In this document: positions 1 to 64,000 of the stretch, in pieces
How positions within the stretch are numbered: position 1 is the stretch's first letter
Layout of the letters: every line of letters starts with the position of its first letter
Assembly: GCF_031760065.1 (NCBI RefSeq)
Contig: NZ_CP134500.1
Location: forward strand, 2,170,001-2,234,000
DNA length: 64,000 nucleotides
Direction of reading: 5' to 3'
Origin: Streptomyces durocortorensis
Lineage (GTDB): Bacteria; Actinomycetota; Actinomycetes; Streptomycetales; Streptomycetaceae
Translations under genes and position numbers: made by a program
The notes under the pieces: model-generated
Seen by the model: only the letters and a program-made list of their open reading frames with translations
Databases searched by the model: none
Told to the model about the DNA's origin: nothing

Positions 1-981
1 CGGCCAGGTGTAGGGGCCCTGCGGGTCGTCGAGCCAGGCCCACTGGCGGCCCTGGCCGACCGTGATGCCGTACCTCTCCCGCTGCGGGCGCCCCTCGCGC
101 TCCCAGAGGGAGAGGGCCTCGTGCGGATCGAGAGCGCCCGCGGTCAGCGTCAGCAGGAACCGGAACAGATCGTTCCCGGCCGCCCGGCGGGGCAGTCCAC
201 CGAGGTGCGGAAGCCCGGCGGGAAGCGGCAGCGCCCCGCGCAGGGGCACGAAGTACGCCGGGGTGTGCAGGAAGTGCCCCTCGGCGCGCGGCCCCTGCGC
301 GGTCGCGGAGACCCGGAGCGCGACGAGCCCGGTGGCGAACGGCGCCAGGACGCGCGCCCCCGGGCGGCACTGCTCCAGCCAGGCCTGCGGTACGGACGGC
401 AGGGTGCAGGTCGCGATGATCCGGTCGTACGGGGCGCGCTGCGGGCAGCCGCGGGCGCCGTCACCGGTGATCACCGTCGGGCGGTGCCCGGCGGCCGCGA
501 GGTGGCGGCGGGCCGGTTCCGTGATCTCCGGATCCAGATCGATGCTGGTCACCGCCTCCTCGCCGAGCCGGTGCGAGAGCAGGGCCGCGTTGTAGCCGGG
601 GCCGGTGCCGATCTCCAGGACCGTGTCGCCGTCCCGTACGTCGAGGGCCTCCAGCATCTGCGCCATCAGGGACGGCTGACTGGAGGACGAGATGAGTTCG
701 CCGTCCCGGATGCGGGTGGCCAGCGCCCTGTCCGCGTACACCCCGCTCAGCCAGCGGGAGCGGCGCCCGGGGTCGGGGTCCTCGCCCCAGAGGCGCTCGT
801 ATCCCGCGATGCCGTGCACGTAGTAGGACGGCACGAACAGATGGCGGGGCACCTCGACGAAGGCGGCGTACCAGGCGGGGTCGGTCAGCCCGCCCTGCGC
901 GACGATCTCCCGCACCAGGGCATGCCTCGCCGCGTCGGCCTCGGCTGCGGGGACGGCGGGGGTCTCCCGGTCTGCTCCCAT
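1..981 (-). CDS. PCMT-family SAM-dependent methyltransferase (3' part outside window)
   Basis: Reading from an ATG at 981, the first 327 codons are visible; the C-terminus lies beyond position 1. The protein has the fold of protein-L-isoaspartate O-methyltransferase: a GELISSSSQPSLMA segment, then SAM motif I (VLEIGTGPGYNAALL, about residues 118-132), an acidic residue ending strand 2 (SIDLDPE) and a YDRIIATCTLPSVP loop. The family methylates isoaspartyl carboxylates. The longer Streptomyces members have an extra C-terminal part, and some act on ribosomal peptides instead of damaged proteins. A GGAG-like sequence precedes the ATG. It diverges from the globin gene. The family is secure, the substrate is not. 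Confidence 0.8.
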   Translation of the reverse strand, partial: MGADRETPAVPAAEADAARHALVREIVAQGGLTDPAWYAAFVEVPRHLFVPSYYVHGIAGYERLWGEDPDPGRRSRWLSGVYADRALATRIRDGELISSSSQPSLMAQMLEALDVRDGDTVLEIGTGPGYNAALLSHRLGEEAVTSIDLDPEITEPARRHLAAAGHRPTVITGDGARGCPQRAPYDRIIATCTLPSVPQAWLEQCRPGARVLAPFATGLVALRVSATAQGPRAEGHFLHTPAYFVPLRGALPLPAGLPHLGGLPRRAAGNDLFRFLLTLTAGALDPHEALSLWEREGRPQRERYGITVGQGRQWAWLDDPQGPYTWP

Positions 982-1041
982 CTCTCCACTGTCCTGCGCG
1001 GGGCCCGCAACGGCCAACGGCGATCCCGGGCCCGGTCCCTT

Positions 1042-1053
1042 GGTCCTAGGACC
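1042..1053. promoter_or_regulatory. 12-bp perfect palindrome between divergent genes
   Basis: GGTCCTAGGACC is a perfect palindrome in the 108-bp gap between the methyltransferase start (981) and the globin start (1090). The position suits an operator or shared promoter element. No cognate regulator is recognised. Confidence 0.3.
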
Positions 1054-1089
1054 CCTGTCCTCGGCCGGTGCGTCTGCGACCATGGACGG

Positions 1090-1494
1090 GTGACAGAGAT
1101 TCCGCGCGACACGCTTCAGGAGCAGACCTTTTACGATCAGGTCGGCGGCGAGGCGACGTTCCGACGCCTGGTCCACCGCTTCTACGAGGGCGTGGCGGGC
1201 GACGAGCTGCTGCGGCCGATGTATCCGGAGGGGGATCTGGGCCCGGCCGAGGAGCGGTTCGCCCTGTTCCTCATGCAGTACTGGGGCGGCCCGCGCACCT
1301 ACAGCGACCACCGGGGCCACCCTCGGCTGCGGATGCGGCACGCCCCGTTCCGGGTGGACCGGGCGGCCCATGACGCCTGGCTCGCCCATATGCGGGTCGC
1401 GCTGGACGAACTGGGGCTCGCGCCCGAGCACGAGCGGCAGCTGTGGGACTACCTGACGTACGCCGCCGCGTCGATGCTCAACACCGCGGACTGA
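1090..1494 (+). CDS. glbO: Group II truncated haemoglobin (trHbO)
   Basis: 134-residue protein with the 2-on-2 globin signature of group II. It has the B-helix HRFYEGVAGD segment with Tyr B10, MYPEGDL, then FLMQYWGGP, and HPRLRMRHAPF with the proximal haem-binding His. A Trp at the expected G8 position follows (HDAWLAHM). trHbO proteins bind oxygen and are linked to redox or nitrosative stress. The start is the GTG at 1090, which gives the usual family length; upstream reading in the same frame has no globin similarity and covers the divergent promoter. It is transcribed away from the methyltransferase and followed by 174 bp before the ABC genes. Confidence 0.92.
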   Translation: MTEIPRDTLQEQTFYDQVGGEATFRRLVHRFYEGVAGDELLRPMYPEGDLGPAEERFALFLMQYWGGPRTYSDHRGHPRLRMRHAPFRVDRAAHDAWLAHMRVALDELGLAPEHERQLWDYLTYAAASMLNTAD

Positions 1495-1668
1495 TCGCCT
1501 GCCGCCGAATCCTTCCGGATCTCATCGCATGCCCTCCGGATCTCACCGGAATTCGACGTTCCGTCGTCAGATATCGATCACGATCGCATCAAGGTGGGCC
1601 TGCAAGCGGTTACCAGAATCCTTTCGCTCTGAAAGCATCACCAGTACGTCGGGGGGCGTGCGGACACG

Positions 1669-4600
1669 GTGTTGACGGGGCGGGGGACACAGGTGACGGG
1701 TTTTGTCTTGCTGCGGGTGAGGGCGCACCGCCTTCTCCTCTCCGCGGCCGTGCTCGCCGTTCTGCTGACCACGTCCGTCCTGGCCGCGCTCACCGCGTTC
1801 TCCGGCTCGGTGGGCGACGCGGCTCTGCGCCACACGCTCACCCACCGGTCCGCCGCCTCCGCCTCGCTCGTCGTCTCCGCCTCGGTGGACCACGACCGGC
1901 GCGCCGAGGCCGATGCCACCGTCCGCGCGGCCGCCCTCGACGCCTTCGACGGGCTGCCCGTGAACGTGGGGAAGCTGGAGAGCTCGGGGGCGTACGCGCT
2001 GCCGCGCGGCCTCCAGTCCCCGGCCGCCCGGCGCGGCGAGCCGGACCTCACCCACTTCGCCGCCCTGGACCGCGACCGGGTCCGGATCACCGAGGGCCGG
2101 GCGCCCGCCGCGCCGGACGGCTCGGGACCGGTCCAGGTGGCGCTGCCCCTCGTCGCCGCCGAGGCGCTGAAGCTGGAGCCGGGCGCGCGGCTCACCGTCA
2201 CCGACCGGCTGCGCGACGACAAGCCGCAGCAGATCCTGGTCACCGGCGTCTACGAGGCACTCGACCAGTCCGACCCGTACTGGCAGCTGGACCCGCTCGG
2301 CGGGCGCGGGGTGCGCAAGCTCGCCTTCACGACGTACGGTCCCCTGCTCACGCACCCCGCCCCGCTGGCCTCCGGGAGTCTCGGCGACGGGGAGACGTCC
2401 TGGCTGGCCACCGCGGACTTCGCCACCCTGACCACCGGCTCCATGGCCGGGCTGCACCGGGCGTCGTCGGACGCCCCCGAGGCCCTCACCGCCGCGCCCG
2501 TGTTCAAGTCCGGGGTCACCGCGCGGACCTCGCTGCCCACCGTGCTCGACCAGCTCGACCGGGCGCTGCTCGTCTCCCGCTCCACGCTGATGATCGTCGC
2601 GGTGCAGCTGGTGCTGCTGGCCGCGTACGCCCTGCTGCTCGTGGCCCGGCTGCTGAACAGCGAGCGCGACGGGGAACGGGAACTGCTGCGGGCCCGGGGC
2701 GGATCGCGCGGCCGGATCACCTCGTTCGCGGCGATCGAGGCGCTGCTGCTCGCCGCTCCCGCAGCGCTGGTCGCCCCGCTGCTGGCGGGGCCGCTGACCG
2801 GCCTGCTGGCCGAGCGCGGCGCCCTGTCCCGGATCGGGCTGCGGGTCGGGGAGGGCGCCACCGCGACGGTATGGCTGGTCTCCGCGGCCGTGGCGCTGGC
2901 CTGTGCCCTGGCGGTGGTCGCTCCGTCGCTGACGGCCGGGGCGGGCGGGCGCAGGACCCGGGCGGCCTCGCTGCCCGCACCCGTGCGGGCGGGCGCCGAC
3001 ATCGGGCTGCTGCTCATCGCGGCGGTGGCGTACTGGCAGCTGGAGCGGCAGACCACGGCGTCCGGCAGCGGGGCGCTCAGCGGCGGCCAGGACGGCAGGC
3101 TCGGGATCGACCCCCTGCTGGTCGCCGCCCCGGCGCTGGCCCTGCTCGCCGGGACCGTGCTCACGCTGCGGCTGCTCCCGCCCGCCGCGAAGCTCGCCGA
3201 ACGGCGTGCCGCCAAGGGCCGCGGGCTGCCCGCCGCACTGGCGGGCTGGCAGTTCAGCAGGCGCCCGATGCGCGGCGCGGGACCGGTGCTGCTGCTGGTG
3301 CTGTCGGTCGCGATGGGCATGCTGGCCATCGGGCAGAGCGCCTCCTGGAACCGTTCGCAGAGCGACCAGGCTGACTTCGGCTCCGGCGCCTCGGTCCGGG
3401 TCGTCGGCGAGCGCGGAGTCACTCCGGTGACGGCCGGTGCGTACGCCTCGGTGGACGGGGTGCGGCAGGCCGCCCCCGCCCACCGGACTGAGGTGGAGGT
3501 CTCCGGCGGGCGCAGGGCCGAGGTCCTCGCCCTGGACACGGCGCACGCGGACGAGCGGATGCTGCTGCGCTCCGACCTCACCGACGGGTCCCCCCAGCAG
3601 CTGTTCGACGCGATCGCCCCGGAGCGGGACAGCCGCGCCGGGCTCGTCCTCCCGAAGGACAGCACCCGGCTGAAGCTGGACCTGCGGATCACCGCGGTGC
3701 CGCCGAAGCGCGCCGACGCCTCCGAGAACGACGTCTTCGACGATCCGGACGGGCAGCCGCCCGTGGTCACCCTGCTTCTGGAGGACCGGTACGGGCTCCC
3801 CCACCGGGTGCTGGCCGGGTCCGTCCCGGTCGGCGACCGCCCCGCCACGGTGTCCATCCCGGTGTCGGCGGCGGCCGGACTGTCCCTGACCGGCATCGAG
3901 GTGGACGGCGACGCCCCCTCCGGCGCGGCGGAGAAGCGCAGGGTCTCGATGAGCGACGTACGGGTGGTCACCGCATCCGGCGCCGAACACCCCGTGGCGA
4001 CGCCCGGCTCGGTGCGCTGGAAGGCCGCCGTGACGCTCACCGAATTCGGTGAGGACCGGCCGGGCGAACGGCCCGTGCCGAACAGGTCTTCCGGTGCGCC
4101 GGACTTCACGTACGACACCGGCGTGCGGGACCTCGACGCCTGGGAGCGGACCACCGGCACCCTGCGGATCACCGCGGCCAGGCCCCGGGCCGCGGCAGTG
4201 AAGGCGGTGGCGACGGACGCCTACCTGAGGAGCACCAGTACGAAGCCGGGCGACGAGATCGATCTCACGCTTGCCGGGAACACCGTCCGGGTGACCCTGG
4301 TGAAGGCGGTACGGCAGCTGCCGACCACCGGCACCCTCACCGGCGCCCCGGACCCGACAGCGGGCGGCGGCGGGCTGCTGCTCGACCTCAGGGCGGTCGC
4401 CGGTGCCCTGGCCGACCGGCCGACCGCCACGATCGAGGCGAACGAATGGTGGCTGAGCACCGCCCCCGGCGACAGCGCGAAGGTGGCCGCCGCCCTGCGC
4501 GCCCGGCCGGACACCGATCCGGCCCAGGTACTGGTCCGCGCCGAGGCCGCCCAGCGGCTGGTCGACGACCCGTTGGGCGCGGGCCCGCAGTCCGCGCTGC

Positions 4601-5004
4601 CCGCCGTCGCGGTGGTCGCCGCCGCGCTCGCCGCGGTCGGCTTCGCCGTCAGCGCCTCCGGCTCCCGGCGTGAACGGTCCGCCGAGCTGGGCGTGCTGCG
4701 GGCGCTCGGCGCGCCGCGCCGCCAGCTGGCCCGGATGGTCGCCGCCGAACAGGGCGTCCTCATCGCCATCGCCCTGCTGATCGGGGCGGCCATCGGCACC
4801 GTGCTGACCCGGGCCGTCGTCCCGCTGATCGTGCTGACCGGGCAGGCGGACCGGCCCGTGCCTCCGGTGCTGGTGGAGCTGCCCGCCGGGCAGGTCGCCG
4901 CACTGCTGGCCGGGGTCGCCGCACTGCCTCTCGTGATCGTCGCGACGCTCGCGCTCCGCCGCGGGGACCCGGCGGTATCGCTGCGCCACCAGGGGGACCA
5001 CTGA
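1669..5004 (+). CDS. FtsX-like ABC transporter permease (first of pair)
   Basis: About 1,111 residues with the large FtsX/MacB permease layout. An N-terminal membrane segment (LLLSAAVLAVLLTTSVLAAL) is followed by a long extracytoplasmic domain, a middle group of membrane helices around residues 310-450, a second extracytoplasmic domain, and a C-terminal helix cluster with the typical ERSAELGVLRALGAPRRQL motif before the last helices. Such permeases work with a LolD-type ATPase to extrude or remodel envelope substrates. It is the first of three tightly linked genes, with one base to the next start. GTG 1669 is used here; GTG 1693 in the same frame, behind a G-rich stretch, is an alternative. 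Confidence 0.85.
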   Translation: MLTGRGTQVTGFVLLRVRAHRLLLSAAVLAVLLTTSVLAALTAFSGSVGDAALRHTLTHRSAASASLVVSASVDHDRRAEADATVRAAALDAFDGLPVNVGKLESSGAYALPRGLQSPAARRGEPDLTHFAALDRDRVRITEGRAPAAPDGSGPVQVALPLVAAEALKLEPGARLTVTDRLRDDKPQQILVTGVYEALDQSDPYWQLDPLGGRGVRKLAFTTYGPLLTHPAPLASGSLGDGETSWLATADFATLTTGSMAGLHRASSDAPEALTAAPVFKSGVTARTSLPTVLDQLDRALLVSRSTLMIVAVQLVLLAAYALLLVARLLNSERDGERELLRARGGSRGRITSFAAIEALLLAAPAALVAPLLAGPLTGLLAERGALSRIGLRVGEGATATVWLVSAAVALACALAVVAPSLTAGAGGRRTRAASLPAPVRAGADIGLLLIAAVAYWQLERQTTASGSGALSGGQDGRLGIDPLLVAAPALALLAGTVLTLRLLPPAAKLAERRAAKGRGLPAALAGWQFSRRPMRGAGPVLLLVLSVAMGMLAIGQSASWNRSQSDQADFGSGASVRVVGERGVTPVTAGAYASVDGVRQAAPAHRTEVEVSGGRRAEVLALDTAHADERMLLRSDLTDGSPQQLFDAIAPERDSRAGLVLPKDSTRLKLDLRITAVPPKRADASENDVFDDPDGQPPVVTLLLEDRYGLPHRVLAGSVPVGDRPATVSIPVSAAAGLSLTGIEVDGDAPSGAAEKRRVSMSDVRVVTASGAEHPVATPGSVRWKAAVTLTEFGEDRPGERPVPNRSSGAPDFTYDTGVRDLDAWERTTGTLRITAARPRAAAVKAVATDAYLRSTSTKPGDEIDLTLAGNTVRVTLVKAVRQLPTTGTLTGAPDPTAGGGGLLLDLRAVAGALADRPTATIEANEWWLSTAPGDSAKVAAALRARPDTDPAQVLVRAEAAQRLVDDPLGAGPQSALPAVAVVAAALAAVGFAVSASGSRRERSAELGVLRALGAPRRQLARMVAAEQGVLIAIALLIGAAIGTVLTRAVVPLIVLTGQADRPVPPVLVELPAGQVAALLAGVAALPLVIVATLALRRGDPAVSLRHQGDH

Positions 5005-5005
5005 C

Positions 5006-7846
5006 ATGAGCGACGACAACAGGCGGGCGGCGGAAGCCCCGTGGATACGGACCCGGCTGCGGACCGCGCCCGGTGCGGCGGTGGCCCTCGCGGTACTGGT
5101 GCTGGTGACCGCGTTCCTCGCCGCCGCGTTTCCGCGCGCGGTGGACGCGTACGAGACGAAGGGGCTGCGCCACGACATCCTGACCGCCGACCCGAACCGC
5201 AGCGTCGTGGAGGTCGCGCGTCCGCAGCCCGGCCTCGAACTCCCGCAGGGGCAACGGGAGGCCGAGATGCGCGGCCCGCAGCTGACGCGCGTCGGCGGGG
5301 AGCTGCTGAAGGCACTGCCCGCACCGCTGCGCGCCGACACGTCCTCCGTCGCGTACGGGGTGCGCACCACGAGGCCGGTCGTCGCCACCGAACCCTGGCT
5401 GCCGCGCCCCGACGCGGCTCCGCCGCGGCTCACCTATGCGGCGCAACTGGGCCTGAGGGAGCACGCCACGCTCAGCTCGGGGGCCTGGCCCGCGACGACG
5501 GGCCCGGTGACCTCGGACTCCCGTGCGGTGGAGGGCGCGGTCACCGAGGAGACGGCCGCCGAGCTGAAGGTGAAGGTCGGCGCGACCCTCGCGGTGCCCA
5601 CGGCGTCGGGCGAGACCGTCACCGTACGGATCACCGGCATCGTCGCCCCGCGTGACCCGCACGGCAGCTACTGGTCCGCCGATCCGCTGCTGCGCAGCCC
5701 GTCCCTGGTCCCGGACCCCGCGAGTCCCTTTCCCACCTACTTCTGGGCCGGCACGGTCCTGCTGGCCGAGGACGCCGCCCCGGTCCTGCTGAGCACGGCC
5801 ACCGAGCCCGCCCTGTACTGGCGGCTTCCGCCCGACCCGGCGGCGCTGACCGGCCCCGACGGCCCCCGTCTGGCATCCGTCCTCGCCTCCCTGGAGAGCG
5901 GCCCCGGACTGCTGAAGACGCGGGAGATCGCCGGGGACACCGCGATGGTCCGCAGCGGGCTCGGCCACATCGTGGCGGCGAACGCCCGGATGCGCGAGGC
6001 GATCAGTCCCGTGATCGCGGTCGCCGCCCTGGGCATCGCCTCCGTGGCCACTGTCGTCCTGCTGATGACGGGCGCCCTGATCGGCGGGCGCCGCCGCGGC
6101 GAACTGGCCCTGCTGCGCTCACGCGGCGCCTCCCTGCGCGGCATCGGCGGACGGCTGCTCGCGGAGACCGCGGTGACGGTGCTGCCCGCCGCCGCGCTCG
6201 GGCTACTGCTCGCGGTGCTGGTGGTGGGCGAGGGCCGGTGGTGGCCGGGAACGCTGGCGGCGGCGGGGACCGGCCTGCTGGTCTGCCTGGCCCTGCCGCT
6301 GCGGACGACGCTCCAGCACATCCGGCCGACGCTGCACGGGGCGCGCGAGGACATGGTGAGCGCCCGGCCGTCCCGTCGGCGCACCGTCGCCGAGCTGACG
6401 CTGCTGGTGCTGGCGGTCGGCGCGGTGACGGCCCTGCTGCGGCGCGGTACGTCGACCGGCGGCGGCACGGATCTGCTGGTCAGCGCGGCACCGGTGCTGG
6501 TCGCCCTGATCGCGGCTCTCGTCCTGGTCCGGCTCTACCCGTTGCCCTTGCGCCTCGCCGCGCGCCCCGTGGCCCGGCTGCGCGGGGCGATCGGCTTCCT
6601 GTCGCTCGCCCGCGCCGGGCGGGCCTCGGCCGGCGGGACACTGCCGTTGCTCGCCCTGCTGCTGGCGCTGGCCACGGCCGCGTTCGGCGGGTCGGTGGTG
6701 GCGGGCATCGGGGACGCCCGGGACGACGCGGCGCTGAAGGCCGTGGGGGCGGATGCCCGGATCAGCGGACTGAGCGAGCGGACGACGCTGCCCGGCCCCC
6801 TGGTCCGTACGGTGAAGGACCTCGACGGGGTGGAGAACGTCGCTCCGGTACGTGTCGAGCACAGCGTGGCCCTGCCGACGGCGGACGTGGGCGGCACCGA
6901 CGCCACGGGAGCCGGTGCGAGCGGCACCGGGGCTGCGGGCGCCGACAGCGCGGCCCTGGTGGGCGTCGACCCCGCCACGTACGCCCGGCTGGCGCGCGCG
7001 ACCGGGCTGCCGGAGTTCCCCGCCGCCCGGCTGAAGGCCACCGGCGCGGCGGCGCCGGTGCCGAAGGGCGCGGAACCCGGCCCCGGGCGCGTCCTTCCGG
7101 CGATCGCGTCCCCGTCGGTGGCGGCCCGCCTGGGCAAGGAGCCGGTCGCCGTCGACACCTTGTCCGGCGACTTCAAGGTCCGGATCGTGGGGGTGGCCTC
7201 GCGCGCGGCAGCGGTCTCGACCGCGCACTTCCTGATCGTGAACTCCGCCTCGCTCGACCACGGGGAACCCACCACCCTGTTCCTCAACGGCACACCGGAC
7301 CCCGGGAAGCTGCACGCGGCGGTCGGCGGGAGCGGCAAGAAGTACGTCGTACAGCTGCGTTCCGAGGAGCGCGAGCGGTACGTGAACGCCCCGATGCAGG
7401 CGGGCGCCGAACGCATCTACCTCGCGGCCGTCGTGGCGGGCGCCGGATACGCGCTGCTGGCCGTACTGCTGTCGCTGCTCCAGACCGCACCGGAACGCAG
7501 GACGCTGCTGGCGCGGCTGCGCACGATGGGGCTGACCACCGGACAGGGCAGGCGGCTGCTGGCCTTCGAGGCGATGCCGCAGGCGCTGCTGGCGGCGGTC
7601 GGCGGCCTGTTCACCGGCTGGGCGACCATCGTCCTTCTCTCCCCCGGCGTCGATCTGGTCGCGCTGGCGCTCGCGGGCGTCGCCGGATCGGCCCCGGACC
7701 CCGTCCCGTTGCGCACCGACCTGTGGTCGCTCGGGCTTCCGGCTGCCGGGGTGGTCGCGCTCGCCGCCGCGGTCGCGGGCGTCCAGGCGTGGTGGGCGAG
7801 CCGCCGCGGATCGATCACCGAACTCAGGGCAGGAGACTCCCGATGA
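5006..7846 (+). CDS. FtsX-like ABC transporter permease (second of pair)
   Basis: 946 residues, ATG at 5006, one base after the preceding stop. Same architecture as its neighbour: an N-terminal helix (GAAVALAVLVLVTAFLAAAF), an extracytoplasmic region to about residue 330, a central group of helices with GELALLRSRGASLRGIGG, and a C-terminal cluster with RTLLARLRTMGLTTGQGRRL. The two permeases probably form a heterodimer driven by the next gene. The last four bases overlap the ATPase start (ATGA), implying translational coupling. The substrate cannot be read from the sequence. Confidence 0.85.
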   Translation: MSDDNRRAAEAPWIRTRLRTAPGAAVALAVLVLVTAFLAAAFPRAVDAYETKGLRHDILTADPNRSVVEVARPQPGLELPQGQREAEMRGPQLTRVGGELLKALPAPLRADTSSVAYGVRTTRPVVATEPWLPRPDAAPPRLTYAAQLGLREHATLSSGAWPATTGPVTSDSRAVEGAVTEETAAELKVKVGATLAVPTASGETVTVRITGIVAPRDPHGSYWSADPLLRSPSLVPDPASPFPTYFWAGTVLLAEDAAPVLLSTATEPALYWRLPPDPAALTGPDGPRLASVLASLESGPGLLKTREIAGDTAMVRSGLGHIVAANARMREAISPVIAVAALGIASVATVVLLMTGALIGGRRRGELALLRSRGASLRGIGGRLLAETAVTVLPAAALGLLLAVLVVGEGRWWPGTLAAAGTGLLVCLALPLRTTLQHIRPTLHGAREDMVSARPSRRRTVAELTLLVLAVGAVTALLRRGTSTGGGTDLLVSAAPVLVALIAALVLVRLYPLPLRLAARPVARLRGAIGFLSLARAGRASAGGTLPLLALLLALATAAFGGSVVAGIGDARDDAALKAVGADARISGLSERTTLPGPLVRTVKDLDGVENVAPVRVEHSVALPTADVGGTDATGAGASGTGAAGADSAALVGVDPATYARLARATGLPEFPAARLKATGAAAPVPKGAEPGPGRVLPAIASPSVAARLGKEPVAVDTLSGDFKVRIVGVASRAAAVSTAHFLIVNSASLDHGEPTTLFLNGTPDPGKLHAAVGGSGKKYVVQLRSEERERYVNAPMQAGAERIYLAAVVAGAGYALLAVLLSLLQTAPERRTLLARLRTMGLTTGQGRRLLAFEAMPQALLAAVGGLFTGWATIVLLSPGVDLVALALAGVAGSAPDPVPLRTDLWSLGLPAAGVVALAAAVAGVQAWWASRRGSITELRAGDSR

Positions 7847-8877
7847 CCTCGTCCACCACGTCCGCCCGGACGGCAGCCACGGCCCGTGGGGCCGAGACGA
7901 CGCTGGCCGAGCTGGAGCAGCGCGCGGCGGCCCGCCGGGACCGCCCCTCCTACGGCCACGACGCACTGATCGCCTGCGACCGGGTGGTGCGCATCTTCAC
8001 CACGGACGGGGTGGAGGTGCAGGCCCTCCAGGGCCTCGATCTGCTGGTTGCCGAGGGCGAGTTGATGGCACTGGTGGGGGCGTCGGGCAGCGGCAAGTCG
8101 ACGCTGATGAACATCCTGGCGGGCCTGGACGTGCCGACCGCCGGATCGGCGAAGGTCGCGGGATGCGATCTGCTGTCGATGGGGCCGAAGGAGCGGCTGC
8201 GCTACCGCCGTGACGTCGTCGGGTTCGTCTGGCAGCAGACCGCCCGCAATCTGCTCCCGTATCTCACCGCGATCCAGAACATCACCCTGCCCATGCAGTT
8301 GCGCGGCGGCGGCAGCAAGCGCGAACGGGCGGCCCGCGCCGAGTCGTTGCTCGCCATGCTCGACATCGCGGACTGCCGTGACCGGCGGCCCCAGCAGCTG
8401 TCGGGCGGGCAGCAGCAGCGGGTGGCCATCGCGGTGGCGCTGGCCAACTCCCCTTCCGTCCTGCTCGCGGACGAGCCGACCGGCGAACTGGACTCGGCCA
8501 CCGGGGAGCAGGTGTTCGCCGCGTTCCGGCGGGCCAACGAGGAGCTGGGCACCTCGATCGTGATCGTCACCCACGACCAGGCGGTGGCGAGCGAGGTGCG
8601 CCGTACGGTCGCCATCCGTGACGGCCGTACGTCCTCCGAGGTGCTGCGCCGCACGGAGGTGGACGCGGCGACGGGCCAGGAGTCTCAGGTGGCCCGGGAG
8701 TACGCGATGCTCGACCGGGCGGGCCGGCTCCAGCTGCCCGCGGACCACACGCGGGCGCTGGGCATGGAGCACCGGGTGCTGCTGGAGCTGGAGCAGGACC
8801 ACATCGGGGTCTGGCCGGACGCGCACGGGGAGCCGGGCGGCACGGAGGGGAAGGCCGACGGAGCTCCGGAGCAGTAG
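7843..8877 (+). CDS. ABC transporter ATP-binding protein, LolD/MacB type
   Basis: 344 residues. Walker A is GASGSGKST (near residue 86), the signature is QLSGGQQQR, Walker B is VLLADEPTGELD, and the switch His is in IVIVTHDQ. The DEPTGELDS form is typical of ATPases that pair with FtsX-like permeases. Unusually long tails flank the domain: about 45 residues before it and about 70 after it. AGGAG lies just upstream of the ATG, which overlaps the permease stop. It completes a three-gene export system. Convergent with the hypothetical gene ending at 9067. Confidence 0.9.
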   Translation: MTSSTTSARTAATARGAETTLAELEQRAAARRDRPSYGHDALIACDRVVRIFTTDGVEVQALQGLDLLVAEGELMALVGASGSGKSTLMNILAGLDVPTAGSAKVAGCDLLSMGPKERLRYRRDVVGFVWQQTARNLLPYLTAIQNITLPMQLRGGGSKRERAARAESLLAMLDIADCRDRRPQQLSGGQQQRVAIAVALANSPSVLLADEPTGELDSATGEQVFAAFRRANEELGTSIVIVTHDQAVASEVRRTVAIRDGRTSSEVLRRTEVDAATGQESQVAREYAMLDRAGRLQLPADHTRALGMEHRVLLELEQDHIGVWPDAHGEPGGTEGKADGAPEQ

Positions 8878-8935
8878 CAGCCGCAGGCGGCGAGGCGGTC
8901 GGGGGCTCTCGGAGCCTCATGTCGCAGCCGGTCCG

Positions 8936-9079
8936 ACGGTTCAACCGGGTCCGGCAGTTCAGCCAGGTCCGACGATCCGGCCAGCCCCGGCAGATCAACC
9001 GGTTCCGACGATCCAGCCAGGCCCGGCAGATCAACCAGGCCCGACAGACCAGTCGGCTCCGACGATTCAGCCGGGCCCG
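8936..9079. repeat. Eight-unit 18-bp tandem repeat
   Basis: Eight 18-bp units run without a gap. They mostly alternate between two sub-types, ACGATCCAGCCAGGCCCG-like and GCAGATCAACCAGGCCCG-like, giving a 36-bp higher period. The array fills the space between convergent genes and covers the last codons and stop (9067-9069) of the minus-strand gene. Period 18 keeps reading frames open, so antisense frames show hexapeptide repeats. Confidence 0.85.
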
Positions 9080-9777
9080 ACCGACAGCCCCAGCCCGCCC
9101 GGCCCGCCGAGGCCGCCGGTCTGGTCGCGGCGCAGGGCGATCGAGCCGAACGGGGTCCGCAGCCGCAGCCAGCCGCCCGAGGCGAACAGCGAGACCGGGA
9201 AGTCCGGGTCGGCGCGGAGGAAGCCGAGGGACTGGGCGGCGTGCACGGCGCGCAGGGGCAGGTCCGTCGTACCGACCGGCCGGGACCAGATCTCACGGCC
9301 GATCCGGTCGCGCTCGGCGCGGGTACGCGACTCCTCGGACAGCGCTTCGTCCCGCGTACGGAATTCGGCGACAGCCGCGTCGAGGGCGGTGCGCAGGGCG
9401 TCCGGACCGGGCAGCCCGGCCTGCTCCCGCCAGGGCCCCCGGGGCGGCAGGACACCGGTCCAGGGCGGCCCGGTGACGGGTGCGGGCAGCGCCCCGGCCT
9501 GCTCGCCGGGGCCCTCACCGGAGACGTCGAGGGACTCCAGCAGTTCCCCCGCCGACACCGTGATGTCGAGCGTCTCGGGGCGGGCCAGACGGGCCGCACG
9601 GACGGCGAGGACCTCGAAGGAGGGCGGGCGGCCGAACACGGCCAGCGCGTCGCCGCCGCCCGCCTGCAACCGGACCGCGGCGGCCCGGTCGTAGTGGAGC
9701 AGCCGGCCGAGGAAGGCGGCGAGATCCGCCGCCTCCCTCGGGTCGGCGAACAGCAGCGACTGCACGGGCACGGTCAT
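9067..9777 (-). CDS. Conserved actinobacterial hypothetical protein
   Basis: 236 residues, ATG at 9777, coupled by ATGA to the thioesterase upstream. The sequence is soluble and alanine-rich, with no signal peptide or membrane segment. I recognise no catalytic motif. Visible features are a conserved-looking N-terminus (SLLFADPREAADLAAFLGRLLHYD) and a C-terminal beta-rich part (GWLRLRTPFGSIALRRD). The position downstream of ettA and the thioesterase suggests it belongs to that operon. The C-terminus runs into the 18-bp repeat array, so its exact end may vary between strains. Confidence 0.75.
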   Translation of the reverse strand: MTVPVQSLLFADPREAADLAAFLGRLLHYDRAAAVRLQAGGGDALAVFGRPPSFEVLAVRAARLARPETLDITVSAGELLESLDVSGEGPGEQAGALPAPVTGPPWTGVLPPRGPWREQAGLPGPDALRTALDAAVAEFRTRDEALSEESRTRAERDRIGREIWSRPVGTTDLPLRAVHAAQSLGFLRADPDFPVSLFASGGWLRLRTPFGSIALRRDQTGGLGGPGGLGLSVGPG

Positions 9778-10196
9778 GCCGCGGCGGGCTCCTCTGCCAG
9801 GTACTGCTGGAGGAAGAGCTTCTCCTCGGCGGAGATCCGCCGGGGCCGCTCCGCCGCCAGGTCGTAGGGGACGACGACGGTCGAGGCGCGTACGTACACC
9901 TGGTCGTCGTCCTTGATCTCATAGGCGATCGTCAGGGACGCGGCGCCTATCTTCGTGACCCACGACTCGACGGTCACCGGCTCGTGCCGGTGGACCAGCG
10001 GCCGTACGTAGTCGATCTCGTGCCGGGCCACGACGGACCCGCCCGAGAACGACGGCGAGCCGTCCCCCGGCGCCAGCCGGAACATGAAGTCGATGCGCGC
10101 CTCCTCCAGATAGCGGAGGAAGACCACGTTGTTGACGTGGCCGAAGGCATCCATGTCCGACCAGCGCAGAGGGCAGCTGTAGAGGTGACGAGCCAA
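9774..10196 (-). CDS. Hot-dog fold acyl-CoA thioesterase (4HBT family)
   Basis: 140 residues. The 4-hydroxybenzoyl-CoA thioesterase motif is at the N-terminus: RWSDMDAFGHVNNVVFLRYLEEAR, with the catalytic-type Asp and the HVNN turn, followed by a RHEIDYVRPL strand. It likely hydrolyses a short or medium acyl-CoA. The best start is TTG 10196, which gives the normal family length and lies 5 bases after the EttA stop; upstream codons in the same frame lie inside ettA. The stop overlaps the next start by ATGA. Middle gene of a three-gene operon. Confidence 0.85.
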   Translation of the reverse strand: MARHLYSCPLRWSDMDAFGHVNNVVFLRYLEEARIDFMFRLAPGDGSPSFSGGSVVARHEIDYVRPLVHRHEPVTVESWVTKIGAASLTIAYEIKDDDQVYVRASTVVVPYDLAAERPRRISAEEKLFLQQYLAEEPAAA

Positions 10197-10201
10197 GACG
10201 A

Positions 10202-11866
<1,665 letters not shown>

Positions 11867-11993
11867 GAGAAACCGTCCGGCAGCAATAGAGGTGTGGGCA
11901 GATACACCCCATCTTGCCTGACGTCCAACCCCGGACGGAAACCCGTATCACCGTAGGCTCCTTCCTCGCACGTCACCGCATGTGTGCGGGCAC

Positions 11994-13487
11994 TCACTCG
12001 TCCTCGGTGCGCGCCTGCTTCCGGCGGAGGAGGAAGACCGCGCCGCCGCCCACGACGAGCAGTCCGATCGCCACGGCGGCGATCATCGGGGTGGCGCTGG
12101 AGCCACCGGTCGCGGCGAGGTCGCCCTCCAGGCCCGAGGTGCTGGAGCCGGTAGTGGCCGGGACGGACCGCTGGGCGCTCCGGGTGCCGATGTCGTTGCC
12201 CGCACCGCCGTCGGCCCCGTCCCCGCCCGGCGGGACGCTGCCGGCGGTGGCGCAGTCCAGCACCCCGGTGAAACTCTTCCGGAAGCCGCCGGGCCCGGTG
12301 ATGGCGAAGTCGTACGCCTGATCCTCGGCGACCGGAAGGGTCACGGTGCGGGTGGCCCCGGCCGCGACGGTGTGCTCGGCACCGGCCAGCTCGAACGTGA
12401 ACGGCGCGTCGCCACGGTTGGCGACGGTGATGTCGACGCCGCCCTTCGCGCAGTTCTCCCGGGCGGTCACCGCGGGGGCCGGGCCCGTCTCGGCCCAGGT
12501 GGCGGTGGCCCGTGCGGAGACCGTGGACTCGCTGGACCCGGCCAGGATCTGCGCCTGGGTCCGGCCGATCCCGGTGAAGGCCCGGCCGACCGGCACCTGG
12601 GTGGTGGCCTGGACGCTCAGCGCGGCGGAGCCGTCGGCGGTGTCCTTCGGCAGGTCGAAGTACAGCCGGTCGCCGTCGGCGGCGGCGGTGATGGCCTCGC
12701 CCTTCTCGTCGGTGACCCTGATCCCGCTGGCCGCCGCGTCCACCGGGGGCGACACCGAGACCTGGTCGGCGCCGGTGCGGACGGTCACGGGCCCCAGCCG
12801 CTCCCCGGCCCGGCCGGAGACCGCCGCCGGTTCCAGGGTCAGGGAGGCGCGGGGCTCCTTCGCGTTGCGCGCGTGGCGGTGCAGCCAGTCGGCCAGCTTC
12901 TCCGCCTGCTTGTCCGCCGCGGTGACGTCGGCGCCGTCCGAGTAGCGCCAGATGGCGACCTGGGTGCCTGCGGCGGCGGTCCGCTCGGTCAGCGGGCCGG
13001 TCCCGGCGGCCTCGGCGAGGGCGGCGAGGTCGTCGACCTGAGGGTAGGAGTGCTGGAGGATCCAGCGGATCTTCCCCGCGTTCCGGTTGCCGCCCAGCGA
13101 GGTTTCGGCCCAGGGGGTCTCCAGATACGTCGCCTGGTTCTGGGTGGGGTTGTGGAGGTCGATGCAGTACGTCTTGAGCTTGCCGCCGCCGTCCACGGTC
13201 ATCTCGAACAGCCCGGCGGGCAGTTCCTGGGTCCGGTCGGGCTCGCCGTTCTCGCCCGGCACGCGGAGCACGGCGCTGTCGAAGGTCTTCAGCCCGTCGA
13301 GCACCGCGGCCGCGCCGCCGTGGTGCCGCCCCGGGTCGCCGGCCACCGCCGGGCCCGCGCCGACGAGAGCGGCCGCCGCGACGAGACCGGAAAGCAGCAG
13401 CGCGGTGACCGGGCGCAGGATGCCTCGGCCGGGGGGCGCCCCTGTCGTACCGGAAGGCGCAGCGGACACTGAAGACTCAGACAACAC
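11994..13487 (-). CDS. Cys-Gln thioester-forming surface protein with LAXTG sorting signal
   Basis: 497 residues from GTG 13487, chosen because GGAGGGG lies a few bases upstream and the signal peptide (helix near residues 28-48, AVA cleavage site) then sits at the N-terminus. A thioester domain follows: Cys108 in KTYCIDLHN and Gln176 in GTQVAIWRYSDG are the residues that cross-link in this family to form a reactive bond for covalent attachment to amines. Further Ig-like beta domains fill residues 210-420. The C-terminus has LAATG (from residue 457), a membrane helix and LLRRK, a class E sortase signal. The protein should be covalently fixed to the wall. Confidence 0.88.
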   Translation of the reverse strand: MLSESSVSAAPSGTTGAPPGRGILRPVTALLLSGLVAAAALVGAGPAVAGDPGRHHGGAAAVLDGLKTFDSAVLRVPGENGEPDRTQELPAGLFEMTVDGGGKLKTYCIDLHNPTQNQATYLETPWAETSLGGNRNAGKIRWILQHSYPQVDDLAALAEAAGTGPLTERTAAAGTQVAIWRYSDGADVTAADKQAEKLADWLHRHARNAKEPRASLTLEPAAVSGRAGERLGPVTVRTGADQVSVSPPVDAAASGIRVTDEKGEAITAAADGDRLYFDLPKDTADGSAALSVQATTQVPVGRAFTGIGRTQAQILAGSSESTVSARATATWAETGPAPAVTARENCAKGGVDITVANRGDAPFTFELAGAEHTVAAGATRTVTLPVAEDQAYDFAITGPGGFRKSFTGVLDCATAGSVPPGGDGADGGAGNDIGTRSAQRSVPATTGSSTSGLEGDLAATGGSSATPMIAAVAIGLLVVGGGAVFLLRRKQARTEDE

Positions 13488-13626
13488 AGAATTCCCCTCC
13501 GGGCGGGACCCTCGCGCGTGGTGCGCGTGTGGGGAATGTCCCGCCAGCAGACCCAAGTGACCCATGAGCTCTGGGAATCCTAAGGAACGGGCGAAGAGCA
13601 ATCCCCCGTACTGCCCTGGGACAACC

Positions 13627-13641
13627 ATTCCGAATCGGAAT
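13627..13641. promoter_or_regulatory. Inverted repeat upstream of the surface-protein gene
   Basis: ATTCCGA-A-TCGGAAT: two perfect 7-bp arms around one base, 140 bp upstream of the surface-protein start and 35 bp beyond the ssb stop. A related CGAATCGGAATCG string occurs inside the ssb gene near 14043. Possible operator; no regulator identified. Confidence 0.3.
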
Positions 13642-13675
13642 CGTTATCGCCCAGGCGGCACCCCGGCCAGCCTTT

Positions 13676-14137
13676 TCAGGACACCGCCGCCATTTCACCG
13701 GCTCGCTCCCGCCCCTGCGGCGGCGGCTCCGCATCGCCGTCCGTAACACGCTCCGGACGCTCCGTCAGACCAGGCTCGGCCCTGATCGCCCTGCGGAAGG
13801 CGGCCGTTCCGCGGCTCAGGTCATGCCCCACGGCGACGGCCTCGACATCGACGAACGTCCGCCGCTGACCACCCTGTTCCTCCTCACGCACCTTCAACCG
13901 GCCGTGCACGAGCAGTGGTTCACCGACGGAAACGGAACCGGCCAGATTGACGGCCAGGGCCCGCCAGGCCCAGACGGTGTAGAAGCTGGTGTGCCCGTCG
14001 GCCCAGAGCTGTTTCTCGCGGTCCCAGCGGCGCGGTGTCACGGCGAATCGGAATCGCGCCATTCCTCCGGTGGCCGTCTCCCGGAACTCCACGGCCGTGG
14101 CCGCGTTTCCCACCAGCGTCACCAAGGTCTCATTCAT
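13676..14137 (-). CDS. ssbB: Single-stranded DNA-binding protein, SsbB-like
   Basis: 153 residues with one N-terminal OB fold (MNETLVTLVGNAATAVEFRET, then RFRFAVTPRRWD, SFYTVWAWRALA, VGEPLLVHGRLKV). The tail (DAEPPPQGRERAGEMAAVS) lacks the acidic DDDxPF tip of the main SSB, which marks the short paralogue. In Streptomyces the short SsbB is reported to act in chromosome segregation during sporulation, not in general replication. The neighbouring dynamin-like genes, which act at sporulation septa, fit that setting. ATG 14137 gives a standard N-terminus. Confidence 0.88.
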   Translation of the reverse strand: MNETLVTLVGNAATAVEFRETATGGMARFRFAVTPRRWDREKQLWADGHTSFYTVWAWRALAVNLAGSVSVGEPLLVHGRLKVREEEQGGQRRTFVDVEAVAVGHDLSRGTAAFRRAIRAEPGLTERPERVTDGDAEPPPQGRERAGEMAAVS

Positions 14138-14159
14138 TTTTCCCGCCCCCGATTCCTGT

Positions 14160-14200
14160 CCTGACGTGCTGTCGTCTTCCTGCCCTGACGTACTGTCGTC
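14160..14200. repeat. Pair of 17-bp direct repeats
   Basis: CCTGACGTGCTGTCGTC (14160-14176) recurs with one change at 14184-14200, a 24-bp period. The pair lies in the 124-bp gap between the dynamin-like gene stop and the ssb start, so it could be an ssb promoter element. Confidence 0.35.
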
Positions 14201-14261
14201 CGACGTTGCCGTACGGACTCCATGGTGGACGCCGGAAGGGAATCGCGCCGGGGCCTGTGGA

Positions 14262-16238
14262 CTACCGGCCGGTTGTGGAAAACTCCGCCACCGTCACGTA
14301 CCGCTCGCGCACCTCCCGGTAGCGCACCAGCTCGGCGGCGACCGGGTCCAGGACCCTCGCCCGGCCGCACGCGGCCGCGGCCTCGCGCAGCCGTCGCTCC
14401 GCGTCCTGCCCGTAGCGCCGGGCCGGTCCCCGGATGGCCGCCGCGCAGGACCACTCCACCAGCGGCCCGCCGACGACTCCGGCCAGCATGATCAGCGCGG
14501 GGGTGACGAGCCCCGGCTCCAGGACGCCGATGATCTGGCCGACCAGCCACAGACCGCCGAAGATCTGGATCAGCGTCATCGACACCTGGGCCAGCACCGC
14601 GGCGGGCCACCACTTGGGCCGGGGCGGCTTGGCCGGGCGCCCGCCGACCGGGGGGCCGCCCCTGCTGCCCCGCCCCTCGGCACCGTCACTCCCGGGCTGA
14701 TCATGCCGGCCGGAGCCGCCGCCCCGCCCGGTGGCTCCGGAGCGCCGCCCGGCACCGCCGCCCCGCCCGCCCGCACCGGGCGCCCCCGCCTTCACCGCCA
14801 GCTCGTCCAGCGCTTCGGGCAGCCCCTTCGCCCCGCTGAACGCGGCCTCCCGCACTGCCTGCGCCCAGGGTCCGGGCAGCCCGTCGGCGGCCTCGTCCGC
14901 GACGATCCGGACCGCCTGTTCGACCCGCTGCCGGGCCGTCAGTTCCTCCTCGGGCGGGGTGAGCGCCTGGCCCATCCGGTCCAGGCTGCCGGGCAGGCCC
15001 CGGGACTCGTACCAGCGCCACAGCCGCAGCCACGGCGTCCCGCAGGCCCGGCCCGCGTTCCTGCGCCACTCCCGCTCGGCGGCCTGCCCGGCGGCCGCCG
15101 CCCCGACGGCTTCGGCCAGCCGGTCGGTGAACTCCTCCCGGGCCCGTTCGCCGAGACCCGGCCGCCCCTCCGCCACGTACACGGGGCGCAGCCGCGCCGC
15201 CGCCGCGTCGACGTCGGCGGAGAGGCGGCGGGTGGCGGCCGTGCGGTCCTGGACGAACCGGCCGACCATCTCGCGCAGTTCGGGCACCCCGTCACCGGTG
15301 AGCGCGGACAGGGACATGACGGTGGCGCCGGGTTCGCCGTGCTCGCCGAGGGCGATGCCGTCCTCGTCGAGGAGGCGGCGCAGATCGTCGAGGACGAGGT
15401 CGGCGGCCTCGCCGGGCAGCCGGTCGGTCTGGTTGAGGACGACGAAGGTGACCTCGGCGTGTCCGGCGAGCGGGCGCAGATAGCGTTCGTGCAGGGCCGC
15501 GTCGGCGTACTTCTCCGGATCGACGACCCAGATCACCGCGTCGACCAGGGCCAGGACCCGGTCCACCTGTTCACGGTGTTCGGTGGCCGCCGAGTCGTGG
15601 TCGGGAAGGTCGACCAGGACGAGCCCCTGGAGCACCTCGTCGGAGGCGACGGGCCCGGGGTGGGGCCTGCGCCGCAGCCGCCCCGGGATGGCGAGGCGGT
15701 CCAGCAGTCCGGCGGCCCCGTCGGTCCAGCTGCACGCGATGGGCTGGGAGGTGGTGGGGCGGCGCAGCCCGGTGTCGGAGATCTGGGCCCCGGCCAGCGC
15801 GTTGAACAGGGTGGACTTCCCGCTGCCGGTGGCGCCCGCGACGGCGACGACGGTGTGCCGGGAGGAGAGCCGCTGCCGGGCCGCGGCCTCGTCCAGCACC
15901 CGTCCCGCCTCGGCGAGGGTGTCCCGGTCGAGCCGGGCCCGGGAGAGACCGACGAGTTCGCGCAGGGCGTCCAGGCGGGCGGGCAGCGGTCCGCCCGAGG
16001 GAACGTACGCCTCGACCTGTGGCCGTACGTCGTCCTCGTCCGGGACTCCGGGCCCGGGCTCCCCGCCCCGGCGGGCCTCGGCAGCGGCGGCGCGGCGGGC
16101 GATGAGCCCGTCGTCCCAGCGCCGGCCGGTGCGCTCGCCGTCGGGCCCCGGCGTGGGCCCGTCCTCACGGCCACCGTCCTTCCGCGGGCGGGCCTTCGCC
16201 GCACCGTTGTCGTGGTCCTCGTCCGTGACGGCGGTCAT
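14262..16238 (-). CDS. Membrane-anchored dynamin-like GTPase (DynA/DynB type)
   Basis: 658 residues. The GTPase domain has P-loop GATGSGKS (135-142), switch PTTSQ (161-165), G3 DLPDHDS (210-216) and G4 NQTD (269-272). Helical sequence follows, then a Gly/Arg-rich linker (about 480-535) and a hydrophobic hairpin of two membrane segments (about 545-572 and 575-597) before a short helical tail. This is the layout of bacterial dynamin-like proteins. In Streptomyces a pair of adjacent dynamins stabilises FtsZ rings at sporulation septa. The ATG at 16238 overlaps the partner stop (ATGA); ATG 16247 is possible. Annotated elsewhere simply as GTP-binding protein. Confidence 0.78.
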
Positions 16239-17878
16239 CGCTGCCACCTCTCCTTCTGCAGTACGGAAAGCGCGGCGATCAGTTCGGCCTGGGGTTCGGG
16301 GGCGACGTCGAGGGCGTCGAGCGGGGCGAGGCGGCGGTCGCGTTCGCCGCCGAGCACCTGGTCGATATAGCCGGTCAGCAGCTCACCTCCCTTGTCACGG
16401 AGCCTCAGCGCACCCTGGGCACCGATGCGTTCGGCGAGCTGCTCCCCCGCCGTACGGGCCCGTCGGCCGCCGAGGAGGGCGGCCGCGAGGAGGGCGGCGA
16501 CGGTCTCGGGGTCGGGCGCCACGCTGCGGTCGAGCTGGCGCACCTCCTCGTCGGCCAGCTCCTCCAGGACCCGCCGCCACCTGCGTACGGCGACGGCGAT
16601 CCGCCCCTCGACGTCCTCGGCGGGCCCCCACCCCCCGGAGTCCCGTCCCGCGCCGTCGAACCGGAACAGGGCCCCGGCGGGCTCGCGACGCCACTGGGTG
16701 CGGATCTGTTCGTCGGCGGCGGAGACGGAGCACTGGAGGAGGGCCACCAGGCTGTCGACGAGCGCTTCGAGGAGTTCCTCGGGCGCGCTGTAGAGCGGGT
16801 AGCCGCGCCACCGGGTCCGCGCGTCCCCGGAGAGCACCGCCCCGCTCTGGAGGCGTCGTCTGATCCGGGCGGCCTCCTTGCCGTACGCGTCCTCGACCAC
16901 CCCGGTCAGCCGTACGGAGGCGGCGTACTGGGCGGCGACGGCGGCGGCCAGCTCGGGCATCCGTACGTTCAGCGACTCGATGACGCCGGACGCGGTGCGC
17001 CCCACCGCCTGCTGCCGGGCCGCGGGGTCCTGGGCCCGGTGGGTGAGCCAGGCGCGCAGCGGGGCGACGGCGGTGGTGGGGAGCAGTCCGCTGCCGCCGC
17101 CCGCGGACTCGGGCAGTTCGGGGATGGTGAACCGGGGTACGTCCCCGAGTCCGGCCCGGGTCAGCAGCGCCGCGTACTGCCGCGACACCTCGGCGATCAC
17201 CTGGTGGGGCACCCGGTCGAGGACGGTGATGAGGGCCGCGTCGTACTCCTTCGCGGTACGCAGCAGGTGCCAGGGCACGGCGTCGGCGTAGCGCGAGGCG
17301 GTGGTGACCATCACCCAGACGTCGGCGGCGCAGATCAGCTCGGCGGCGAGGACCCGGTTGCGGACGACGAGCGAGTCGATGTCGGGGGCGTCCAGGATCG
17401 CGAGCCCGCGGGGCAGACTGACGGCGGTCTCCACCCGGAGCGCGGTCTCCCCGTGCTCACCGCGCGCCCCGAGGTCGTCGAGCCCGTCGGGGTCGGGCGT
17501 CTGCCCCGGCGGCAGCCAGATCCGGGTGAGCTGCGGCAGCACGCGTACCCCGGCGAACCAGTGGTGGTCGTCGGGGTGGCAGACCAGCACCGGGGTCCGC
17601 GTCGTGGGCCGCAGCACCCCGGCCTCACTGACCCGGCACCCCACCAGCGAGTTCACCAGCGTGGACTTCCCGGCCCCGGTGGAGCCGCCGATCACGGCGA
17701 GCAGCGGCGCCTCGGGGTCCTTGAGGCGTGGGAGCAGGTAGTCGTCGAGCTGGGCGAGGAGTTCGACCCTGGTCTGCCGGGCGCGTTCGGCCCCCGGCAG
17801 GGGCAGTGGGAGACGCACAGCGGCGACACGGTCGCGCAGGGCGGAAAGTGCGTCGATGAGCTGAGGCCGTACGTCCAT
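16235..17878 (-). CDS. Dynamin-like GTPase partner (DynA/DynB type)
   Basis: 547 residues. P-loop [10 protein letters not shown] (64-73), PTTRTP switch (91-96) and G3 DAPDIDS (163-169) are clear. The G4 position reads VLDRVP, without the usual NKxD, so guanine specificity is less certain. No membrane helix is seen. The rest is predicted helical and could form the dynamin trunk. It is translationally coupled to the membrane-anchored partner, and the two probably form a hetero-oligomer at sporulation septa. ATG 17878 is chosen; the tandem GTGs just upstream (17887, 17884) are alternatives. This gene is first in the operon, with ssbB downstream. Confidence 0.75.
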
Positions 17879-18184
17879 GGTCACCACATGCGAAGAATGC
17901 CCAATTTTAGAGCCTTTTTGAAGCTTATAGCCCCCTCTGCGCGGCGGTTCCACCCTCCGGACAGAGTCCGGACAGAGGGGACGAGTGGGGCAGGGGCATA
18001 ACGAGTGCACAACACCCGGCGCGCGGGGGGCGAAAACTGGTGCAGGAATCGCACCCACCTGCGATTATCGGTTCGCTTCACCGAACCTCCACATCGTGCC
18101 ACGCAGGTGAAGCAACCGGGTCCAGGGGATCGGAGCCCTATCCTTGTCCCGGCACGGCCACGGAACCACCGATCAGGACTCCCG

Positions 18185-18257
18185 GCCCCCGTAGCTCAGT
18201 GGATAGAGCAGGTGCCTTCTAAGCACTTGGCCGCAGGTTCGAGTCCTGCCGGGGGCG
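18185..18257 (+). tRNA. tRNA-Arg (anticodon TCT)
   Basis: 73-nt cloverleaf. The acceptor stem GCCCCCG pairs with CGGGGGC (18250-18256). There is a D arm with GCTC/GAGC, an anticodon loop CTTCTAA (18216-18222) with TCT at 18218-18220, and a T arm GCAGG-TTCGAGT-CCTGC. CCA is not encoded, as is usual in Streptomyces. It reads AGA arginine codons, which are rare here. The 3' end is partly repeated at 22375-22393, suggesting use as an integration site. Confidence 0.97.
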
Positions 18258-18720
18258 CACGATCCAAGATCCTCTTTCGGGAGGGTCTTTTCTGCTGGTC
18301 AGGGCGGTTTCCGACGGCCGGTCGAGAAGCCGGGAAGCGAGGCCGAGGCGGCTTGGAATGTCCCGCTGAAATTGGAATGTCCCGCTGAAACCGGCCGGTG
18401 GCGAGGTTCGGCCTGGAACCGGCCGGCGGCGAGTTTCGCCGACCGGTCGGCCCGGAAGCGGCCCGCAGTTCGGGCCGCCCACTGGTGCTCTGTCGCCGCG
18501 GTGGCCGGGCGGAAGCACGCCCGGCTCGGAGCCGGAGGGGAGCGCGTGCGGGACGGTCGAAGTGCCCGGTGTCCGGCAACTGCCCACCCGACCGTCCGCG
18601 CCGGAGCAGGCCTGAGCTTCGATCCTCCTGTTCTTCACGGCCACCGGCCTTCCGGCTCGCGGACTTACAGCTGCCGTGACAGGCCCCGGCGGCGAGAATC
18701 CTCCCTAGTAGGGTCGGAAT
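18258..18720. other. Non-coding stretch after the tRNA
   Basis: 463 bp without a convincing gene. It holds a perfect 19-bp tandem duplication (18353-18390) and several CCGGCCGG(T/C)GGCGAG-like segments. A TAGGGT -10-like hexamer lies at 18709-18714, seven bases before the methyltransferase GTG. Confidence 0.6.
18353..18390. repeat. Perfect 19-bp tandem duplication
   Basis: TTGGAATGTCCCGCTGAAA at 18353-18371 is repeated exactly at 18372-18390, just inside the tRNA-proximal edge of the suspected island. Confidence 0.9.
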
Positions 18721-20397
18721 GTGGCTACCCCTCTGTTCATCGACACAGACCTTCATAACCTTCCCGCCCTCCCCGTGGAGGCTGTGGAACACGGTGAGGT
18801 CTTCACGCGACGCTGGGTGGTCGACCTTGCCCTCGATCTCCTCGGCTACACCGTGGACAAGGACCTCACCGAGGTGAGGCTTGTCGAGCCCGCCTGTGGC
18901 GCTGGTGCATTCCTGGTCGCGATCGCTTCAAGGATCAGTTCGTCCTGCCGCGCGCACAATCGCCCCATCACGGATGCACTCTCCGCAGTTCGAGCCCTGG
19001 ACCTGTTGCACCGCAACGTGCTGCGGAGCCGCGCGACTGTCGAGGCGCAGTTGGTTGCCGAGGGATGGCCGGCAGAGGAGTCGCGAAAGGTGGCTGCGGC
19101 TTGGGTCGAGCAAGGTGACTACCTACTGCAAGCTGACGCCGACCATCGAGCTGACTACGTGGTCGGCAACCCTCCGTACATCCGCCTCGAAGACGTTCCC
19201 GACGCCCGGATGACTGCATACCGTCAAGCCTGCACCACGATGGGTGGCCGAGCAGACATCTACATCGGCTTCTACGAAGTAGCGCTACGGAGCCTCGCCC
19301 CAGGGGGGCGGCTGGGCTTCATCTGTGCGGACCGCTGGATGCGGAACCAGTACGGTCGTCGACTCCGGCAGATGGTACGCAGCCGCTTCAGCATGGACGT
19401 GGCGCTTGTCATGCATGACGTAGATGCCTTCGACGATCAGGTCTCGGCCTATCCGGCCATCACGATCATCTCCAACCAGGCTCAGGGCCGCGCAGTGGCA
19501 GCAGACACCACCCGGGAGTTCGGCAGCGCGCAGGCCCGGGACTTTGTGTCCTGGTGTGCACAGGACTCCTCGCAGTCGATCACCACAACGGCGTTCCAAG
19601 CAGCCCGCATGCCCAACTGGTTCCCGGATGAGGATTCCTGGCCGGCCGCCTCCCCCGCCAGGCTGGCGGTACTCGAGGAACTCACAGAACGCTTCCGGCT
19701 GCTGGAAGACGACAAGACAGGCACTCGGGTCGGCATCGGCATTGCCACCGGCGCCGACAAGGTCTTCCTCACGGAAGACAAGGGGCTCGTCGAGAGCGAT
19801 CGCCTCCTCCCCATGGCCATGGTCCGCGACACGACCAGCGGTGCCCTCCACTGGCACGGCACATATCTGGTCAACCCATGGACAGCCGAGGGCCGCCTCG
19901 TCGATCTTGCCGCGTATCCCCGCCTCGCCTCGTACTTCGAGGAACATGGAACCGCGCTACGGAAGCGCTACGTCGCGACCAAGCAGCCTGATCGCTGGTA
20001 CAAGACGATCGACAAGGTCGATCGCCGCCTGATCGGTCGGCCGAAGCTGCTGTTGCCGGACATGAAGCTGACGATCCATCCGGTCCTCGATGAAGGCGGA
20101 CTGTACCCTCACCACAACCTGTACTTCATCGTCTCGGCAGCCTGGGACATGCGCGTTCTCGGCGGTCTGTTGCTGTCGAAAGTTGCCGAGGCTTTCGTAG
20201 AGGCGTACGCCGTCAAGATGCGAGGGGGAACGATCCGCTTCCAGGCTCAGTACCTCCGCAAGATCCGCGTGCCCGATCCGCAGGCGATCAGCGAGTGCGA
20301 CCAGGTCGCACTCAGGGAAGCCTTCGACAACCGCGATGCGCAGGCTGCCACTGAAGCTGCTCTGCGTGTCTATGGGCTCGCCGAACTACCCGACTAG
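18721..20397 (+). CDS. Type II N6-adenine DNA methyltransferase, PaeR7I/XhoI family
   Basis: 558 residues. SAM motif I is VEPACGAGAFL (residues 55-65) and the amino-methyltransferase motif IV is NPPY (150-153). A C-terminal target-recognition region follows. The next gene resembles R.PaeR7I, so this is most likely the cognate enzyme methylating adenine in CTCGAG. GTG 18721 is taken as start: the EPACG fold begins right after it, and a TAGGGT hexamer seven bases upstream suggests a leaderless transcript. GC content is visibly lower than in flanking genes, with many A/T third positions, consistent with transfer. One CTCGAG site lies inside the gene at 19672-19677. Confidence 0.88.
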   Translation: MATPLFIDTDLHNLPALPVEAVEHGEVFTRRWVVDLALDLLGYTVDKDLTEVRLVEPACGAGAFLVAIASRISSSCRAHNRPITDALSAVRALDLLHRNVLRSRATVEAQLVAEGWPAEESRKVAAAWVEQGDYLLQADADHRADYVVGNPPYIRLEDVPDARMTAYRQACTTMGGRADIYIGFYEVALRSLAPGGRLGFICADRWMRNQYGRRLRQMVRSRFSMDVALVMHDVDAFDDQVSAYPAITIISNQAQGRAVAADTTREFGSAQARDFVSWCAQDSSQSITTTAFQAARMPNWFPDEDSWPAASPARLAVLEELTERFRLLEDDKTGTRVGIGIATGADKVFLTEDKGLVESDRLLPMAMVRDTTSGALHWHGTYLVNPWTAEGRLVDLAAYPRLASYFEEHGTALRKRYVATKQPDRWYKTIDKVDRRLIGRPKLLLPDMKLTIHPVLDEGGLYPHHNLYFIVSAAWDMRVLGGLLLSKVAEAFVEAYAVKMRGGTIRFQAQYLRKIRVPDPQAISECDQVALREAFDNRDAQAATEAALRVYGLAELPD

Positions 20398-20410
20398 AAA
20401 GGAACGGATC

Positions 20411-21160
20411 TTGACGGTTACCCGCCAAGACTTCGAGGACGCCATAGCTGCGTACTGGGACGCCAAGAATAATCAGCACGAGCTCTCCGCCATCAAGGAC
20501 GCCGTGGGGGCGGGAACGGCTGGCTCAGTGCGAGGAGGAAGGCATTTCGACCACATTGTTGCGTTGCTCGCCAAGTTCTTCCTCGATGCTGGTTACGCAG
20601 CGGAAGACATTCGCGTAAGTAAGCAGCAGGGACTGGAGCTTCCTGGGTACTACCGGCCCCAAAAGCAGTGGGATCTCGTGGTGACTCGCGGCAACACCCT
20701 GGTTGCCGCCTTCGAACTCAAGGCCCTGGGCGGGCCTTCGTTCGGAAACAACTACAACAACCGGGTCGAGGAAGCACTAGGCAGCGCAGTGGACCTGCGC
20801 CGCGCCGCCCTCGCTGACGCTTTCCCCGGCGAGAAGCCGTGGCTCGGGTATTTTTTCATAATGGAAGATCACCCCAAGTCTCGCAGCCCAGTATCGGTCC
20901 GGAAAGGCCCATTTCCGGTCGAGCGGATCTGGCTGGGGAAGTCCTATCAAGACAGGTTCGCCATTTTCTGCGAGCGCCTTATGGACGAGGGGCTTTACGA
21001 CTCTGTCTGCTATATCACGTCATCGAAGGAGGAAGCGAGGCCAACCGAGCCCGTCACAAGCCTGGACTGGCGCCACTTCTCTGCAGCAATCAACGCTCGC
21101 ATCAGGTACCTGGAGGACCTGGGACTCCCTGGCCCTGGTCAAGGAAATCTGCCGATGTAA
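20411..21160 (+). CDS. PaeR7I/XhoI-like type II restriction endonuclease
   Basis: 249 residues, close to the 246 of R.PaeR7I. From memory of that family the central block aligns well: ELPGYYRPQKQWDLVV, then AAFELKALGGPSFGNNYNNR, EEALGSAVDLR and WLGYFFIMED. The PD-(D/E)xK centre is Asp88 with Glu102-Leu-Lys104. PaeR7I cuts C^TCGAG, so the same site is predicted. TTG 20411 is chosen because AAAGGA precedes it at good spacing and it restores family length. It starts 13 bases after the methyltransferase stop, so the two are co-transcribed. A stem-loop terminator follows at 21165. Confidence 0.87.
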   Translation: MTVTRQDFEDAIAAYWDAKNNQHELSAIKDAVGAGTAGSVRGGRHFDHIVALLAKFFLDAGYAAEDIRVSKQQGLELPGYYRPQKQWDLVVTRGNTLVAAFELKALGGPSFGNNYNNRVEEALGSAVDLRRAALADAFPGEKPWLGYFFIMEDHPKSRSPVSVRKGPFPVERIWLGKSYQDRFAIFCERLMDEGLYDSVCYITSSKEEARPTEPVTSLDWRHFSAAINARIRYLEDLGLPGPGQGNLPM

Positions 21161-21164
21161 CAGC

Positions 21165-21195
21165 ATCGCGGCGCCGCTGGATTCGGTGCCGCGAT
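21165..21195. terminator. Stem-loop terminator after the restriction gene
   Basis: ATCGCGGCGCC and GGTGCCGCGAT form an 11-bp stem with one G-T pair and a 9-nt loop, starting 5 bases past the stop. It lies between convergent genes and may act both ways. Confidence 0.65.
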
Positions 21196-21248
21196 CCGCT
21201 TCCGTCAGCCTGCCGGAAACCGACAGTCCGATACAACGCGTGGCGACC

Positions 21249-22001
21249 TCAGTCGCCCGGAGCGTCACTGAGTGCGCCGAGGAGCATTTGCAGCTCGCGC
21301 GGACCTCCACCGCAGACCGCCTCCGCTGATTCGATCAGCCCCATCAGGCCCTCCAGCGAGGAATCGCTGCGAACGTGCCCCACTATTCCGACCCAGTAGC
21401 CAATCGAATCCGGGGCACCTGCGACATAGATCTCTTCGGGCAGCTTCGCGTTGCGCAAGAACTCGTAAGCCTTGGTCTTTACGGGAAAAAGAGACAAAAG
21501 TACGGCGGATATCGCCAACTCTATTACATTCAGCCAGGCTGCACTGTCGAGCTCTGAGGCAGCCGTCAGTGCGTCAGAGTCAACCTGCGGGCTGCCCCTT
21601 CGGTGCAGAAGCGCCCATGAACCATCCCCGTCATGGGGCTCCCGCGCTCCAGCTGGTACGCCCCCGGGCGCTGTCTGCGACGGCTGCTCCTCACCGCCCC
21701 CCGCAACGGAATACTCCCGGGCGGCAGAGATCCACAACTCGCGGAACCGGTGCACCTCTTCGTCCTGGTCCCGACCAGCCAGACCGGCAAGTTCATACGC
21801 CAGCGCGCGTACGACTGTCAGCGCGGGCAGGTCCGGCTTGCGGAAGGCCGCATGGATGGTGCTCTTGGAGCCGGAGGATGACATTCGTGCCATATCCGGA
21901 CAACTCGGCCACCCAGCCAGCAAGTGCAGCTGGTGCAGAGCTTCGTTGAGTTCCCTGAGAGCGCCCGGGGGAAGCCCCGGCTTCTGCAAGGCCTTGGCCA
22001 C
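21249..22001 (-). CDS. HTH-domain protein with hydrophobic middle segment, function unknown
   Basis: 250 residues from GTG 22001. The first 75 residues look like an actinobacterial helix-turn-helix module (LRELNEALHQLHLLAG, then SKSTIHAAFRKPDLPAL and VRALAYELAG), a module also found at the head of larger conflict-type proteins. After a low-complexity stretch there is one hydrophobic segment (AWLNVIELAISAVLLSLFPV, about residues 170-189). The C-terminal part is unrecognised. The gene faces the restriction gene. It could regulate the restriction-modification unit or be an independent effector. Three GTCCAG repeats lie immediately upstream. Confidence 0.65.
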   Translation of the reverse strand: MAKALQKPGLPPGALRELNEALHQLHLLAGWPSCPDMARMSSSGSKSTIHAAFRKPDLPALTVVRALAYELAGLAGRDQDEEVHRFRELWISAAREYSVAGGGEEQPSQTAPGGVPAGAREPHDGDGSWALLHRRGSPQVDSDALTAASELDSAAWLNVIELAISAVLLSLFPVKTKAYEFLRNAKLPEEIYVAGAPDSIGYWVGIVGHVRSDSSLEGLMGLIESAEAVCGGGPRELQMLLGALSDAPGD

Positions 22002-22016
22002 GACTTACCCCCGACC

Positions 22017-22080
22017 GTCCAGCACCGTCCAGAAACGTCCAGCAATACTCGCACGGCGTCCAAGCATGTGCTCGGACGCC
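22017..22080. promoter_or_regulatory. GTCCAG iterons and an inverted repeat upstream of the HTH gene
   Basis: GTCCAG occurs at 22017, 22027 and 22037, exactly 10 bp apart and so on one face of the helix. Just beyond is GGCGTCC (22055-22061) with its inverted copy GGACGCC (22074-22080). These sit 15-80 bp upstream of the HTH gene start and could be an autoregulatory operator. Confidence 0.45.
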
Positions 22081-22186
22081 CTAAGACATCGAAAGGCAGC
22101 CTCACACATCCTGGCCTGCAAGGGAGGGGTGACTCTAGGTGCGGGGCGCCCAGCCAGGGGTGCACGACCAGGAGGGTCTCGAAAGC

Positions 22187-22327
22187 ATGTCGAAGAAGTC
22201 CACTTCCGAGAAGTCCACCTTCGAGCGGTTGATCCGCACCGCGCTGTTCGCATCCGTCCGTGGGGCGGCGTACACCGCAGGCGCCGTCATGGTGACGGCA
22301 ACCGTCTGGTGGCTACAGAGCCTGTAG
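22187..22327 (+). CDS. Small single-pass membrane protein
   Basis: 46 residues. A charged Ser/Lys-rich N-terminus (MSKKSTSEKSTFERLIR) precedes one hydrophobic segment (GAAYTAGAVMVTATVWWLQ). AGGAGG lies upstream of the ATG at slightly long spacing. No family recognised. It lies in the island between the HTH gene and the att-like site, so it may be a toxin-like or accessory peptide. Short length limits certainty. Confidence 0.5.
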   Translation: MSKKSTSEKSTFERLIRTALFASVRGAAYTAGAVMVTATVWWLQSL

Positions 22328-22374
22328 GTGCCTATCAAGTTCACAAAACGGGGCGTTGAGCTCCTCCTTGCGGG

Positions 22375-22393
22375 CGACTCCTGCCAGGGGCGC
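22375..22393. other. Possible attachment site (imperfect copy of tRNA-Arg 3' end)
   Basis: CGACTCCTGCCAGGGGCGC matches the T-arm and acceptor end of the tRNA (18240-18258) at 17 of 19 positions, in the same orientation. The enclosed 4.1 kb holds the restriction-modification pair, the HTH protein and the small membrane protein. No integrase is present and chance similarity is possible. Confidence 0.4.
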
Positions 22394-22402
22394 CACGGGC
22401 CT

Positions 22403-22426
22403 CCCCGACCTCCGCTTCGAGGTCGG
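22403..22426. terminator. Stem-loop between small ORF and NERD-helicase
   Basis: CCCGACCTC / GAGGTCGGG, a 9-bp perfect stem with a 6-nt loop between convergent genes. Likely bidirectional terminator. Confidence 0.55.
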
Positions 22427-22479
22427 GAAGCCGCGCGGCGGCCGCTGAGGCCTGTCCGCCGGGGAGTACGGGACAGCCC

Positions 22480-24591
22480 CTAAGAGGCCACGCCGCCCAG
22501 CCACAGCACGTCACGCGCCCGGGTCATCGCCACGAACAGCTGGCTGCGCAGCAGCTCTTCACGCTCCCGTGCCGTCTCGGCCGCCTCCGCCGCGTGGGGG
22601 TCGCCGGACAGCGACCCGTTCGGCAGGGCGGCAGTGTGCTGCGGCAGGTACACGCGCTTGAACTCCAGGCCCTTGGCCCTGCGATAGGTGCCCAGCTTGA
22701 CCGCGTCGACGGGGCGGCCGTCGTAGTGCTCCAGCAGGCACACCGGGATCTCCGCCTGGGTGAGCAGCCGCTGGTAGTGGCCGATGGCCCGCACGGAGGG
22801 ACACAGCACGGCGGCGTCGGCCCGCGCGCCGTCGGGCAGGGCGTGCAGCGCGTCGAGGAGCGCCCGGTCGTGTTCGGTCACCGTCGGCTCGGTGACCCGC
22901 ACCACCTGGCCGTCGTGGTACGTGAGATCGACGTCCCGGCGGCCCGGTGTGCGCAGGCCGTCGATGTCGTCGAACGCGACATCGGCTACCACCGCGAGCG
23001 CCGTGTCGAGGATCTCCTTGCTGTTGCGGTAGTTGGTGCGCAGGACCTGGCCGCGGTCGCCCCGGATGTCGATGCCGGCGTCGGCGAGGCGGAACCCGCC
23101 CGGGTAGACGGCCTGTTGGCCGTCGCCCACCAGAAGGAGGCCGTTGGGGGCATCGCCGGCCAGGGCGTGCAGCAGGCGCACCCCGACGAGGGTGAGGTCT
23201 TGGACCTCGTCGACTATCACGGCCGCGTAGGGCGGCTCCCCCGTGTGTCGGGTCGCCTCCGCCAGGGCGAGGGAGAGGACGTCATTGAAGTCGTGCACAC
23301 CGCGTTCGGCGCGCAGCGACTCGTACGTCTCGTACAGCTCCCACACGGCCTGCCGGTGCGGCCTGCGCAGAATCGCCCTGCGGCGGCGCCGGGCCACGGT
23401 CGCGTACTCCTCGAAGGCGGTGATGCCCCGGCCCTTGATGACGTGGTCGATCTCCTCGCGCCAGTAGCCCGGCGCCGGGTCGATCTCGGCGAGGCGGCTG
23501 CCGCGCCCGACTCGCGTCCAGGCGAGGCTGAAGGCGGTCTCGGCCTTGTCCTTGTGCAGCCGGACCTGGACGCCGCGCTCCTGGAGGAACTCGTGCGCCC
23601 ACGCGTGCAGACTGCGGAAGTCCACGCGGTCGGCGACCGCCGGGGACATGGCCCGCAAGAAGGTGCCCTGGACCCGGGGCAGGTTGTTGGCGAACGTGAC
23701 GAACAGAATCCGGCCGCTGGTACGCCGGGCCAGGTGGGCCGCGCGGTGCAGGCCCACAACGGTCTTACCCGTGCCCGCCGGACCGCTGATGCGCGCCGGG
23801 CCCGACCAGTTGCGGCGTACCAGCGCGACCTGGTCGGGGTGGAGGAACGTCATCCACTGCTCGATCGGGGCCCGCATCGCCTCTTCCAGCGCCGCGTCCC
23901 GCAGACCGGAGAGGTCGAACAGCCCTTCTGGTTCGGACTGTTGGCGCGCATCGGCCTGGCGAGGGAGCCCGGCGGGAGGCGGCGGGGCCGTCTGTGCGAC
24001 CTCCGATCCCTCGTAGTCGGGGAAGACCCGCTCCAGATGGTCGGCGATCGCCCGGACCGATTCCTTACGCAGCCGGGAGCGTTCGGACAGGAGAGCGGGG
24101 CCGACCTCGTGCTCCCCCAGGAGCCGGATCCGGCCGAGCTCGGCGTCGACCCGACGGCCCGCGAAGACCATGAGCGGCTGGACCGCCACCGGGGACAGTC
24201 CGAGCGAGGCGACCGCGCCCTCGGCGGCCTTCGTCACCGCCAGGAGCCTGGTGGCGTGCTCGTCGCGCGGTTCGCCGCCCGCCAGGAGCTTGCCGTCCAG
24301 GACCTCGGGTGCGGACCGCCAGTTCTTGACGTCGATCACGAAGACCCCGCCGGGCCCCACCAGCAGCATGTCCACGTTGGCGGTACGCGTCCCCGGCCAC
24401 CGCCGGTCCACGAGCAGACGCCAGCCGCGCTCCGTGAGCACCAGCAGCTGGGCGGCGACCAGGCGTTCGCCCTCGCTCCCCGCCTCCCACTGGCGTGCCT
24501 GGCGCCGGGCCGCCTGCCACTGTTCACGCAGCAACCGCTCCTGGCGCCGCGCCTCCTGGGCCCGTCGCGAAGCCGACCCGCCTGCCCCCAT
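22480..24591 (-). CDS. NERD nuclease-related domain / UvrD-type helicase
   Basis: About 703 residues. A basic coiled N-terminus is followed by a NERD domain (GSEGERLVAAQLL, TANVDMLLVGPGGVFVIDVKNW with the nuclease-type D and DVK). Next is a superfamily I helicase: Walker A GPAGTGKT (about residue 268), Walker B VIVDEVQDL, motif III LLVGDGQQAVYP, and late motifs RRAKGLEF and FVAMTRARDVL. It probably acts in DNA repair or defence against foreign DNA. ATG 24591 has a strong G-rich ribosome site; ATG 24627 is in frame and overlaps the stop of a short upstream frame by ATGA, so it is also possible. Confidence 0.85.
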   Translation of the reverse strand: MGAGGSASRRAQEARRQERLLREQWQAARRQARQWEAGSEGERLVAAQLLVLTERGWRLLVDRRWPGTRTANVDMLLVGPGGVFVIDVKNWRSAPEVLDGKLLAGGEPRDEHATRLLAVTKAAEGAVASLGLSPVAVQPLMVFAGRRVDAELGRIRLLGEHEVGPALLSERSRLRKESVRAIADHLERVFPDYEGSEVAQTAPPPPAGLPRQADARQQSEPEGLFDLSGLRDAALEEAMRAPIEQWMTFLHPDQVALVRRNWSGPARISGPAGTGKTVVGLHRAAHLARRTSGRILFVTFANNLPRVQGTFLRAMSPAVADRVDFRSLHAWAHEFLQERGVQVRLHKDKAETAFSLAWTRVGRGSRLAEIDPAPGYWREEIDHVIKGRGITAFEEYATVARRRRRAILRRPHRQAVWELYETYESLRAERGVHDFNDVLSLALAEATRHTGEPPYAAVIVDEVQDLTLVGVRLLHALAGDAPNGLLLVGDGQQAVYPGGFRLADAGIDIRGDRGQVLRTNYRNSKEILDTALAVVADVAFDDIDGLRTPGRRDVDLTYHDGQVVRVTEPTVTEHDRALLDALHALPDGARADAAVLCPSVRAIGHYQRLLTQAEIPVCLLEHYDGRPVDAVKLGTYRRAKGLEFKRVYLPQHTAALPNGSLSGDPHAAEAAETAREREELLRSQLFVAMTRARDVLWLGGVAS

Positions 24592-24623
24592 ACCCAGCCC
24601 CCCCCTCGTACGCCCCGTAGTGA

Positions 24624-24821
24624 TCATAGGACGGTCAGCGACGGGGCGTCAGGGCGCGTCGCTTTCCGGGGCTCGACGAACCGCGTGGCCGCGAGCGCCG
24701 GAAGCAGCGGCCCGGCACCTACGTCGCTGGACACCTCGACCGCGTCGGAGTCCGGTTCCTCGTTCGACCCTCCACGTCCCCCGTCCGCCTGGGTGACGCG
24801 TTCCGTCACCGGGTTCGTCAA
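24624..24821 (-). CDS. Doubtful small ORF upstream of the NERD-helicase
   Basis: 65 codons from TTG 24821, with high GC at third positions. The stop overlaps ATG 24627 of the helicase frame (ATGA). No recognisable domain and no good ribosome site. It may simply be leader sequence. Confidence 0.25.
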   Translation of the reverse strand: MTNPVTERVTQADGGRGGSNEEPDSDAVEVSSDVGAGPLLPALAATRFVEPRKATRPDAPSLTVL

Positions 24822-24846
24822 CCTACCGGGGGGACTCCCTGGTGTC

Positions 24847-25641
24847 TCACGCGTCCCGCCGCCTCAGGAGCAGCAGGGCGGCCGACGCGACGGCGGCCGT
24901 GCAGGCGGCGACGAGGAGCAGGGAGGGCCAGGGGCCGAGGCTGCCCACGGCGTCGGCGGTGGCCTCGGAGGTCTGGGTGAGCTTCTCCAGGGCGGCCGTC
25001 GGGGAGACTCCGGCGACCCAGCGCTCGGCGTCGCCGAATAGGGGGCCGAACAGGGACGGCAGGAGCAGCAGGCCGATCACCGTGGTGACCGCCCCGGCGG
25101 AGTGGCGTACGAGGATGCCGACGGCCAGGCCCAGCACGGCGGCCACTGCGAAGGAGGCGGCGATGCCGAACAGGGCGGGCAGCGGCTCGCCCTGCGCGTA
25201 TCGGCCCTGCGGCAGCAGCGCGTCCCCGACGAGGTAGGCGAGGGAGCAGGAGAGCAGGGCGAGGACGTACATCACGCCCGCCACCAGGGTCGCCTTGGCC
25301 GCGAGGACCGTGCCCCGGCGGGGGACGGCGGCGAACGTCGTACGGATCGTGCCGCTGCTGTACTCCCCGGTGACCACCAGCGCACCCACCACCGCCGCCA
25401 GCATCTGGGCGACGACCGAGAGCGTGAGGCTGCCGCCGAGGACGGTGTCGTCGGGTTGCAGGCTGCCGGTGGCGGCGACGAACACCGCGCCGACGACGGG
25501 GAGTGCGGCGGCGGCCGCGGTCGTCCACACCGTGGAGCGCACACTGCGGAACTTGATCCACTCGTAGGCGAAGGCCTCCGGGAAGCCGGTCCGCTTCCGC
25601 TGCGTTTCCCTGTTCGTTCCGGGTCGGTCGAGAACGGTCAT
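24847..25641 (-). CDS. ABC-2 family transporter permease
   Basis: 264 residues with six hydrophobic segments: near residues 38-58, 76-96, 118-140, 153-175, 182-202 and 236-256. The N-terminus (FAYEWIKFRSVRSTVWT) and the GEYSSGTIRTTFAAVPRRG motif after the second helix are typical of ABC-2 permeases in actinobacterial exporters. ATG 25641 overlaps the ATPase stop by ATGA, so both are coupled. The substrate is unknown; systems of this type next to a LuxR-type two-component pair often export antimicrobials or lipids. Confidence 0.88.
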   Translation of the reverse strand: MTVLDRPGTNRETQRKRTGFPEAFAYEWIKFRSVRSTVWTTAAAAALPVVGAVFVAATGSLQPDDTVLGGSLTLSVVAQMLAAVVGALVVTGEYSSGTIRTTFAAVPRRGTVLAAKATLVAGVMYVLALLSCSLAYLVGDALLPQGRYAQGEPLPALFGIAASFAVAAVLGLAVGILVRHSAGAVTTVIGLLLLPSLFGPLFGDAERWVAGVSPTAALEKLTQTSEATADAVGSLGPWPSLLLVAACTAAVASAALLLLRRRDA

Positions 25642-26591
25642 CGGACTGTCTCCTTCCGGCTCGCCGAGTGGGTCCTGTCCTCGGCCCGGTAGGCCCGGTA
25701 CTCCACCGAGGACTGCGACAGCGTCGTGTAGACCTCCTCCAGCGAGGAGTGTGCGGGCGTGAGTTCGTGGACGGCGATCCCGTGGTCGCGGGCCAGGTCG
25801 CCGATGGTCGCGGCATCGGGCCCGTCGACCCGCCAGCCGCCCCGGGCGTCGAGCCGGACGCCCGCTCCAGCCGCTGCCAGCAGGGCCCGGAGCTTCTCCG
25901 GTTCGGGGGACCGTACGAGCGTGTGGGCGCGGGAGTTGGTCTCGATGAAATCGCGCATCGTGGTGTCCGCGAGGAGCCGGCCCTGTCCGATCACGATGAG
26001 GTGGTCGGCCGTGAGCTCCATCTCGCTCATGAGGTGGCTGGAGAGGAAGACCGTGCGGCCCTCCGCCGCCAGCGACTTCATCAGCTCCCGGACCAGGCGG
26101 ATGCCCTCGGTGTCGAGGCCGTTGACCGGTTCGTCGAGGATCAGCACCTCCGGGTCGCCGATCAGCGCGGCCGCGATGCCGAGCCGCTGGCCCATGCCGA
26201 GCGAGAAGCCCTTGGTGCGTTTGCGGGCCGTCGCGACCGGCAGGCCGACCAGGTCGAGCACCTCCTCGACGCGGCGGCGCGGGATGCCGTTGCTCGCCGC
26301 GAGTCCGGCCAGGTGGTGGTAGGCGGAGCGGCCGCCGTGGACGCCCTTGGCGTCGAGCAGCGAGCCGACGGCGCGCAGCGGTCGGGGAAGGTCCCCGTAC
26401 GCCTTCCCGTCCACGGTGACGCGTCCCGCGCTCGCGGAGTCGAGGCCGAGGATCAGGCGCATGGTGGTCGACTTCCCGGCGCCGTTCGGACCGAGGAAGC
26501 CGGTCACCCGGCCGGGGCGGACGGTGAACGACAGCCGGTCGACGGCGGTCCGGTCGCCATAGCGTTTGGTGAGTTCCGTTGCTTCGATCAT
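25638..26591 (-). CDS. ABC transporter ATP-binding protein (drug-export type)
   Basis: 317 residues. Walker A is GPNGAGKST, the signature is the variant FSLGMGQRL, Walker B is VLILDEPVNGLD, and SSHLMSEME contains the switch His. The C-terminal third is the accessory domain usual for DrrA/BcrA-like ATPases. It is first in the two-gene exporter operon, ahead of its coupled permease. The two-component genes lie directly upstream in the same direction, so they are likely to control it. Confidence 0.9.
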   Translation of the reverse strand: MIEATELTKRYGDRTAVDRLSFTVRPGRVTGFLGPNGAGKSTTMRLILGLDSASAGRVTVDGKAYGDLPRPLRAVGSLLDAKGVHGGRSAYHHLAGLAASNGIPRRRVEEVLDLVGLPVATARKRTKGFSLGMGQRLGIAAALIGDPEVLILDEPVNGLDTEGIRLVRELMKSLAAEGRTVFLSSHLMSEMELTADHLIVIGQGRLLADTTMRDFIETNSRAHTLVRSPEPEKLRALLAAAGAGVRLDARGGWRVDGPDAATIGDLARDHGIAVHELTPAHSSLEEVYTTLSQSSVEYRAYRAEDRTHSASRKETVR

Positions 26592-26668
26592 GCCGCCGAC
26601 GCTACGAGCGGGGGGCCGGGGGCGAATCCTCCGGCGGGAGCCGCCTCCTACTCCCGCCGGAGTACGGT

Positions 26669-26726
26669 CCTGTCGGCGCGCGGCCCTGTCGGCGCGCGGC
26701 CCGTCGGCGCGCCGTCCTGTCGGCCT
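26669..26726. repeat. 16-bp tandem repeat between ABC and regulator genes
   Basis: CCTGTCGGCGCGCGGC occurs twice exactly (26669-26684 and 26685-26700). A 15-bp variant and a partial copy follow up to the response-regulator stop. The array is in the promoter region of the ABC operon. Confidence 0.8.
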
Positions 26727-26728
26727 GG

Positions 26729-27433
26729 TCAGCGGTCTCCGGCTCTGACCAGGCCCGTTTCGTAGGCGAGGACCACCAGCTGGGCCCGGTCGCGGGCTCC
26801 GAGCTTGGTCATCGTCCGGCTGACGTGGGTCTTCGCCGTCAGCGGACTCATGATCAGCTCCTTGCCGATCTCCTCGTTGGTCAGTCCGGCGGCGACGAGC
26901 GCCATCACCTCGCGCTCCCGGTCGGTGAGGACCGCGAGCCGTTCGGCGCCCGCCGCCTCGGGCGCCTTCAGCCGGGCGAACTCCTCGATCACCTGACGGG
27001 TGACGGCCGGGGCGAGCAGGCTCCGGCCCGCGGCGACGGTGCGGATCGCGGCGCGCAGGTCGTCCGGCTCGATGTCCTTGAGCAGAAAGCCCGCGGCACC
27101 GTGGCGCAGGGCCTCGAAGACGTACGCGTCCACCTGGTACGTGGTGAGCATGACCACGCGGACGTGGTCGAGGGAGCGGTCCCGCGCGATCCGGCGGGTG
27201 GCTTCCAGGCCGTCGACGCCGGGCATCCGGATGTCCATCAGCACGACGTCCGGACGGGTCATCCGGACCGCCTCGACGGCCTGGGCGCCGTCGGCGGCCT
27301 CCGCGACGACGATCAGGTCGTCGGTGAGGTCGAGGAGGGCCCGGAATCCGGCCCGTACGACGGTCTGGTCGTCGGCGAGGACCACGCGGACGGTCGTCGC
27401 GCTCGCGGAGGTGCCGTCTGGCCGCTCGGTCAT
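26729..27433 (-). CDS. Two-component response regulator, NarL/LuxR family
   Basis: 234 residues. The receiver domain has acidic pair DD (21-22), phospho-acceptor Asp67 (VVLMDIRMPG), Thr in MLTTYQ and Lys in FLLKDIEP. The C-terminal LuxR HTH reads LTDREREVMALVAAGLTNEEI, then LIMSPLTAKTHVSRTMTKL. Its partner kinase lies just upstream, separated by a 25-bp repeat array. The downstream ABC exporter is the likely target. Confidence 0.93.
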   Translation of the reverse strand: MTERPDGTSASATTVRVVLADDQTVVRAGFRALLDLTDDLIVVAEAADGAQAVEAVRMTRPDVVLMDIRMPGVDGLEATRRIARDRSLDHVRVVMLTTYQVDAYVFEALRHGAAGFLLKDIEPDDLRAAIRTVAAGRSLLAPAVTRQVIEEFARLKAPEAAGAERLAVLTDREREVMALVAAGLTNEEIGKELIMSPLTAKTHVSRTMTKLGARDRAQLVVLAYETGLVRAGDR

Positions 27434-27436
27434 GAG

Positions 27437-27512
27437 GTCGCTCCGGAGGTCGTGCTCACGGGGTCGCTCCAGAGGTCGTGCTCACCGGTCGCTCCAGGAG
27501 TGGTGCTCACGG
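27437..27512. repeat. Three 25-bp direct repeats at the kinase/regulator junction
   Basis: GTCGCTCC(A/G)(G/A)AGGTCGTGCTCACGG-like units at 27437-27461, 27463-27487 and 27488-27512. Each carries GTGAGC on the minus strand, so each holds a copy of the TGA that ends the kinase. The whole kinase-regulator gap is built of this unit. Confidence 0.85.
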
Positions 27513-28730
27513 AGTCCCTCCTTCGGCCGGGAGCTCCGCCGGAAGTTCCGGCGGGAGTTCCGCCGGGAGTTCGGCGTGGACGCGGAATCCGCCGCCCGGG
27601 TCCGGACCGTACGTGACACTGCCTCCCACCGAGACCGCCCGCTCCCGCATCCCGATCAGGCCGAAGCCCTGGTCGGCGGCCCCGGCTCCGGGCGGGTCCG
27701 GGGGCGGCGGGACCGGCGGGCCGTCGTCCACGACCTCCACGCTCAGCCGGGGGCCGGTGCGGGTCACCGACACCGCGGCGTGCGTGGCCGCGGAGTGCCT
27801 CACCACGTTGGTCAGCGCCTCCTGCACGATGCGGTACGCGATGGCCTCGACGACTGCGGGAACCCCGGCGCCCCCCGTGTCCCGGCGCAGACTGACCCGT
27901 ACCCCACCCGCCTCGACCCCCGCCACCAGCTCGTCCAGCTGGTCCAGGCGGGGCGCGGGGGCCGTGGACTCCGCCTCGCGCAGGACGGACAGGGTGGCAC
28001 GCAGCTCCCGTACGGCTTCCTTGCCGGAAGAGCGCACCTGGGTCATCGCGCGCCGGGACACCTCAGGGGCCGTGTCCAGCGCGTCGAGGGCCACCCCGGC
28101 CTGGACGGTCATCGCGCTCACGGTGTGCGCGAGGATGTCGTGGACCTCCCGGGCGACCCGCGCCCGTTCCTCCCGGACCCGGCGGGCCGCCTCCCGCTCG
28201 CGGTCCTCCTCGGCCCGGACGGCCCGTGCCGCGTACTCGGCGAGCAGTTCCCGGCGGGTCCGTACCACCTCACCCAGCAACAGCGGGACGAGCGGCCAGA
28301 CCATCTCCAGGACGGGCAGGCCCTGCGGGTTCACCACGTCCCGTCCCACCACCAGCGCTACCGCACCGGAGGCGAGCGAGGCGACGACCGCCGTCCACAG
28401 TGTGCGCCGCCGGTCGCCCAGCACCGCGACCGTGTACAGGGCCACGATCACCGGAAGGTTCAGCAGCTCCCCGATGTGCCCGTACAGTGCCCACCCGGCG
28501 CAGGCCGCCCCGGTCACACAGGCCACCGGAACGGGCCAACGGCGGCGGCAGGCGAGTGCCGCCAGCGAGACCACGAGCAGCGCCCAGGTCAGCGCGTCGG
28601 CCTGGCGGTAGCCGGGATCGTTGACCGCCGCGTCGGCCGCCGTGAACACCCCGACCACCGCCGCCACCAGCAGATCCGCGGCAAGCGGCGGCAGGGCCCG
28701 CGCGCGGGCGGCCAGGCGGTCGAAGGTCAT
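27507..28730 (-). CDS. Two-component sensor histidine kinase (HisKA_3 type)
   Basis: 407 residues from ATG 28730, behind GAGGGGGG. Four or five N-terminal membrane helices (about residues 18-140) form the sensor part. The dimerisation domain carries the phospho-acceptor His in REVHDILAHTVSAM. The ATPase domain has the N box (IVQEALTNVVRHSAA) and G boxes (VVDDGPP, GFGLIGMRERA). The extreme C-terminus is a Pro-Glu-Leu repeat coded by a 12-bp tandem repeat (27529-27576). It pairs with the adjacent response regulator. The signal is unknown. Confidence 0.92.
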   Translation of the reverse strand: MTFDRLAARARALPPLAADLLVAAVVGVFTAADAAVNDPGYRQADALTWALLVVSLAALACRRRWPVPVACVTGAACAGWALYGHIGELLNLPVIVALYTVAVLGDRRRTLWTAVVASLASGAVALVVGRDVVNPQGLPVLEMVWPLVPLLLGEVVRTRRELLAEYAARAVRAEEDREREAARRVREERARVAREVHDILAHTVSAMTVQAGVALDALDTAPEVSRRAMTQVRSSGKEAVRELRATLSVLREAESTAPAPRLDQLDELVAGVEAGGVRVSLRRDTGGAGVPAVVEAIAYRIVQEALTNVVRHSAATHAAVSVTRTGPRLSVEVVDDGPPVPPPPDPPGAGAADQGFGLIGMRERAVSVGGSVTYGPDPGGGFRVHAELPAELPPELPAELPAEGGTP

Positions 28731-29195
28731 CACCCCCCTCACGGTAGGAGGCTCTGCGCCCGGACGCATACGACAGAGGGAGTACGACAGCGGGAGCGGG
28801 AGTACCCGGGGCGCGTCGTTCCGGCGGTACGGCACACCCCCGCCGCGGCATGCTCCCGGGCAGGCGTTCGGACCCGCTCGGGCGGGAGTTCGGGAGGCGG
28901 CGCAACCTTCCACCGGACGGGACGTTCGGTAGGGCTCGGAAGCGGGCAAATCATCAGGTAGGCCATATGTGGCCCTCGTCCCCCCCACCCCCCAGGCCGC
29001 TCCCGACGGCCGCATCCACCGGCGCACCTGCGCAACTTCCCGTGCGCTCTCCCCCCGGGGCCGTCGGCCCCGCCGCACGCACAACGGACTGCGGACACCG
29101 AACCGCCCGCACACCGAACCGCCCGCACACCGACCGCCCGTGTGAACCCACGCACCCGCTTGACCCCACGCAGCCGCTGGGAAAGGAGCGCCACG
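28731..29195. other. Intergenic region, divergent
   Basis: 465 bp between the kinase and the amidase. No gene is supported. It contains a short palindrome GGCCA-TATG-TGGCC (28961-28974) and a 16-bp tandem repeat (29095-29140). Confidence 0.6.
29095..29140. repeat. 16-bp tandem repeat upstream of the amidase
   Basis: ACACCGAACCGCCCGC twice exactly, then a shortened third copy, ending about 55 bp before the amidase start. Confidence 0.8.
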
Positions 29196-30071
29196 ATGGC
29201 GACGCCGCTGTCCGCCGACAAGCTGCTCAAAGCCCTCCGCGACGAAGGCCTCCACGTCGTCGAACACCGGAGCTGGCGTACCAACAACCGCAACCACAAG
29301 GGCCCCTGGGGCCCGACGCACGGGGTGATGATTCATCACACCGTCACCTCGGGCACGACGTCCTCCGTCGAGCTCTGCTACAACGGCCACTCCGCCCTGC
29401 CCGGCCCGCTCTGCCACGGCGTCATCGCCAAGGACGGGTCCGTCCACCTCGTGGGCAACGGCCGCGCCAACCACGCCGGACTCGGCGACGACGACGTACT
29501 GCGTGCCGTCATCGCGGAGAAGGCGCTGCCCCCCGACAACGAGGCCAACACCGACGGCAACAGGCACTTCTACGGCTTCGAGTGCATCAACCTCGGCGAC
29601 GGGAAGGACCCGTGGCCCGCCGCCCAGCTGCTGGCGATCGAGCGGGCCGCCGCCGCCGTCTGCCGGGCCCACGGCTGGACGCAGCGGTCGGTGATCGGGC
29701 ACCTGGAGTGGCAGCCGGGCAAGATCGACCCGCGCGGGTTCACGATGAACTCGATGCGCACGAGAATCGGCAAGCGGCTGGGCGGCGCCCCGGACGGCCC
29801 CTCCAAGCCGCCGCCGAGACCGAGGTACGAGCCGTACCCGGGGGCCGCGTTCTTCAAGGTCGGCCGCAACAGCCCGATCGTCACAGCAATGGGAAAGCGC
29901 CTGGTCGCCGAGGGCTGCGGCCGGTACACGGTGGGCCCCGGCCCGGCGTGGTCCGAGGCCGACCGGCGGTCGTACGCCGCCTGGCAGCGCAAGCTGGGCT
30001 ACACGGGCGGCGACGCGGACGGCATCCCCGGCAGGACCAGCTGGGACCGGCTGAAGGTCCCCAACGTGTGA
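29196..30071 (+). CDS. Endolysin-like N-acetylmuramoyl-L-alanine amidase with peptidoglycan-binding C-terminus
   Basis: 291 residues. The Ami_2/PGRP domain has the zinc-type His pair MIHHTVTSG, the GHLEWQPGKIDP motif with a third ligand and a catalytic-type region, and an NRHFYGFECIN core. A Pro-rich linker (about 205-215) leads to a C-terminal binding domain with SYAAWQRKLGYTGGDADGIPG, typical of actinobacterial and actinophage lysins. No signal peptide is seen, so export is unexplained and a phage-derived endolysin is plausible. ATG 29196 has AAAGGAG at correct spacing. It cleaves the lactyl amide of peptidoglycan. Confidence 0.88.
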   Translation: MATPLSADKLLKALRDEGLHVVEHRSWRTNNRNHKGPWGPTHGVMIHHTVTSGTTSSVELCYNGHSALPGPLCHGVIAKDGSVHLVGNGRANHAGLGDDDVLRAVIAEKALPPDNEANTDGNRHFYGFECINLGDGKDPWPAAQLLAIERAAAAVCRAHGWTQRSVIGHLEWQPGKIDPRGFTMNSMRTRIGKRLGGAPDGPSKPPPRPRYEPYPGAAFFKVGRNSPIVTAMGKRLVAEGCGRYTVGPGPAWSEADRRSYAAWQRKLGYTGGDADGIPGRTSWDRLKVPNV

Positions 30072-30139
30072 CGCTGGAGGCCGAAGGCCACCCACGTGCG
30101 GGTGACCCGGCGACTGACTGTCTGCCTCCGAGGAGCGGT

Positions 30140-30361
30140 GCGACGACGGTAGAGGTACGGACGGTCACGGCCGGAGAACTGCCCCGGTACGCCGACGGCA
30201 TCCACGACGTGTACGCACGAGCGTTCGCGGGCCCGCCGTGGCACGAGAATCCGGCCGGTGCGGACCCCTACGCCGAGCGGCCGGCGCGGGACGCACGGCG
30301 GCCCGGGTGCCCCTCGGCCCCCGTCACCCCCGGCGCGCGGAGGCCGGTCGGGGATGACGCC
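30140..30361 (+). pseudogene. GNAT acetyltransferase remnant (N-terminal fragment)
   Basis: The reading frame gives VEVRTVTAGELPRYADGIHDVYARAFAGPPWHENP, the start of a GNAT-type acetyltransferase. Similarity then degrades and the frame runs into the convergent DUF1772 gene. There is no usable start codon (a GTA sits where one is expected) and the acetyl-CoA-binding motif is missing. A decayed fragment, not a gene. Confidence 0.55.
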
Positions 30362-30829
30362 CTACAGGGCCGCGGTCAGCAGGGCGCACGCCGCCAGCGC
30401 GAACGCGGTGCGGACCTGGTGGAGGGTGTTCCAGCGGGGCTCGAAGGCCGCGCGCGCCGCACTGTCGTCGCCGCCCTCGGACGCGGCGAGGGCGTTGTTG
30501 AGCGGGACGTTCCCGGCGATGGTCACCGCATGGCCGGCGACCGCGCAGACCAGGGCGGCCACGATGGCGGGCCCCGCCACCTCGTCGTGCTCGCCCAGGC
30601 CGGTGAAGAACGCGGCGGCGGGCAGGGCGACCACGCCCAGGAACAGGACGAGGAAGACGGGCCCGGGAACCTTCTCATTGAAACGGCGCATGGCAGCCGT
30701 GAACTGTTCGTCCGTCAGTTCTGCGAGGCCGGGCATGATCGCGACCAGGAAGGTCAGCATGAAACCCGCGTAGAGGCCGTTGACGATCACGGAGAGCGCC
30801 AGGAGCAGGGAGGTCATGGCGGACATCAT
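30362..30829 (-). CDS. DUF1772 (anthrone oxygenase-like) membrane protein
   Basis: 155 residues with four hydrophobic segments, at about residues 7-30, 54-74, 82-102 and 137-155. The pattern is that of DUF1772: GLYAGFMLTFLVAIMPGL at the start, and NVPLNNALA followed by W(N)TLHQVRT before the last helix. Some members act as anthrone oxygenases; most are uncharacterised. ATG 30829 is used, behind GGAG; ATGs at 30826 and 30817 are in frame. Its 3' end abuts the GNAT fragment on the other strand. Confidence 0.82.
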   Translation of the reverse strand: MMSAMTSLLLALSVIVNGLYAGFMLTFLVAIMPGLAELTDEQFTAAMRRFNEKVPGPVFLVLFLGVVALPAAAFFTGLGEHDEVAGPAIVAALVCAVAGHAVTIAGNVPLNNALAASEGGDDSAARAAFEPRWNTLHQVRTAFALAACALLTAAL

Positions 30830-31335
30830 GACGCGGAACTCCGGTGCGTACAGCCATTCACCGGATGACCGTACGAACACGTCCGCGCGGACGCACGCCC
30901 TTCTCCGCTCCCTCCTGGTGTGACGTGACGCCGCAGTTGGCCAGTCGGCGGTCCAGTTGGCCGGTGTGGGCGTCGAAGTCGGCCGCAGGGCAGTGAGTGC
31001 GGAGCCTTCAGTGACGAGTCTCGCGCACGGCGTGCGGCGAGCCGAACCGCCGACGGCCGCCCGGCCTTCCCGCCTCACGCTGTCAGCTCCCCTCCCGCGG
31101 TGATCACTCATTCGGGTACCCCGTGCCCAGTACGCGGCCTCGGCCCTGTCGGCGTGATCATGATGGATGCACGTCGAGTCGGGGGCCGAACGGCCAAGGA
31201 CGGCATCCGTGCTGCGCCAAGAGCACCGGAAGCAACCTCATGGAGACTTCCCGGGCCACGGATGTGTGTGGCCGCATCCCCTGCTCGCGGCCCAGGACAG
31301 GAGTCCCGGGCGGAAGCCGATGTAGGGACGTATCT
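30830..31335. other. Intergenic region upstream of the urease operon
   Basis: 506 bp between divergent genes. It must hold the urease and DUF1772 promoters. I see no clear coding region, repeat array or strong stem-loop. Confidence 0.5.
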
Positions 31336-32049
31336 GTGCACCTCACCCCACACGAGCAAGAACGTCTGATGATGCACGTGGCCGCCGACGTGGCGGAGAA
31401 GCGCCGGGCCCGCGGCGTACTGCTGAACCACCCGGAGGCCATGGCGCTGCTGATCGTGCATGTTCTCGAAGGGGCCCGGGACGGCAGGACCGTAGCCGAG
31501 CTGATGTCGTCCGGGCGCAAGGTGCTGTCTCGGGAGGAGGTTATGGAGGGAGTCCCCGAGATGATCGAGAACGTGCAGGTGGAGGCCACGTTCCCCGACG
31601 GGACGAAGCTGGTCACCATCCACGGCCCGTTCCCGGAGGCGGGCCAGGACGAGGAGCCGGTCACCTGCCCGGGGAAGGTCGACTTCTCCCCCGCGAAGGA
31701 GGACGAGGTGGTGATCTTCAACGAGCGCAACAGGCAGCTCGGCCAGGTGACGGAGCTGATGGTCGCCAATCCGACCGACCGGCCCATCCAGGTCGGCTCC
31801 CACTACCACTTCGCCGAGGCCAACGACGGACTGACGTTCGTCCGCAAGGAGGCGTGGGGCAGGCGTCTGAACGTCCCCGCCGGCAGTTCGGTGCGCTTCG
31901 AGCCCGGCATCACCGAGAAGGTCCAGCTCGTACCCATCGAGGGGGCCCGGGTGGTCCACGGTCTGCGCGGCCGGATCGAGGGCCTGCCCGAGAAGGTCAA
32001 CGGCTCGCTCGACAAGGTCAAGGGTTCGTTCGACAAGGAGCAGGTGTGA
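31336..32049 (+). CDS. ureAB: Urease gamma-beta fusion subunit
   Basis: 237 residues. The first 100 are urease gamma ([42 protein letters not shown], then [21 protein letters not shown]). The rest, from about residue 112, is urease beta ([38 protein letters not shown]). The C-terminus carries two direct copies of a segment rich in Lys, Asp and Gly ([16 protein letters not shown]). Fusion of these two small subunits is known in one actinobacterial urease class. The start is GTG 31336. The stop overlaps the ureC GTG. It forms the apoenzyme with UreC. Confidence 0.93.
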
Positions 32050-34040
32050 GTACCACCGTTCAGCGCCCCGATCAGTGCCCCGACTGCTCCTGCTGTCCGG
32101 AAGAGCCGACGGCGTTCGATCCGTTGACGCGACCGGCCTACGCGGACCGCTTCGGGCCGACGACCCGTGATCGCATCCGCCTCGCCGACACGGCTCTGAG
32201 CGTCAGGATCGAGGACGACTGGTCGGGAGGCCCCGGCCGCAGCGGGAACGAGATGGTCTTCGGCGGCGGCAAGGTGATCCGCGAGTCGATGGGGCAGTCC
32301 GTCGTGCCGCGCGACGCGGCGAAGGCCAAGTCCGGGAAGTCGGCCGACCTCTCGACAGCGGGTCCGCCGGACACGGTCATCACGGGTGTCGTCGTTCTGG
32401 ACCACTGGGGCATCGTCAAGGCGGATGTCGCCCTCCGCGACGGGCACGTCGTCGCCCTGGGCAAGGCGTACAACCCCGAGACCATGAACCCCCTCCATGA
32501 GGGCGCGGAGCCTCACAACGGCATCGGCCCCCGGCCCACCGACTTCGTCATCGGTCCGGACACCGAGGTCATCTCGGGCAAGGGCAGAATCCTCACCGCC
32601 GGCGGGATCGACACGCACGTCCATTTCATCTGCCCCGACCAGGTCCGCGAGGCGTTGTCGGCGGGCGTCACCACGCTCATCGGTGGCGGTACGGGCCCGG
32701 CGGAGGGCAGCACGGCGACCACGGTCACGCCCGGCGCGTGGCACGTCAACCGCATGTTCGAGGCGCTGGACAGCGCGCCGGTGAACATCGGGCTGCTCGG
32801 CAAGGGCGCCACGATGTCGAAGGATTCGATGCTCGCCCAGGTCGACGCCGGGGTCCTCGGCCTGAAGATCCACGAGGACTGGGGCGCCACACCGGCGGTC
32901 ATCGAGCAGTGCCTGGAGGTGTGCGAGGAGACCGGGGTCCAGCTCGCCCTCCATGCCGACTCGCTGAACGAGGCCGGGTTCGTCCAGGACACCATCGACG
33001 CCATCGGCGGCCGCTCCATCCACGTCTTCCACGTCGAGGGCGCCGGAGGCGGCCACGCTCCGGACATGATCAAGATGGTGAGCGAGCCGAACGTGCTGCC
33101 CGCCTCCACCAACCCCACCCGACCGCTGACCGTCAACACGGTCAAGGAGCACTTCGACATGGTGATGGTCTGCCATCACCTCAACCCGAAGGTCGAGGAG
33201 GACCTCGCCTTCGCGGACTCCCGGATCCGCCCTTCCACGATGGCCGCCGAGGACATCCTCCACGACCTCGGCGCCATCTCGATCATGTCTTCGGACGCCC
33301 AGGCCATGGGCCGCATCGGCGAGATGATCATGCGTACCTGGCAGACCGCGCACGTCATGAAGGTCCGCCGCGGCTTCCTGGAAGAAGACCGGCCCCGCGA
33401 CGAGCCGGAGACCGGCCCGAAGGCCGGGACAGCGCAGGACGAGACGGCGGCGGACACGACCCCGGAGCCCCGGCCGCCGCTGGCGGACAACCGGCGCGCT
33501 CGCCGGTACGTCGCGAAGTACACCATCAACCCGGCCCTCGCCCAGGGCATCGACGCCGTCGTCGGCTCCGTGGAGACCGGGAAGCTGGCCGACCTGGTCC
33601 TGTGGGAGCCGAAGTTCTTCGGAGTCAAGCCCCACATGGTCATCAAGGGCGGCCAGATCGCCTACGCGCAGGTGGGCGACGCCAACGCGTCCATCCCCAC
33701 CCCGCAGCCCGTTCTCCCCCGTCCCATGTGGGGGGCCACCGGCCTGGCGCCCGGCTCGCTCTCCTACAACTTCGTCACCGAACGAGCCATCGGCAACGGC
33801 CTGGGCAAGGGCTCCAGGCTCAACAAGCAGTTCAAGGCGATCACCGGCACGCGCGGCGTCAAGAAGGCCCATATGAAGGAGAACCACGCCACCCCGCACG
33901 TCCGCATCGATCCCGACACCTACGAAGTCATCATCGGCGGAGCGAAAGTGACCGACGTGACGACCTTCGTCGACGGCCACATCATCGACCGCGCCTACGT
34001 ATCCGAACTCCCCATGGCCCAGCGCTACTTCCTCTTCTGA
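32046..34040 (+). CDS. ureC: Urease alpha subunit (catalytic)
   Basis: 664 residues, about 95 longer than usual UreC. All nickel-site residues are visible: GGIDTHVHF (two His), GLKIHEDWG (carbamylated Lys and His), [21 protein letters not shown], the flap Cys and His in MVCHHLN, and the Asp in [14 protein letters not shown]. Extra length comes from a 30-odd residue N-terminal extension with a CPDCSCC cluster (11-17) and an acidic Pro-rich insertion after VRRGFLEED (about residues 445-480). GTG 32046 overlaps the ureAB stop. It hydrolyses urea to ammonia and carbamate in the cytoplasm. Confidence 0.95.
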
Positions 34041-34087
34041 GCCCCTCCGGAGCGCAGGAGCCGAGCCGTCAAGCAGAGGAATGAAGA

Positions 34088-34762
34088 ATGAACCGTGCCG
34101 CGCTGCTCATCCTGGCCGACGGGCGGTTCCCCGCGGGAGGTCATGCCCACTCGGGCGGAGCCGAACCAGCGGTCGCAGTCGGCCGGATCACGGACGTCGG
34201 CACGCTGGAGGAGTTCTGCCGGGGACGGCTGCACACCGCCGGGCTGGTCGCGGCGGCGCTGGCCGCCGCGGCCGCCACCGGGGCCGATCCGCTGGTCCTG
34301 GACCAGGCCGCCGACGCCCGCACTCCCGTGGCCGCGCTGCGGAACACTGCCCGCAAGCTGGGTCGGCAGATGATGCGAGCGGCCCGCGCCACGTGGCCGT
34401 CGGCCGAACTCGACACGCTCGCGGCGGCCCGGCCGCGAGGCGCACACCAGCCGGTGGTACTGGGCGTGGCCGCCCGGTCGGCCGGACTCGATCCGCTGGA
34501 TGCCGCGTACGCGGCGGTGTACGAAACCGTCAGCGGGCCGGCCACCGCGACGGTCCGGCTGCTGAGCCTGGACCCGTTCGACGCCACCGCCGTGCTCGCC
34601 CGCCTGGCACCGGAACTCGACCGCGTCGCCGCAGCCGCCACCGCCGCGGCGCAGCGCGTCCCCGAAGAAGGAGTCGACGCCCTGCCCGCGGCCTCCGCGC
34701 CGCTGCTGGACATCAGCGCCCAGCAGCACGCCACCCGGGCCGCGCGCCTCTTCGCCTCCTGA
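34088..34762 (+). CDS. ureF: Urease accessory protein UreF
   Basis: 224 residues, helical and alanine-rich. The N-terminus LLILADGRFPAGGHAHSGGAEPAV is the UreF signature, and HQPVVLGVAARSAGLDPLDAAYAAVYETVSGPATA is its second conserved block. UreF works with UreD and UreG in nickel insertion and modulates the UreG GTPase. It starts 47 bp after ureC with a GAGGAATGAAG region upstream. No ureE gene is present in the operon. Confidence 0.92.
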   Translation: MNRAALLILADGRFPAGGHAHSGGAEPAVAVGRITDVGTLEEFCRGRLHTAGLVAAALAAAAATGADPLVLDQAADARTPVAALRNTARKLGRQMMRAARATWPSAELDTLAAARPRGAHQPVVLGVAARSAGLDPLDAAYAAVYETVSGPATATVRLLSLDPFDATAVLARLAPELDRVAAAATAAAQRVPEEGVDALPAASAPLLDISAQQHATRAARLFAS

Positions 34763-34807
34763 CGCCGACAACAAGACACAACGCGAGACACGACACAAGG
34801 AAACCGG

Positions 34808-35509
34808 ATGCACCTCGACCACGATCTCAACGAGAAGTACCCGCACCGCCACACCTACAGCGCCCCGGCCCCCGAGCGCCCCGACGGCACCCGCCGCGCG
34901 TTGCGCATCGGGCTCGGCGGCCCCGTCGGCTCCGGCAAGACCGCCACCGTCGCGGCCCTGTGCCGGGCCCTGCGCACCGAGGTGTCCATCGCCGTGGTCA
35001 CCAACGACATCTACACGCGCGAGGACGCCGACTTCCTGCTCCGACAGGCGGTCCTGCCGCCCGAGCGGATCCAGGCCGTCGAGACCGGCGCCTGCCCGCA
35101 CACCGCGATCCGCGACGACATCTCCGCCAACCTCGAAGCCGTCGAGGAGCTGGAGGAGACGACCGGCCCCCTCGACCTGATCCTGGTGGAGTCCGGCGGG
35201 GACAACCTCACCGCCACCTTCTCCAAAGGGCTGGTCGACGCCCAGATCTTCATCATCGACGTCGCGGGCGGCGACGACATCCCCCGCAAGGGCGGCCCCG
35301 GCGTCACCACCGCCGACCTCCTCGTCGTCAACAAGACCGACCTCGCCCCCTACGTCGGCTCCGACGTGGAAGCCATGGCGCGTGACGCCGAGGCCCAGCG
35401 CGGCGACCTCCCGGTCGCCTTCACCTCCCTCAAGGAGGAAGGCGGCGTCAAGCCTGTCGCCGACTGGGTCCGCGAACACCTCACCGACTGGGCGACAGGC
35501 TCTGCATGA
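34808..35509 (+). CDS. ureG: Urease accessory GTPase UreG
   Basis: 233 residues. P-loop GGPVGSGKT, the metal-binding [13 protein letters not shown] (the Cys-Pro-His motif of SIMIBI nickel GTPases), [14 protein letters not shown], and the guanine-recognition [11 protein letters not shown] are all present. A His-rich stretch near the N-terminus ([16 protein letters not shown]) may bind nickel and partly stand in for the missing UreE; that is inference. The stop overlaps the ureD start by ATGA. Confidence 0.95.
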
Positions 35510-36321
35510 CCTCCGCCACCGCATCCGCCGTTCCGACGGACCGCGGCTCAGCCGCCGTCGGCGTACGAGCCACCGCCCGCATCACGGCCGCCGCCAGGGG
35601 CTGCGCCACCGCCCTGCCCGTCCTCGACGGCGACGGCCCCTTCGAACTCCGGCGTCTGCGCTCACGGGGCGCCGAAGCGCGGGTGTGCGTCGTCGGAGCC
35701 ATGAGCGCTCCCCTCGGCGGCGACCGCCTGCGCATCGAAGCCACCGCCCAGCAGGGCGCCGCCCTCCACGTCACCTCCGCGGCCGCGACCCTCGCCCTCA
35801 GAGGCCCCACCAGCGCACACGCCAGCTACGACGTGCACCTGACCGTGGCGGACAACGCGGAACTCCGCTGGCTGCCCAAACCCCTCATCAGCGCCGCCGG
35901 CAGCAATCTGCGGCAGACCTGGACGATCGACCTCGCCCCCACCGCACGGCTCGTCCTGCGCGAGGAGCTGGTACTCGGGCGTACGGGCGAACCGCCGGGC
36001 CGCGTGACCACCCGGCTCACCGTCCGGCGCGGCGGACACGTACTCCTCGACCAGGAAGCGGACTACGGGCCGGGAGCCGTCGGCTGGGACAGCCCGGCCG
36101 TCCTCGCCCACCACCGGGCGACCGGCCAGATCCTCATCGTCGGACCCGGCTTCGACGCGGCACCACCCACCGCCCAGGCCCTGACCGACCCCTCGCAGGA
36201 TGGACTGGCCGTCCTCACCCCCCTCGCGGGCCCCGCCGTCCTCATCACCGCCATCGCCCCTGGCGGCCTGCGCCTGCGCCACCTCCTCAACATCGCCCAC
36301 ACCACCCGCCTATCCCTCTGA
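35506..36321 (+). CDS. ureD: Urease accessory protein UreD (UreH)
   Basis: 271 residues, beta-rich. Conserved UreD segments are seen: [34 protein letters not shown] and [19 protein letters not shown]. UreD is the scaffold that binds apo-urease for UreF and UreG. ATG 35506 is coupled to ureG. Last gene of the operon; an 18-bp perfect stem terminator follows 220 bp downstream. Confidence 0.9.
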
Positions 36322-36540
36322 TCCGACCAGAGCCGCCGGGCCGTCCGCACACAGGGACGGCCGTCAGCGGACCAGCCGGTTCCGCCCCTTGGCCGGTGTA
36401 GGTGACCAGCGGGCACGAGCTGTCCCAGGAAGCATCACCGGGCTGCCGCCTCTGCCTCGTGAGGAGATCTGCGTCCACCCCTCACACGTACGCGTTGCAG
36501 CTGACCGGAACGCGCAAGACTGACTGGCCCGCGGACTGAC

Positions 36541-36581
36541 TCGTGGCCCTGGTCGGCCAGACCGGCCGACCAGGGCCACGA
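36541..36581. terminator. Strong bidirectional terminator between ureD and the VWA gene
   Basis: An 18-bp perfect stem (36541-36558 with 36564-36581) encloses a 5-nt loop, AGACC. It lies between convergent genes, 34 bp from the VWA stop, and has no U tract, as is common in Streptomyces. Confidence 0.85.
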
Positions 36582-36614
36582 CACAGCTCCCGCCCCGCTC
36601 AGTCGATCCCGCCC

Positions 36615-38324
36615 TCAGTCGATCTCGCCCTCGGTCGGTTCCGGTCCCTTGTCCGTGCCCGGTCCGCCCTTGAGCCGGTTCGCCTGGCCGATGGCCGTGG
36701 CCAGCTTCCGTACGGAGCTGTCCTCGGTCGCCTCCGCCAGTTGGGCCGCCCGGGACGCGAGTGCGCCGAGCCCGGGCGCCCCGGGGAGGTCGCCGTTGCG
36801 CAGGTTGTCCGCGAAGAAGGCAGCCACGGCTGCCACTTGGAGCCGGTCGGTGTCGCCGCCCCACAGGGGGCCGCCGATCGCGTCGGTCCGTACGGTGCCG
36901 GTCTTCTCGTGGGCCTTGCGGGTCTTGGGGTCGAGCCAGCGCACGGTGGCCCGGGCGACCGTGCCGGACGTGCCCGCGCGCAGGCGTACGGCGTACAGCG
37001 CGGTCACCGTGTGGCCGGGGCCGACCTCGCCGCCGTCGACGCTGTCGTTCCGGAAGTCCTCGTCGGCGACCTTGCGGTTCTCGTAGCCGATCAGCCGGAA
37101 CTGCCGCACCGTCTTCGGGTCGAACGCCACCTGGGCCTTGGCGTCGCGCGCCCGGATTTCGAGGTGGGCGGGCAGCTGGTCGACGAAGACCTTGCGGGCC
37201 TGCTCGTCGTCACCGACGTACGTGGTGTTCCCGTCGCCCTTGTTGGTGAGCTGCTCCATGAACGCGTCGCCGTAGTCGCTGCCGACCCCGACGCCGAAGA
37301 GGGTGATGCCGTACTCGCGGCGGGCCGAGTCGATCTTCTCCAGGATGTTCTCGGCCTTGGTGTCGCCGGTGTTGGCCAGCGCGTCGGACAGCAGCACGAC
37401 TCGGTTGGTGGCGCCCTCGCGGTGGCCCTCGACGGACTCCTCGTAGCCGAGGGTGATGCCCGCTTCGGCGTTGGTGGACTGTGCCGGCCTCAGCTCCGCC
37501 ACCGCGCCCTTGATCCGGTTCCGGTTGTCCTTGATACGAGTCATCGGGAGCCGGGTCTCGGCCTCATTGCTGAAGGTGACCAGGGAGATGGAATCGTCGT
37601 CGCGCAGCTCGTCGGTGAGGACCGTGAGGGACTTCCTGACCAGGTCGAGGCGGCCGACCTCGGCCATGGAGCCCGAGATGTCGACGACGAACGTCAGCGC
37701 TGCGGGCGGCCGTTCACTGGCCGGTGGGGCGGTCCTCGTGGCCAGCCCGACTCGAAGCAGCGACCAGTCGGAGGCTCCGGTTCCGCCACCCCCGCCTCCT
37801 CCCCCGCCCTTCAGGGTGTCGATGCGCGCCCCGTCGACGGTCACCGAGAAGCCGTTGCCCGCGGGCCGTTCGTACCCCTGGCGGAAGCTGTTGACGAACT
37901 CCTCGGGCCGTACGTCCTGGGGTGCGGGCAGCTTGCCGTCGCCGAGGGTGCGGCGCGCGTAGCCATAGCTCGCGGTGTCCACGTCCAGGGCGAAGGTGGA
38001 GAGATAGTCGGGCTCGGCCGGGTCCGGCGCCCGCTCCCCCTCGCTCTCCCGGACCCCCTGTGCGGGCGCGGCCGCATCGGGCGCGGGCTGTCCGCCGGTC
38101 GCCCCCGGCCCCTTGCGGGCGGCGGAGTTGCGGTCGGCGGTGGCCCCGCTGTCTCCGGTGCCGCCGCAGGCCGTGAGCAGCACGCCGCCCGCCAGCAGGA
38201 GCGCGAGGACTCCGGTCCGCCCGACCGCCGTCCGGCCCCCTGTCCCCGCCCCCGCGCCTGCCCCTGCCCTTGCCCGCTTCCCGCGCCGCTGACTGTGCGG
38301 TCCGAGCCGATTGGCCTGGTTCAT
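36615..38324 (-). CDS. VWA-domain lipoprotein (YfbK-like)
   Basis: 569 residues. The basic N-terminus, a hydrophobic helix and the lipobox LLTAC (lipidated Cys53) mark a lipoprotein. After a disordered Pro/Ala stretch comes the YfbK-type N-terminal part (FALDVDTASYGYARRTL, RPEEFVNSF). A poly-Gly run follows (about 173-181), then a von Willebrand A domain with the MIDAS motif DISGSM (215-220), and a C-terminal conserved domain of the same family. Probably binds partner proteins at the membrane surface in a metal-dependent way. ATG 38324. Function unknown. Confidence 0.85.
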   Translation of the reverse strand: MNQANRLGPHSQRRGKRARAGAGAGAGTGGRTAVGRTGVLALLLAGGVLLTACGGTGDSGATADRNSAARKGPGATGGQPAPDAAAPAQGVRESEGERAPDPAEPDYLSTFALDVDTASYGYARRTLGDGKLPAPQDVRPEEFVNSFRQGYERPAGNGFSVTVDGARIDTLKGGGGGGGGGTGASDWSLLRVGLATRTAPPASERPPAALTFVVDISGSMAEVGRLDLVRKSLTVLTDELRDDDSISLVTFSNEAETRLPMTRIKDNRNRIKGAVAELRPAQSTNAEAGITLGYEESVEGHREGATNRVVLLSDALANTGDTKAENILEKIDSARREYGITLFGVGVGSDYGDAFMEQLTNKGDGNTTYVGDDEQARKVFVDQLPAHLEIRARDAKAQVAFDPKTVRQFRLIGYENRKVADEDFRNDSVDGGEVGPGHTVTALYAVRLRAGTSGTVARATVRWLDPKTRKAHEKTGTVRTDAIGGPLWGGDTDRLQVAAVAAFFADNLRNGDLPGAPGLGALASRAAQLAEATEDSSVRKLATAIGQANRLKGGPGTDKGPEPTEGEID

Positions 38325-38462
38325 TCGTAGCCCCCCACGTTGTCACGATGTCCTCGACATCTGTGAATGTGACGTACGGGGCCCCCGGGCGGAGTCGACG
38401 AAAGCGTTGCGGAACCATCTCGATGCGGCAACAGCGGGCGGGCGGGCGGCGGAACATCAGGT

Positions 38463-39365
38463 TCAGGACACGATGTCCTTACGACTGAACCCGCGGAAGG
38501 CCAACGCGAACAGGATCAGGGCATAGGTCACTGATACGGCCGTGCCCTTGATCATGCCGCCCCACTCCAGTTGCGGCTGAAGCGCGTCGGCCCAGGCGAA
38601 CTGCCAGTGCGCGGGCAGGAAGTCGCGCCAGGAGCCGAGTGCGGTGATCGCGTCGAGCACATTGCCGAGAATCGTGAGGAAGACCGCACCGCCGACCGCG
38701 CCGAGCGGCGCGTCCGTCTTCGTGGACAGCCAGAACGCCAGCCCGGCGGTGACCAGTTGGGAGACGAAGATGAACGCCACGACGAGCGCGAGGCGCGGCA
38801 CGGTGTCCCCGGCCGCCAGCGCTCCCCCGGTGGGCAGTTTCAGCGGGCCCCACCCGTAGGCCGCCGTGCCCGCCGCCAACGCGACGACCGGCAGCAGCAC
38901 CATCGCGGCCAGGCTGAAGCCCAGCGCCACGACCAACTTGCTCCACAGCAGCCGCACACGCGGCACCGGCGCGGCGAGCAGATAGCGCAGGGAGGACCAG
39001 CTCGCCTCGGAGGCGACGGTGTCCCCGCAGAACAGGGCCACCGGGATCACCAGCAGGAACCCGGCCGAGACGAACAGCGAGGTCGCGGCGAAGTTCGCGG
39101 CCGACTCGGTCGCCACGTCCATCAGGTTGATCCGGTTGCCGCCCCGGCCGCCGCCCTCGCCGTCCGGTGTGCCGCCGATCGCGAAGGCGATGATCAGGAT
39201 GAACGGGAGGGCGGCGAGCACCCCGCCCATGAGCAGGGTGCGGCGCCTGCGCAACTGCCGCATGGCCTCGACGCGGAGGGGGAGGGTGCGCCCGGCGCGG
39301 TAGCCCGCGGCCTCCGGGTGCTCGGTCTCCACCCGGGACTCGGGAGGCTGGACGGGGGCGCTCAT
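38463..39365 (-). CDS. ABC-2 type transporter permease
   Basis: 300 residues with six hydrophobic segments after a basic cytoplasmic N-terminus (LRVEAMRQLRRRRTLL). The segment SWSSLRYLLAAPVPRVRLLWSKL between helices is the usual coupling region for ABC-2 permeases. ATG 39365 overlaps the stop of the hydrolase-ATPase gene by ATGA. It must be the membrane channel partner of the ATPase domain of that fusion. Confidence 0.88.
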   Translation of the reverse strand: MSAPVQPPESRVETEHPEAAGYRAGRTLPLRVEAMRQLRRRRTLLMGGVLAALPFILIIAFAIGGTPDGEGGGRGGNRINLMDVATESAANFAATSLFVSAGFLLVIPVALFCGDTVASEASWSSLRYLLAAPVPRVRLLWSKLVVALGFSLAAMVLLPVVALAAGTAAYGWGPLKLPTGGALAAGDTVPRLALVVAFIFVSQLVTAGLAFWLSTKTDAPLGAVGGAVFLTILGNVLDAITALGSWRDFLPAHWQFAWADALQPQLEWGGMIKGTAVSVTYALILFALAFRGFSRKDIVS

Positions 39366-42016
39366 GCTGCTCCTCCGGAGATCAGGGTGAGGAAGGCGTC
39401 CTCCAGGCGGCGGTGGGGTCCGACGCCGGTGACCGGGACGTCGAGCCGGACGAGGTCGGCGACGAGCCGTGAGGTGGTGGCCCCGTCGAGGCGGACGAGG
39501 AGCCCGCGCCCGTCGTCGGTGCGGACGGCGGAGCCGATGCCGGGCAGGGCGGCGACCTTCTCCGCCAGCGGCTCGGACACCTCCTCCGCCACGCTCACCA
39601 GGAGCATGTCGCCGGAGCCGGTGATCTCGGCGACCGGACCCGCCTGGACGAGCCGGCCCCGGTCCATGACGACCAGGTGGGTGCAGGACTGCTCGACCTC
39701 GGAGAGCAGGTGGCTGGAGACGATGACGGTCCGGCCCCCGGCCGCGTAACGGATCATCACGTCCCGCATCTCACGGATCTGCGGCGGGTCGAGCCCGTTG
39801 GTCGGCTCGTCGAGGATGAGCAGGTCCGGCATGCCGAGCATGGCCTGCGCGATGGCGAGCCGCTGCCGCATGCCCTGGGAGTACGTCCGTACGGCACGGG
39901 CCAGCGCGTCTCCGAGTCCGGCGATCTCCAGGGCCTCGTCGATGCGGGCGTCCTCGGCGGGGCGGCCGGTGGCCTGCCAGTACAGGTCGAGGTTGGCGCG
40001 CCCGGAGAGGTGCGGCAGGAACCCGGCCCCCTCCACGAACGCCCCGACCCGGGAGAGCACGGGTGCGCCGGGCCGGATGGCCTGCCCGAAGACGCGGATC
40101 TCGCCCTCGTCGGGGCTGATGAGCCCCATGAGCATGCGCAGGGTCGTCGTCTTGCCCGCGCCGTTCGGCCCCAGCAGCCCGAGCACCTGCCCCTTCTCGA
40201 CGCGGAAGGACAGCTCGCGCACGGCGTACCGGTCGACGGACTTCGCGTACTTCTTCGAGAGCCCGGTGATCTGGAGTGGTACGTCGGCGAGTTCGGGGTC
40301 CGGCGCGGGCGTCGCGGTACGGCGGCGGGCCGTGAGCAGCAGACCGGCCGCGATGACGAGGGCGGCGGTGGGAAGGCCCCAGGTCCACCACGGGAGCGCG
40401 GCGGCCGCGGTCCGCACGGCGGGCGCGGTGGGGATGGTCAGCGGTCCGTCGGCGGTCACGGTGTACGTGGCGGGCTCGGCCGGGGACGCGTAGCCGAGGT
40501 CGGTCGCGGAGAACACCAGCCGCAGCCGGTGTCCGGCGTCGAACTCGTGGTCCACGGCGGGCAGGGCCAGTTCGAGGGGCTTGCCCTGCTGGTCGGGGGT
40601 GATCCGGTAGGGGGCGACGAGCTGGTGGGGCAGCACCTGCTGCCTGCCGTCCGGCGACACGTCGTACACCTTGCCGAAGAGCACCGCGTCCCGGCCGCCG
40701 CTCGCCGTCACGTTGACCTTGACGGTCGGTGTGCCGGTGACGCGTACGGAGGTGTCGAGCGGGGCGGACTCGAAGCGGCCGAACTGCCCGGGGAAGTCGA
40801 GCGAGAGCCCGACGCCGAGGGAGGAGAGCTGGGCGAGTCCGCCGCCGATGCCCGGCACGGCGGAGATGGCGGGCGGCGAGGAGCCGGCCGGGTTGCGGAA
40901 GGTCTTCGTCCCACCGCCGAGCGCGAGGTCGCGGCCGCCGCTGCGCAGCCCGGGGTAGGTGTCGCTGCTCGCCCCGCGCAACAGGGCGGCGCCGTCGGTG
41001 GAGTCGAGGCCTCCGGTCCGGGTGACCCGGAAGACGGGCCCGGTGTCGGTGCCGCTCTCCTCCTTCAGGTGCCGGTCGAACCAGGCCCCGACGCGCCCCT
41101 CGACGCGGCTCGTCTCGCTGTCGCCGCCGTCGTGCCCGCCGGAGATCCAGTCGACGGAGACGGGCGCGCCGTTGGCGCTGATGGCCTTCTGCATGGCGTC
41201 GGCGTGGCCGAGCGGGAAGAGGGAGTCGGACTGCCCCTGGAGGAGGAGCGAGGGAACCTTGATGCGGTCGGCGACGGCGGACGGCGACCGCTCTGCGAGC
41301 AGCTTCACCGCCTCGGCGTCGGGCTTGCCGCTGACGGCGACCCGCTCGTACATCTCGCAGAGCCGCTGCTCGAACTTCTCGCAGCCGCCGCCGGTGGTGA
41401 TGAAGATCCCGGCCCAGAGCTTCTTGAAAACCCCTTCGGGGAAGAGGGCGTCGGCGAGGTTCCAGTAGGTGATCACCGGCGCGATGGCGTCGACGCGCTC
41501 GTCGTGCCCGGCGGCCAGCAGGGACACGGCCCCGCCGTAGGAGGCTCCGGTGAGGCCGACCCGCGGGTCGCCCTTCCCGTCGAGCTCGACCTCGGGCCGC
41601 CCGGCCAGCCAGTCGATGAGCCGGGAGACATCCCTGACCTCGTTCTCCGGGTCGTTGAGGGAGATCTTCCCGCCGGACTTCCCGAAGCCGCGCGCGGACC
41701 AGGTCAGCACCGCGTACCCGTCGGCGGCCAGCTTCTCGGCCTGGGCCCGTACGTCGTCCTTGCTGCCGCCGAAGCCGTGCCCGATGAGTACGGCGGGCCG
41801 CTTGCCGGACCCTTCTCCGTAGAAGTACGAGGTGTCGACCGGCACCCCGTCCATCCGCAGCGTCCGGTCCTCGCGCTGCACGGCGGGCGAGCCGTCGTCG
41901 GCGACGGCGCTGAAGGTGCCACCGCCCACGAGCACGGCGAGCGCGGCGCCGGCCGCGGCCCACCGGCCGGGGGTGCGGGGCAGCAGGCGCCGCCATCGAG
42001 CAGTAGGGGTCTCCAT
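39362..42016 (-). CDS. Alpha/beta-hydrolase (X-Pro peptidase S15-like) fused to ABC ATPase
   Basis: 884 residues in one frame. Residues 18-38 are an N-terminal membrane or signal-anchor helix. Residues 45-330 are an S15/CocE-type alpha/beta hydrolase with Ser159 (GASYGG), Asp264 (GQSDSLFPL) and His295 (SGGHDGGDS), followed by a beta-sandwich to about 530. A second membrane helix follows (about 540-562, WWTWGLPTAALVIAAGLLL), then RRR. The C-terminal half is a complete ABC ATPase: Walker A GPNGAGKTT near 615, signature YSQGMRQRL, Walker B LLILDEPTNGLD near 735. Topology implies an external hydrolase tethered to an internal ATPase. Coupled to its permease. ATG 42016. Confidence 0.88.
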   Translation of the reverse strand: METPTARWRRLLPRTPGRWAAAGAALAVLVGGGTFSAVADDGSPAVQREDRTLRMDGVPVDTSYFYGEGSGKRPAVLIGHGFGGSKDDVRAQAEKLAADGYAVLTWSARGFGKSGGKISLNDPENEVRDVSRLIDWLAGRPEVELDGKGDPRVGLTGASYGGAVSLLAAGHDERVDAIAPVITYWNLADALFPEGVFKKLWAGIFITTGGGCEKFEQRLCEMYERVAVSGKPDAEAVKLLAERSPSAVADRIKVPSLLLQGQSDSLFPLGHADAMQKAISANGAPVSVDWISGGHDGGDSETSRVEGRVGAWFDRHLKEESGTDTGPVFRVTRTGGLDSTDGAALLRGASSDTYPGLRSGGRDLALGGGTKTFRNPAGSSPPAISAVPGIGGGLAQLSSLGVGLSLDFPGQFGRFESAPLDTSVRVTGTPTVKVNVTASGGRDAVLFGKVYDVSPDGRQQVLPHQLVAPYRITPDQQGKPLELALPAVDHEFDAGHRLRLVFSATDLGYASPAEPATYTVTADGPLTIPTAPAVRTAAAALPWWTWGLPTAALVIAAGLLLTARRRTATPAPDPELADVPLQITGLSKKYAKSVDRYAVRELSFRVEKGQVLGLLGPNGAGKTTTLRMLMGLISPDEGEIRVFGQAIRPGAPVLSRVGAFVEGAGFLPHLSGRANLDLYWQATGRPAEDARIDEALEIAGLGDALARAVRTYSQGMRQRLAIAQAMLGMPDLLILDEPTNGLDPPQIREMRDVMIRYAAGGRTVIVSSHLLSEVEQSCTHLVVMDRGRLVQAGPVAEITGSGDMLLVSVAEEVSEPLAEKVAALPGIGSAVRTDDGRGLLVRLDGATTSRLVADLVRLDVPVTGVGPHRRLEDAFLTLISGGAA

Positions 42017-42148
42017 CCCTCGACCCTAGTCGGCGGACGCAACCCGCTTGCCTGCCGCCAGGGTGAGGTGTGCGGCCTCCCTGAGAGGTACGGTGCACCT
42101 CCTCCGTACTCCGGATGCGGTACGGAATTTCCGCCTCGGGAGGCCATT

Positions 42149-42577
42149 GTGGACATTCGCCGCGCAACGACGGCCACGGAACTCCTCGCCGCCGGCCACC
42201 TCTTCGACACCCCGCCCCGCGAGACCTGGGCCACCCGCTTCCTCGCCGCGGACGGCCATCTGATGCTGATCGCGTACGTGGACGGCGTCCCGGCGGGCTT
42301 CGTCTCGGGCATCGAGATGCTGCACCCGGACAAGGGGACGGAGATGTGCCTGTACGAACTCGGCGTCGACGAGGCGTTCCGCCGCCGGGGCATCGGCGCG
42401 GCCCTGACGCGGGCGCTCGTGGACACCGCCCGGGAGCGCGGGTGCTACGACCTGTGGGTCGGCGTGGAGCGCGACAACGAGGCGGCGCTGGCGACGTACC
42501 GGGCGGCGGGGGCGGCGGACGACGGGGACTTCGCGATGCTGACGTGGGAGTTCGCGGGGGAGGACGCTTCGGAGTAG
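42149..42577 (+). CDS. GNAT-family N-acetyltransferase
   Basis: 142 residues. The acetyl-CoA-binding motif A is complete (LYELGVDEAFRRRGIGAALTRALVD) and the later motif is NEAALATYRAAGA. The start is GTG 42149 with GGGAGG upstream. It diverges from the hydrolase-ABC operon. The substrate is not predictable; small stand-alone members of this type often modify aminoglycosides or amines, but nothing here points to that specifically. Confidence 0.88.
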   Translation: MDIRRATTATELLAAGHLFDTPPRETWATRFLAADGHLMLIAYVDGVPAGFVSGIEMLHPDKGTEMCLYELGVDEAFRRRGIGAALTRALVDTARERGCYDLWVGVERDNEAALATYRAAGAADDGDFAMLTWEFAGEDASE

Positions 42578-42611
42578 AGCGAGCGGGGGGCACGCGACCC
42601 CGTCGCACCGC

Positions 42612-43229
42612 TCACACCGCGATGTCCCCGGCGGGCCGCACGGGGCGTGGCGCGGCCAGGTCGAGCGGTGTCTCCACCGGCAGCAGGGCGGCGGCCCGCT
42701 CCCGCTCCCCCGCCCGGACCGCCGCGTGCACCTCGCGCGCGAGCGGGGTGACGTCGCGGACGGCCACGGTCCACTCGTCCGCGTACCGCCGGGCGGCCTC
42801 GCCGCTCAGCCCGAGCTGGAGGGAGCGGTACGGGAGCGGGTTCAGGTCCAGGTCGCGCTCGGGGTCCCACTGGACCCGGGCGGGGGCGGTGCGCAGGCTC
42901 CGCTTCCAGGACCGCTCGTCGGGGTGCACATCGCGTACGTAGTGGGAGAGTTCGGCGTGCGCGAGGGCCCATTCCAGGCCGCTCCGCTCGATCTCGACGG
43001 CGAGGACGACCTCCTGCCCCTCCTTGGTGCCCCAGCCGCAGCGGTACATCATCCACAGGAAGCTGGGCTTGATCCAGGTCATCCGGTCCCGCTTCCAGGC
43101 GGCGGGAAACCGCCCGTCCCGTGCGGCGGGCAGCCCGATGTCGGGCCGGTACGCCTGGTAGACGGTGACGGTCGAGGCGGTGTGCTGGGCGCGGATCTCG
43201 TAACGGGGCGGGAGGGGCTGGGTGTTCAT
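42612..43229 (-). CDS. DUF4291 family protein
   Basis: 205 residues. The DUF4291 core is clear: an IRAQHTASTVTVYQAYRPDIGLPA start, then RDRMTWIKPSFLWMMYRCGWGTKEGQE, LAVEIERSGLEWAL, and a C-terminal ERDLDLNPLPYRSLQLGLSG block. No function is established for the family. Convergent with the GNAT gene, with only 34 bp between. Confidence 0.85.
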   Translation of the reverse strand: MNTQPLPPRYEIRAQHTASTVTVYQAYRPDIGLPAARDGRFPAAWKRDRMTWIKPSFLWMMYRCGWGTKEGQEVVLAVEIERSGLEWALAHAELSHYVRDVHPDERSWKRSLRTAPARVQWDPERDLDLNPLPYRSLQLGLSGEAARRYADEWTVAVRDVTPLAREVHAAVRAGERERAAALLPVETPLDLAAPRPVRPAGDIAV

Positions 43230-43298
43230 ACGCCCAGGATGAGGGACGCGTACACATCAGGGCACCCGGATTTCCGCCGGTGGCCGGGCGCGCCCGAA

Positions 43299-43329
43299 GC
43301 CCCCGCCCGCGGCGAACGCGGACGGGGGC
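43299..43329. terminator. Terminator of the inositol operon
   Basis: GCCCCCGCCCGCG / CGCGGACGGGGGC form a 13-bp stem with one mismatch and a GCGAA loop. It lies 30 bp beyond the mmsA stop on the minus strand. Confidence 0.65.
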
Positions 43330-43358
43330 CAGGGCCGGGGGAAGCGGGGCGGCGGCCC

Positions 43359-44861
43359 TCAGTGGTTGCGCGGGAAGCCCAGGTCGACGCCTGCCGGGGC
43401 GTCGGCCGGGTCGGGCCAGCGGGTGGTGACGACCTTGCCGCGGGTGTAGAAGTGCACGCCGTCGTTGCCGTAGATGTGGTGGTCGCCGAAGAGCGAGTCC
43501 TTCCAGCCGCCGAAGGAGTGGTAGCCCACCGGGACCGGGATCGGGACGTTGACGCCGACCATGCCCGCCTCGACCTCCAGCTGGAAGCGGCGGGCCGCGC
43601 CGCCGTCACGCGTGAAGATCGCGGTGCCGTTGCCGAACGGGGAGGCGTTCATCAGGGCGACGCCGTCCTCGTACGTGTCCACGCGGAGCACGCACAGCAC
43701 CGGGCCGAAGATCTCGTCCTTGTACGCGTCGGAGTCGGTGGAGACCTTGTCCAGGAGGGACAGGCCGATCCAGTGGCCGTCCTCGAAGCCCTCGACCGTG
43801 TGGCCCGTGCCGTCGAGGACGACCTCCGCGCCCTGGGCGGCCGCGCCCGTGACGTAGGAGGCGACCTTGTCACGGTGGGCGGCGGTGATCAGGGGGCCCA
43901 TCTCGGAGGCGGGGTCGTTGCCGGGGCCGATCTTGATCTTCTCGGCGCGCTCGCGGATCTTGGCGACCAGCTCGTCGCCGATCGCGCCGACCGCGACGAC
44001 GGCGGAGATCGCCATGCAGCGCTCACCGGCGGAGCCGTACGCAGCCGATACCGCCGCGTCGGCGGCCGCGTCCAGGTCCGCGTCCGGGAGGACCAGCATG
44101 TGGTTCTTCGCGCCGCCGAGCGCTTGGACGCGCTTACCGTTGGCGGAGGCGGTGGCGTGGATGTAGCGGGCGATGGGGGTGGAGCCGACGAAGGAGACCG
44201 CCGCCACGTCGGGGTGGGCGAGGAGGGCGTCCACCGCGACCTTGTCCCCGTGGACGACGTTCAGGACACCGTCCGGAAGGCCGGCCTCCGAGGCCAGCTC
44301 GGCCAGCAGGTTGGCGGCCGACGGGTCCTTCTCGCTGGGCTTCAGCACGAACGTGTTGCCGCACGCGATCGCCAGCGGGAACATCCACATCGGCACCATG
44401 GCCGGGAAGTTGAACGGGGTGATGCCCGCGACGACGCCCAGCGACTGGCGGATCGAGGAGACGTCGACCCGGTTGGAGACCTGGGTGGACAGCTCGCCCT
44501 TGAGCTGCGTGGTGATCCCGCACGCCAGCTCGACGATCTCCAGACCGCGGGCGACCTCGCCCAGCGCGTCCGAGTGCACCTTGCCGTGCTCGGCGGTGAT
44601 CAGCGCGGCGATGTCGTCGCGGTGGGCGTCCAGCAGCGCGCGGTACCGGAAGAGGACCGTGGTGCGCTGGGCGAGGGAGGACGTGCCCCAGGTCGCGTAG
44701 GCGGCCGTCGCCGCGGCCACCGCCGCGTCCACCTCCTCCACCGAGGCGAGCGCCACCCGCGTGGTGACCGCGCCGGTGGCCGGGTCCGTGACGGGACCGT
44801 ACTGGCCCGACGTGCCCTCCACTGTCTTGCCGCCGATCCAGTGGTTGACGGTCTTCGTCAT
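43359..44861 (-). CDS. mmsA: Methylmalonate-semialdehyde dehydrogenase (CoA-acylating)
   Basis: 500 residues, normal length. NAD-binding ALDH fold with ITPFNFPAMVPMWMFPLAIACGNTFVLKPSE, the FVGSTPIARYI motif, GAKNHMLVLPDAD (typical of MmsA/IolA) and the catalytic Cys in SAGERCMAIS. It oxidises malonate semialdehyde or methylmalonate semialdehyde to acetyl- or propionyl-CoA, the last step of inositol breakdown and part of valine degradation. ATG 44861 has GAAGGAG upstream. Last gene of the iol operon, 47 bp after iolD. Confidence 0.93.
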   Translation of the reverse strand: MTKTVNHWIGGKTVEGTSGQYGPVTDPATGAVTTRVALASVEEVDAAVAAATAAYATWGTSSLAQRTTVLFRYRALLDAHRDDIAALITAEHGKVHSDALGEVARGLEIVELACGITTQLKGELSTQVSNRVDVSSIRQSLGVVAGITPFNFPAMVPMWMFPLAIACGNTFVLKPSEKDPSAANLLAELASEAGLPDGVLNVVHGDKVAVDALLAHPDVAAVSFVGSTPIARYIHATASANGKRVQALGGAKNHMLVLPDADLDAAADAAVSAAYGSAGERCMAISAVVAVGAIGDELVAKIRERAEKIKIGPGNDPASEMGPLITAAHRDKVASYVTGAAAQGAEVVLDGTGHTVEGFEDGHWIGLSLLDKVSTDSDAYKDEIFGPVLCVLRVDTYEDGVALMNASPFGNGTAIFTRDGGAARRFQLEVEAGMVGVNVPIPVPVGYHSFGGWKDSLFGDHHIYGNDGVHFYTRGKVVTTRWPDPADAPAGVDLGFPRNH

Positions 44862-44908
44862 GACGTACTCCTTCAGACTTCGGGCTTCAGGCAGGCGCAG
44901 GCGTGGTT

Positions 44909-46948
44909 TCACAGGTGGCGGCGTCGGGCGGCGACCTGCCGGCCGTACTCCTCCCGAGCCTTGACCGCCGCCGGGCGGCTCGCGGTTTCGGCTACCGGAA
45001 CATCCCACCACGCCTGTGCCGGAGGGGGGCCCGACACTGTGTCGGGCGTTTCGGTCTCGACGTAGACACAAGTGGGGCCCTCCGCGTCGCGGGCCTCTGC
45101 GAGGGCTTTGCGCAGGTCGTCAACGGTGGTGGCGCGCAGCACGTGCATGCCGAGGGAGGCCGCGTTGGCGGCGAGGTCGACGGGGAGGGGCGGGCCGGTG
45201 AAGCCTCCGTGGGCGTCCCGGTGGCGGTAGGCCGTGCCGAAGCGCTCGCCGCCGACCGCCTCGGAGAGGCCACCGATCGAGGCGTACCCGTGGTTCTGGA
45301 GGATCAGCAGTTTCAGCGGCAGTCCCTCCTGGACGGCGGTGACGATCTCGGTGGGGTTCATCAGATACGTGCCGTCGCCGACGAGCGCCCAGACGGGGCG
45401 GCCCGGCCGGTCCGCGCGGGCCTGGGCGGCGGTCGCGAGCAGGACACCGATCGCGGCCGGGATCTCGTAGCCCATGCAGGAGTAGCCGTACTCGACGTGG
45501 TACTGGTCGCGGGAACGGGTCCGCCAGAGCTTGTGCAGATCGCCGGGGAGGGAGCCCGCCGCGTTGATCAGGATGTCGTCCTCGGTGACGAGCGTGTCGA
45601 GGAGGCCGAGGACCTGGGTCTGGGTGGGGCGCGCGGAGGGGTCCGGGGTGGCGAACGATGCCTCGACCCGCTCCTCCCACGCCTCCTTCGCGCTGGTGTA
45701 CTCCGTCTCGTACGCCGGATCGACCCGGTACCGCCGTCCGGCGAGCGCCGCCGTGAGCGCCTCCAGACCGGCGCGGGCGTCGGCGACGAGCGGGAGGGCG
45801 GCCAGCTTGTGGGCGTCGAAGCCGGTGATGTTGAGGTTGAGGAAGCGGACGTTCGGGTTCGCGAAGAGCGTTCCGGACGCGGTGGTGAAGTCCGTGTAGC
45901 GGGTGCCGATGCCGATCACCAGGTCGGCGCTGCGGGCCAGCTCGTCGGCGGTGGCGGTGCCGGTGTGCCCGATGCCTCCGACGTCGGCCGGATGGTCGTG
46001 GCGCAGTACGCCCTTGCCAGCCTGCGTGGTGGCGACCGGGATGCGGGTCCCGGCGGTGAACGCGGCGAGGGTCTCCTCGGCGGCGCTGTGGCGGACCCCG
46101 CCGCCCGCGACGATCAGGGGGCGGCGGGCCGAGCGCACCGCCCGAACGGCCGCTTCCAGTTCGAGCGCGTCAGGGGCGGGCCTGCGGATGTGCCAGTCCC
46201 GCTCGGCGAAGAACTCCTGCGGCCAGTCGTAGGCCTCCGCCTGGACGTCCTGCGGCAGCGCGAGTGTGACCGCCCCGGTCTCGGCGGGGTCGGCGAGGAC
46301 CCGCATCGCCTGGAGGGCGGCCGGGATCAGCGCCTCGGGCCGGGTGATCCGGTCGAAGTAGCGCGAGACGGGGCGCAGGCAGTCGTTGACCGATACGTCT
46401 CCGGCGTGCGGCACTTCGAGCTGCTGGAGTACGGGGTCGGCGGGCCGGGTCGCGAACGTGTCGCCGGGGAGGAGCAGGACGGGCAGGCGGTTGATGGTGG
46501 CGAGGGCGGCCCCGGTGACGAGGTTGGTGGCCCCCGGGCCGATGGACGTGGTCACCGCGTGCGCCGAGAGCCGCCCGGACTGACGGGCGTACCCCACGGC
46601 AGCGTGCACCATGGCCTGCTCGTTGCGGCCCTGGAGGTACGGCATGCGGTGCGCGATCCCGCTTCCGGTCCCGATCCCGTTTCCGCCTCCGCTTCCGCCG
46701 CCGCCCGCTTCCACAAGTGCCTGGCCGATGCCCGCGACGTTGCCGTGGCCGAAGATGCCCCAGGTGGCGCTGATGAGCCGCTGGCGGCGGCCGTCGCGCT
46801 CGGTGTACTGCCGGGCCAGGAAGGCGACCAGGGCCTGAGCGGTGGTCAGACGGCGGGTGGGACAGAGCCGGTTCGCGGGACTCGTCGGGCTCGCGGGACT
46901 CGCGGAGCCGGTGGGATTCGTCGGGCTCGCGGGACTCGTCGGGCTCAA
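44909..46948 (-). CDS. iolD: 3D-(3,5/4)-trihydroxycyclohexane-1,2-dione hydrolase
   Basis: 679 residues, a thiamine diphosphate enzyme. Features: the N-terminal ThDP fold (LISATWGIFGHGNVAGIGQALVE), YMQGRNEQAMVHAAVGYARQ-like binding region, GAGVRHS-type central domain, and the ThDP/Mg motif GDGTYLMNPTEIV with the late ILQNHG. It opens the ring of the inosose-derived dione. The start is TTG 46948, with GGAGG 7 bases upstream, overlapping the iolB stop. The first 25 residues are a Ser-Pro-Thr/Ala repeat coded by a tandem array and not found in standard IolD. Confidence 0.92.
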   Translation of the reverse strand: MSPTSPASPTNPTGSASPASPTSPANRLCPTRRLTTAQALVAFLARQYTERDGRRQRLISATWGIFGHGNVAGIGQALVEAGGGGSGGGNGIGTGSGIAHRMPYLQGRNEQAMVHAAVGYARQSGRLSAHAVTTSIGPGATNLVTGAALATINRLPVLLLPGDTFATRPADPVLQQLEVPHAGDVSVNDCLRPVSRYFDRITRPEALIPAALQAMRVLADPAETGAVTLALPQDVQAEAYDWPQEFFAERDWHIRRPAPDALELEAAVRAVRSARRPLIVAGGGVRHSAAEETLAAFTAGTRIPVATTQAGKGVLRHDHPADVGGIGHTGTATADELARSADLVIGIGTRYTDFTTASGTLFANPNVRFLNLNITGFDAHKLAALPLVADARAGLEALTAALAGRRYRVDPAYETEYTSAKEAWEERVEASFATPDPSARPTQTQVLGLLDTLVTEDDILINAAGSLPGDLHKLWRTRSRDQYHVEYGYSCMGYEIPAAIGVLLATAAQARADRPGRPVWALVGDGTYLMNPTEIVTAVQEGLPLKLLILQNHGYASIGGLSEAVGGERFGTAYRHRDAHGGFTGPPLPVDLAANAASLGMHVLRATTVDDLRKALAEARDAEGPTCVYVETETPDTVSGPPPAQAWWDVPVAETASRPAAVKAREEYGRQVAARRRHL
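46875..46946. repeat. Four 18-bp tandem repeats coding the IolD N-terminus
   Basis: GCGGGACTCGTCGGGCTC-like units at 46875, 46893, 46911 and 46929. On the minus strand they encode SPTSPA-like hexapeptides directly after the IolD start codon. Confidence 0.88.
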
Positions 46949-47844
46949 GGTGTTACCTCCGGGCCGGGCGACGGATGCGCCGTGTACAGCGGGAGTCTGG
47001 CGTCGATCGGCTCGTCTCGCCAGGTGTCGCGGATCCAGCGGTGGTCGGGATGGTCGCGGATCAGCCAGGCGCGCTCCTCCCCCGGCCCGGCCATCACGTT
47101 CAGGTAGTACAGCGTGCGGCCGGGCGGGGCGATGGACGGGCCGTGCCAGCCGTCGGGGATGAGGACGGCGTCCCCGCTGCGGACTTCGGCCAGGACGTCC
47201 GTACCGCCGTCGCGCGACGGGGAGACCCGGTGGTAGCCGAGCCCGCCGTCCTCGACCTCGAAGTAGTAGATCTCCTCCAGTTCGCACTCCTCGCCCGGGA
47301 CGTGCTCGTCGTGCTTGTGGGGCGGGTACGAGGACCAGTTGCCGCCGGGGGTGAGGACCTCCACGGCGATCAGCCGGTCGCAGTCGAAGGTGTCGGCGGC
47401 GGCGAAGTTGTTCACCTGGCGCGAGCAGGTGCCGGAGCCGCGCAGCTCGACGGGTACCTCCGGCGCGGGGCCGTAGCGAGCGGGGAGTCGTCGCTCGCAC
47501 TTCGCTCCTGCCAGGGCGAAGCGGCCTCCAGCGCCGGAGGCGATCTGTGCCTGGGCGTCACGGGGTACGTACGCGAAGTCGGAAACCCCGCTGAACACGC
47601 TCTCCCGGCCCAGCAGTTCAAAATTCTCACCTGCTGTATGCACCGTACAGCCGCCGGTCAACGGCAGGACGATCCATTCGCTCCCGCCGGTGACGAGCGT
47701 GTGAACTCCACCGGGCTCCAGCTCCAGCACCCGCAGGCTTGACCGGTCCCATCCGGCCCGCTCGGGATCGATATCGAGGGCGTACGGGCCGTCCGCGGCA
47801 CTGCCGGAGACCAGGTGGTGCTGGTGCTGGTGATGTGTCGTCAT
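46945..47844 (-). CDS. iolB: 5-deoxy-glucuronate isomerase
   Basis: 299 residues, a bicupin of the KduI/IolB family. Metal-ligand pattern SSYPPHKHDEH with the following CELEEIYYFEVE, and the second cupin GDAVLIPDGWHGPSIAPPG. It isomerises 5-deoxy-glucuronate to 2-deoxy-5-keto-gluconate. The N-terminus has a His/Gln cluster (MTTHHQHQHH). ATG 47844, GGGAG upstream. The stop overlaps the iolD TTG. Confidence 0.93.
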   Translation of the reverse strand: MTTHHQHQHHLVSGSAADGPYALDIDPERAGWDRSSLRVLELEPGGVHTLVTGGSEWIVLPLTGGCTVHTAGENFELLGRESVFSGVSDFAYVPRDAQAQIASGAGGRFALAGAKCERRLPARYGPAPEVPVELRGSGTCSRQVNNFAAADTFDCDRLIAVEVLTPGGNWSSYPPHKHDEHVPGEECELEEIYYFEVEDGGLGYHRVSPSRDGGTDVLAEVRSGDAVLIPDGWHGPSIAPPGRTLYYLNVMAGPGEERAWLIRDHPDHRWIRDTWRDEPIDARLPLYTAHPSPGPEVTP

Positions 47845-47890
47845 GTCCGACTCCCTACCCGTCCGGAAACCGTCTGGAGCGATACGCCGG

Positions 47891-48778
47891 TCAGAGCGAT
47901 ACAGCGGTGTCGACGGCACGCGCCACGTCCCCGCCGACCGGGTAGAGCAGCGAGCGCCCGACGACGAGGCCCCGCACGGTGGGCAGCCGCAGCGCGGTGC
48001 GCCACTTCTCGTACGCGGCTTCCGGATCGCCGCCGACCTCGCCGCCGAGCAGGACGGCGGGCAGCGTGGAGGCCTCCATGACCCGACCCATGTCGTCGGG
48101 GTTCTCGGTGACGGGGACCTTCAGCCAGGTGTACGCGGACGTCCCGGCGAGGCCCGACGCGATGGCGATGGAGGTCGCCACGGCGGCGGCCCCGAGGTCG
48201 TTGCGGAGGCGGCCGTCGACGCGGCGGCAGAGGAACGGCTCGACGAAGACGGGCAGCCGGTGCGCGGCCATGGCGTCGATGGCCCGGGCGGCGGAGTGCA
48301 GGGTGTCCAACGAACCGGGGTCGTCGTGGTCGATGCGCAGCAGCAGCTTCCCCGCGTCGAACCCGTGGCGGACCAGGTCCTCGGGGCGGTGGCCGGTGAA
48401 CCGGTCGTCGAGCTCGAACGCCGCGCCGGCCAGCCCGCCCCGGTTCATCGACCCCATGACGACCTTGTCCTCCAGGGCGCCGAGGAGGAGCAGGTCGTCC
48501 AGGACGTCGGCGGAGGCGAGGACACCGTCGACGCCGGGGCGGGAGAGGGCGAGGCAGAGCCGCTCCAGCAGCTCGAACCGGTTGGCCATGGCCAGGGCCC
48601 GGTCCCCGACGGCGAGCGCGCCACGTGCGGGGTGGTCGGCCGCGATGATCACCAACCGGTCGCCGGTGGTGCGGAGCAGAGGGCGCCGCTTCCGCCGCGC
48701 GGCGGCTTCGGCCACCGCTTCGGGGCGCTCGGCACGCAGCCGGACGAGCTCGGAAACGGAGACCGCGGCAGCGCTCAT
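47891..48778 (-). CDS. Class I aldolase-like TIM-barrel protein of the inositol operon
   Basis: 295 residues. It has a beta/alpha barrel look with LVIIAADHPARGAL, DGVLASADVLDDLLLLGALEDK, LLLRIDHDDPGS, YTWLKVPVTENP (candidate Schiff-base Lys) and VLLGGEVGGDPE. This matches the Cgl0159-type family found in actinobacterial iol clusters and often labelled deoxyribose-phosphate aldolase. The likely role is to cleave 2-deoxy-5-keto-gluconate 6-phosphate (the IolJ step) into malonate semialdehyde and dihydroxyacetone phosphate; this is inferred from context. ATG 48778 overlaps the iolC stop. Confidence 0.78.
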   Translation of the reverse strand: MSAAAVSVSELVRLRAERPEAVAEAAARRKRRPLLRTTGDRLVIIAADHPARGALAVGDRALAMANRFELLERLCLALSRPGVDGVLASADVLDDLLLLGALEDKVVMGSMNRGGLAGAAFELDDRFTGHRPEDLVRHGFDAGKLLLRIDHDDPGSLDTLHSAARAIDAMAAHRLPVFVEPFLCRRVDGRLRNDLGAAAVATSIAIASGLAGTSAYTWLKVPVTENPDDMGRVMEASTLPAVLLGGEVGGDPEAAYEKWRTALRLPTVRGLVVGRSLLYPVGGDVARAVDTAVSL

Positions 48779-49851
48779 GAGCCCGCTCCGGTGGCGGGGG
48801 CCTCGGAGGCAGAAGCCTCGGGGCCGGAAATCACGGGACCCGGAACCTCGGAGGCGGAAGCCTCGGGGCCGGGAGCCTCGGGCACGAGGGCCTGTTCGAC
48901 CTCGTGCGGGAACGGCATCGCGGGCGAACAGGCGAGGCGGGATGCGACGATGGCCCCGGCCGCGTTCGCGTACCGCACGATGCGGTCGAGCGGCCACCCC
49001 GCGAGCAGCCCGTGGCAGAGCGCGCCTCCGAACGCGTCCCCGGCGCCGAGGCCGTTGACCACGTCCACCGGCAGCGGCGGGCAAGCGGCGGCCGTGCCGT
49101 CACGGTGGACGGCGAGCACGCCCTCGGGGCCCTGTTTGACGACGGCGAGCTCCACCCCGGCCGCGAGCAGGGCACGGGCGGCGGCGTACGGTTCGCGCTC
49201 ACCGGTCGCGATCGCGCACTCGTCGACGTTGCCGACGGCGACCGTGGCGTGTGCCAGCGCTTCCCGGTACCGCGCGGGCGCCTCCGTACTGTCGTCGCCG
49301 CCCTCCCAGAACATGGGCCGCCAGTCGAGGTCGAACACGGTCGCGATGTGCGGCGGGCCCGGCGGACTGCCGGCGCCGCGGGCCCGGAGGGCGGCCAGCG
49401 TCGCGGAACGGCTGGGCTCGGCGCTGAGCCCGGTGCCCGTCATCCAGAAGATCCGGGCATCGCGCACCGCGTCGAGGTCGAGTTCCGGCGCGTGGATCTC
49501 CAGATCGGGCGCCTTGGGCTGACGGTAGAAGTAGAGCGGGAAGTCGTCCGGCGGGAAGATCTCGCAGAACGTGACCGGCGTCGGATATTCCGCCACCGCC
49601 GTCACCCACCGGTCGTCCACCCCGAACTCCCTGAGCTCCTGGTGGAGATACTCCCCGAAGGCGTCCTCCCCCGTACGGGTGATGACCGCCGTCCGCCGCC
49701 CCAGCCGGGCCGCCGCCACCGCCACGTTCGTGGGGGAACCGCCGAGGAACTTGCCGAACGTCTCGACCCGGGCGAGCGGCACCCCGATCTCCAGCGGGTA
49801 GAGGTCCACCCCGATCCGCCCCATGGTGATCACGTCGTACGGCTCAGGCAT
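48775..49851 (-). CDS. iolC: 5-dehydro-2-deoxygluconokinase (PfkB family)
   Basis: 358 residues. PfkB kinase with MGRIGVDLYPLE, GGSPTNVAVAAARLG, and the C-terminal signature DVVNGLGAGDAFGGALCHGLL with the catalytic Asp. It phosphorylates 2-deoxy-5-keto-gluconate. A tail of about 35 residues rich in Glu, Ala, Ser and Pro is coded by a duplicated 27-nt segment near 48800-48880. ATG 49851 is chosen for its GAAGGG spacing; ATG 49857 is in frame. First gene of the iol operon; a promoter lies just upstream. Confidence 0.92.
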   Translation of the reverse strand: MPEPYDVITMGRIGVDLYPLEIGVPLARVETFGKFLGGSPTNVAVAAARLGRRTAVITRTGEDAFGEYLHQELREFGVDDRWVTAVAEYPTPVTFCEIFPPDDFPLYFYRQPKAPDLEIHAPELDLDAVRDARIFWMTGTGLSAEPSRSATLAALRARGAGSPPGPPHIATVFDLDWRPMFWEGGDDSTEAPARYREALAHATVAVGNVDECAIATGEREPYAAARALLAAGVELAVVKQGPEGVLAVHRDGTAAACPPLPVDVVNGLGAGDAFGGALCHGLLAGWPLDRIVRYANAAGAIVASRLACSPAMPFPHEVEQALVPEAPGPEASASEVPGPVISGPEASASEAPATGAGS

Positions 49852-49889
49852 GCGCATCCCTTCGACCCACCGGTGGCCGGCTGACCCCA

Positions 49890-49919
49890 GGTCTAGTCGC
49901 CTCCCGGGAACCCTGTCAA
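49890..49919 (-). promoter_or_regulatory. Predicted iolC promoter
   Basis: On the minus strand, -35 TTGACA (49919-49914) and -10 TAGACC (49895-49890) are separated by 18 bp, about 40 bp upstream of iolC. Near-consensus for the housekeeping sigma factor. Confidence 0.6.
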
Positions 49920-49924
49920 TATTT

Positions 49925-49934
49925 TGTCCGGACA
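49925..49934. promoter_or_regulatory. Candidate operator shared by the divergent iol promoters
   Basis: TGTCCGGACA is a perfect 10-bp palindrome, followed by the related TTCGGACGAA. It lies between the two outward-facing -35 boxes, where a repressor could silence both directions. Confidence 0.5.
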
Positions 49935-49947
49935 TTCGGACGAACTC

Positions 49948-49977
49948 TTGACACTCTTCCGCACGGGCCCCGAGGCT
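49948..49977 (+). promoter_or_regulatory. Predicted promoter of the iolE-like gene
   Basis: TTGACA (49948-49953), 18-bp spacer, GAGGCT (49972-49977). The ATG is at 49985, so transcription should begin at or next to the start codon and give a leaderless mRNA. Confidence 0.55.
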
Positions 49978-49984
49978 GGGCGAT

Positions 49985-50911
49985 ATGACCGCCTCCGCCC
50001 GTTCTTCGGCCCGCATCCGTATCGGCTCGGCACCCGACTCCTGGGGAGTGTGGTTCCCCGACGACCCGCGGCAGGTGCCGTGGCGGCGCTTCCTCGACGA
50101 GGTCGCCGAGGCCGGGTACGCGTGGATCGAACTCGGCCCGTACGGCTATCTGCCCACCGACCCTGCCCGGCTGGCCGACGAGACCGGCAGCCGGGGGCTG
50201 ACCGTCTCCGCCGGCACCGTCTTCACCGGATTGCACCACGGCCCCGACGTCTGGGAGCGGACCTGGGCGCATGTCGCGGACATCGCCGCACTGACCCGGG
50301 CCATGGGTGCCGAACACCTGGTCGTCATCCCCTCCTTCTGGCGCGACGACAAGACGGGCGAGGTGCTGGAGGACCGGACGCTCACCCCCGCGCAGTGGCA
50401 CGATCTGGCCTCGCAGACCGAGCGGCTGGGCCGGGAGGTCCGGGAGCGCTACGGACTGCGGATCGTGGTCCACCCGCACGCCGACACACACATCGACAGC
50501 GAGGAGAACGTCAACCGCTTCCTCGACGCCACCGACCCCTCCCTGGTCTCGCTCTGCCTGGACACCGGGCACTACGCCTACTGCGGCGGCGACAGTGTCA
50601 AGCTCATCGAGACCTACGGGGAGCGCATCGGCTACCTCCACCTCAAGCAGGTCGACCCGGAGATCCTGGCCGCCGTGGTGGCGGAGGAGGTCCCGTTCGG
50701 CCCGGCGGTGGCCCGGGGGGTGATGTGCGAACCACCGGGCGGAGTCCCCGCCCTGGAACCGGTCCTGGACGCGGCGCGCGCCCTGGACGTCGACCTGTTC
50801 GCGATCGTGGAGCAGGACATGTACCCGTGCCCCCCGGACAAGCCGTTCCCCATCGCACGCCGCACCCGCGAGTTCCTCCGCTCCTGCGGATCGCCCGGCT
50901 CCGCCCTCTGA
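49985..50911 (+). CDS. Sugar phosphate isomerase/epimerase-type TIM barrel (IolE/IolH-like)
   Basis: 308 residues of the xylose-isomerase-like AP-endonuclease-2 fold: APDSWGVWFPDDPRQ at the start, AGYAWIELGPYGYLP, HPHADTHIDSEENVNRFL, LCLDTGHYAYCGGD, YLHLKQVDPE, and AIVEQDMYP at the end, with acid and His residues placed to bind metal. In an iol locus it is likely inosose dehydratase or the related IolH/IolI; the family alone does not decide. It diverges from iolC across a shared operator region. ATG 49985 probably starts a leaderless message. Confidence 0.8.
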   Translation: MTASARSSARIRIGSAPDSWGVWFPDDPRQVPWRRFLDEVAEAGYAWIELGPYGYLPTDPARLADETGSRGLTVSAGTVFTGLHHGPDVWERTWAHVADIAALTRAMGAEHLVVIPSFWRDDKTGEVLEDRTLTPAQWHDLASQTERLGREVRERYGLRIVVHPHADTHIDSEENVNRFLDATDPSLVSLCLDTGHYAYCGGDSVKLIETYGERIGYLHLKQVDPEILAAVVAEEVPFGPAVARGVMCEPPGGVPALEPVLDAARALDVDLFAIVEQDMYPCPPDKPFPIARRTREFLRSCGSPGSAL

Positions 50912-51032
50912 CGTCCCCGGAACGTCACACATATCTCCGTTACGCGGCTTTTCCGTCACAGGCGATCAACAGCCCCACCCCGCCTGTCGGCCGGGGGCGT
51001 TGAACCGAGCACAGGCTGAGTGATCGTCGGCT

Positions 51033-51087
51033 TGCGCTCCGCGGCTCCCCCTTGACGGCCTCTCAACGGCTGCCACTGCGGAGCGCA
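51033..51087. promoter_or_regulatory. 10-bp inverted repeat flanking a promoter-like region
   Basis: TGCGCTCCGC (51033-51042) and GCGGAGCGCA (51078-51087) are perfect inverse copies with a 35-bp spacer that contains TTGACG (51052-51057). It ends 32 bp before the small MerR-like gene. Confidence 0.4.
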
Positions 51088-51119
51088 GCAGAGCAGAGAA
51101 GTGCAGAGAGGTGTCACTG

Positions 51120-51311
51120 ATGACGGACAGAACACTCTGGTCCTACAAGGACATTGCCGCACATATCCAGGTCCAGCCGGACACCGTCCGCTCCTATCGC
51201 AAGCACGGACTGCTGCCCCCGCCCGACCAGGTGAAGAACGGCAAACCGTACTGGTACGGAGACACCGTCCGCGCCTGGGTCGCCTCCCGCCCCCGCAACC
51301 GGGGCCGCTGA
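51120..51311 (+). CDS. Small MerR-like helix-turn-helix protein
   Basis: 63 residues. LWSYKDIAAHIQVQPDTVRSYRKHGLLPPPD is the first half of a MerR/excisionase-type winged helix, and PYWYGDTVRAWVASRP completes a compact domain. No effector domain follows. Such one-domain proteins act as excisionases or accessory DNA-bending factors. ATG 51120 is chosen, with AGAGAGG upstream; GTG 51111 is in frame. It may bind the inverted repeat in front of it. Confidence 0.75.
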   Translation: MTDRTLWSYKDIAAHIQVQPDTVRSYRKHGLLPPPDQVKNGKPYWYGDTVRAWVASRPRNRGR

Positions 51312-51340
51312 CACCCCGCCCCCCTTCCCCCCTCTCCCCG

Positions 51341-52120
51341 CTACCTCTGGGCGGCGGCTGTGCGGAACAGCGCCGCCCAGAGGAACGGCTCCCCGAAGCG
51401 CGGAGAGTCGGGCGCTTCGTCGCGCATACGTCTCAGCTCGACCTCCGCCAGATCGGCGAAGATGCTCCGCAGCGCCTCGGGCGTATAGGCAAGTCCGCCC
51501 TGCAGACCTCCTGTTCGGTAGAGCTCCGCGTCCGGGAGCTCGGACCCCATCCCGCCCTCCCCCGCCGCGAAGCAGGTGAGCGCGAAGTGTCCGCCGGGCG
51601 CGAGGCAGCGTTCCAGGAGGGAGAGATAGCCGATACGGCGGTGGGGCGGCAGATGGTGGAAGCAACCGGAGTCGTAGATCAGGTCGTACGGGCCGGACAG
51701 GGCGGCCCCCGCCGCCGTCAGGTCGAACGCGTCACCGCAGTGGAACCTGACCGCCCCTGCCTCCTCCTCCCCGGCCCGCCCTGCCGCCCTCCCCCCGGCC
51801 CGCTCCCTTGCCCAGGCGATCGCGGCCGGGGAGAGGTCGACCGCGTCCACGTCGAACCCGAGCGCGGCCAGGTGGAGCGCGTTGCGGCCGGGACCGCAGC
51901 CGAGTTCGAGCGCGCGGCCCGGGGCGATCAGCCCCCGGCGGAGATACCCGTCGAGGCTCTCGTCGGGTTTGTCCACGAAGAACGGCACCATCTTCGAGCG
52001 GTCCGCGTAGAAGTCGTCCCACCAGGACGACCCGTCGGCCGTCCAGCGGTCGGCCTCCGGTGCGAACAGCCCGTCCAACAGCGCCATGACGTCATCTGCC
52101 GTGCGTACATTCCGGTCCAT
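51341..52120 (-). CDS. Class I SAM-dependent methyltransferase
   Basis: 259 residues. SAM motif I is ALELGCGPGRNALHLA, the acidic loop is VDAVDLSPAAI, motif II region is YDLIYDSGCFHHLPPH, and a later strand is GGHFALTCFAA. The YDSGCFHHLPPHRR form resembles thiopurine or tellurite-resistance-like methyltransferases (TehB type), but the substrate is unknown. ATG 52120 has GGGGG upstream. Convergent with the MerR-like gene; diverges from the copper cassette. Confidence 0.83.
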   Translation of the reverse strand: MDRNVRTADDVMALLDGLFAPEADRWTADGSSWWDDFYADRSKMVPFFVDKPDESLDGYLRRGLIAPGRALELGCGPGRNALHLAALGFDVDAVDLSPAAIAWARERAGGRAAGRAGEEEAGAVRFHCGDAFDLTAAGAALSGPYDLIYDSGCFHHLPPHRRIGYLSLLERCLAPGGHFALTCFAAGEGGMGSELPDAELYRTGGLQGGLAYTPEALRSIFADLAEVELRRMRDEAPDSPRFGEPFLWAALFRTAAAQR

Positions 52121-52375
52121 CCGGGCCCCCTTTTCCGATGGGGGAATTCTCGCGCATCCCCTCGCGAAATCCCAGGTCACAACATGTTTGCCGATTCCCC
52201 CAGCGGGTGTTTCACGCCGCCCCCGGCCAGCACCGGCACCCGCCTGCACCCCCTGCCGCTCCGCTGCCCGGCGGGCGCGACACCCCCCTCCCCGAGGCCG
52301 TTCCCGGGCTACCTGAGGGCTCTTTCCGAACGGGTTCCGCCCGCGACCGGCGCAGAGCGCCACCGGGGTGCATTG

Positions 52376-52392
52376 ATACCCCCTAGGGGTAT
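52376..52392. promoter_or_regulatory. CsoR-type copper operator
   Basis: ATACCCC-CTA-GGGGTAT: perfect 7-bp arms around 3 bp, the consensus of actinobacterial CsoR operators. It is 90 bp upstream of copZ and abuts a TAGTAT -10-like hexamer (52392-52397). Cu(I) binding to CsoR would relieve repression. Confidence 0.85.
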
Positions 52393-52481
52393 AGTATGGG
52401 GCAGTGGGGTTTCCGGAGGCCCTGCGGGCTGCCGCGCCCCGCCCCACGCCGCCGAAACGTGTTCGCGAAGAGGAGAACGTC

Positions 52482-52796
52482 ATGACCGCCGAGACCGAGA
52501 CCCCCCAGTCCACCGGCTCCTGCTGCTCGCCCACCGGGTCCTGCCACGACGGTGCGGCCGACGTGCAGATCGCGTCCGACTCGGTCACCACGGTGTACCA
52601 GGTCAAGGGCATGACCTGCGGCCACTGCGAAGGCGCCGTGTCGGAGGAGATCTCCGAGATCGCGGGTGTGACCTCGGTCAAGGCCGTCGCCTCCACCGGC
52701 CGGGTGACGGTGGAGTCCAAGGCTCCGCTGGCCGAGGAGGCCGTGCGCGCCGCCGTCGACGAGGCCGGGTACGAGCTCGTCGGCCAGGCCGTCTGA
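52482..52796 (+). CDS. copZ: Copper chaperone (CopZ-like heavy-metal-associated protein)
   Basis: 104 residues. HMA domain with the Cu(I)-binding MTCGHC (Cys46 and Cys49). About 40 residues precede it and contain another Cys/His cluster (SCCSPTGSCHD, Cys14, 15, 21), longer than the usual 68-residue CopZ. It carries Cu(I) to the CopA ATPase downstream. ATG 52482 has AGGAG at correct spacing. Controlled by the CsoR-type operator upstream. Confidence 0.9.
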   Translation: MTAETETPQSTGSCCSPTGSCHDGAADVQIASDSVTTVYQVKGMTCGHCEGAVSEEISEIAGVTSVKAVASTGRVTVESKAPLAEEAVRAAVDEAGYELVGQAV

Positions 52797-52898
52797 AGGC
52801 CGCGCCCCCGAGCCGCACCTCCCGCTCACTGTCGGGCCGGACCCACCAGTCGATACTGGTGAGGTACGGCCCGACCTGCGTTACCCAGGAGTTCGGAC

Positions 52899-55376
52899 AT
52901 GGCCAGCACAGCAGCAGCCGGTATCCCGGCCGCCGACACCTCCGAGGCCGAGCTCATGATCGGCGGGATGACCTGCGCCTCGTGCGCCGCCCGCGTCGAG
53001 AAGAAGCTCAACCGGATGGACGGCGTCACCGCCACGGTGAATTACGCGACCGAGAAGGCCCGCGTCACCTACGGGGAGGGACTGGAGCTGGCGGATCTCG
53101 TCGCGACGGTCGAGAAGACCGGCTACACCGCGCGCCCCGTCGCGCTGCCGCCGGACAGAACGCCGACGCCGGCACCCACCCCGTCCACCCCGCAGCCGTA
53201 CGTCTCCGAGGCCGACGCCCGAACGGACGCCGAGGCCGCCCGCCGCACAACCAGCGACACGGGCACAGACGCGGGCCCGGACTCAGACACGGGCATAGGC
53301 GCGGGCTCGGAGACAGGCACAGGCGCAGGCACAGGCTCGGGTGCCGGCCCCGTCCTCCCGCCCCACGCCGCCACCAGCCCCGACACCGCCGCACCTTCCG
53401 CCGAAGCCGAGCAGGACGCCTCTCTGGCCTCCCTCAGGCAACGCCTGGTCGTGTCCGCCGCACTCGCCGCCCCCGTCGTACTGCTCGCCATGATCCCCGC
53501 CCTCCAGTTCGACTCCTGGCAGTGGCTGAGCCTCACCCTCGCCGCTCCCGTCGTCATCTGGGGTGGCCTGCCCTTCCACCGGGCCGCCTGGACCAACGCC
53601 AAGCACGGCGCGGCGACCATGGACACACTGGTCTCGCTCGGCACACTCGCCGCGTTCGGCTGGTCGCTGTGGGCCCTGTTCCTCGGCGACGCCGGGATGC
53701 CTGGTATGCGGCACGGCTTCGACTTCATCGTCTCGCGCGCCGACGCCACCTCCGCGATCTACCTGGAGGTGGCGGCCGGAGTCATCACGTTCATCCTGCT
53801 GGGCCGCTGGCTGGAGGCCCGCGCGAAGCGGAAGTCCGGGGCGGCGCTGCGGGCGTTGATGCACCTGGGCGCCAAGGACGTCACCGCCCTCAGGGCCGGT
53901 ACGGAGGTACGCATTCCGGCGAGCGCGCTCGTCGTCGGCGACCATTTCGTCGTACGCCCCGGGGAGAAGATCGCCACCGACGGAACCGTGATCGAAGGTT
54001 CCTCCGCCGTCGACGCCTCCATGCTCACCGGCGAATCGCTGCCGGTGGACGTCACGGTGGGCGATCCGGTCACCGGTGCGACGCTGAACGCGGGCGGGCG
54101 GCTCGTCGTCGAGGCCACCCGCGTCGGAGCCGACACCCAGCTCGCCCGAATGGCCAAACTGGTGGAGGACGCCCAGAACGGCAAAGCAGCCGCCCAACGC
54201 CTCGCCGACCGCATCTCCGCCGTCTTCGTCCCCATCGTCATCGCCCTCGCCCTGGGCACCCTCGGCTTCTGGCTCGGCAACGACGCAGGACTCACCGCCG
54301 CCTTCACCGCGGCCGTCGCCGTCCTCATCATCGCCTGCCCCTGCGCCCTCGGCCTCGCCACCCCCACCGCCCTCATGGTCGGCACCGGCCGCGGCGCCCA
54401 ACTCGGCATCCTCATCAAAGGCCCCGAAGTCCTCGAAACCACCCGCCGCGCCGACACCATCGTCCTCGACAAAACCGGCACCGTCACCACCGGCCGCATG
54501 ACCCTCCACACCACCCACACCACCAAAACCACCACCGAACACGAAGTCCTCCGACTCGCCGGAGCACTGGAGAACGCCTCCGAACACCCCATCGCCCAAG
54601 CCGTCGCCACCGACACCACCGGCCCCCTCCCCACCCCCGACGACTTCACCAACATCCCCGGCCTCGGCGTCCAGGGCACCGTCGAAGGCCACGCCCTCCT
54701 CGTCGGACGCGAACAACTCCTGACCGACGCCGCGATTCCCCTCCCGCCCGAGCTGTCCGCGGCCCTGGCGGAGGCCGAGGAGAACGGGCGTACCGCCGTC
54801 GTCGTGGCCTGGGACGGGGAGGCGCGGGGTGTGCTCGGAGTGGCCGACACGGTCAAGGACAGCAGCGCGGCCGCCGTGGCCGAACTGCGCACCCTCGGGC
54901 TGAGGCCCGTGCTCCTGACCGGTGACAACCGGGCCGTGGCGGAGACGGTCGCGGCCGAGGTCGGCATCGAGGAGGTGTACGCGGAGGTCATGCCGCAGGA
55001 CAAGGTCGACGTGGTCAAGCGCCTTCAGTCCGAGGGCCGTTCGGTGGCGATGGTCGGGGACGGCGTCAACGACGCGGCGGCTCTGGCCACCGCAGACCTG
55101 GGGCTGGCGATGGGCACCGGGACGGATGCGGCGATCGAGGCGAGCGACCTCACCCTGGTTCGTGGAGATCTCAAGGTGACAGCTGACGCAATCCGCCTCT
55201 CCAGGCGTACTCTGGCCACCATCAGGGGCAACCTCTTCTGGGCCTTCGGGTACAACGTCGCGGCCTTGCCCCTGGCTGCAAGTGGCCTGCTCAACCCTAT
55301 GATCGCGGGAGCCGCCATGGCGTTTTCGTCCGTGTTCGTCGTCACGAACAGCCTACGGTTGCGTGCCTTCACGTAA
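52899..55376 (+). CDS. copA: Copper-exporting P1B-type ATPase
   Basis: 825 residues. One N-terminal HMA domain (GMTCASC, Cys26 and Cys29) is followed by an 80-residue linker of Thr/Gly/Asp/Ala repeats (about 85-165), two leading helices, the actuator TGES, the metal-site CPC (480-482), the phosphorylated Asp524 in DKTGTVTTG, the nucleotide-domain SEHP, and [16 protein letters not shown]. It pumps Cu(I) outward. Codon use between about 54140 and 54720 differs sharply from both flanks (nearly all C-ending, with GAA, AAA and CAA), suggesting a recombined segment. Second gene of the copper cassette, 102 bp after copZ. Confidence 0.94.
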
Positions 55377-55457
55377 CTTCCACAAAGAGATTTAGATCAC
55401 ACCGCTATTGGGGTAACCATCCGGTGGGTTCGTGAGTCTTAGAGTGCGATGCCAAGG

Positions 55458-55544
55458 ATGTCTTGGGGGACGTCCGATGGAGTGTCTTGGGGGACGCTCC
55501 TGTTGGCAAGCGTTGGCCGGGGCACGTGCACCGGGGAGCTTTGA
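55458..55544 (+). CDS. Possible 28-codon leader peptide
   Basis: ATG 55458 opens MSWGTSDGVSWGT and continues to TGA at 55544, with AAGG just upstream. The two SWGT units come from a 14-bp repeat, TGTCTTGGGGGACG, at 55459-55472 and 55483-55496. It could be a leader peptide, or the repeat could be a DNA or RNA element. Weak evidence only. Confidence 0.3.
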   Translation: MSWGTSDGVSWGTLLLASVGRGTCTGEL

Positions 55545-55726
55545 GCGGCCCTCCCGTGCGTACGTACCCCGGCAGACCGCAGCACAACAGAACAACGGGA
55601 GCTTCGACTCCCTACAGACGCCCGGCCGGATCCCGTGGGGGGAATCCGCTCCGGGATATGGGAAGCGCCCCGGCCGTCGACCCGTGGGGGGATCGGCGGC
55701 GGGGCGTTTCTCGCGCGCTCAGCACC

Positions 55727-55795
55727 TCAGCGCCCCCCTTTCAGCGCCCCCCTTTCAGCGCCCCCCTTTCAGCGCCCCTCCTTCAGCCCCCTCCT
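55727..55795. repeat. 14-bp tandem repeat
   Basis: TCAGCGCCCCCCTT three times exactly (55727-55768), then two degenerate copies. Confidence 0.88.
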
Positions 55796-55880
55796 TCACC
55801 GCCCACCTTCAGCTCAGCGGCCTCCCCGTCGGCGGGCTCAGGCAGGGCGCACACACCTGCCCGCCCCCTGAACGCCGAAT

Positions 55881-55924
55881 CGCCCCGGACACCGCGCTCT
55901 GTGCGAAGCGCGGTACGCGGGGCG
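55881..55924. terminator. Citrate synthase terminator
   Basis: Two-part hairpin: CGCCCCG with CGGGGCG outside, ACCGCGCT with AGCGCGGT inside, an internal 3 x 3 loop and an 8-nt apical loop. It is 47 bp beyond the gene stop on the minus strand. Confidence 0.7.
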
Positions 55925-55970
55925 AAGGCAGTCGGCCGAAGAGGCCGGGTGGTGCGGGGAGGGCTCCGGG

Positions 55971-57269
55971 TCAGCGGCCCTCGACCGGGACGAAGTCACG
56001 CAGGACCTCGCCGGTGTAGATCTGGCGCGGGCGGCCGATGCGGGAACCCGGCTCCTTGATCATCTCGTGCCACTGGGCGATCCAGCCCGGAAGGCGGCCG
56101 AGCGCGAAGAGCACGGTGAACATCTCGGTCGGGAAGCCCATGGCCCGGTAGATCAGACCGGTGTAGAAGTCCACGTTCGGGTAGAGGTTGCGCGAGACGA
56201 AGTACTCGTCGGAGAGCGCGTGCTCCTCCAGCTTGAGCGCGATGTCGAGCAGCTCGTCGGACTTGCCGAGCGCGGACAGCACGTCGTGGGCGGCAGCCTT
56301 GATGATCTTGGCGCGCGGGTCGAAGGACTTGTACACCCGGTGGCCGAAGCCCATCAGGCGGACGCCGTCCTCCTTGTTCTTCACCTTGCGGATGAAGGAG
56401 TCGACATCGCCGCCGTTGGCCTGGATGCCTTCCAGCATCTCCAGCACCGACTGATTGGCGCCACCGTGCAGGGGGCCCCACAGCGCGGAGATGCCGGCGG
56501 AGATCGAGGCGAACATGTTCGCCTGCGAGGAGCCGACCAGACGCACGGTGGAGGTCGAACAGTTCTGCTCGTGGTCCGCGTGCAGGATGAGCAGCTTGTC
56601 CAGCGCCGAGACGACGACCGGGTCCAGCTCGTACTCCTGGGCGGGGACCGAGAAGGTCATGCGCAGGAAGTTCTCGACGTACCCGAGATCGTTGCGCGGG
56701 TAGACGAAGGGGTGCCCGATCGACTTCTTGTAGGCGTACGCGGCGATCGTAGGCAGCTTCGCCAGCAGGCGGATCGTCGAGAGGTGGCGCTGCTTCTCGT
56801 CGAACGGGTTGTGGCTGTCCTGGTAGAACGTGGACAGCGCGCTGACGACCGAGGACAGCATGGCCATCGGGTGGGCGTCGCGCGGGAAGCCGTCGAAGAA
56901 CCGCTTGACGTCCTCGTGCAGCAGCGTGTGCTGGGTGATCTCGTTCCTGAAGGCGGCCAGCTCGTCGACCTTCGGCAGGTCACCGTTGATCAGCGTGTAC
57001 GCGACCTCAAGGAACGACGAGCGCTCGGCGAGCTGCTCGATCGGGTATCCGCGGTAGCGCAGGATGCCCTGCTCACCGTCGAGGTACGTGATGGCGGATT
57101 TATAGGCGGCGGTGTTGCCGTATCCGCTGTCCAGCGTGACCAGGCCGGTATTGCTCCGAAGCTTCCCGATGTCGAAGCCCTTGTCGCCGACGGTGCTGTC
57201 GATCACCGGGTAGGTGTACTCGTCATCGCCGTACCGCAGTACTACAGCGTTGTTGGTGTGCTCGCTCAC
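55971..57269 (-). CDS. gltA: Citrate synthase
   Basis: 432 residues, type II citrate synthase. The catalytic residues are in LWGPLHGGANQ (His), MGFGHRVYK (His) and YPNVDFYTG (Asp); acetyl-CoA-binding segments are also visible, as is LHADHEQNCSTSTVRLVGS. It condenses oxaloacetate and acetyl-CoA at the entry of the TCA cycle. GTG 57269 is chosen, with GAGGG close upstream; it gives the usual MSEHTNN-type N-terminus. Single-gene unit with its own terminator. The symbol citA is also used for the Streptomyces enzyme. Confidence 0.96.
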   Translation of the reverse strand: MSEHTNNAVVLRYGDDEYTYPVIDSTVGDKGFDIGKLRSNTGLVTLDSGYGNTAAYKSAITYLDGEQGILRYRGYPIEQLAERSSFLEVAYTLINGDLPKVDELAAFRNEITQHTLLHEDVKRFFDGFPRDAHPMAMLSSVVSALSTFYQDSHNPFDEKQRHLSTIRLLAKLPTIAAYAYKKSIGHPFVYPRNDLGYVENFLRMTFSVPAQEYELDPVVVSALDKLLILHADHEQNCSTSTVRLVGSSQANMFASISAGISALWGPLHGGANQSVLEMLEGIQANGGDVDSFIRKVKNKEDGVRLMGFGHRVYKSFDPRAKIIKAAAHDVLSALGKSDELLDIALKLEEHALSDEYFVSRNLYPNVDFYTGLIYRAMGFPTEMFTVLFALGRLPGWIAQWHEMIKEPGSRIGRPRQIYTGEVLRDFVPVEGR

Positions 57270-57483
57270 GTCATCCCTCACCGACGTAGTGCCTCTTCTT
57301 CGAGGTGCCCTGACTGTCTCCACCCTCCCCCATTCGGCTCAGGAGAGTGCACTCGGGGTCGTCCATTGGACCTACTGACGGCACTGAGTGCCGCCAACTT
57401 ACTCATCCTGCCCCCTTGACTCCGGTTCCGGAAGGCCTCCGTGATGTTTCCCACCGATTTGATCGATCATTTTTGTGTAGGGG

Positions 57484-59709
57484 TCACGAGAAGTCTTCTC
57501 CTGAGCCGCCCCGGAGCCGGAAATCCAGTGCCGTACAGCGTCTGCCTGCGGAAACCGTGCGGACCGCCTGGCCGATCGCCTTACGGGACCCGACCAGCAC
57601 GACGAGCTTCTTGGCCCGGGTCACGGCGGTGTAGAGGAGGTTGCGCTGGAGCATCATCCAGGCGCTGGTGGTGACGGGGACGACGACGGCCGGATACTCG
57701 CTGCCCTGGGAGCGGTGGATGGTCATGGCGTACGCGTGGGCCAGCTCGTCCAGCTCGTCGAAGTCGTAGCCGATCTCCTCGTCCTCGTCGGTGCGGACGG
57801 TGAGCCTCTGTTCGTCCGCGTCGAGGGCGGTGACGATGCCGACCGTGCCGTTGAAGACGCCGTTCTCGCCCTTGTCGTAGTTGTTGCGAATCTGGGTGAC
57901 CTTGTCGCCGACGCGGAAGACTCGGCCGCCGAACCGCTTCTCGGGGAGGTCGGGGCGGCCGGGGGTGATGGCCTGCTGGAGCAGCCCGTTCAGGTGGCCC
58001 GCGCCGGCCGGACCGCGATGCATCGGCGCGAGGACCTGCACGTCACGGCGGGGGTTGAGACCGAACTTGGCCGGAATGCGACGGGCCGCCACGTCCACGG
58101 CGAGCTTGCCCGCGTCCTCCGTCTCGTCCTCCACGAAGAGGAAGAAGTCGCTCAGTCCTTCGGTGAGCGGGGGTCGGCCGGCGTTGATCCGGTGCGCGTT
58201 GGTGACCACACCCGACTGCTGGGCCTGGCGGAAGATCCGGGTGAGGCGCACGGCCGGGACCGGGCCGCCGTCCGCGAGCAGATCGCTCAGCACCTCCCCC
58301 GCGCCGACCGAAGGCAGCTGGTCGACGTCACCCACGAGAAGCAGATGGGCACCGGGTGCCACGGCCTTGACGAGCTTGTTGGCGAGCAGCAGATCGAGCA
58401 TGGATGCCTCGTCGACGACGACCAGATCGGCGTCCAGCGGCCGGTCCCGGTCGTACGCCGCGTCCCCGCCGGGCTTCAGTTCGAGCAGCCGGTGCACGGT
58501 GGACGCCTCGGCTCCGGTCAGCTCGGCGAGCCGCTTGGCGGCGCGGCCCGTGGGCGCGGCCAGCACCACCTTGGCCCGTTTCGCCCGGGCCAGCTCGACG
58601 ATGGACCGGACGGTGAACGACTTCCCGCAGCCGGGCCCGCCGGTCAGGACGGCCACCTTCCGGCTGAGCGCGAGCCGTACGGCCTCCTCCTGCTCGGGCG
58701 CGAGGCTGGCCCCCGTACGCGTGGCGAGCCAGGCCAGCGCCTTGTCCCAGTCCACGTCCTGGAAAGCGGGCATCCGGTCCTCGCCGGTGTTCAGCAGCCG
58801 CCGTACCTGCCCGGCGAGCGACAGCTCGGCCCGGTGGAACGGCACCAGGTAGACAGCGGTGACCGGCTCACCCCCCTCCGGTGACGGCACCTTCTCCCGT
58901 ACGACACCCTCCGGGTCCGCGGCGAGCTCCGCCAGGCACTCGATGACCAGCCCGGTGTCGACCTGGAGCAGCTTCACCCCGTCCGCGATGAGCCGCTCCT
59001 CGGGAAGGAAGCAGTGCCCCTGGTCGGAGGACTGGGACAGCGCGTACTGAAGCCCGGCCTTGACGCGCTCGGGGCTGTCGTGCGGAATGCCGACCGCCTG
59101 GGCGATCCGGTCGGCGGTCAGGAAGCCGATGCCCCAGACGTCGGCGGCCAGCCGGTAGGGCTGGTTCCTCACGACGGAGATGGAGGCGTCCTCGTACTTC
59201 TTGTAGATGCGGACGGCGATGGAGGTGGAGACGCCGACGCCCTGGAGGAAGACCATGACCTCCTTGATCGCCTTCTGTTCCTCCCACGCGGCCGCGATCA
59301 TCTTCGTGCGCTTCGGGCCGAGGCCGGGGACCTCGACGAGGCGCTTCGGTTCGTTCTCGATGATGTCGAGGGTGTCGACACCGAAGTGGGTGGTGATCCG
59401 GTCGGCCATCACCGGCCCGATGCCCTTGATCAGCCCGGAGCCGAGGTAGCGGCGGATGCCCTGGATGGTGGCGGGCAGCACGGTGGTGTAGTTCTCGACG
59501 GTGAACTGCTTGCCGTACTGGGAGTGCGAGCCCCAACGGCCCTCCATCCGCAGCGACTCACCGACCTGCGCACCGAGCAGCGCACCGACCACGGTGAGGA
59601 GGTCACCGCCTCCGCGCCCGGTGTCGACGCGGGCGACGGTGTACCCGTTCTCCTCGTTGGCGTACGTGATCCTCTCCAGGACCCCTTCGAGGACGGCCAT
59701 GTTGGACAT
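57484..59709 (-). CDS. recD2: ATP-dependent RecD2-like DNA helicase
   Basis: 741 residues. The N-terminal region carries an OB-like part and tandem helix-hairpin-helix motifs (GSGLIKGIGPVMADRI, VPGLGPKRTKMI). Helicase motifs follow: Walker A as GGPGCGKS (the Cys form, near 355-362), Walker B VVVDEASMLD, LVGDVDQLPSVGAGEVL, and the C-terminal AMTIHRSQGSEYPAVV and YTAVTRAKKLVVLVG. RecD2 unwinds 5'-3' and acts in repair outside RecBCD. ATG 59709; ATG 59700 is in frame. Confidence 0.93.
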   Translation of the reverse strand: MSNMAVLEGVLERITYANEENGYTVARVDTGRGGGDLLTVVGALLGAQVGESLRMEGRWGSHSQYGKQFTVENYTTVLPATIQGIRRYLGSGLIKGIGPVMADRITTHFGVDTLDIIENEPKRLVEVPGLGPKRTKMIAAAWEEQKAIKEVMVFLQGVGVSTSIAVRIYKKYEDASISVVRNQPYRLAADVWGIGFLTADRIAQAVGIPHDSPERVKAGLQYALSQSSDQGHCFLPEERLIADGVKLLQVDTGLVIECLAELAADPEGVVREKVPSPEGGEPVTAVYLVPFHRAELSLAGQVRRLLNTGEDRMPAFQDVDWDKALAWLATRTGASLAPEQEEAVRLALSRKVAVLTGGPGCGKSFTVRSIVELARAKRAKVVLAAPTGRAAKRLAELTGAEASTVHRLLELKPGGDAAYDRDRPLDADLVVVDEASMLDLLLANKLVKAVAPGAHLLLVGDVDQLPSVGAGEVLSDLLADGGPVPAVRLTRIFRQAQQSGVVTNAHRINAGRPPLTEGLSDFFLFVEDETEDAGKLAVDVAARRIPAKFGLNPRRDVQVLAPMHRGPAGAGHLNGLLQQAITPGRPDLPEKRFGGRVFRVGDKVTQIRNNYDKGENGVFNGTVGIVTALDADEQRLTVRTDEDEEIGYDFDELDELAHAYAMTIHRSQGSEYPAVVVPVTTSAWMMLQRNLLYTAVTRAKKLVVLVGSRKAIGQAVRTVSAGRRCTALDFRLRGGSGEDFS

Positions 59710-59762
59710 GTACCGACGCTACCGGTTGGCACTGACAGGGCGGTTCGCGGCCCCAAGCCCCG

Positions 59763-60218
59763 TCACGGGGTGCGGGGGCCGGGCCCGCCGCCCCGGTACT
59801 CGTTCGCCGGCAGGGTGTCCATGGTCGAGCGCAGCAGGTCGATGAAGTCCTCGAACCGCTGGATCCCCTGCGGCGAGTACGTGGACATCGCCTCGGCCAT
59901 CCGTTCCGCGTACGGCCCGAAGAACGCCTCCGCGCGCGGCCGGATGTCGGGGCTGCTGCGCAGCGTGACGACCCGGCGGTCGGTGCTCTCACGGGTGCGG
60001 ACGATGTGCCCGGCCTGTTCGAGCCGCTTGAGGAGGATGGCCGTCGCGCCGGAGGAGAGCGAGACGCGCTCGCTGAGGCGGGCGGGCGAGAGCGGTGTGC
60101 CCTGGTCCTCGGCGTACAGGATCTCCACCAGGGCGGCGGCATCGGTGGAGTGCGGCCCGAGCCAGGTCGCGAAGCGGCGCGTGAACTCGGTGCGGTACGC
60201 CAGTGGCTCGGCGTCGCC
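59763..60218 (-). pseudogene. MarR-family regulator with damaged 5' end
   Basis: The winged-helix core is intact: LSPARLSERVSLSSGATAILLKRLEQAGHIVRTR, then STDRRVVTL. Reading upstream in frame gives EPLAYRTEFTRRFATWLGPHSTDAAALVE, a plausible MarR first helix, but no start codon precedes it before the frame enters the opposing MFS sequence near 60215. Only an internal GTG at 60128 could start a protein of 121 residues, lacking the dimerisation helix. Most likely a casualty of the deletion that also hit the MFS gene. Confidence 0.6.
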
Positions 60219-60773
60219 GCCGTGGCCTTGGGCGTCGCACTGATCGTCGTGGACATCACGATCGTCAATGTGATCCTCGCGCCGATCACCGAGGACCTCT
60301 CCATCGCCTCGTCCGAGGCCCAGTGGATCCAGGAGTCCTACGCGATCACCTTCGCGACCCTCCTCCTGGTCACCGGCCGCCTCAGCGACCTCTACGGCGC
60401 GCGCCGGATCCTCCTGCTGGGCCTCCTCGTGTTCGGCGCGACGAGCCTGCTCGCCACCCTCGCACCGAGCGGCGGGCTGCTGATCCCGGCCCGGTTCGCC
60501 CAGGGCGTCGGCGGAGCGATGATCCTGCCCACCCCGCCGGCCCTACTGAACGCCACCTTGGCCGCGGCTGTGGGGCCGCTGCGTACGGCCACGGCGGCGG
60601 AGGCGGCGCGCGAGGCGATGGCGGTGGGCGTGCAGGTGTCCGGGTACGTGTGCGCGGGGCTACTGCTCCTGGCACTGGCGGCGATGCTGTTCATGTCACC
60701 GGGGGCGGGGCCGAAGTTCCGGGCCGAGGAGGAGCCGAGCGGTCGGCAGGAGGCGCCTGGCCGGGCCCGGTGA
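60183..60773 (+). pseudogene. MFS drug-efflux transporter remnant (internal deletion)
   Basis: The frame begins with no start codon at AVRQWLGVAAVALGVALIVVDITIVNV, the first helix of an EmrB/QacA-type exporter. It continues through helix 2-4 (RLSDLYGARRILLLG, then FAQGVGGAMILPTPPALL). It then jumps to a final helix (SGYVCAGLLLLALAAMLFM) and a short tail. About ten central helices are absent. The usual divergent MarR-MFS pair has been collapsed by deletions. Confidence 0.7.
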
Positions 60774-60846
60774 ACTTCGCTGAGCCCCGGTGAACCGCTG
60801 AACAACTCACTCGCACGTCCCACTTCCCAGCCCCCATGATGAACGC

Positions 60847-61353
60847 ATGGCCCTGAACGACACTCTGGCCCGCGTCGACGCGGACCTAGCCGCCGGACGC
60901 CTACCGGTGGCGAGGCAGCGCCTGCGCGGCCTGGTCTCCTCCTGCCCGCACGAGCCCGCGCCCCGCCGCCGCCTGGCCGAGGTCTACCGCCTGTACGGCG
61001 AAACGGCGCAGGCCGGCCGCTGGATGTACCTGGAGGAGGACCGCTCGCCGGAGGAGACGGCGGCCTTCGAGGAGCGGTACGCGAACGCCATAGGCCTGAT
61101 GCGCGCGGTCGCCTGGCGAGGCACGGAGGCGGACGCGCCGACACCGTTCGCCGCCGAGCAGCTGGCTGCCGTACGCGAGGCCGCCTCGGAGACCTTGGGC
61201 CGGCCGGTCACGTGGGACGGGCTGGTGGAGGTGAAGGGGGACGCGCGGGAGATCAGTCCGCTGACCGACGCCTTGACGGGTGCCGGGTGCCTGCTGTTCG
61301 CGATCGCTTTTCTGGGGATCTGGGCCTACGGGCTGGTCTCGCTGTTCGACTGA
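60847..61353 (+). CDS. DUF6584-type hypothetical protein
   Basis: 168 residues. The N-terminal half has TPR-like helices (LARVDADLAAGRLPVARQRLRGLVSSCP, then LRRRLAEVYRLYGETAQAGRW-like), and the C-terminus ends in one membrane helix (CLLFAIAFLGIWAYGLVSLF). Family resemblance is to DUF6584, common in Streptomyces and without known function. ATG 60847. The last 28 bases overlap the convergent gene. Confidence 0.75.
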   Translation: MALNDTLARVDADLAAGRLPVARQRLRGLVSSCPHEPAPRRRLAEVYRLYGETAQAGRWMYLEEDRSPEETAAFEERYANAIGLMRAVAWRGTEADAPTPFAAEQLAAVREAASETLGRPVTWDGLVEVKGDAREISPLTDALTGAGCLLFAIAFLGIWAYGLVSLFD

Positions 61354-61667
61354 GGCTGGGGCTGAGCGAGTGCGGCCTCCAGTCGGGAACCTCGGCTCTC
61401 CGCGATGCGCTGGACATGCTCCAACGACTCGGCCAGTCGGCGGGCGAGGAAGTGGATCTCGGGCGCGGTGACGCCGGGCCCGGTCAGTAGATCGTCGGCG
61501 TGGCCGAGCAGTTCGTAGGCCATGTCGAGCTGGATCTCCTCCACCTCATCGGCCCTCCGCGACACACGGCCGGCGCCGTCGCCCACGACGTAGCAGGGCT
61601 TCCCGCCAGTGCCTGTCCACGGCAGCAACCGTGCGACGGAGGCGCCACTCCCACCGGTCACCCTCAT
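61326..61667 (-). CDS. Conserved Streptomyces hypothetical linked to XRE-DUF397 loci
   Basis: 113 residues from ATG 61667, with GAGG 8 bases upstream. The N-terminus (MRVTGGSGASVARLLPW, GGKPCYVVGDGAG) and the helical part (ADEVEEIQLDMAYELLGHADDLL, FLARRLAESLEHVQRIAESRG) belong to a family I have seen next to XRE regulators with DUF397 partners. No enzymatic motif. It is divergent from the XRE gene, with a 9-bp inverted repeat between them. Confidence 0.72.
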   Translation of the reverse strand: MRVTGGSGASVARLLPWTGTGGKPCYVVGDGAGRVSRRADEVEEIQLDMAYELLGHADDLLTGPGVTAPEIHFLARRLAESLEHVQRIAESRGSRLEAALAQPQPQSNSETSP

Positions 61668-61799
61668 GCGACAGCCTCGCTTTCGGGGCCGAGGCGAAGG
61701 CTCGGGGGGCGTGGCAGCGGGTTCAGGGCACAGGCAAGGGCGTACGTCATTGGGGGGCCTGCTTTCTTGTCTTTCGGGCCGGACGGGCATCGCTTCTTT

Positions 61800-61842
61800 G
61801 CGTAGCGAACCCATCACAGAGTGGGGTCGGAGGTCGCTACGC
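61800..61842. promoter_or_regulatory. Inverted repeat upstream of the XRE regulator
   Basis: GCGTAGCGA (61800-61808) and TCGCTACGC (61834-61842): perfect 9-bp arms with a 25-bp spacer, ending 54 bp before the XRE start. Candidate autoregulatory operator. Confidence 0.55.
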
Positions 61843-61896
61843 TTCCAGGGGGTCGGGCATGACAGCACGCTGGTCAGATCGAGGAGTTGGGCGCGC

Positions 61897-62721
61897 ATGA
61901 AGTCGAACGACAGGCCGCGCACGGCACGGCAGAAATACGGCGAGGAACTGAAGCTGCGCCGCCTGGCCGCCGGGATGACACAGGAGGCACTGGCCATACA
62001 GGTCGTCTGCTCGCCGACGCTCATCAGCCACTACGAGGCGGGGCGGCGGTTGCCCAGTCCGGACGACGCCCGGCGGATCGACCGGGCGCTGGGGACGGAC
62101 GGGTTCTTCGAGCGGTGGCTGGAGGATCTGGAGACGAAGTACACCGACCACTTCGCGGCCGTGGCGGAGCTGGAGCTGCAGGCGGTGCTCATCCAGCAGT
62201 TCGCACTGACGCTCGTACCCGGCCTGTTGCAGACGAACGACTACGCACGGGCCCTGTTCCAGGCGTACCGGCCCAACCACCGCCGGGAGGAGATTGACCA
62301 GGACGTTGTCATTCGAACAGAACGCGCCCGTCTCCTCGACGGCCCGATGAATCCGGTGGTGTGGACCCTGCTGGACGAGGCGGTGCTGCGGCGGCGGGTC
62401 GGTGGCCCGCAGGTGATGGCCAGGCAGCTGCGGAAGATCGCGGATATGGCCGAGGCGGGACGACTGCGGCTGCACGTGCTGCCGTTCGAGGCGGGAGCCC
62501 ACTCCCTCCAGCAGAGCCTGCTGACGCTGATGAGCTTCGCGGACTCGGCGCCGGTGGCGTACGTCGAGGGCTTTCAGACGGGAAACTTGATGGACAATCC
62601 GCGCTTGGTGGCGTCCAGCCGTACGGCCTACGATCTCGCTCTGGGCGATGCGTTGTCGCACCAGGAATCGGTGGCCCGTGTACGGGCCGCAGCGGAGGAG
62701 CACGAACATGGTCAGCAGTAG
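61897..62721 (+). CDS. XRE-family regulator with DUF5753 domain (WhiJ/Scr1-like)
   Basis: 274 residues. N-terminal HTH: YGEELKLRRLAAGMTQEALAIQ, then SPTLISHYEAGRRLPSPDDARRID. The DUF5753 domain follows, with LVPGLLQTNDYARALFQAYRP, RTERARLLDG, WTLLDEAVLRRRVGG, MARQLRKIADMAEAGRLRLHVLPFEAG and VAYVEGFQTG. Such proteins with a DUF397 partner control development and antibiotic production in Streptomyces (WhiJ, Scr1 types). ATG 61897, GAGGAG upstream. Overlaps the DUF397 gene by 14 bases. Confidence 0.92.
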   Translation: MKSNDRPRTARQKYGEELKLRRLAAGMTQEALAIQVVCSPTLISHYEAGRRLPSPDDARRIDRALGTDGFFERWLEDLETKYTDHFAAVAELELQAVLIQQFALTLVPGLLQTNDYARALFQAYRPNHRREEIDQDVVIRTERARLLDGPMNPVVWTLLDEAVLRRRVGGPQVMARQLRKIADMAEAGRLRLHVLPFEAGAHSLQQSLLTLMSFADSAPVAYVEGFQTGNLMDNPRLVASSRTAYDLALGDALSHQESVARVRAAAEEHEHGQQ

Positions 62722-62932
62722 GCGGAGCGCCCCGGACGCGTCCACGCTCACGGGCTGGTTCAAGTCCAGCTACAGCGGCGGGGACCAGGGCGAATGCCTT
62801 GAGGTCGCGTACGGCCACGCCACCGTCCCCGTACGCGACAGCAAGGCCCCCGCAGGCCCTGCGCTGGCCTTCTCCGCCCAGGGCTGGTCGGCCTTCGTCA
62901 CCGCCGTCAAGCACGGCAGCCTCTCCGCCTGA
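62708..62932 (+). CDS. DUF397 small protein
   Basis: 74 residues, the DUF397 fold: GWFKSSYSGGDQGECLEVAYGHATVPVRDSK, then LAFSAQGWSAFVTAVK. It is the usual partner of DUF5753-type XRE regulators and may act as their antagonist or toxin/antitoxin-like mate. ATG 62708 lies within the 3' end of the regulator gene, so translation is coupled. A strong stem-loop follows. Confidence 0.9.
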   Translation: MVSSRRSAPDASTLTGWFKSSYSGGDQGECLEVAYGHATVPVRDSKAPAGPALAFSAQGWSAFVTAVKHGSLSA

Positions 62933-62949
62933 CCCACGGCCTCCGACCA

Positions 62950-62985
62950 GCGGCCCCGTCACGGCCCCCGATCTGACGGGGCCGC
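62950..62985. terminator. Terminator after the XRE-DUF397 operon
   Basis: GCGGCCCCGTCA / TGACGGGGCCGC form a perfect 12-bp stem with a 12-nt loop, 18 bp past the DUF397 stop. Confidence 0.78.
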
Positions 62986-62996
62986 CGTCATGGTCC

Positions 62997-63111
62997 GTTC
63001 TCCTCTGCGGCAGCACCCTGGTGATGACGGTCCTCGGCCCCCGCCGCGAGCTGGGCACGCTGCGGCCGGTCGGCTCCACCCGGCAGGCGGCCACTTCGCG
63101 CGAGGCGGTTC
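62997..63111 (+). pseudogene. FtsX-like permease remnant
   Basis: In one frame the DNA reads LVMTVLGPRRELGTLRPVGSTRQ followed by SREAV. This resembles the ExRExAxLRxxGATRRQV coupling motif before the last helices of FtsX-type permeases. No start, no membrane helices on either side. Probable relic of a lost ABC gene. Confidence 0.35.
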
Positions 63112-63154
63112 TCCCGTGCCCGCCGACGGGCATCCAGGCGAGGTCGCCTCGCGC

Positions 63155-63802
63155 TCAGCCGATGCTCGCCGCGACCTCGCTGCGAAGCTGCGGCAGTTGG
63201 TCGTGCAGCACACCCGGGCAGAGGGTGTCGCCGAAGTCCTGGTGGCCGTAGATGCGGGTCGGTGCGATGGCGTACTGCTCGCAGACGTACGCGCAGAGCA
63301 CCACCAGGACCTCCCACTGAGCCTGCGGCGGCTGTGCGCCGTCGTGGTACGCGCCCTCGTTGGCGATGCCGATGGCTTCCTCGTTCCGGCCGGAGGTGTG
63401 CGCGCCCTGGACGAAGTCGCTGCCGCTGCGCAGCGTGCCGAGGCTGCGGTGGCGGCCCTCGGTGATCCAGCCGCCCCGGCTGACGAGGAAGTGGTAGCCG
63501 GTGTCGGTCCACCCGTTCTCGTCCATGTGCAGGTCCTGGACCCAGTGGGCGTGGCGGTGGGCCTGGGCGCGGGAGCCGTCGGAGGTGTTGGCGCTGACCG
63601 TGTGGTGCACGATGATCATGGTGGGCCGCTTTCCCACCAGGCTCAACGGGCCTTGGGGAGGACGGGCATTCCACTGGGACGTGCTGTCGATGTCCGGTTC
63701 GACGGTGCCGAGGGCGTGGGCCGTACCCGGTAAGGCGACGGCGGCCAGGCCGCCCGCACCGGCGAGCAGGACGTGACGACGGGACGGCTGCGGAAGGTTC
63801 AC
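63155..63802 (-). CDS. Tat-exported peptidoglycan recognition protein / amidase
   Basis: 215 residues from GTG 63802, with AGGAG upstream. The N-terminus is a twin-arginine signal (SRRHVLLAGAGGLAAVALPGTAHA). The PGRP/Ami_2 domain has IIVHHTVSAN, TGYHFLVSRGGWITEGR, AIGIANEGAYHDGA and YGHQDFGDTLCPG, with His, His and Cys placed as zinc ligands. It should cleave the muramoyl-alanine amide outside the cell. Second amidase in the window, but exported, unlike the one at 29.2 kb. Confidence 0.9.
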   Translation of the reverse strand: MNLPQPSRRHVLLAGAGGLAAVALPGTAHALGTVEPDIDSTSQWNARPPQGPLSLVGKRPTMIIVHHTVSANTSDGSRAQAHRHAHWVQDLHMDENGWTDTGYHFLVSRGGWITEGRHRSLGTLRSGSDFVQGAHTSGRNEEAIGIANEGAYHDGAQPPQAQWEVLVVLCAYVCEQYAIAPTRIYGHQDFGDTLCPGVLHDQLPQLRSEVAASIG

Positions 63803-63944
63803 GGCGGGCTCCTGGTGTGTGGTCGTTCCGGCCCGGCGGGCGGACAGCGGGCCGGTGAGGGCGGCCAGGGGTGGCGGTGGGTACGGCGGCCGGGTGCGCC
63901 ACGGACGGGACGGGCCCACCCGGCCGCCGCGAAGGGCGGGGCTG

Positions 63945-64000
63945 CTACGCCGTGTTGCCGGCGAGGGCCTGGAGCCGGGCGAAGCTCCCGTTGAACTTGT
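63945..64000 (-). CDS. C-terminal end of an unidentified gene
   Basis: The last 18 codons (KFNGSFARLQALAGNTA, then TAG at 63947-63945) of a gene that starts beyond the window. Too short to identify. Confidence 0.5.
   Translation of the reverse strand, partial: KFNGSFARLQALAGNTA

Follow-up and report, generated by a model that had tools for sequence, protein, structure and literature searches.

A widespread actinobacterial gene pair combines a CocE/NonD-type hydrolase and an ABC ATPase in one polypeptide with an ABC-2 permease

What might a serine hydrolase and an ABC ATPase achieve by being joined in a single polypeptide, next to the gene of a permease? This question is raised by a locus of Streptomyces durocortorensis found in the window analysed here, i.e. 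a stretch of 64,000 nucleotides of contig NZ_CP134500.1. On the minus strand, the fused hydrolase-ATPase gene (39362..42016) runs as an open frame of 884 codons from an ATG start to a TGA stop, and the preliminary description was accurate in reporting there a full catalytic triad, a complete ABC ATPase and an ATGA overlap with the permease gene (38463..39365, minus strand). Pfam profiles place Peptidase_S15 at residues 56-202, PepX_C at 414-520 and ABC_tran at 600-740. A sequencing or gene-calling artefact (frameshift or missed stop) could generate such a fusion, but none was found between the domains. The GC-rich third codon position runs on across the hydrolase/ATPase junction with the frame unchanged, and the domain order was recovered in other Actinomycetota, where 113 fused loci were gathered and, once 8 duplicates had been dropped, gave 105 distinct fused homologues (window included). 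All of them are single frames carrying the second membrane helix (105/105), and nowhere among the loci examined do a hydrolase and an ATPase of this kind lie side by side as two separate genes. Because of these 105 homologues, the fusion is not a frameshift artefact, an explanation that is already refuted and that we consider next to impossible.

The fused proteins are one widespread Actinomycetota family. The window genome (7.3 Mb, single contig) holds one full-length copy, and the 120 homologues listed among 7,988 significant matches are 884 aa long and 93-95% identical. In four overlapping genome samples, drawn evenly and with fused counts read from the printed frames, fused frames were present in 56/61 genomes of Streptomyces (plus one cut-off copy, G008), 48/61 of the family (plus one copy across two contigs, G289), 44/197 of the class and 17/246 of the phylum, nine of the latter lying outside the class. 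These counts leave out genomes whose matches were hydrolase-only or ATPase-only, which make up 3 of 47 matching genomes in the class, 5 of 22 in the phylum and 2 of 59 in Streptomyces (G031 and G058). Named hosts include Kitasatospora, Nonomuraea, Streptosporangium, Asanoa, Actinoplanes, Geodermatophilus, Rhodococcus and Nocardioides, among others, and the fusion also occurs in two actinobacterial genomes of 1.3-1.4 Mb (G084 and G120). A species-wide contig scan returned at least 19 fused loci among the 80 listed, all titled as actinobacterial genera or 'Actinomycetota bacterium'. Outside the phylum, with about 3-4 candidates scored per genome, no fusion was found in the phylum samples of a Chloroflexi-titled record (201 genomes) or of a Paenibacillus (249 genomes), in which the 4 and 1 matches, respectively, are ATPases in frames of 298-334 aa.

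The hydrolase part (residues 46-530; 40427..41881, minus strand) combines an alpha/beta-hydrolase with a PepX_C jelly roll (PF08530), as judged from Pfam, TIGR00976 and fold matches. Its catalytic residues are conserved in 105/105 homologues, namely Ser159 within G-A-S-Y-G-G (codon 41540..41542), Asp264 (41225..41227) and His295 (41132..41134), all on the minus strand. The preliminary description had called this domain 'S15-like', which holds for the fold only, since the NCBIfam model TIGR00976 (CocE/NonD) reaches 99.3 bits over residues 1-561 against a curated cut-off of 66.3, whereas the Xaa-Pro dipeptidyl-peptidase model NF003780 gives 45.1 bits, below its curated cut-off of 642. By these scores, the hydrolase fits the CocE/NonD subfamily and not the Xaa-Pro peptidases. 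The best structural match is a lipase, and matches include the lipase PaL (8yzn) and the cocaine esterase CocE, although absence of a neighbour from the match lists of these structural re-alignments does not in itself exclude it. The resemblance to these enzymes extends over the alpha/beta-hydrolase, the PepX_C jelly roll and the Ser-Asp-His triad; however, the solved structures compared are single enzymes, whereas here a membrane helix links the domain to an ABC ATPase. The oxyanion hole of CocE carries a tyrosine (Tyr44), and most fused members display (A/G)HGFGG in the presumably corresponding region. The loop between residues 201 and 212 is highly variable in length, from 10 to 117 residues across the 105 homologues.

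The ABC ATPase core (residues 578-800; 39617..40285, minus strand), recognised by ABC_tran and by its fold, which resembles NosF and ABCA4 domains in a structure comparison of the AlphaFold2 (AF2) model, has motifs that are invariant in the 105 fused homologues (Lys622, Ser713, Asp736, Glu737 and His769). It is followed by a small C-terminal domain of modelled strands and helices (residues 803-884; 39365..39610, minus strand), and 24/105 homologues have at most 46 residues past position 800. With the catalytic residues of hydrolase and ATPase intact, both halves are under selection. The adjoining gene encodes a 300-aa permease with Pfam ABC2_membrane_2/4 matches, whose predicted model is mostly helical, devoid of a large outside domain and of NosY/ABCG fold, with NosY closest; the ABC-2 permease fold expected of a type V ABC exporter is thus found. 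This gene lies directly downstream of the fused gene in 103/105 loci, the other two (L025 and L055) stopping at a contig edge, and the stop context of the 104 closed fused genes is ATGA in 71, GTGA in 21, CTGA in 9 and TTGA in 3. In 15 of the 16 fusion-less genomes of the genus and family (G050 was left out), no close permease was detected, 10 having only a 29-33% identical relative and 5 none at E 1e-20. The view of the preliminary description that the single polypeptide forms a fixed unit with the permease is borne out by this adjacency and by their joint presence or absence, and a unit composed of the fused gene and the permease is well supported by these genomic data.

Known transporters share parts of this layout. 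The permease and ATPase folds are those of the type V complex NosFY(D), in which the engine serves a protein on the outside, NosD, a separate protein that is not a hydrolase. As in BcrAB-, LanFEG- and DrrAB-type exporters, an ATPase of the same broad group is directly followed by an ABC-2 permease. The best-scoring models of the window ATPase are indeed of the DrrA and lantibiotic-protection types, but it falls well below their curated cut-offs (176.5 versus 312.45 for TIGR01188 and 169.6 versus 309.75 for TIGR03740), and the ATPase chains of these exporters are not known to carry a hydrolase. Enzyme and ATPase also coexist in one chain in peptidase-containing (C39) ABC exporters, with a cytoplasmic cysteine peptidase instead of an outside serine hydrolase.

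On which side of the membrane does the hydrolase reside? The preliminary description had put it between two membrane helices, and hydrophobic segments exist at both places, the best 19-residue hydropathy windows beginning at residues 21 and 545. Helix 1 (residues 18-37; 41906..41965, minus strand) could be a signal anchor or a signal peptide; it is modelled with low pLDDT, its segment is less hydrophobic (below 1.6 in 12/105) and it may be cleaved in some members. Helix 2 (residues 543-562; 40331..40390, minus strand), modelled as a helix, is hydrophobic throughout the family (best 19-residue mean at least 1.59 in 105/105) and precedes an Arg-rich stop-transfer segment, in which 98% of 42 representatives keep Arg564 and 90% keep Arg566. 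Stretches above 1.6 also appear inside the hydrolase part of 7 members and the ATPase part of 4, so this simple hydropathy measure is not clean. The net charge averages +2.7 over the 12 residues after helix 2 and +0.08 before it (n=105). Besides, one member (L056, 1/105) begins with a lipobox-like LGAC, and the stand-alone hydrolase relatives L156, L157 and L182 begin with signal-peptide-like segments, as assessed by eye and a simple pattern. The outside domain has exactly two cysteines in 102/105 members, three in one and none in two (L026 and L038). Cys212 and Cys220 (41357..41383, minus strand), which probably form a disulfide, are both present in 103/105 and are replaced together in L026 and L038, a paired loss that fits a disulfide and, with it, a location in the oxidising space outside. 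Together with the charge step, the lipobox and the secreted-looking relatives, this paired loss upholds the earlier proposal of a hydrolase outside and an ATPase inside, and the outside position of the hydrolase may be regarded as well supported.

In the AF2 model of the fused protein (46-sequence alignment; mean pLDDT 83.5, pTM 0.61), domain 46-530 is well modelled and an ATPase domain extends over about 577-881, with less certainty for residues 660-730 (block pLDDT about 54-64), but a pTM of 0.61 makes the relative placement of hydrolase and ATPase not trustworthy. About 13 residues separate the hydrolase end from helix 2, and about 17 separate helix 2 from the ATPase start. Measured from position 528 to position 581, the tether counts 49-62 residues in 101/105 homologues; its near-constant short length should keep the enzyme near the outer face of the ATPase-docked permease in most members, although four longer tethers (67, 75, 87 and 108) indicate that spacing is not strictly fixed. 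Conservation over 42 representatives is 0.44 for helix 2, barely above helix 1 (0.42), while the hydrolase domain exceeds both (0.58), so the idea that helix 2 packs specifically against the permease is unsupported; the helices of the permease itself score 0.51-0.73 in a separate set of 36 rows.

Relatives of each half bear on how the fusion arose and on whether it has any function. Over the 42 representatives, sequence divergence is greater in the hydrolase than in the ATPase core (mean distances 0.54 and 0.34), yet the two distances correlate (Spearman 0.76, pairs being non-independent). In the hydrolase tree, fused proteins form one group relative to four stand-alone hydrolases (SH-aLRT 99 in a quick tree). 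The ATPase tree requires two label changes for fused rows because the fused L173 falls, without strong support, beside four stand-alone ATPases, while its well-supported branches are compatible with one origin. A single fusion early in Actinomycetota would be the simplest account of these trees, though not a proven one. Hydrolases occur on their own (L003, L156, L157 and L182), and hydrolase-free ATPase-permease pairs, judged within 9-19 kb around each, also exist (L155, L179, L180 and L181, 50-53% identical to the window ATPase, and L183 at 47%), hence the pump can do without the hydrolase. One may thus imagine a chance fusion in which the ATPase is a mere membrane anchor while export and hydrolysis remain independent, all the more so as both partners occur separately, helix 2 is poorly conserved and L182 ends with LPATGG, a helix and arginines, resembling a wall-anchored protein and possibly a precursor form of such a fusion. 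The near-constant tether, the permease that comes and goes with the fused gene and the fusion in 105/105 members across the sampled range of the phylum speak against it, and we consider this possibility doubtful.

The surroundings of the fused gene were also inspected, neighbour identities being our own reading of the sequences. Large superfamilies apart, no gene besides the permease recurs beside it beyond close relatives (18 and 29 loci). Three groups of neighbours were discarded as substrate clues, namely genes of inositol and urease type near the window, genes resembling threonine synthase in further lineages and genes resembling acyl-CoA dehydrogenases beside stand-alone relatives, since none recurs across lineages next to the fused gene, the last two belonging moreover to very large superfamilies. 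A sigma-E-like promoter pattern appeared in 2/52 upstream regions, which is no signal. Could the pump export a peptide that the hydrolase trims as an Xaa-Pro peptidase or an aminopeptidase? The PepX_C domain with its S15 fold and an ATPase whose best models are DrrA and lantibiotic-protection would suit such a maturation system; however, the Xaa-Pro model and both ATPase models lie far below their cut-offs, as detailed above, and among open reading frames above 70-80 aa no conserved extra gene is found nearby, which makes peptide maturation very improbable.

We rather propose that the two genes encode an envelope machine in which an ABC pair extracts an amphiphile and a tethered hydrolase cleaves it, a reading to which we give an even chance. 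The complex would comprise two permeases and two fused proteins in a type V ABC arrangement. In each fused chain, the ATPase would sit at the inner face of the permease, helix 2 would span the membrane and the CocE/NonD-type serine hydrolase would be kept at the outer face, about a dozen residues from the membrane. Driven by ATP, the permease would lift an amphiphilic molecule out of or across the membrane, and the hydrolase would then cleave it, preventing its return. The substrate might be a lipid, an ester, a metabolite with an acyl or ester group, a toxin or an intruding membrane-active compound; what suggests lipid or ester chemistry is the likeness in family and fold. The preliminary description had suggested a machine for both export and cleavage, an interpretation that is supported as to the single chain, the placement of its two halves and the unit with the permease, and conjectural as to export, cleavage of the exported molecule and coupling to ATP use.

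The closest functional parallel discussed here is YbbAP-TesA of E. coli (2025), described as a type VII ABC pair holding a periplasmic esterase, for which the authors propose an extraction of hydrophobic compounds from the membrane for hydrolysis, while ester hydrolysis showed little ATP stimulation on the test substrates (PMC12646458). In YbbAP-TesA (PMC12646458) as here, an ABC engine has as its partner a serine hydrolase on the outer side of the membrane. However, YbbP is of type VII and carries two large domains in the periplasm, and TesA is an esterase of the GDSL family on a chain of its own, whereas here a type V-fold permease lacks such domains and a CocE/NonD alpha/beta-hydrolase (G-x-S-Y-G-G) is fused to the ATPase chain. 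Since neither the permease type of YbbP nor the family of TesA is shared, convergence at most, and not membership, can be considered. By analogy, the fused system looks like an independently evolved counterpart of YbbAP-TesA, with unrelated parts covalently joined. That a membrane-crossing ATPase subunit carries an enzyme powered by ATP through one helix, for its loading or opening, which would make the family an actinobacterial class of ATP-driven membrane-extraction hydrolases in convergence with YbbAP-TesA, seems to us rather unlikely.

Export might even be dispensed with if, in the manner of FtsEX with wall hydrolases, ATP binding moved the permease and helix 2, thereby opening or loading the outside hydrolase. 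The direct covalent route from ATPase to hydrolase would favour such mechanotransmission, as would a permease fold nearest to NosY, which comes from a complex serving an outside protein. FtsEX papers support the broader notion that an ABC engine can act on a hydrolase outside the membrane, and such an engine is also described for YbbAP-TesA. Given that helix 2 is not specially conserved and that the 300-aa, mostly helical permease has no large outside domain, unlike YbbP, we judge this mechanism distinctly unlikely. As for extraction followed by cleavage, several observations run counter to it, namely the lack of recurring neighbours, the poorly conserved helix 2, the longer tethers, the hydrolase-free pumps and the little ATP stimulation of YbbAP-TesA.

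To conclude, no paper concerning this hydrolase-ATPase fusion was found in open-access full text, subscription papers being outside the search, in agreement with the preliminary description, which knew of no described function for this layout. Within the matches listed, homologue names are mostly 'alpha/beta fold hydrolase', few of them mentioning an ABC ATP-binding protein. A gene pair that is widespread in Streptomyces, as seen in its sampled genomes, is thus one for which we found no described function. If the outside hydrolase acts on a molecule extracted by the ABC pair, pump-coupled hydrolysis would have evolved more than once, and the coupling between pump and hydrolase would here be built into one chain.

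The hydrolase domain of the fused protein has stand-alone relatives, one of which lies in the genome of S. durocortorensis itself (L003, G000:C1:6479916-6481529), where it lies within a 601-aa open frame and shares 41% identity with the outside domain of the fused protein. Another, at positions 1793-3541 of the homologue locus L182, carries a signal-peptide-like N-terminus and a C-terminal tail in which LPATGG is followed by a helix and arginines, an arrangement that resembles a sortase substrate. The L182 protein possibly offers a picture of the hydrolase partner prior to fusion. ATPase-permease pairs are found in four further fetched loci (L155, 8901-10642; L179, 1029-2749; L180, 6472-8288; L181, 141-1903). 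Their ATPases are 50-53% identical to the fused ATPase, and no hydrolase match was found around these pairs in the stretches read at each locus. The window also holds another ABC ATPase (25716-26639, minus strand), which is located inside a 605-aa open frame and is 40% identical to the fused one.

Downstream of the permease and on the same strand lies a lipoprotein-like gene (36615-38324, minus strand), whose product we read as von Willebrand A-type. A homologue of this gene was present near the fused gene in six of the 18 compared loci, and those that are named all belong to Streptomyces. On the other side, a TAGGGT box (42023-42028) is placed six bases 5' of the fused-gene start codon. Since TAGGGT occurs close to the start in eight of the 11 upstream regions listed, these sequences suggest leaderless transcription of the fused gene.

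Within the fused family, the hydrolase loop at residues 201-212, which adjoins the conserved cysteines Cys212 and Cys220, varies from 10 to 117 residues, and proline, alanine and glycine are abundant in the longer loops among the aligned examples. The C-terminus varies as well: at most 46 residues follow position 800, the end of the ATPase core, in 24 of the 105 members (the 105 include L055, which is truncated by its contig), versus about 80 in most members. These differing lengths indicate that a small C-terminal domain has apparently been lost or gained within the family.
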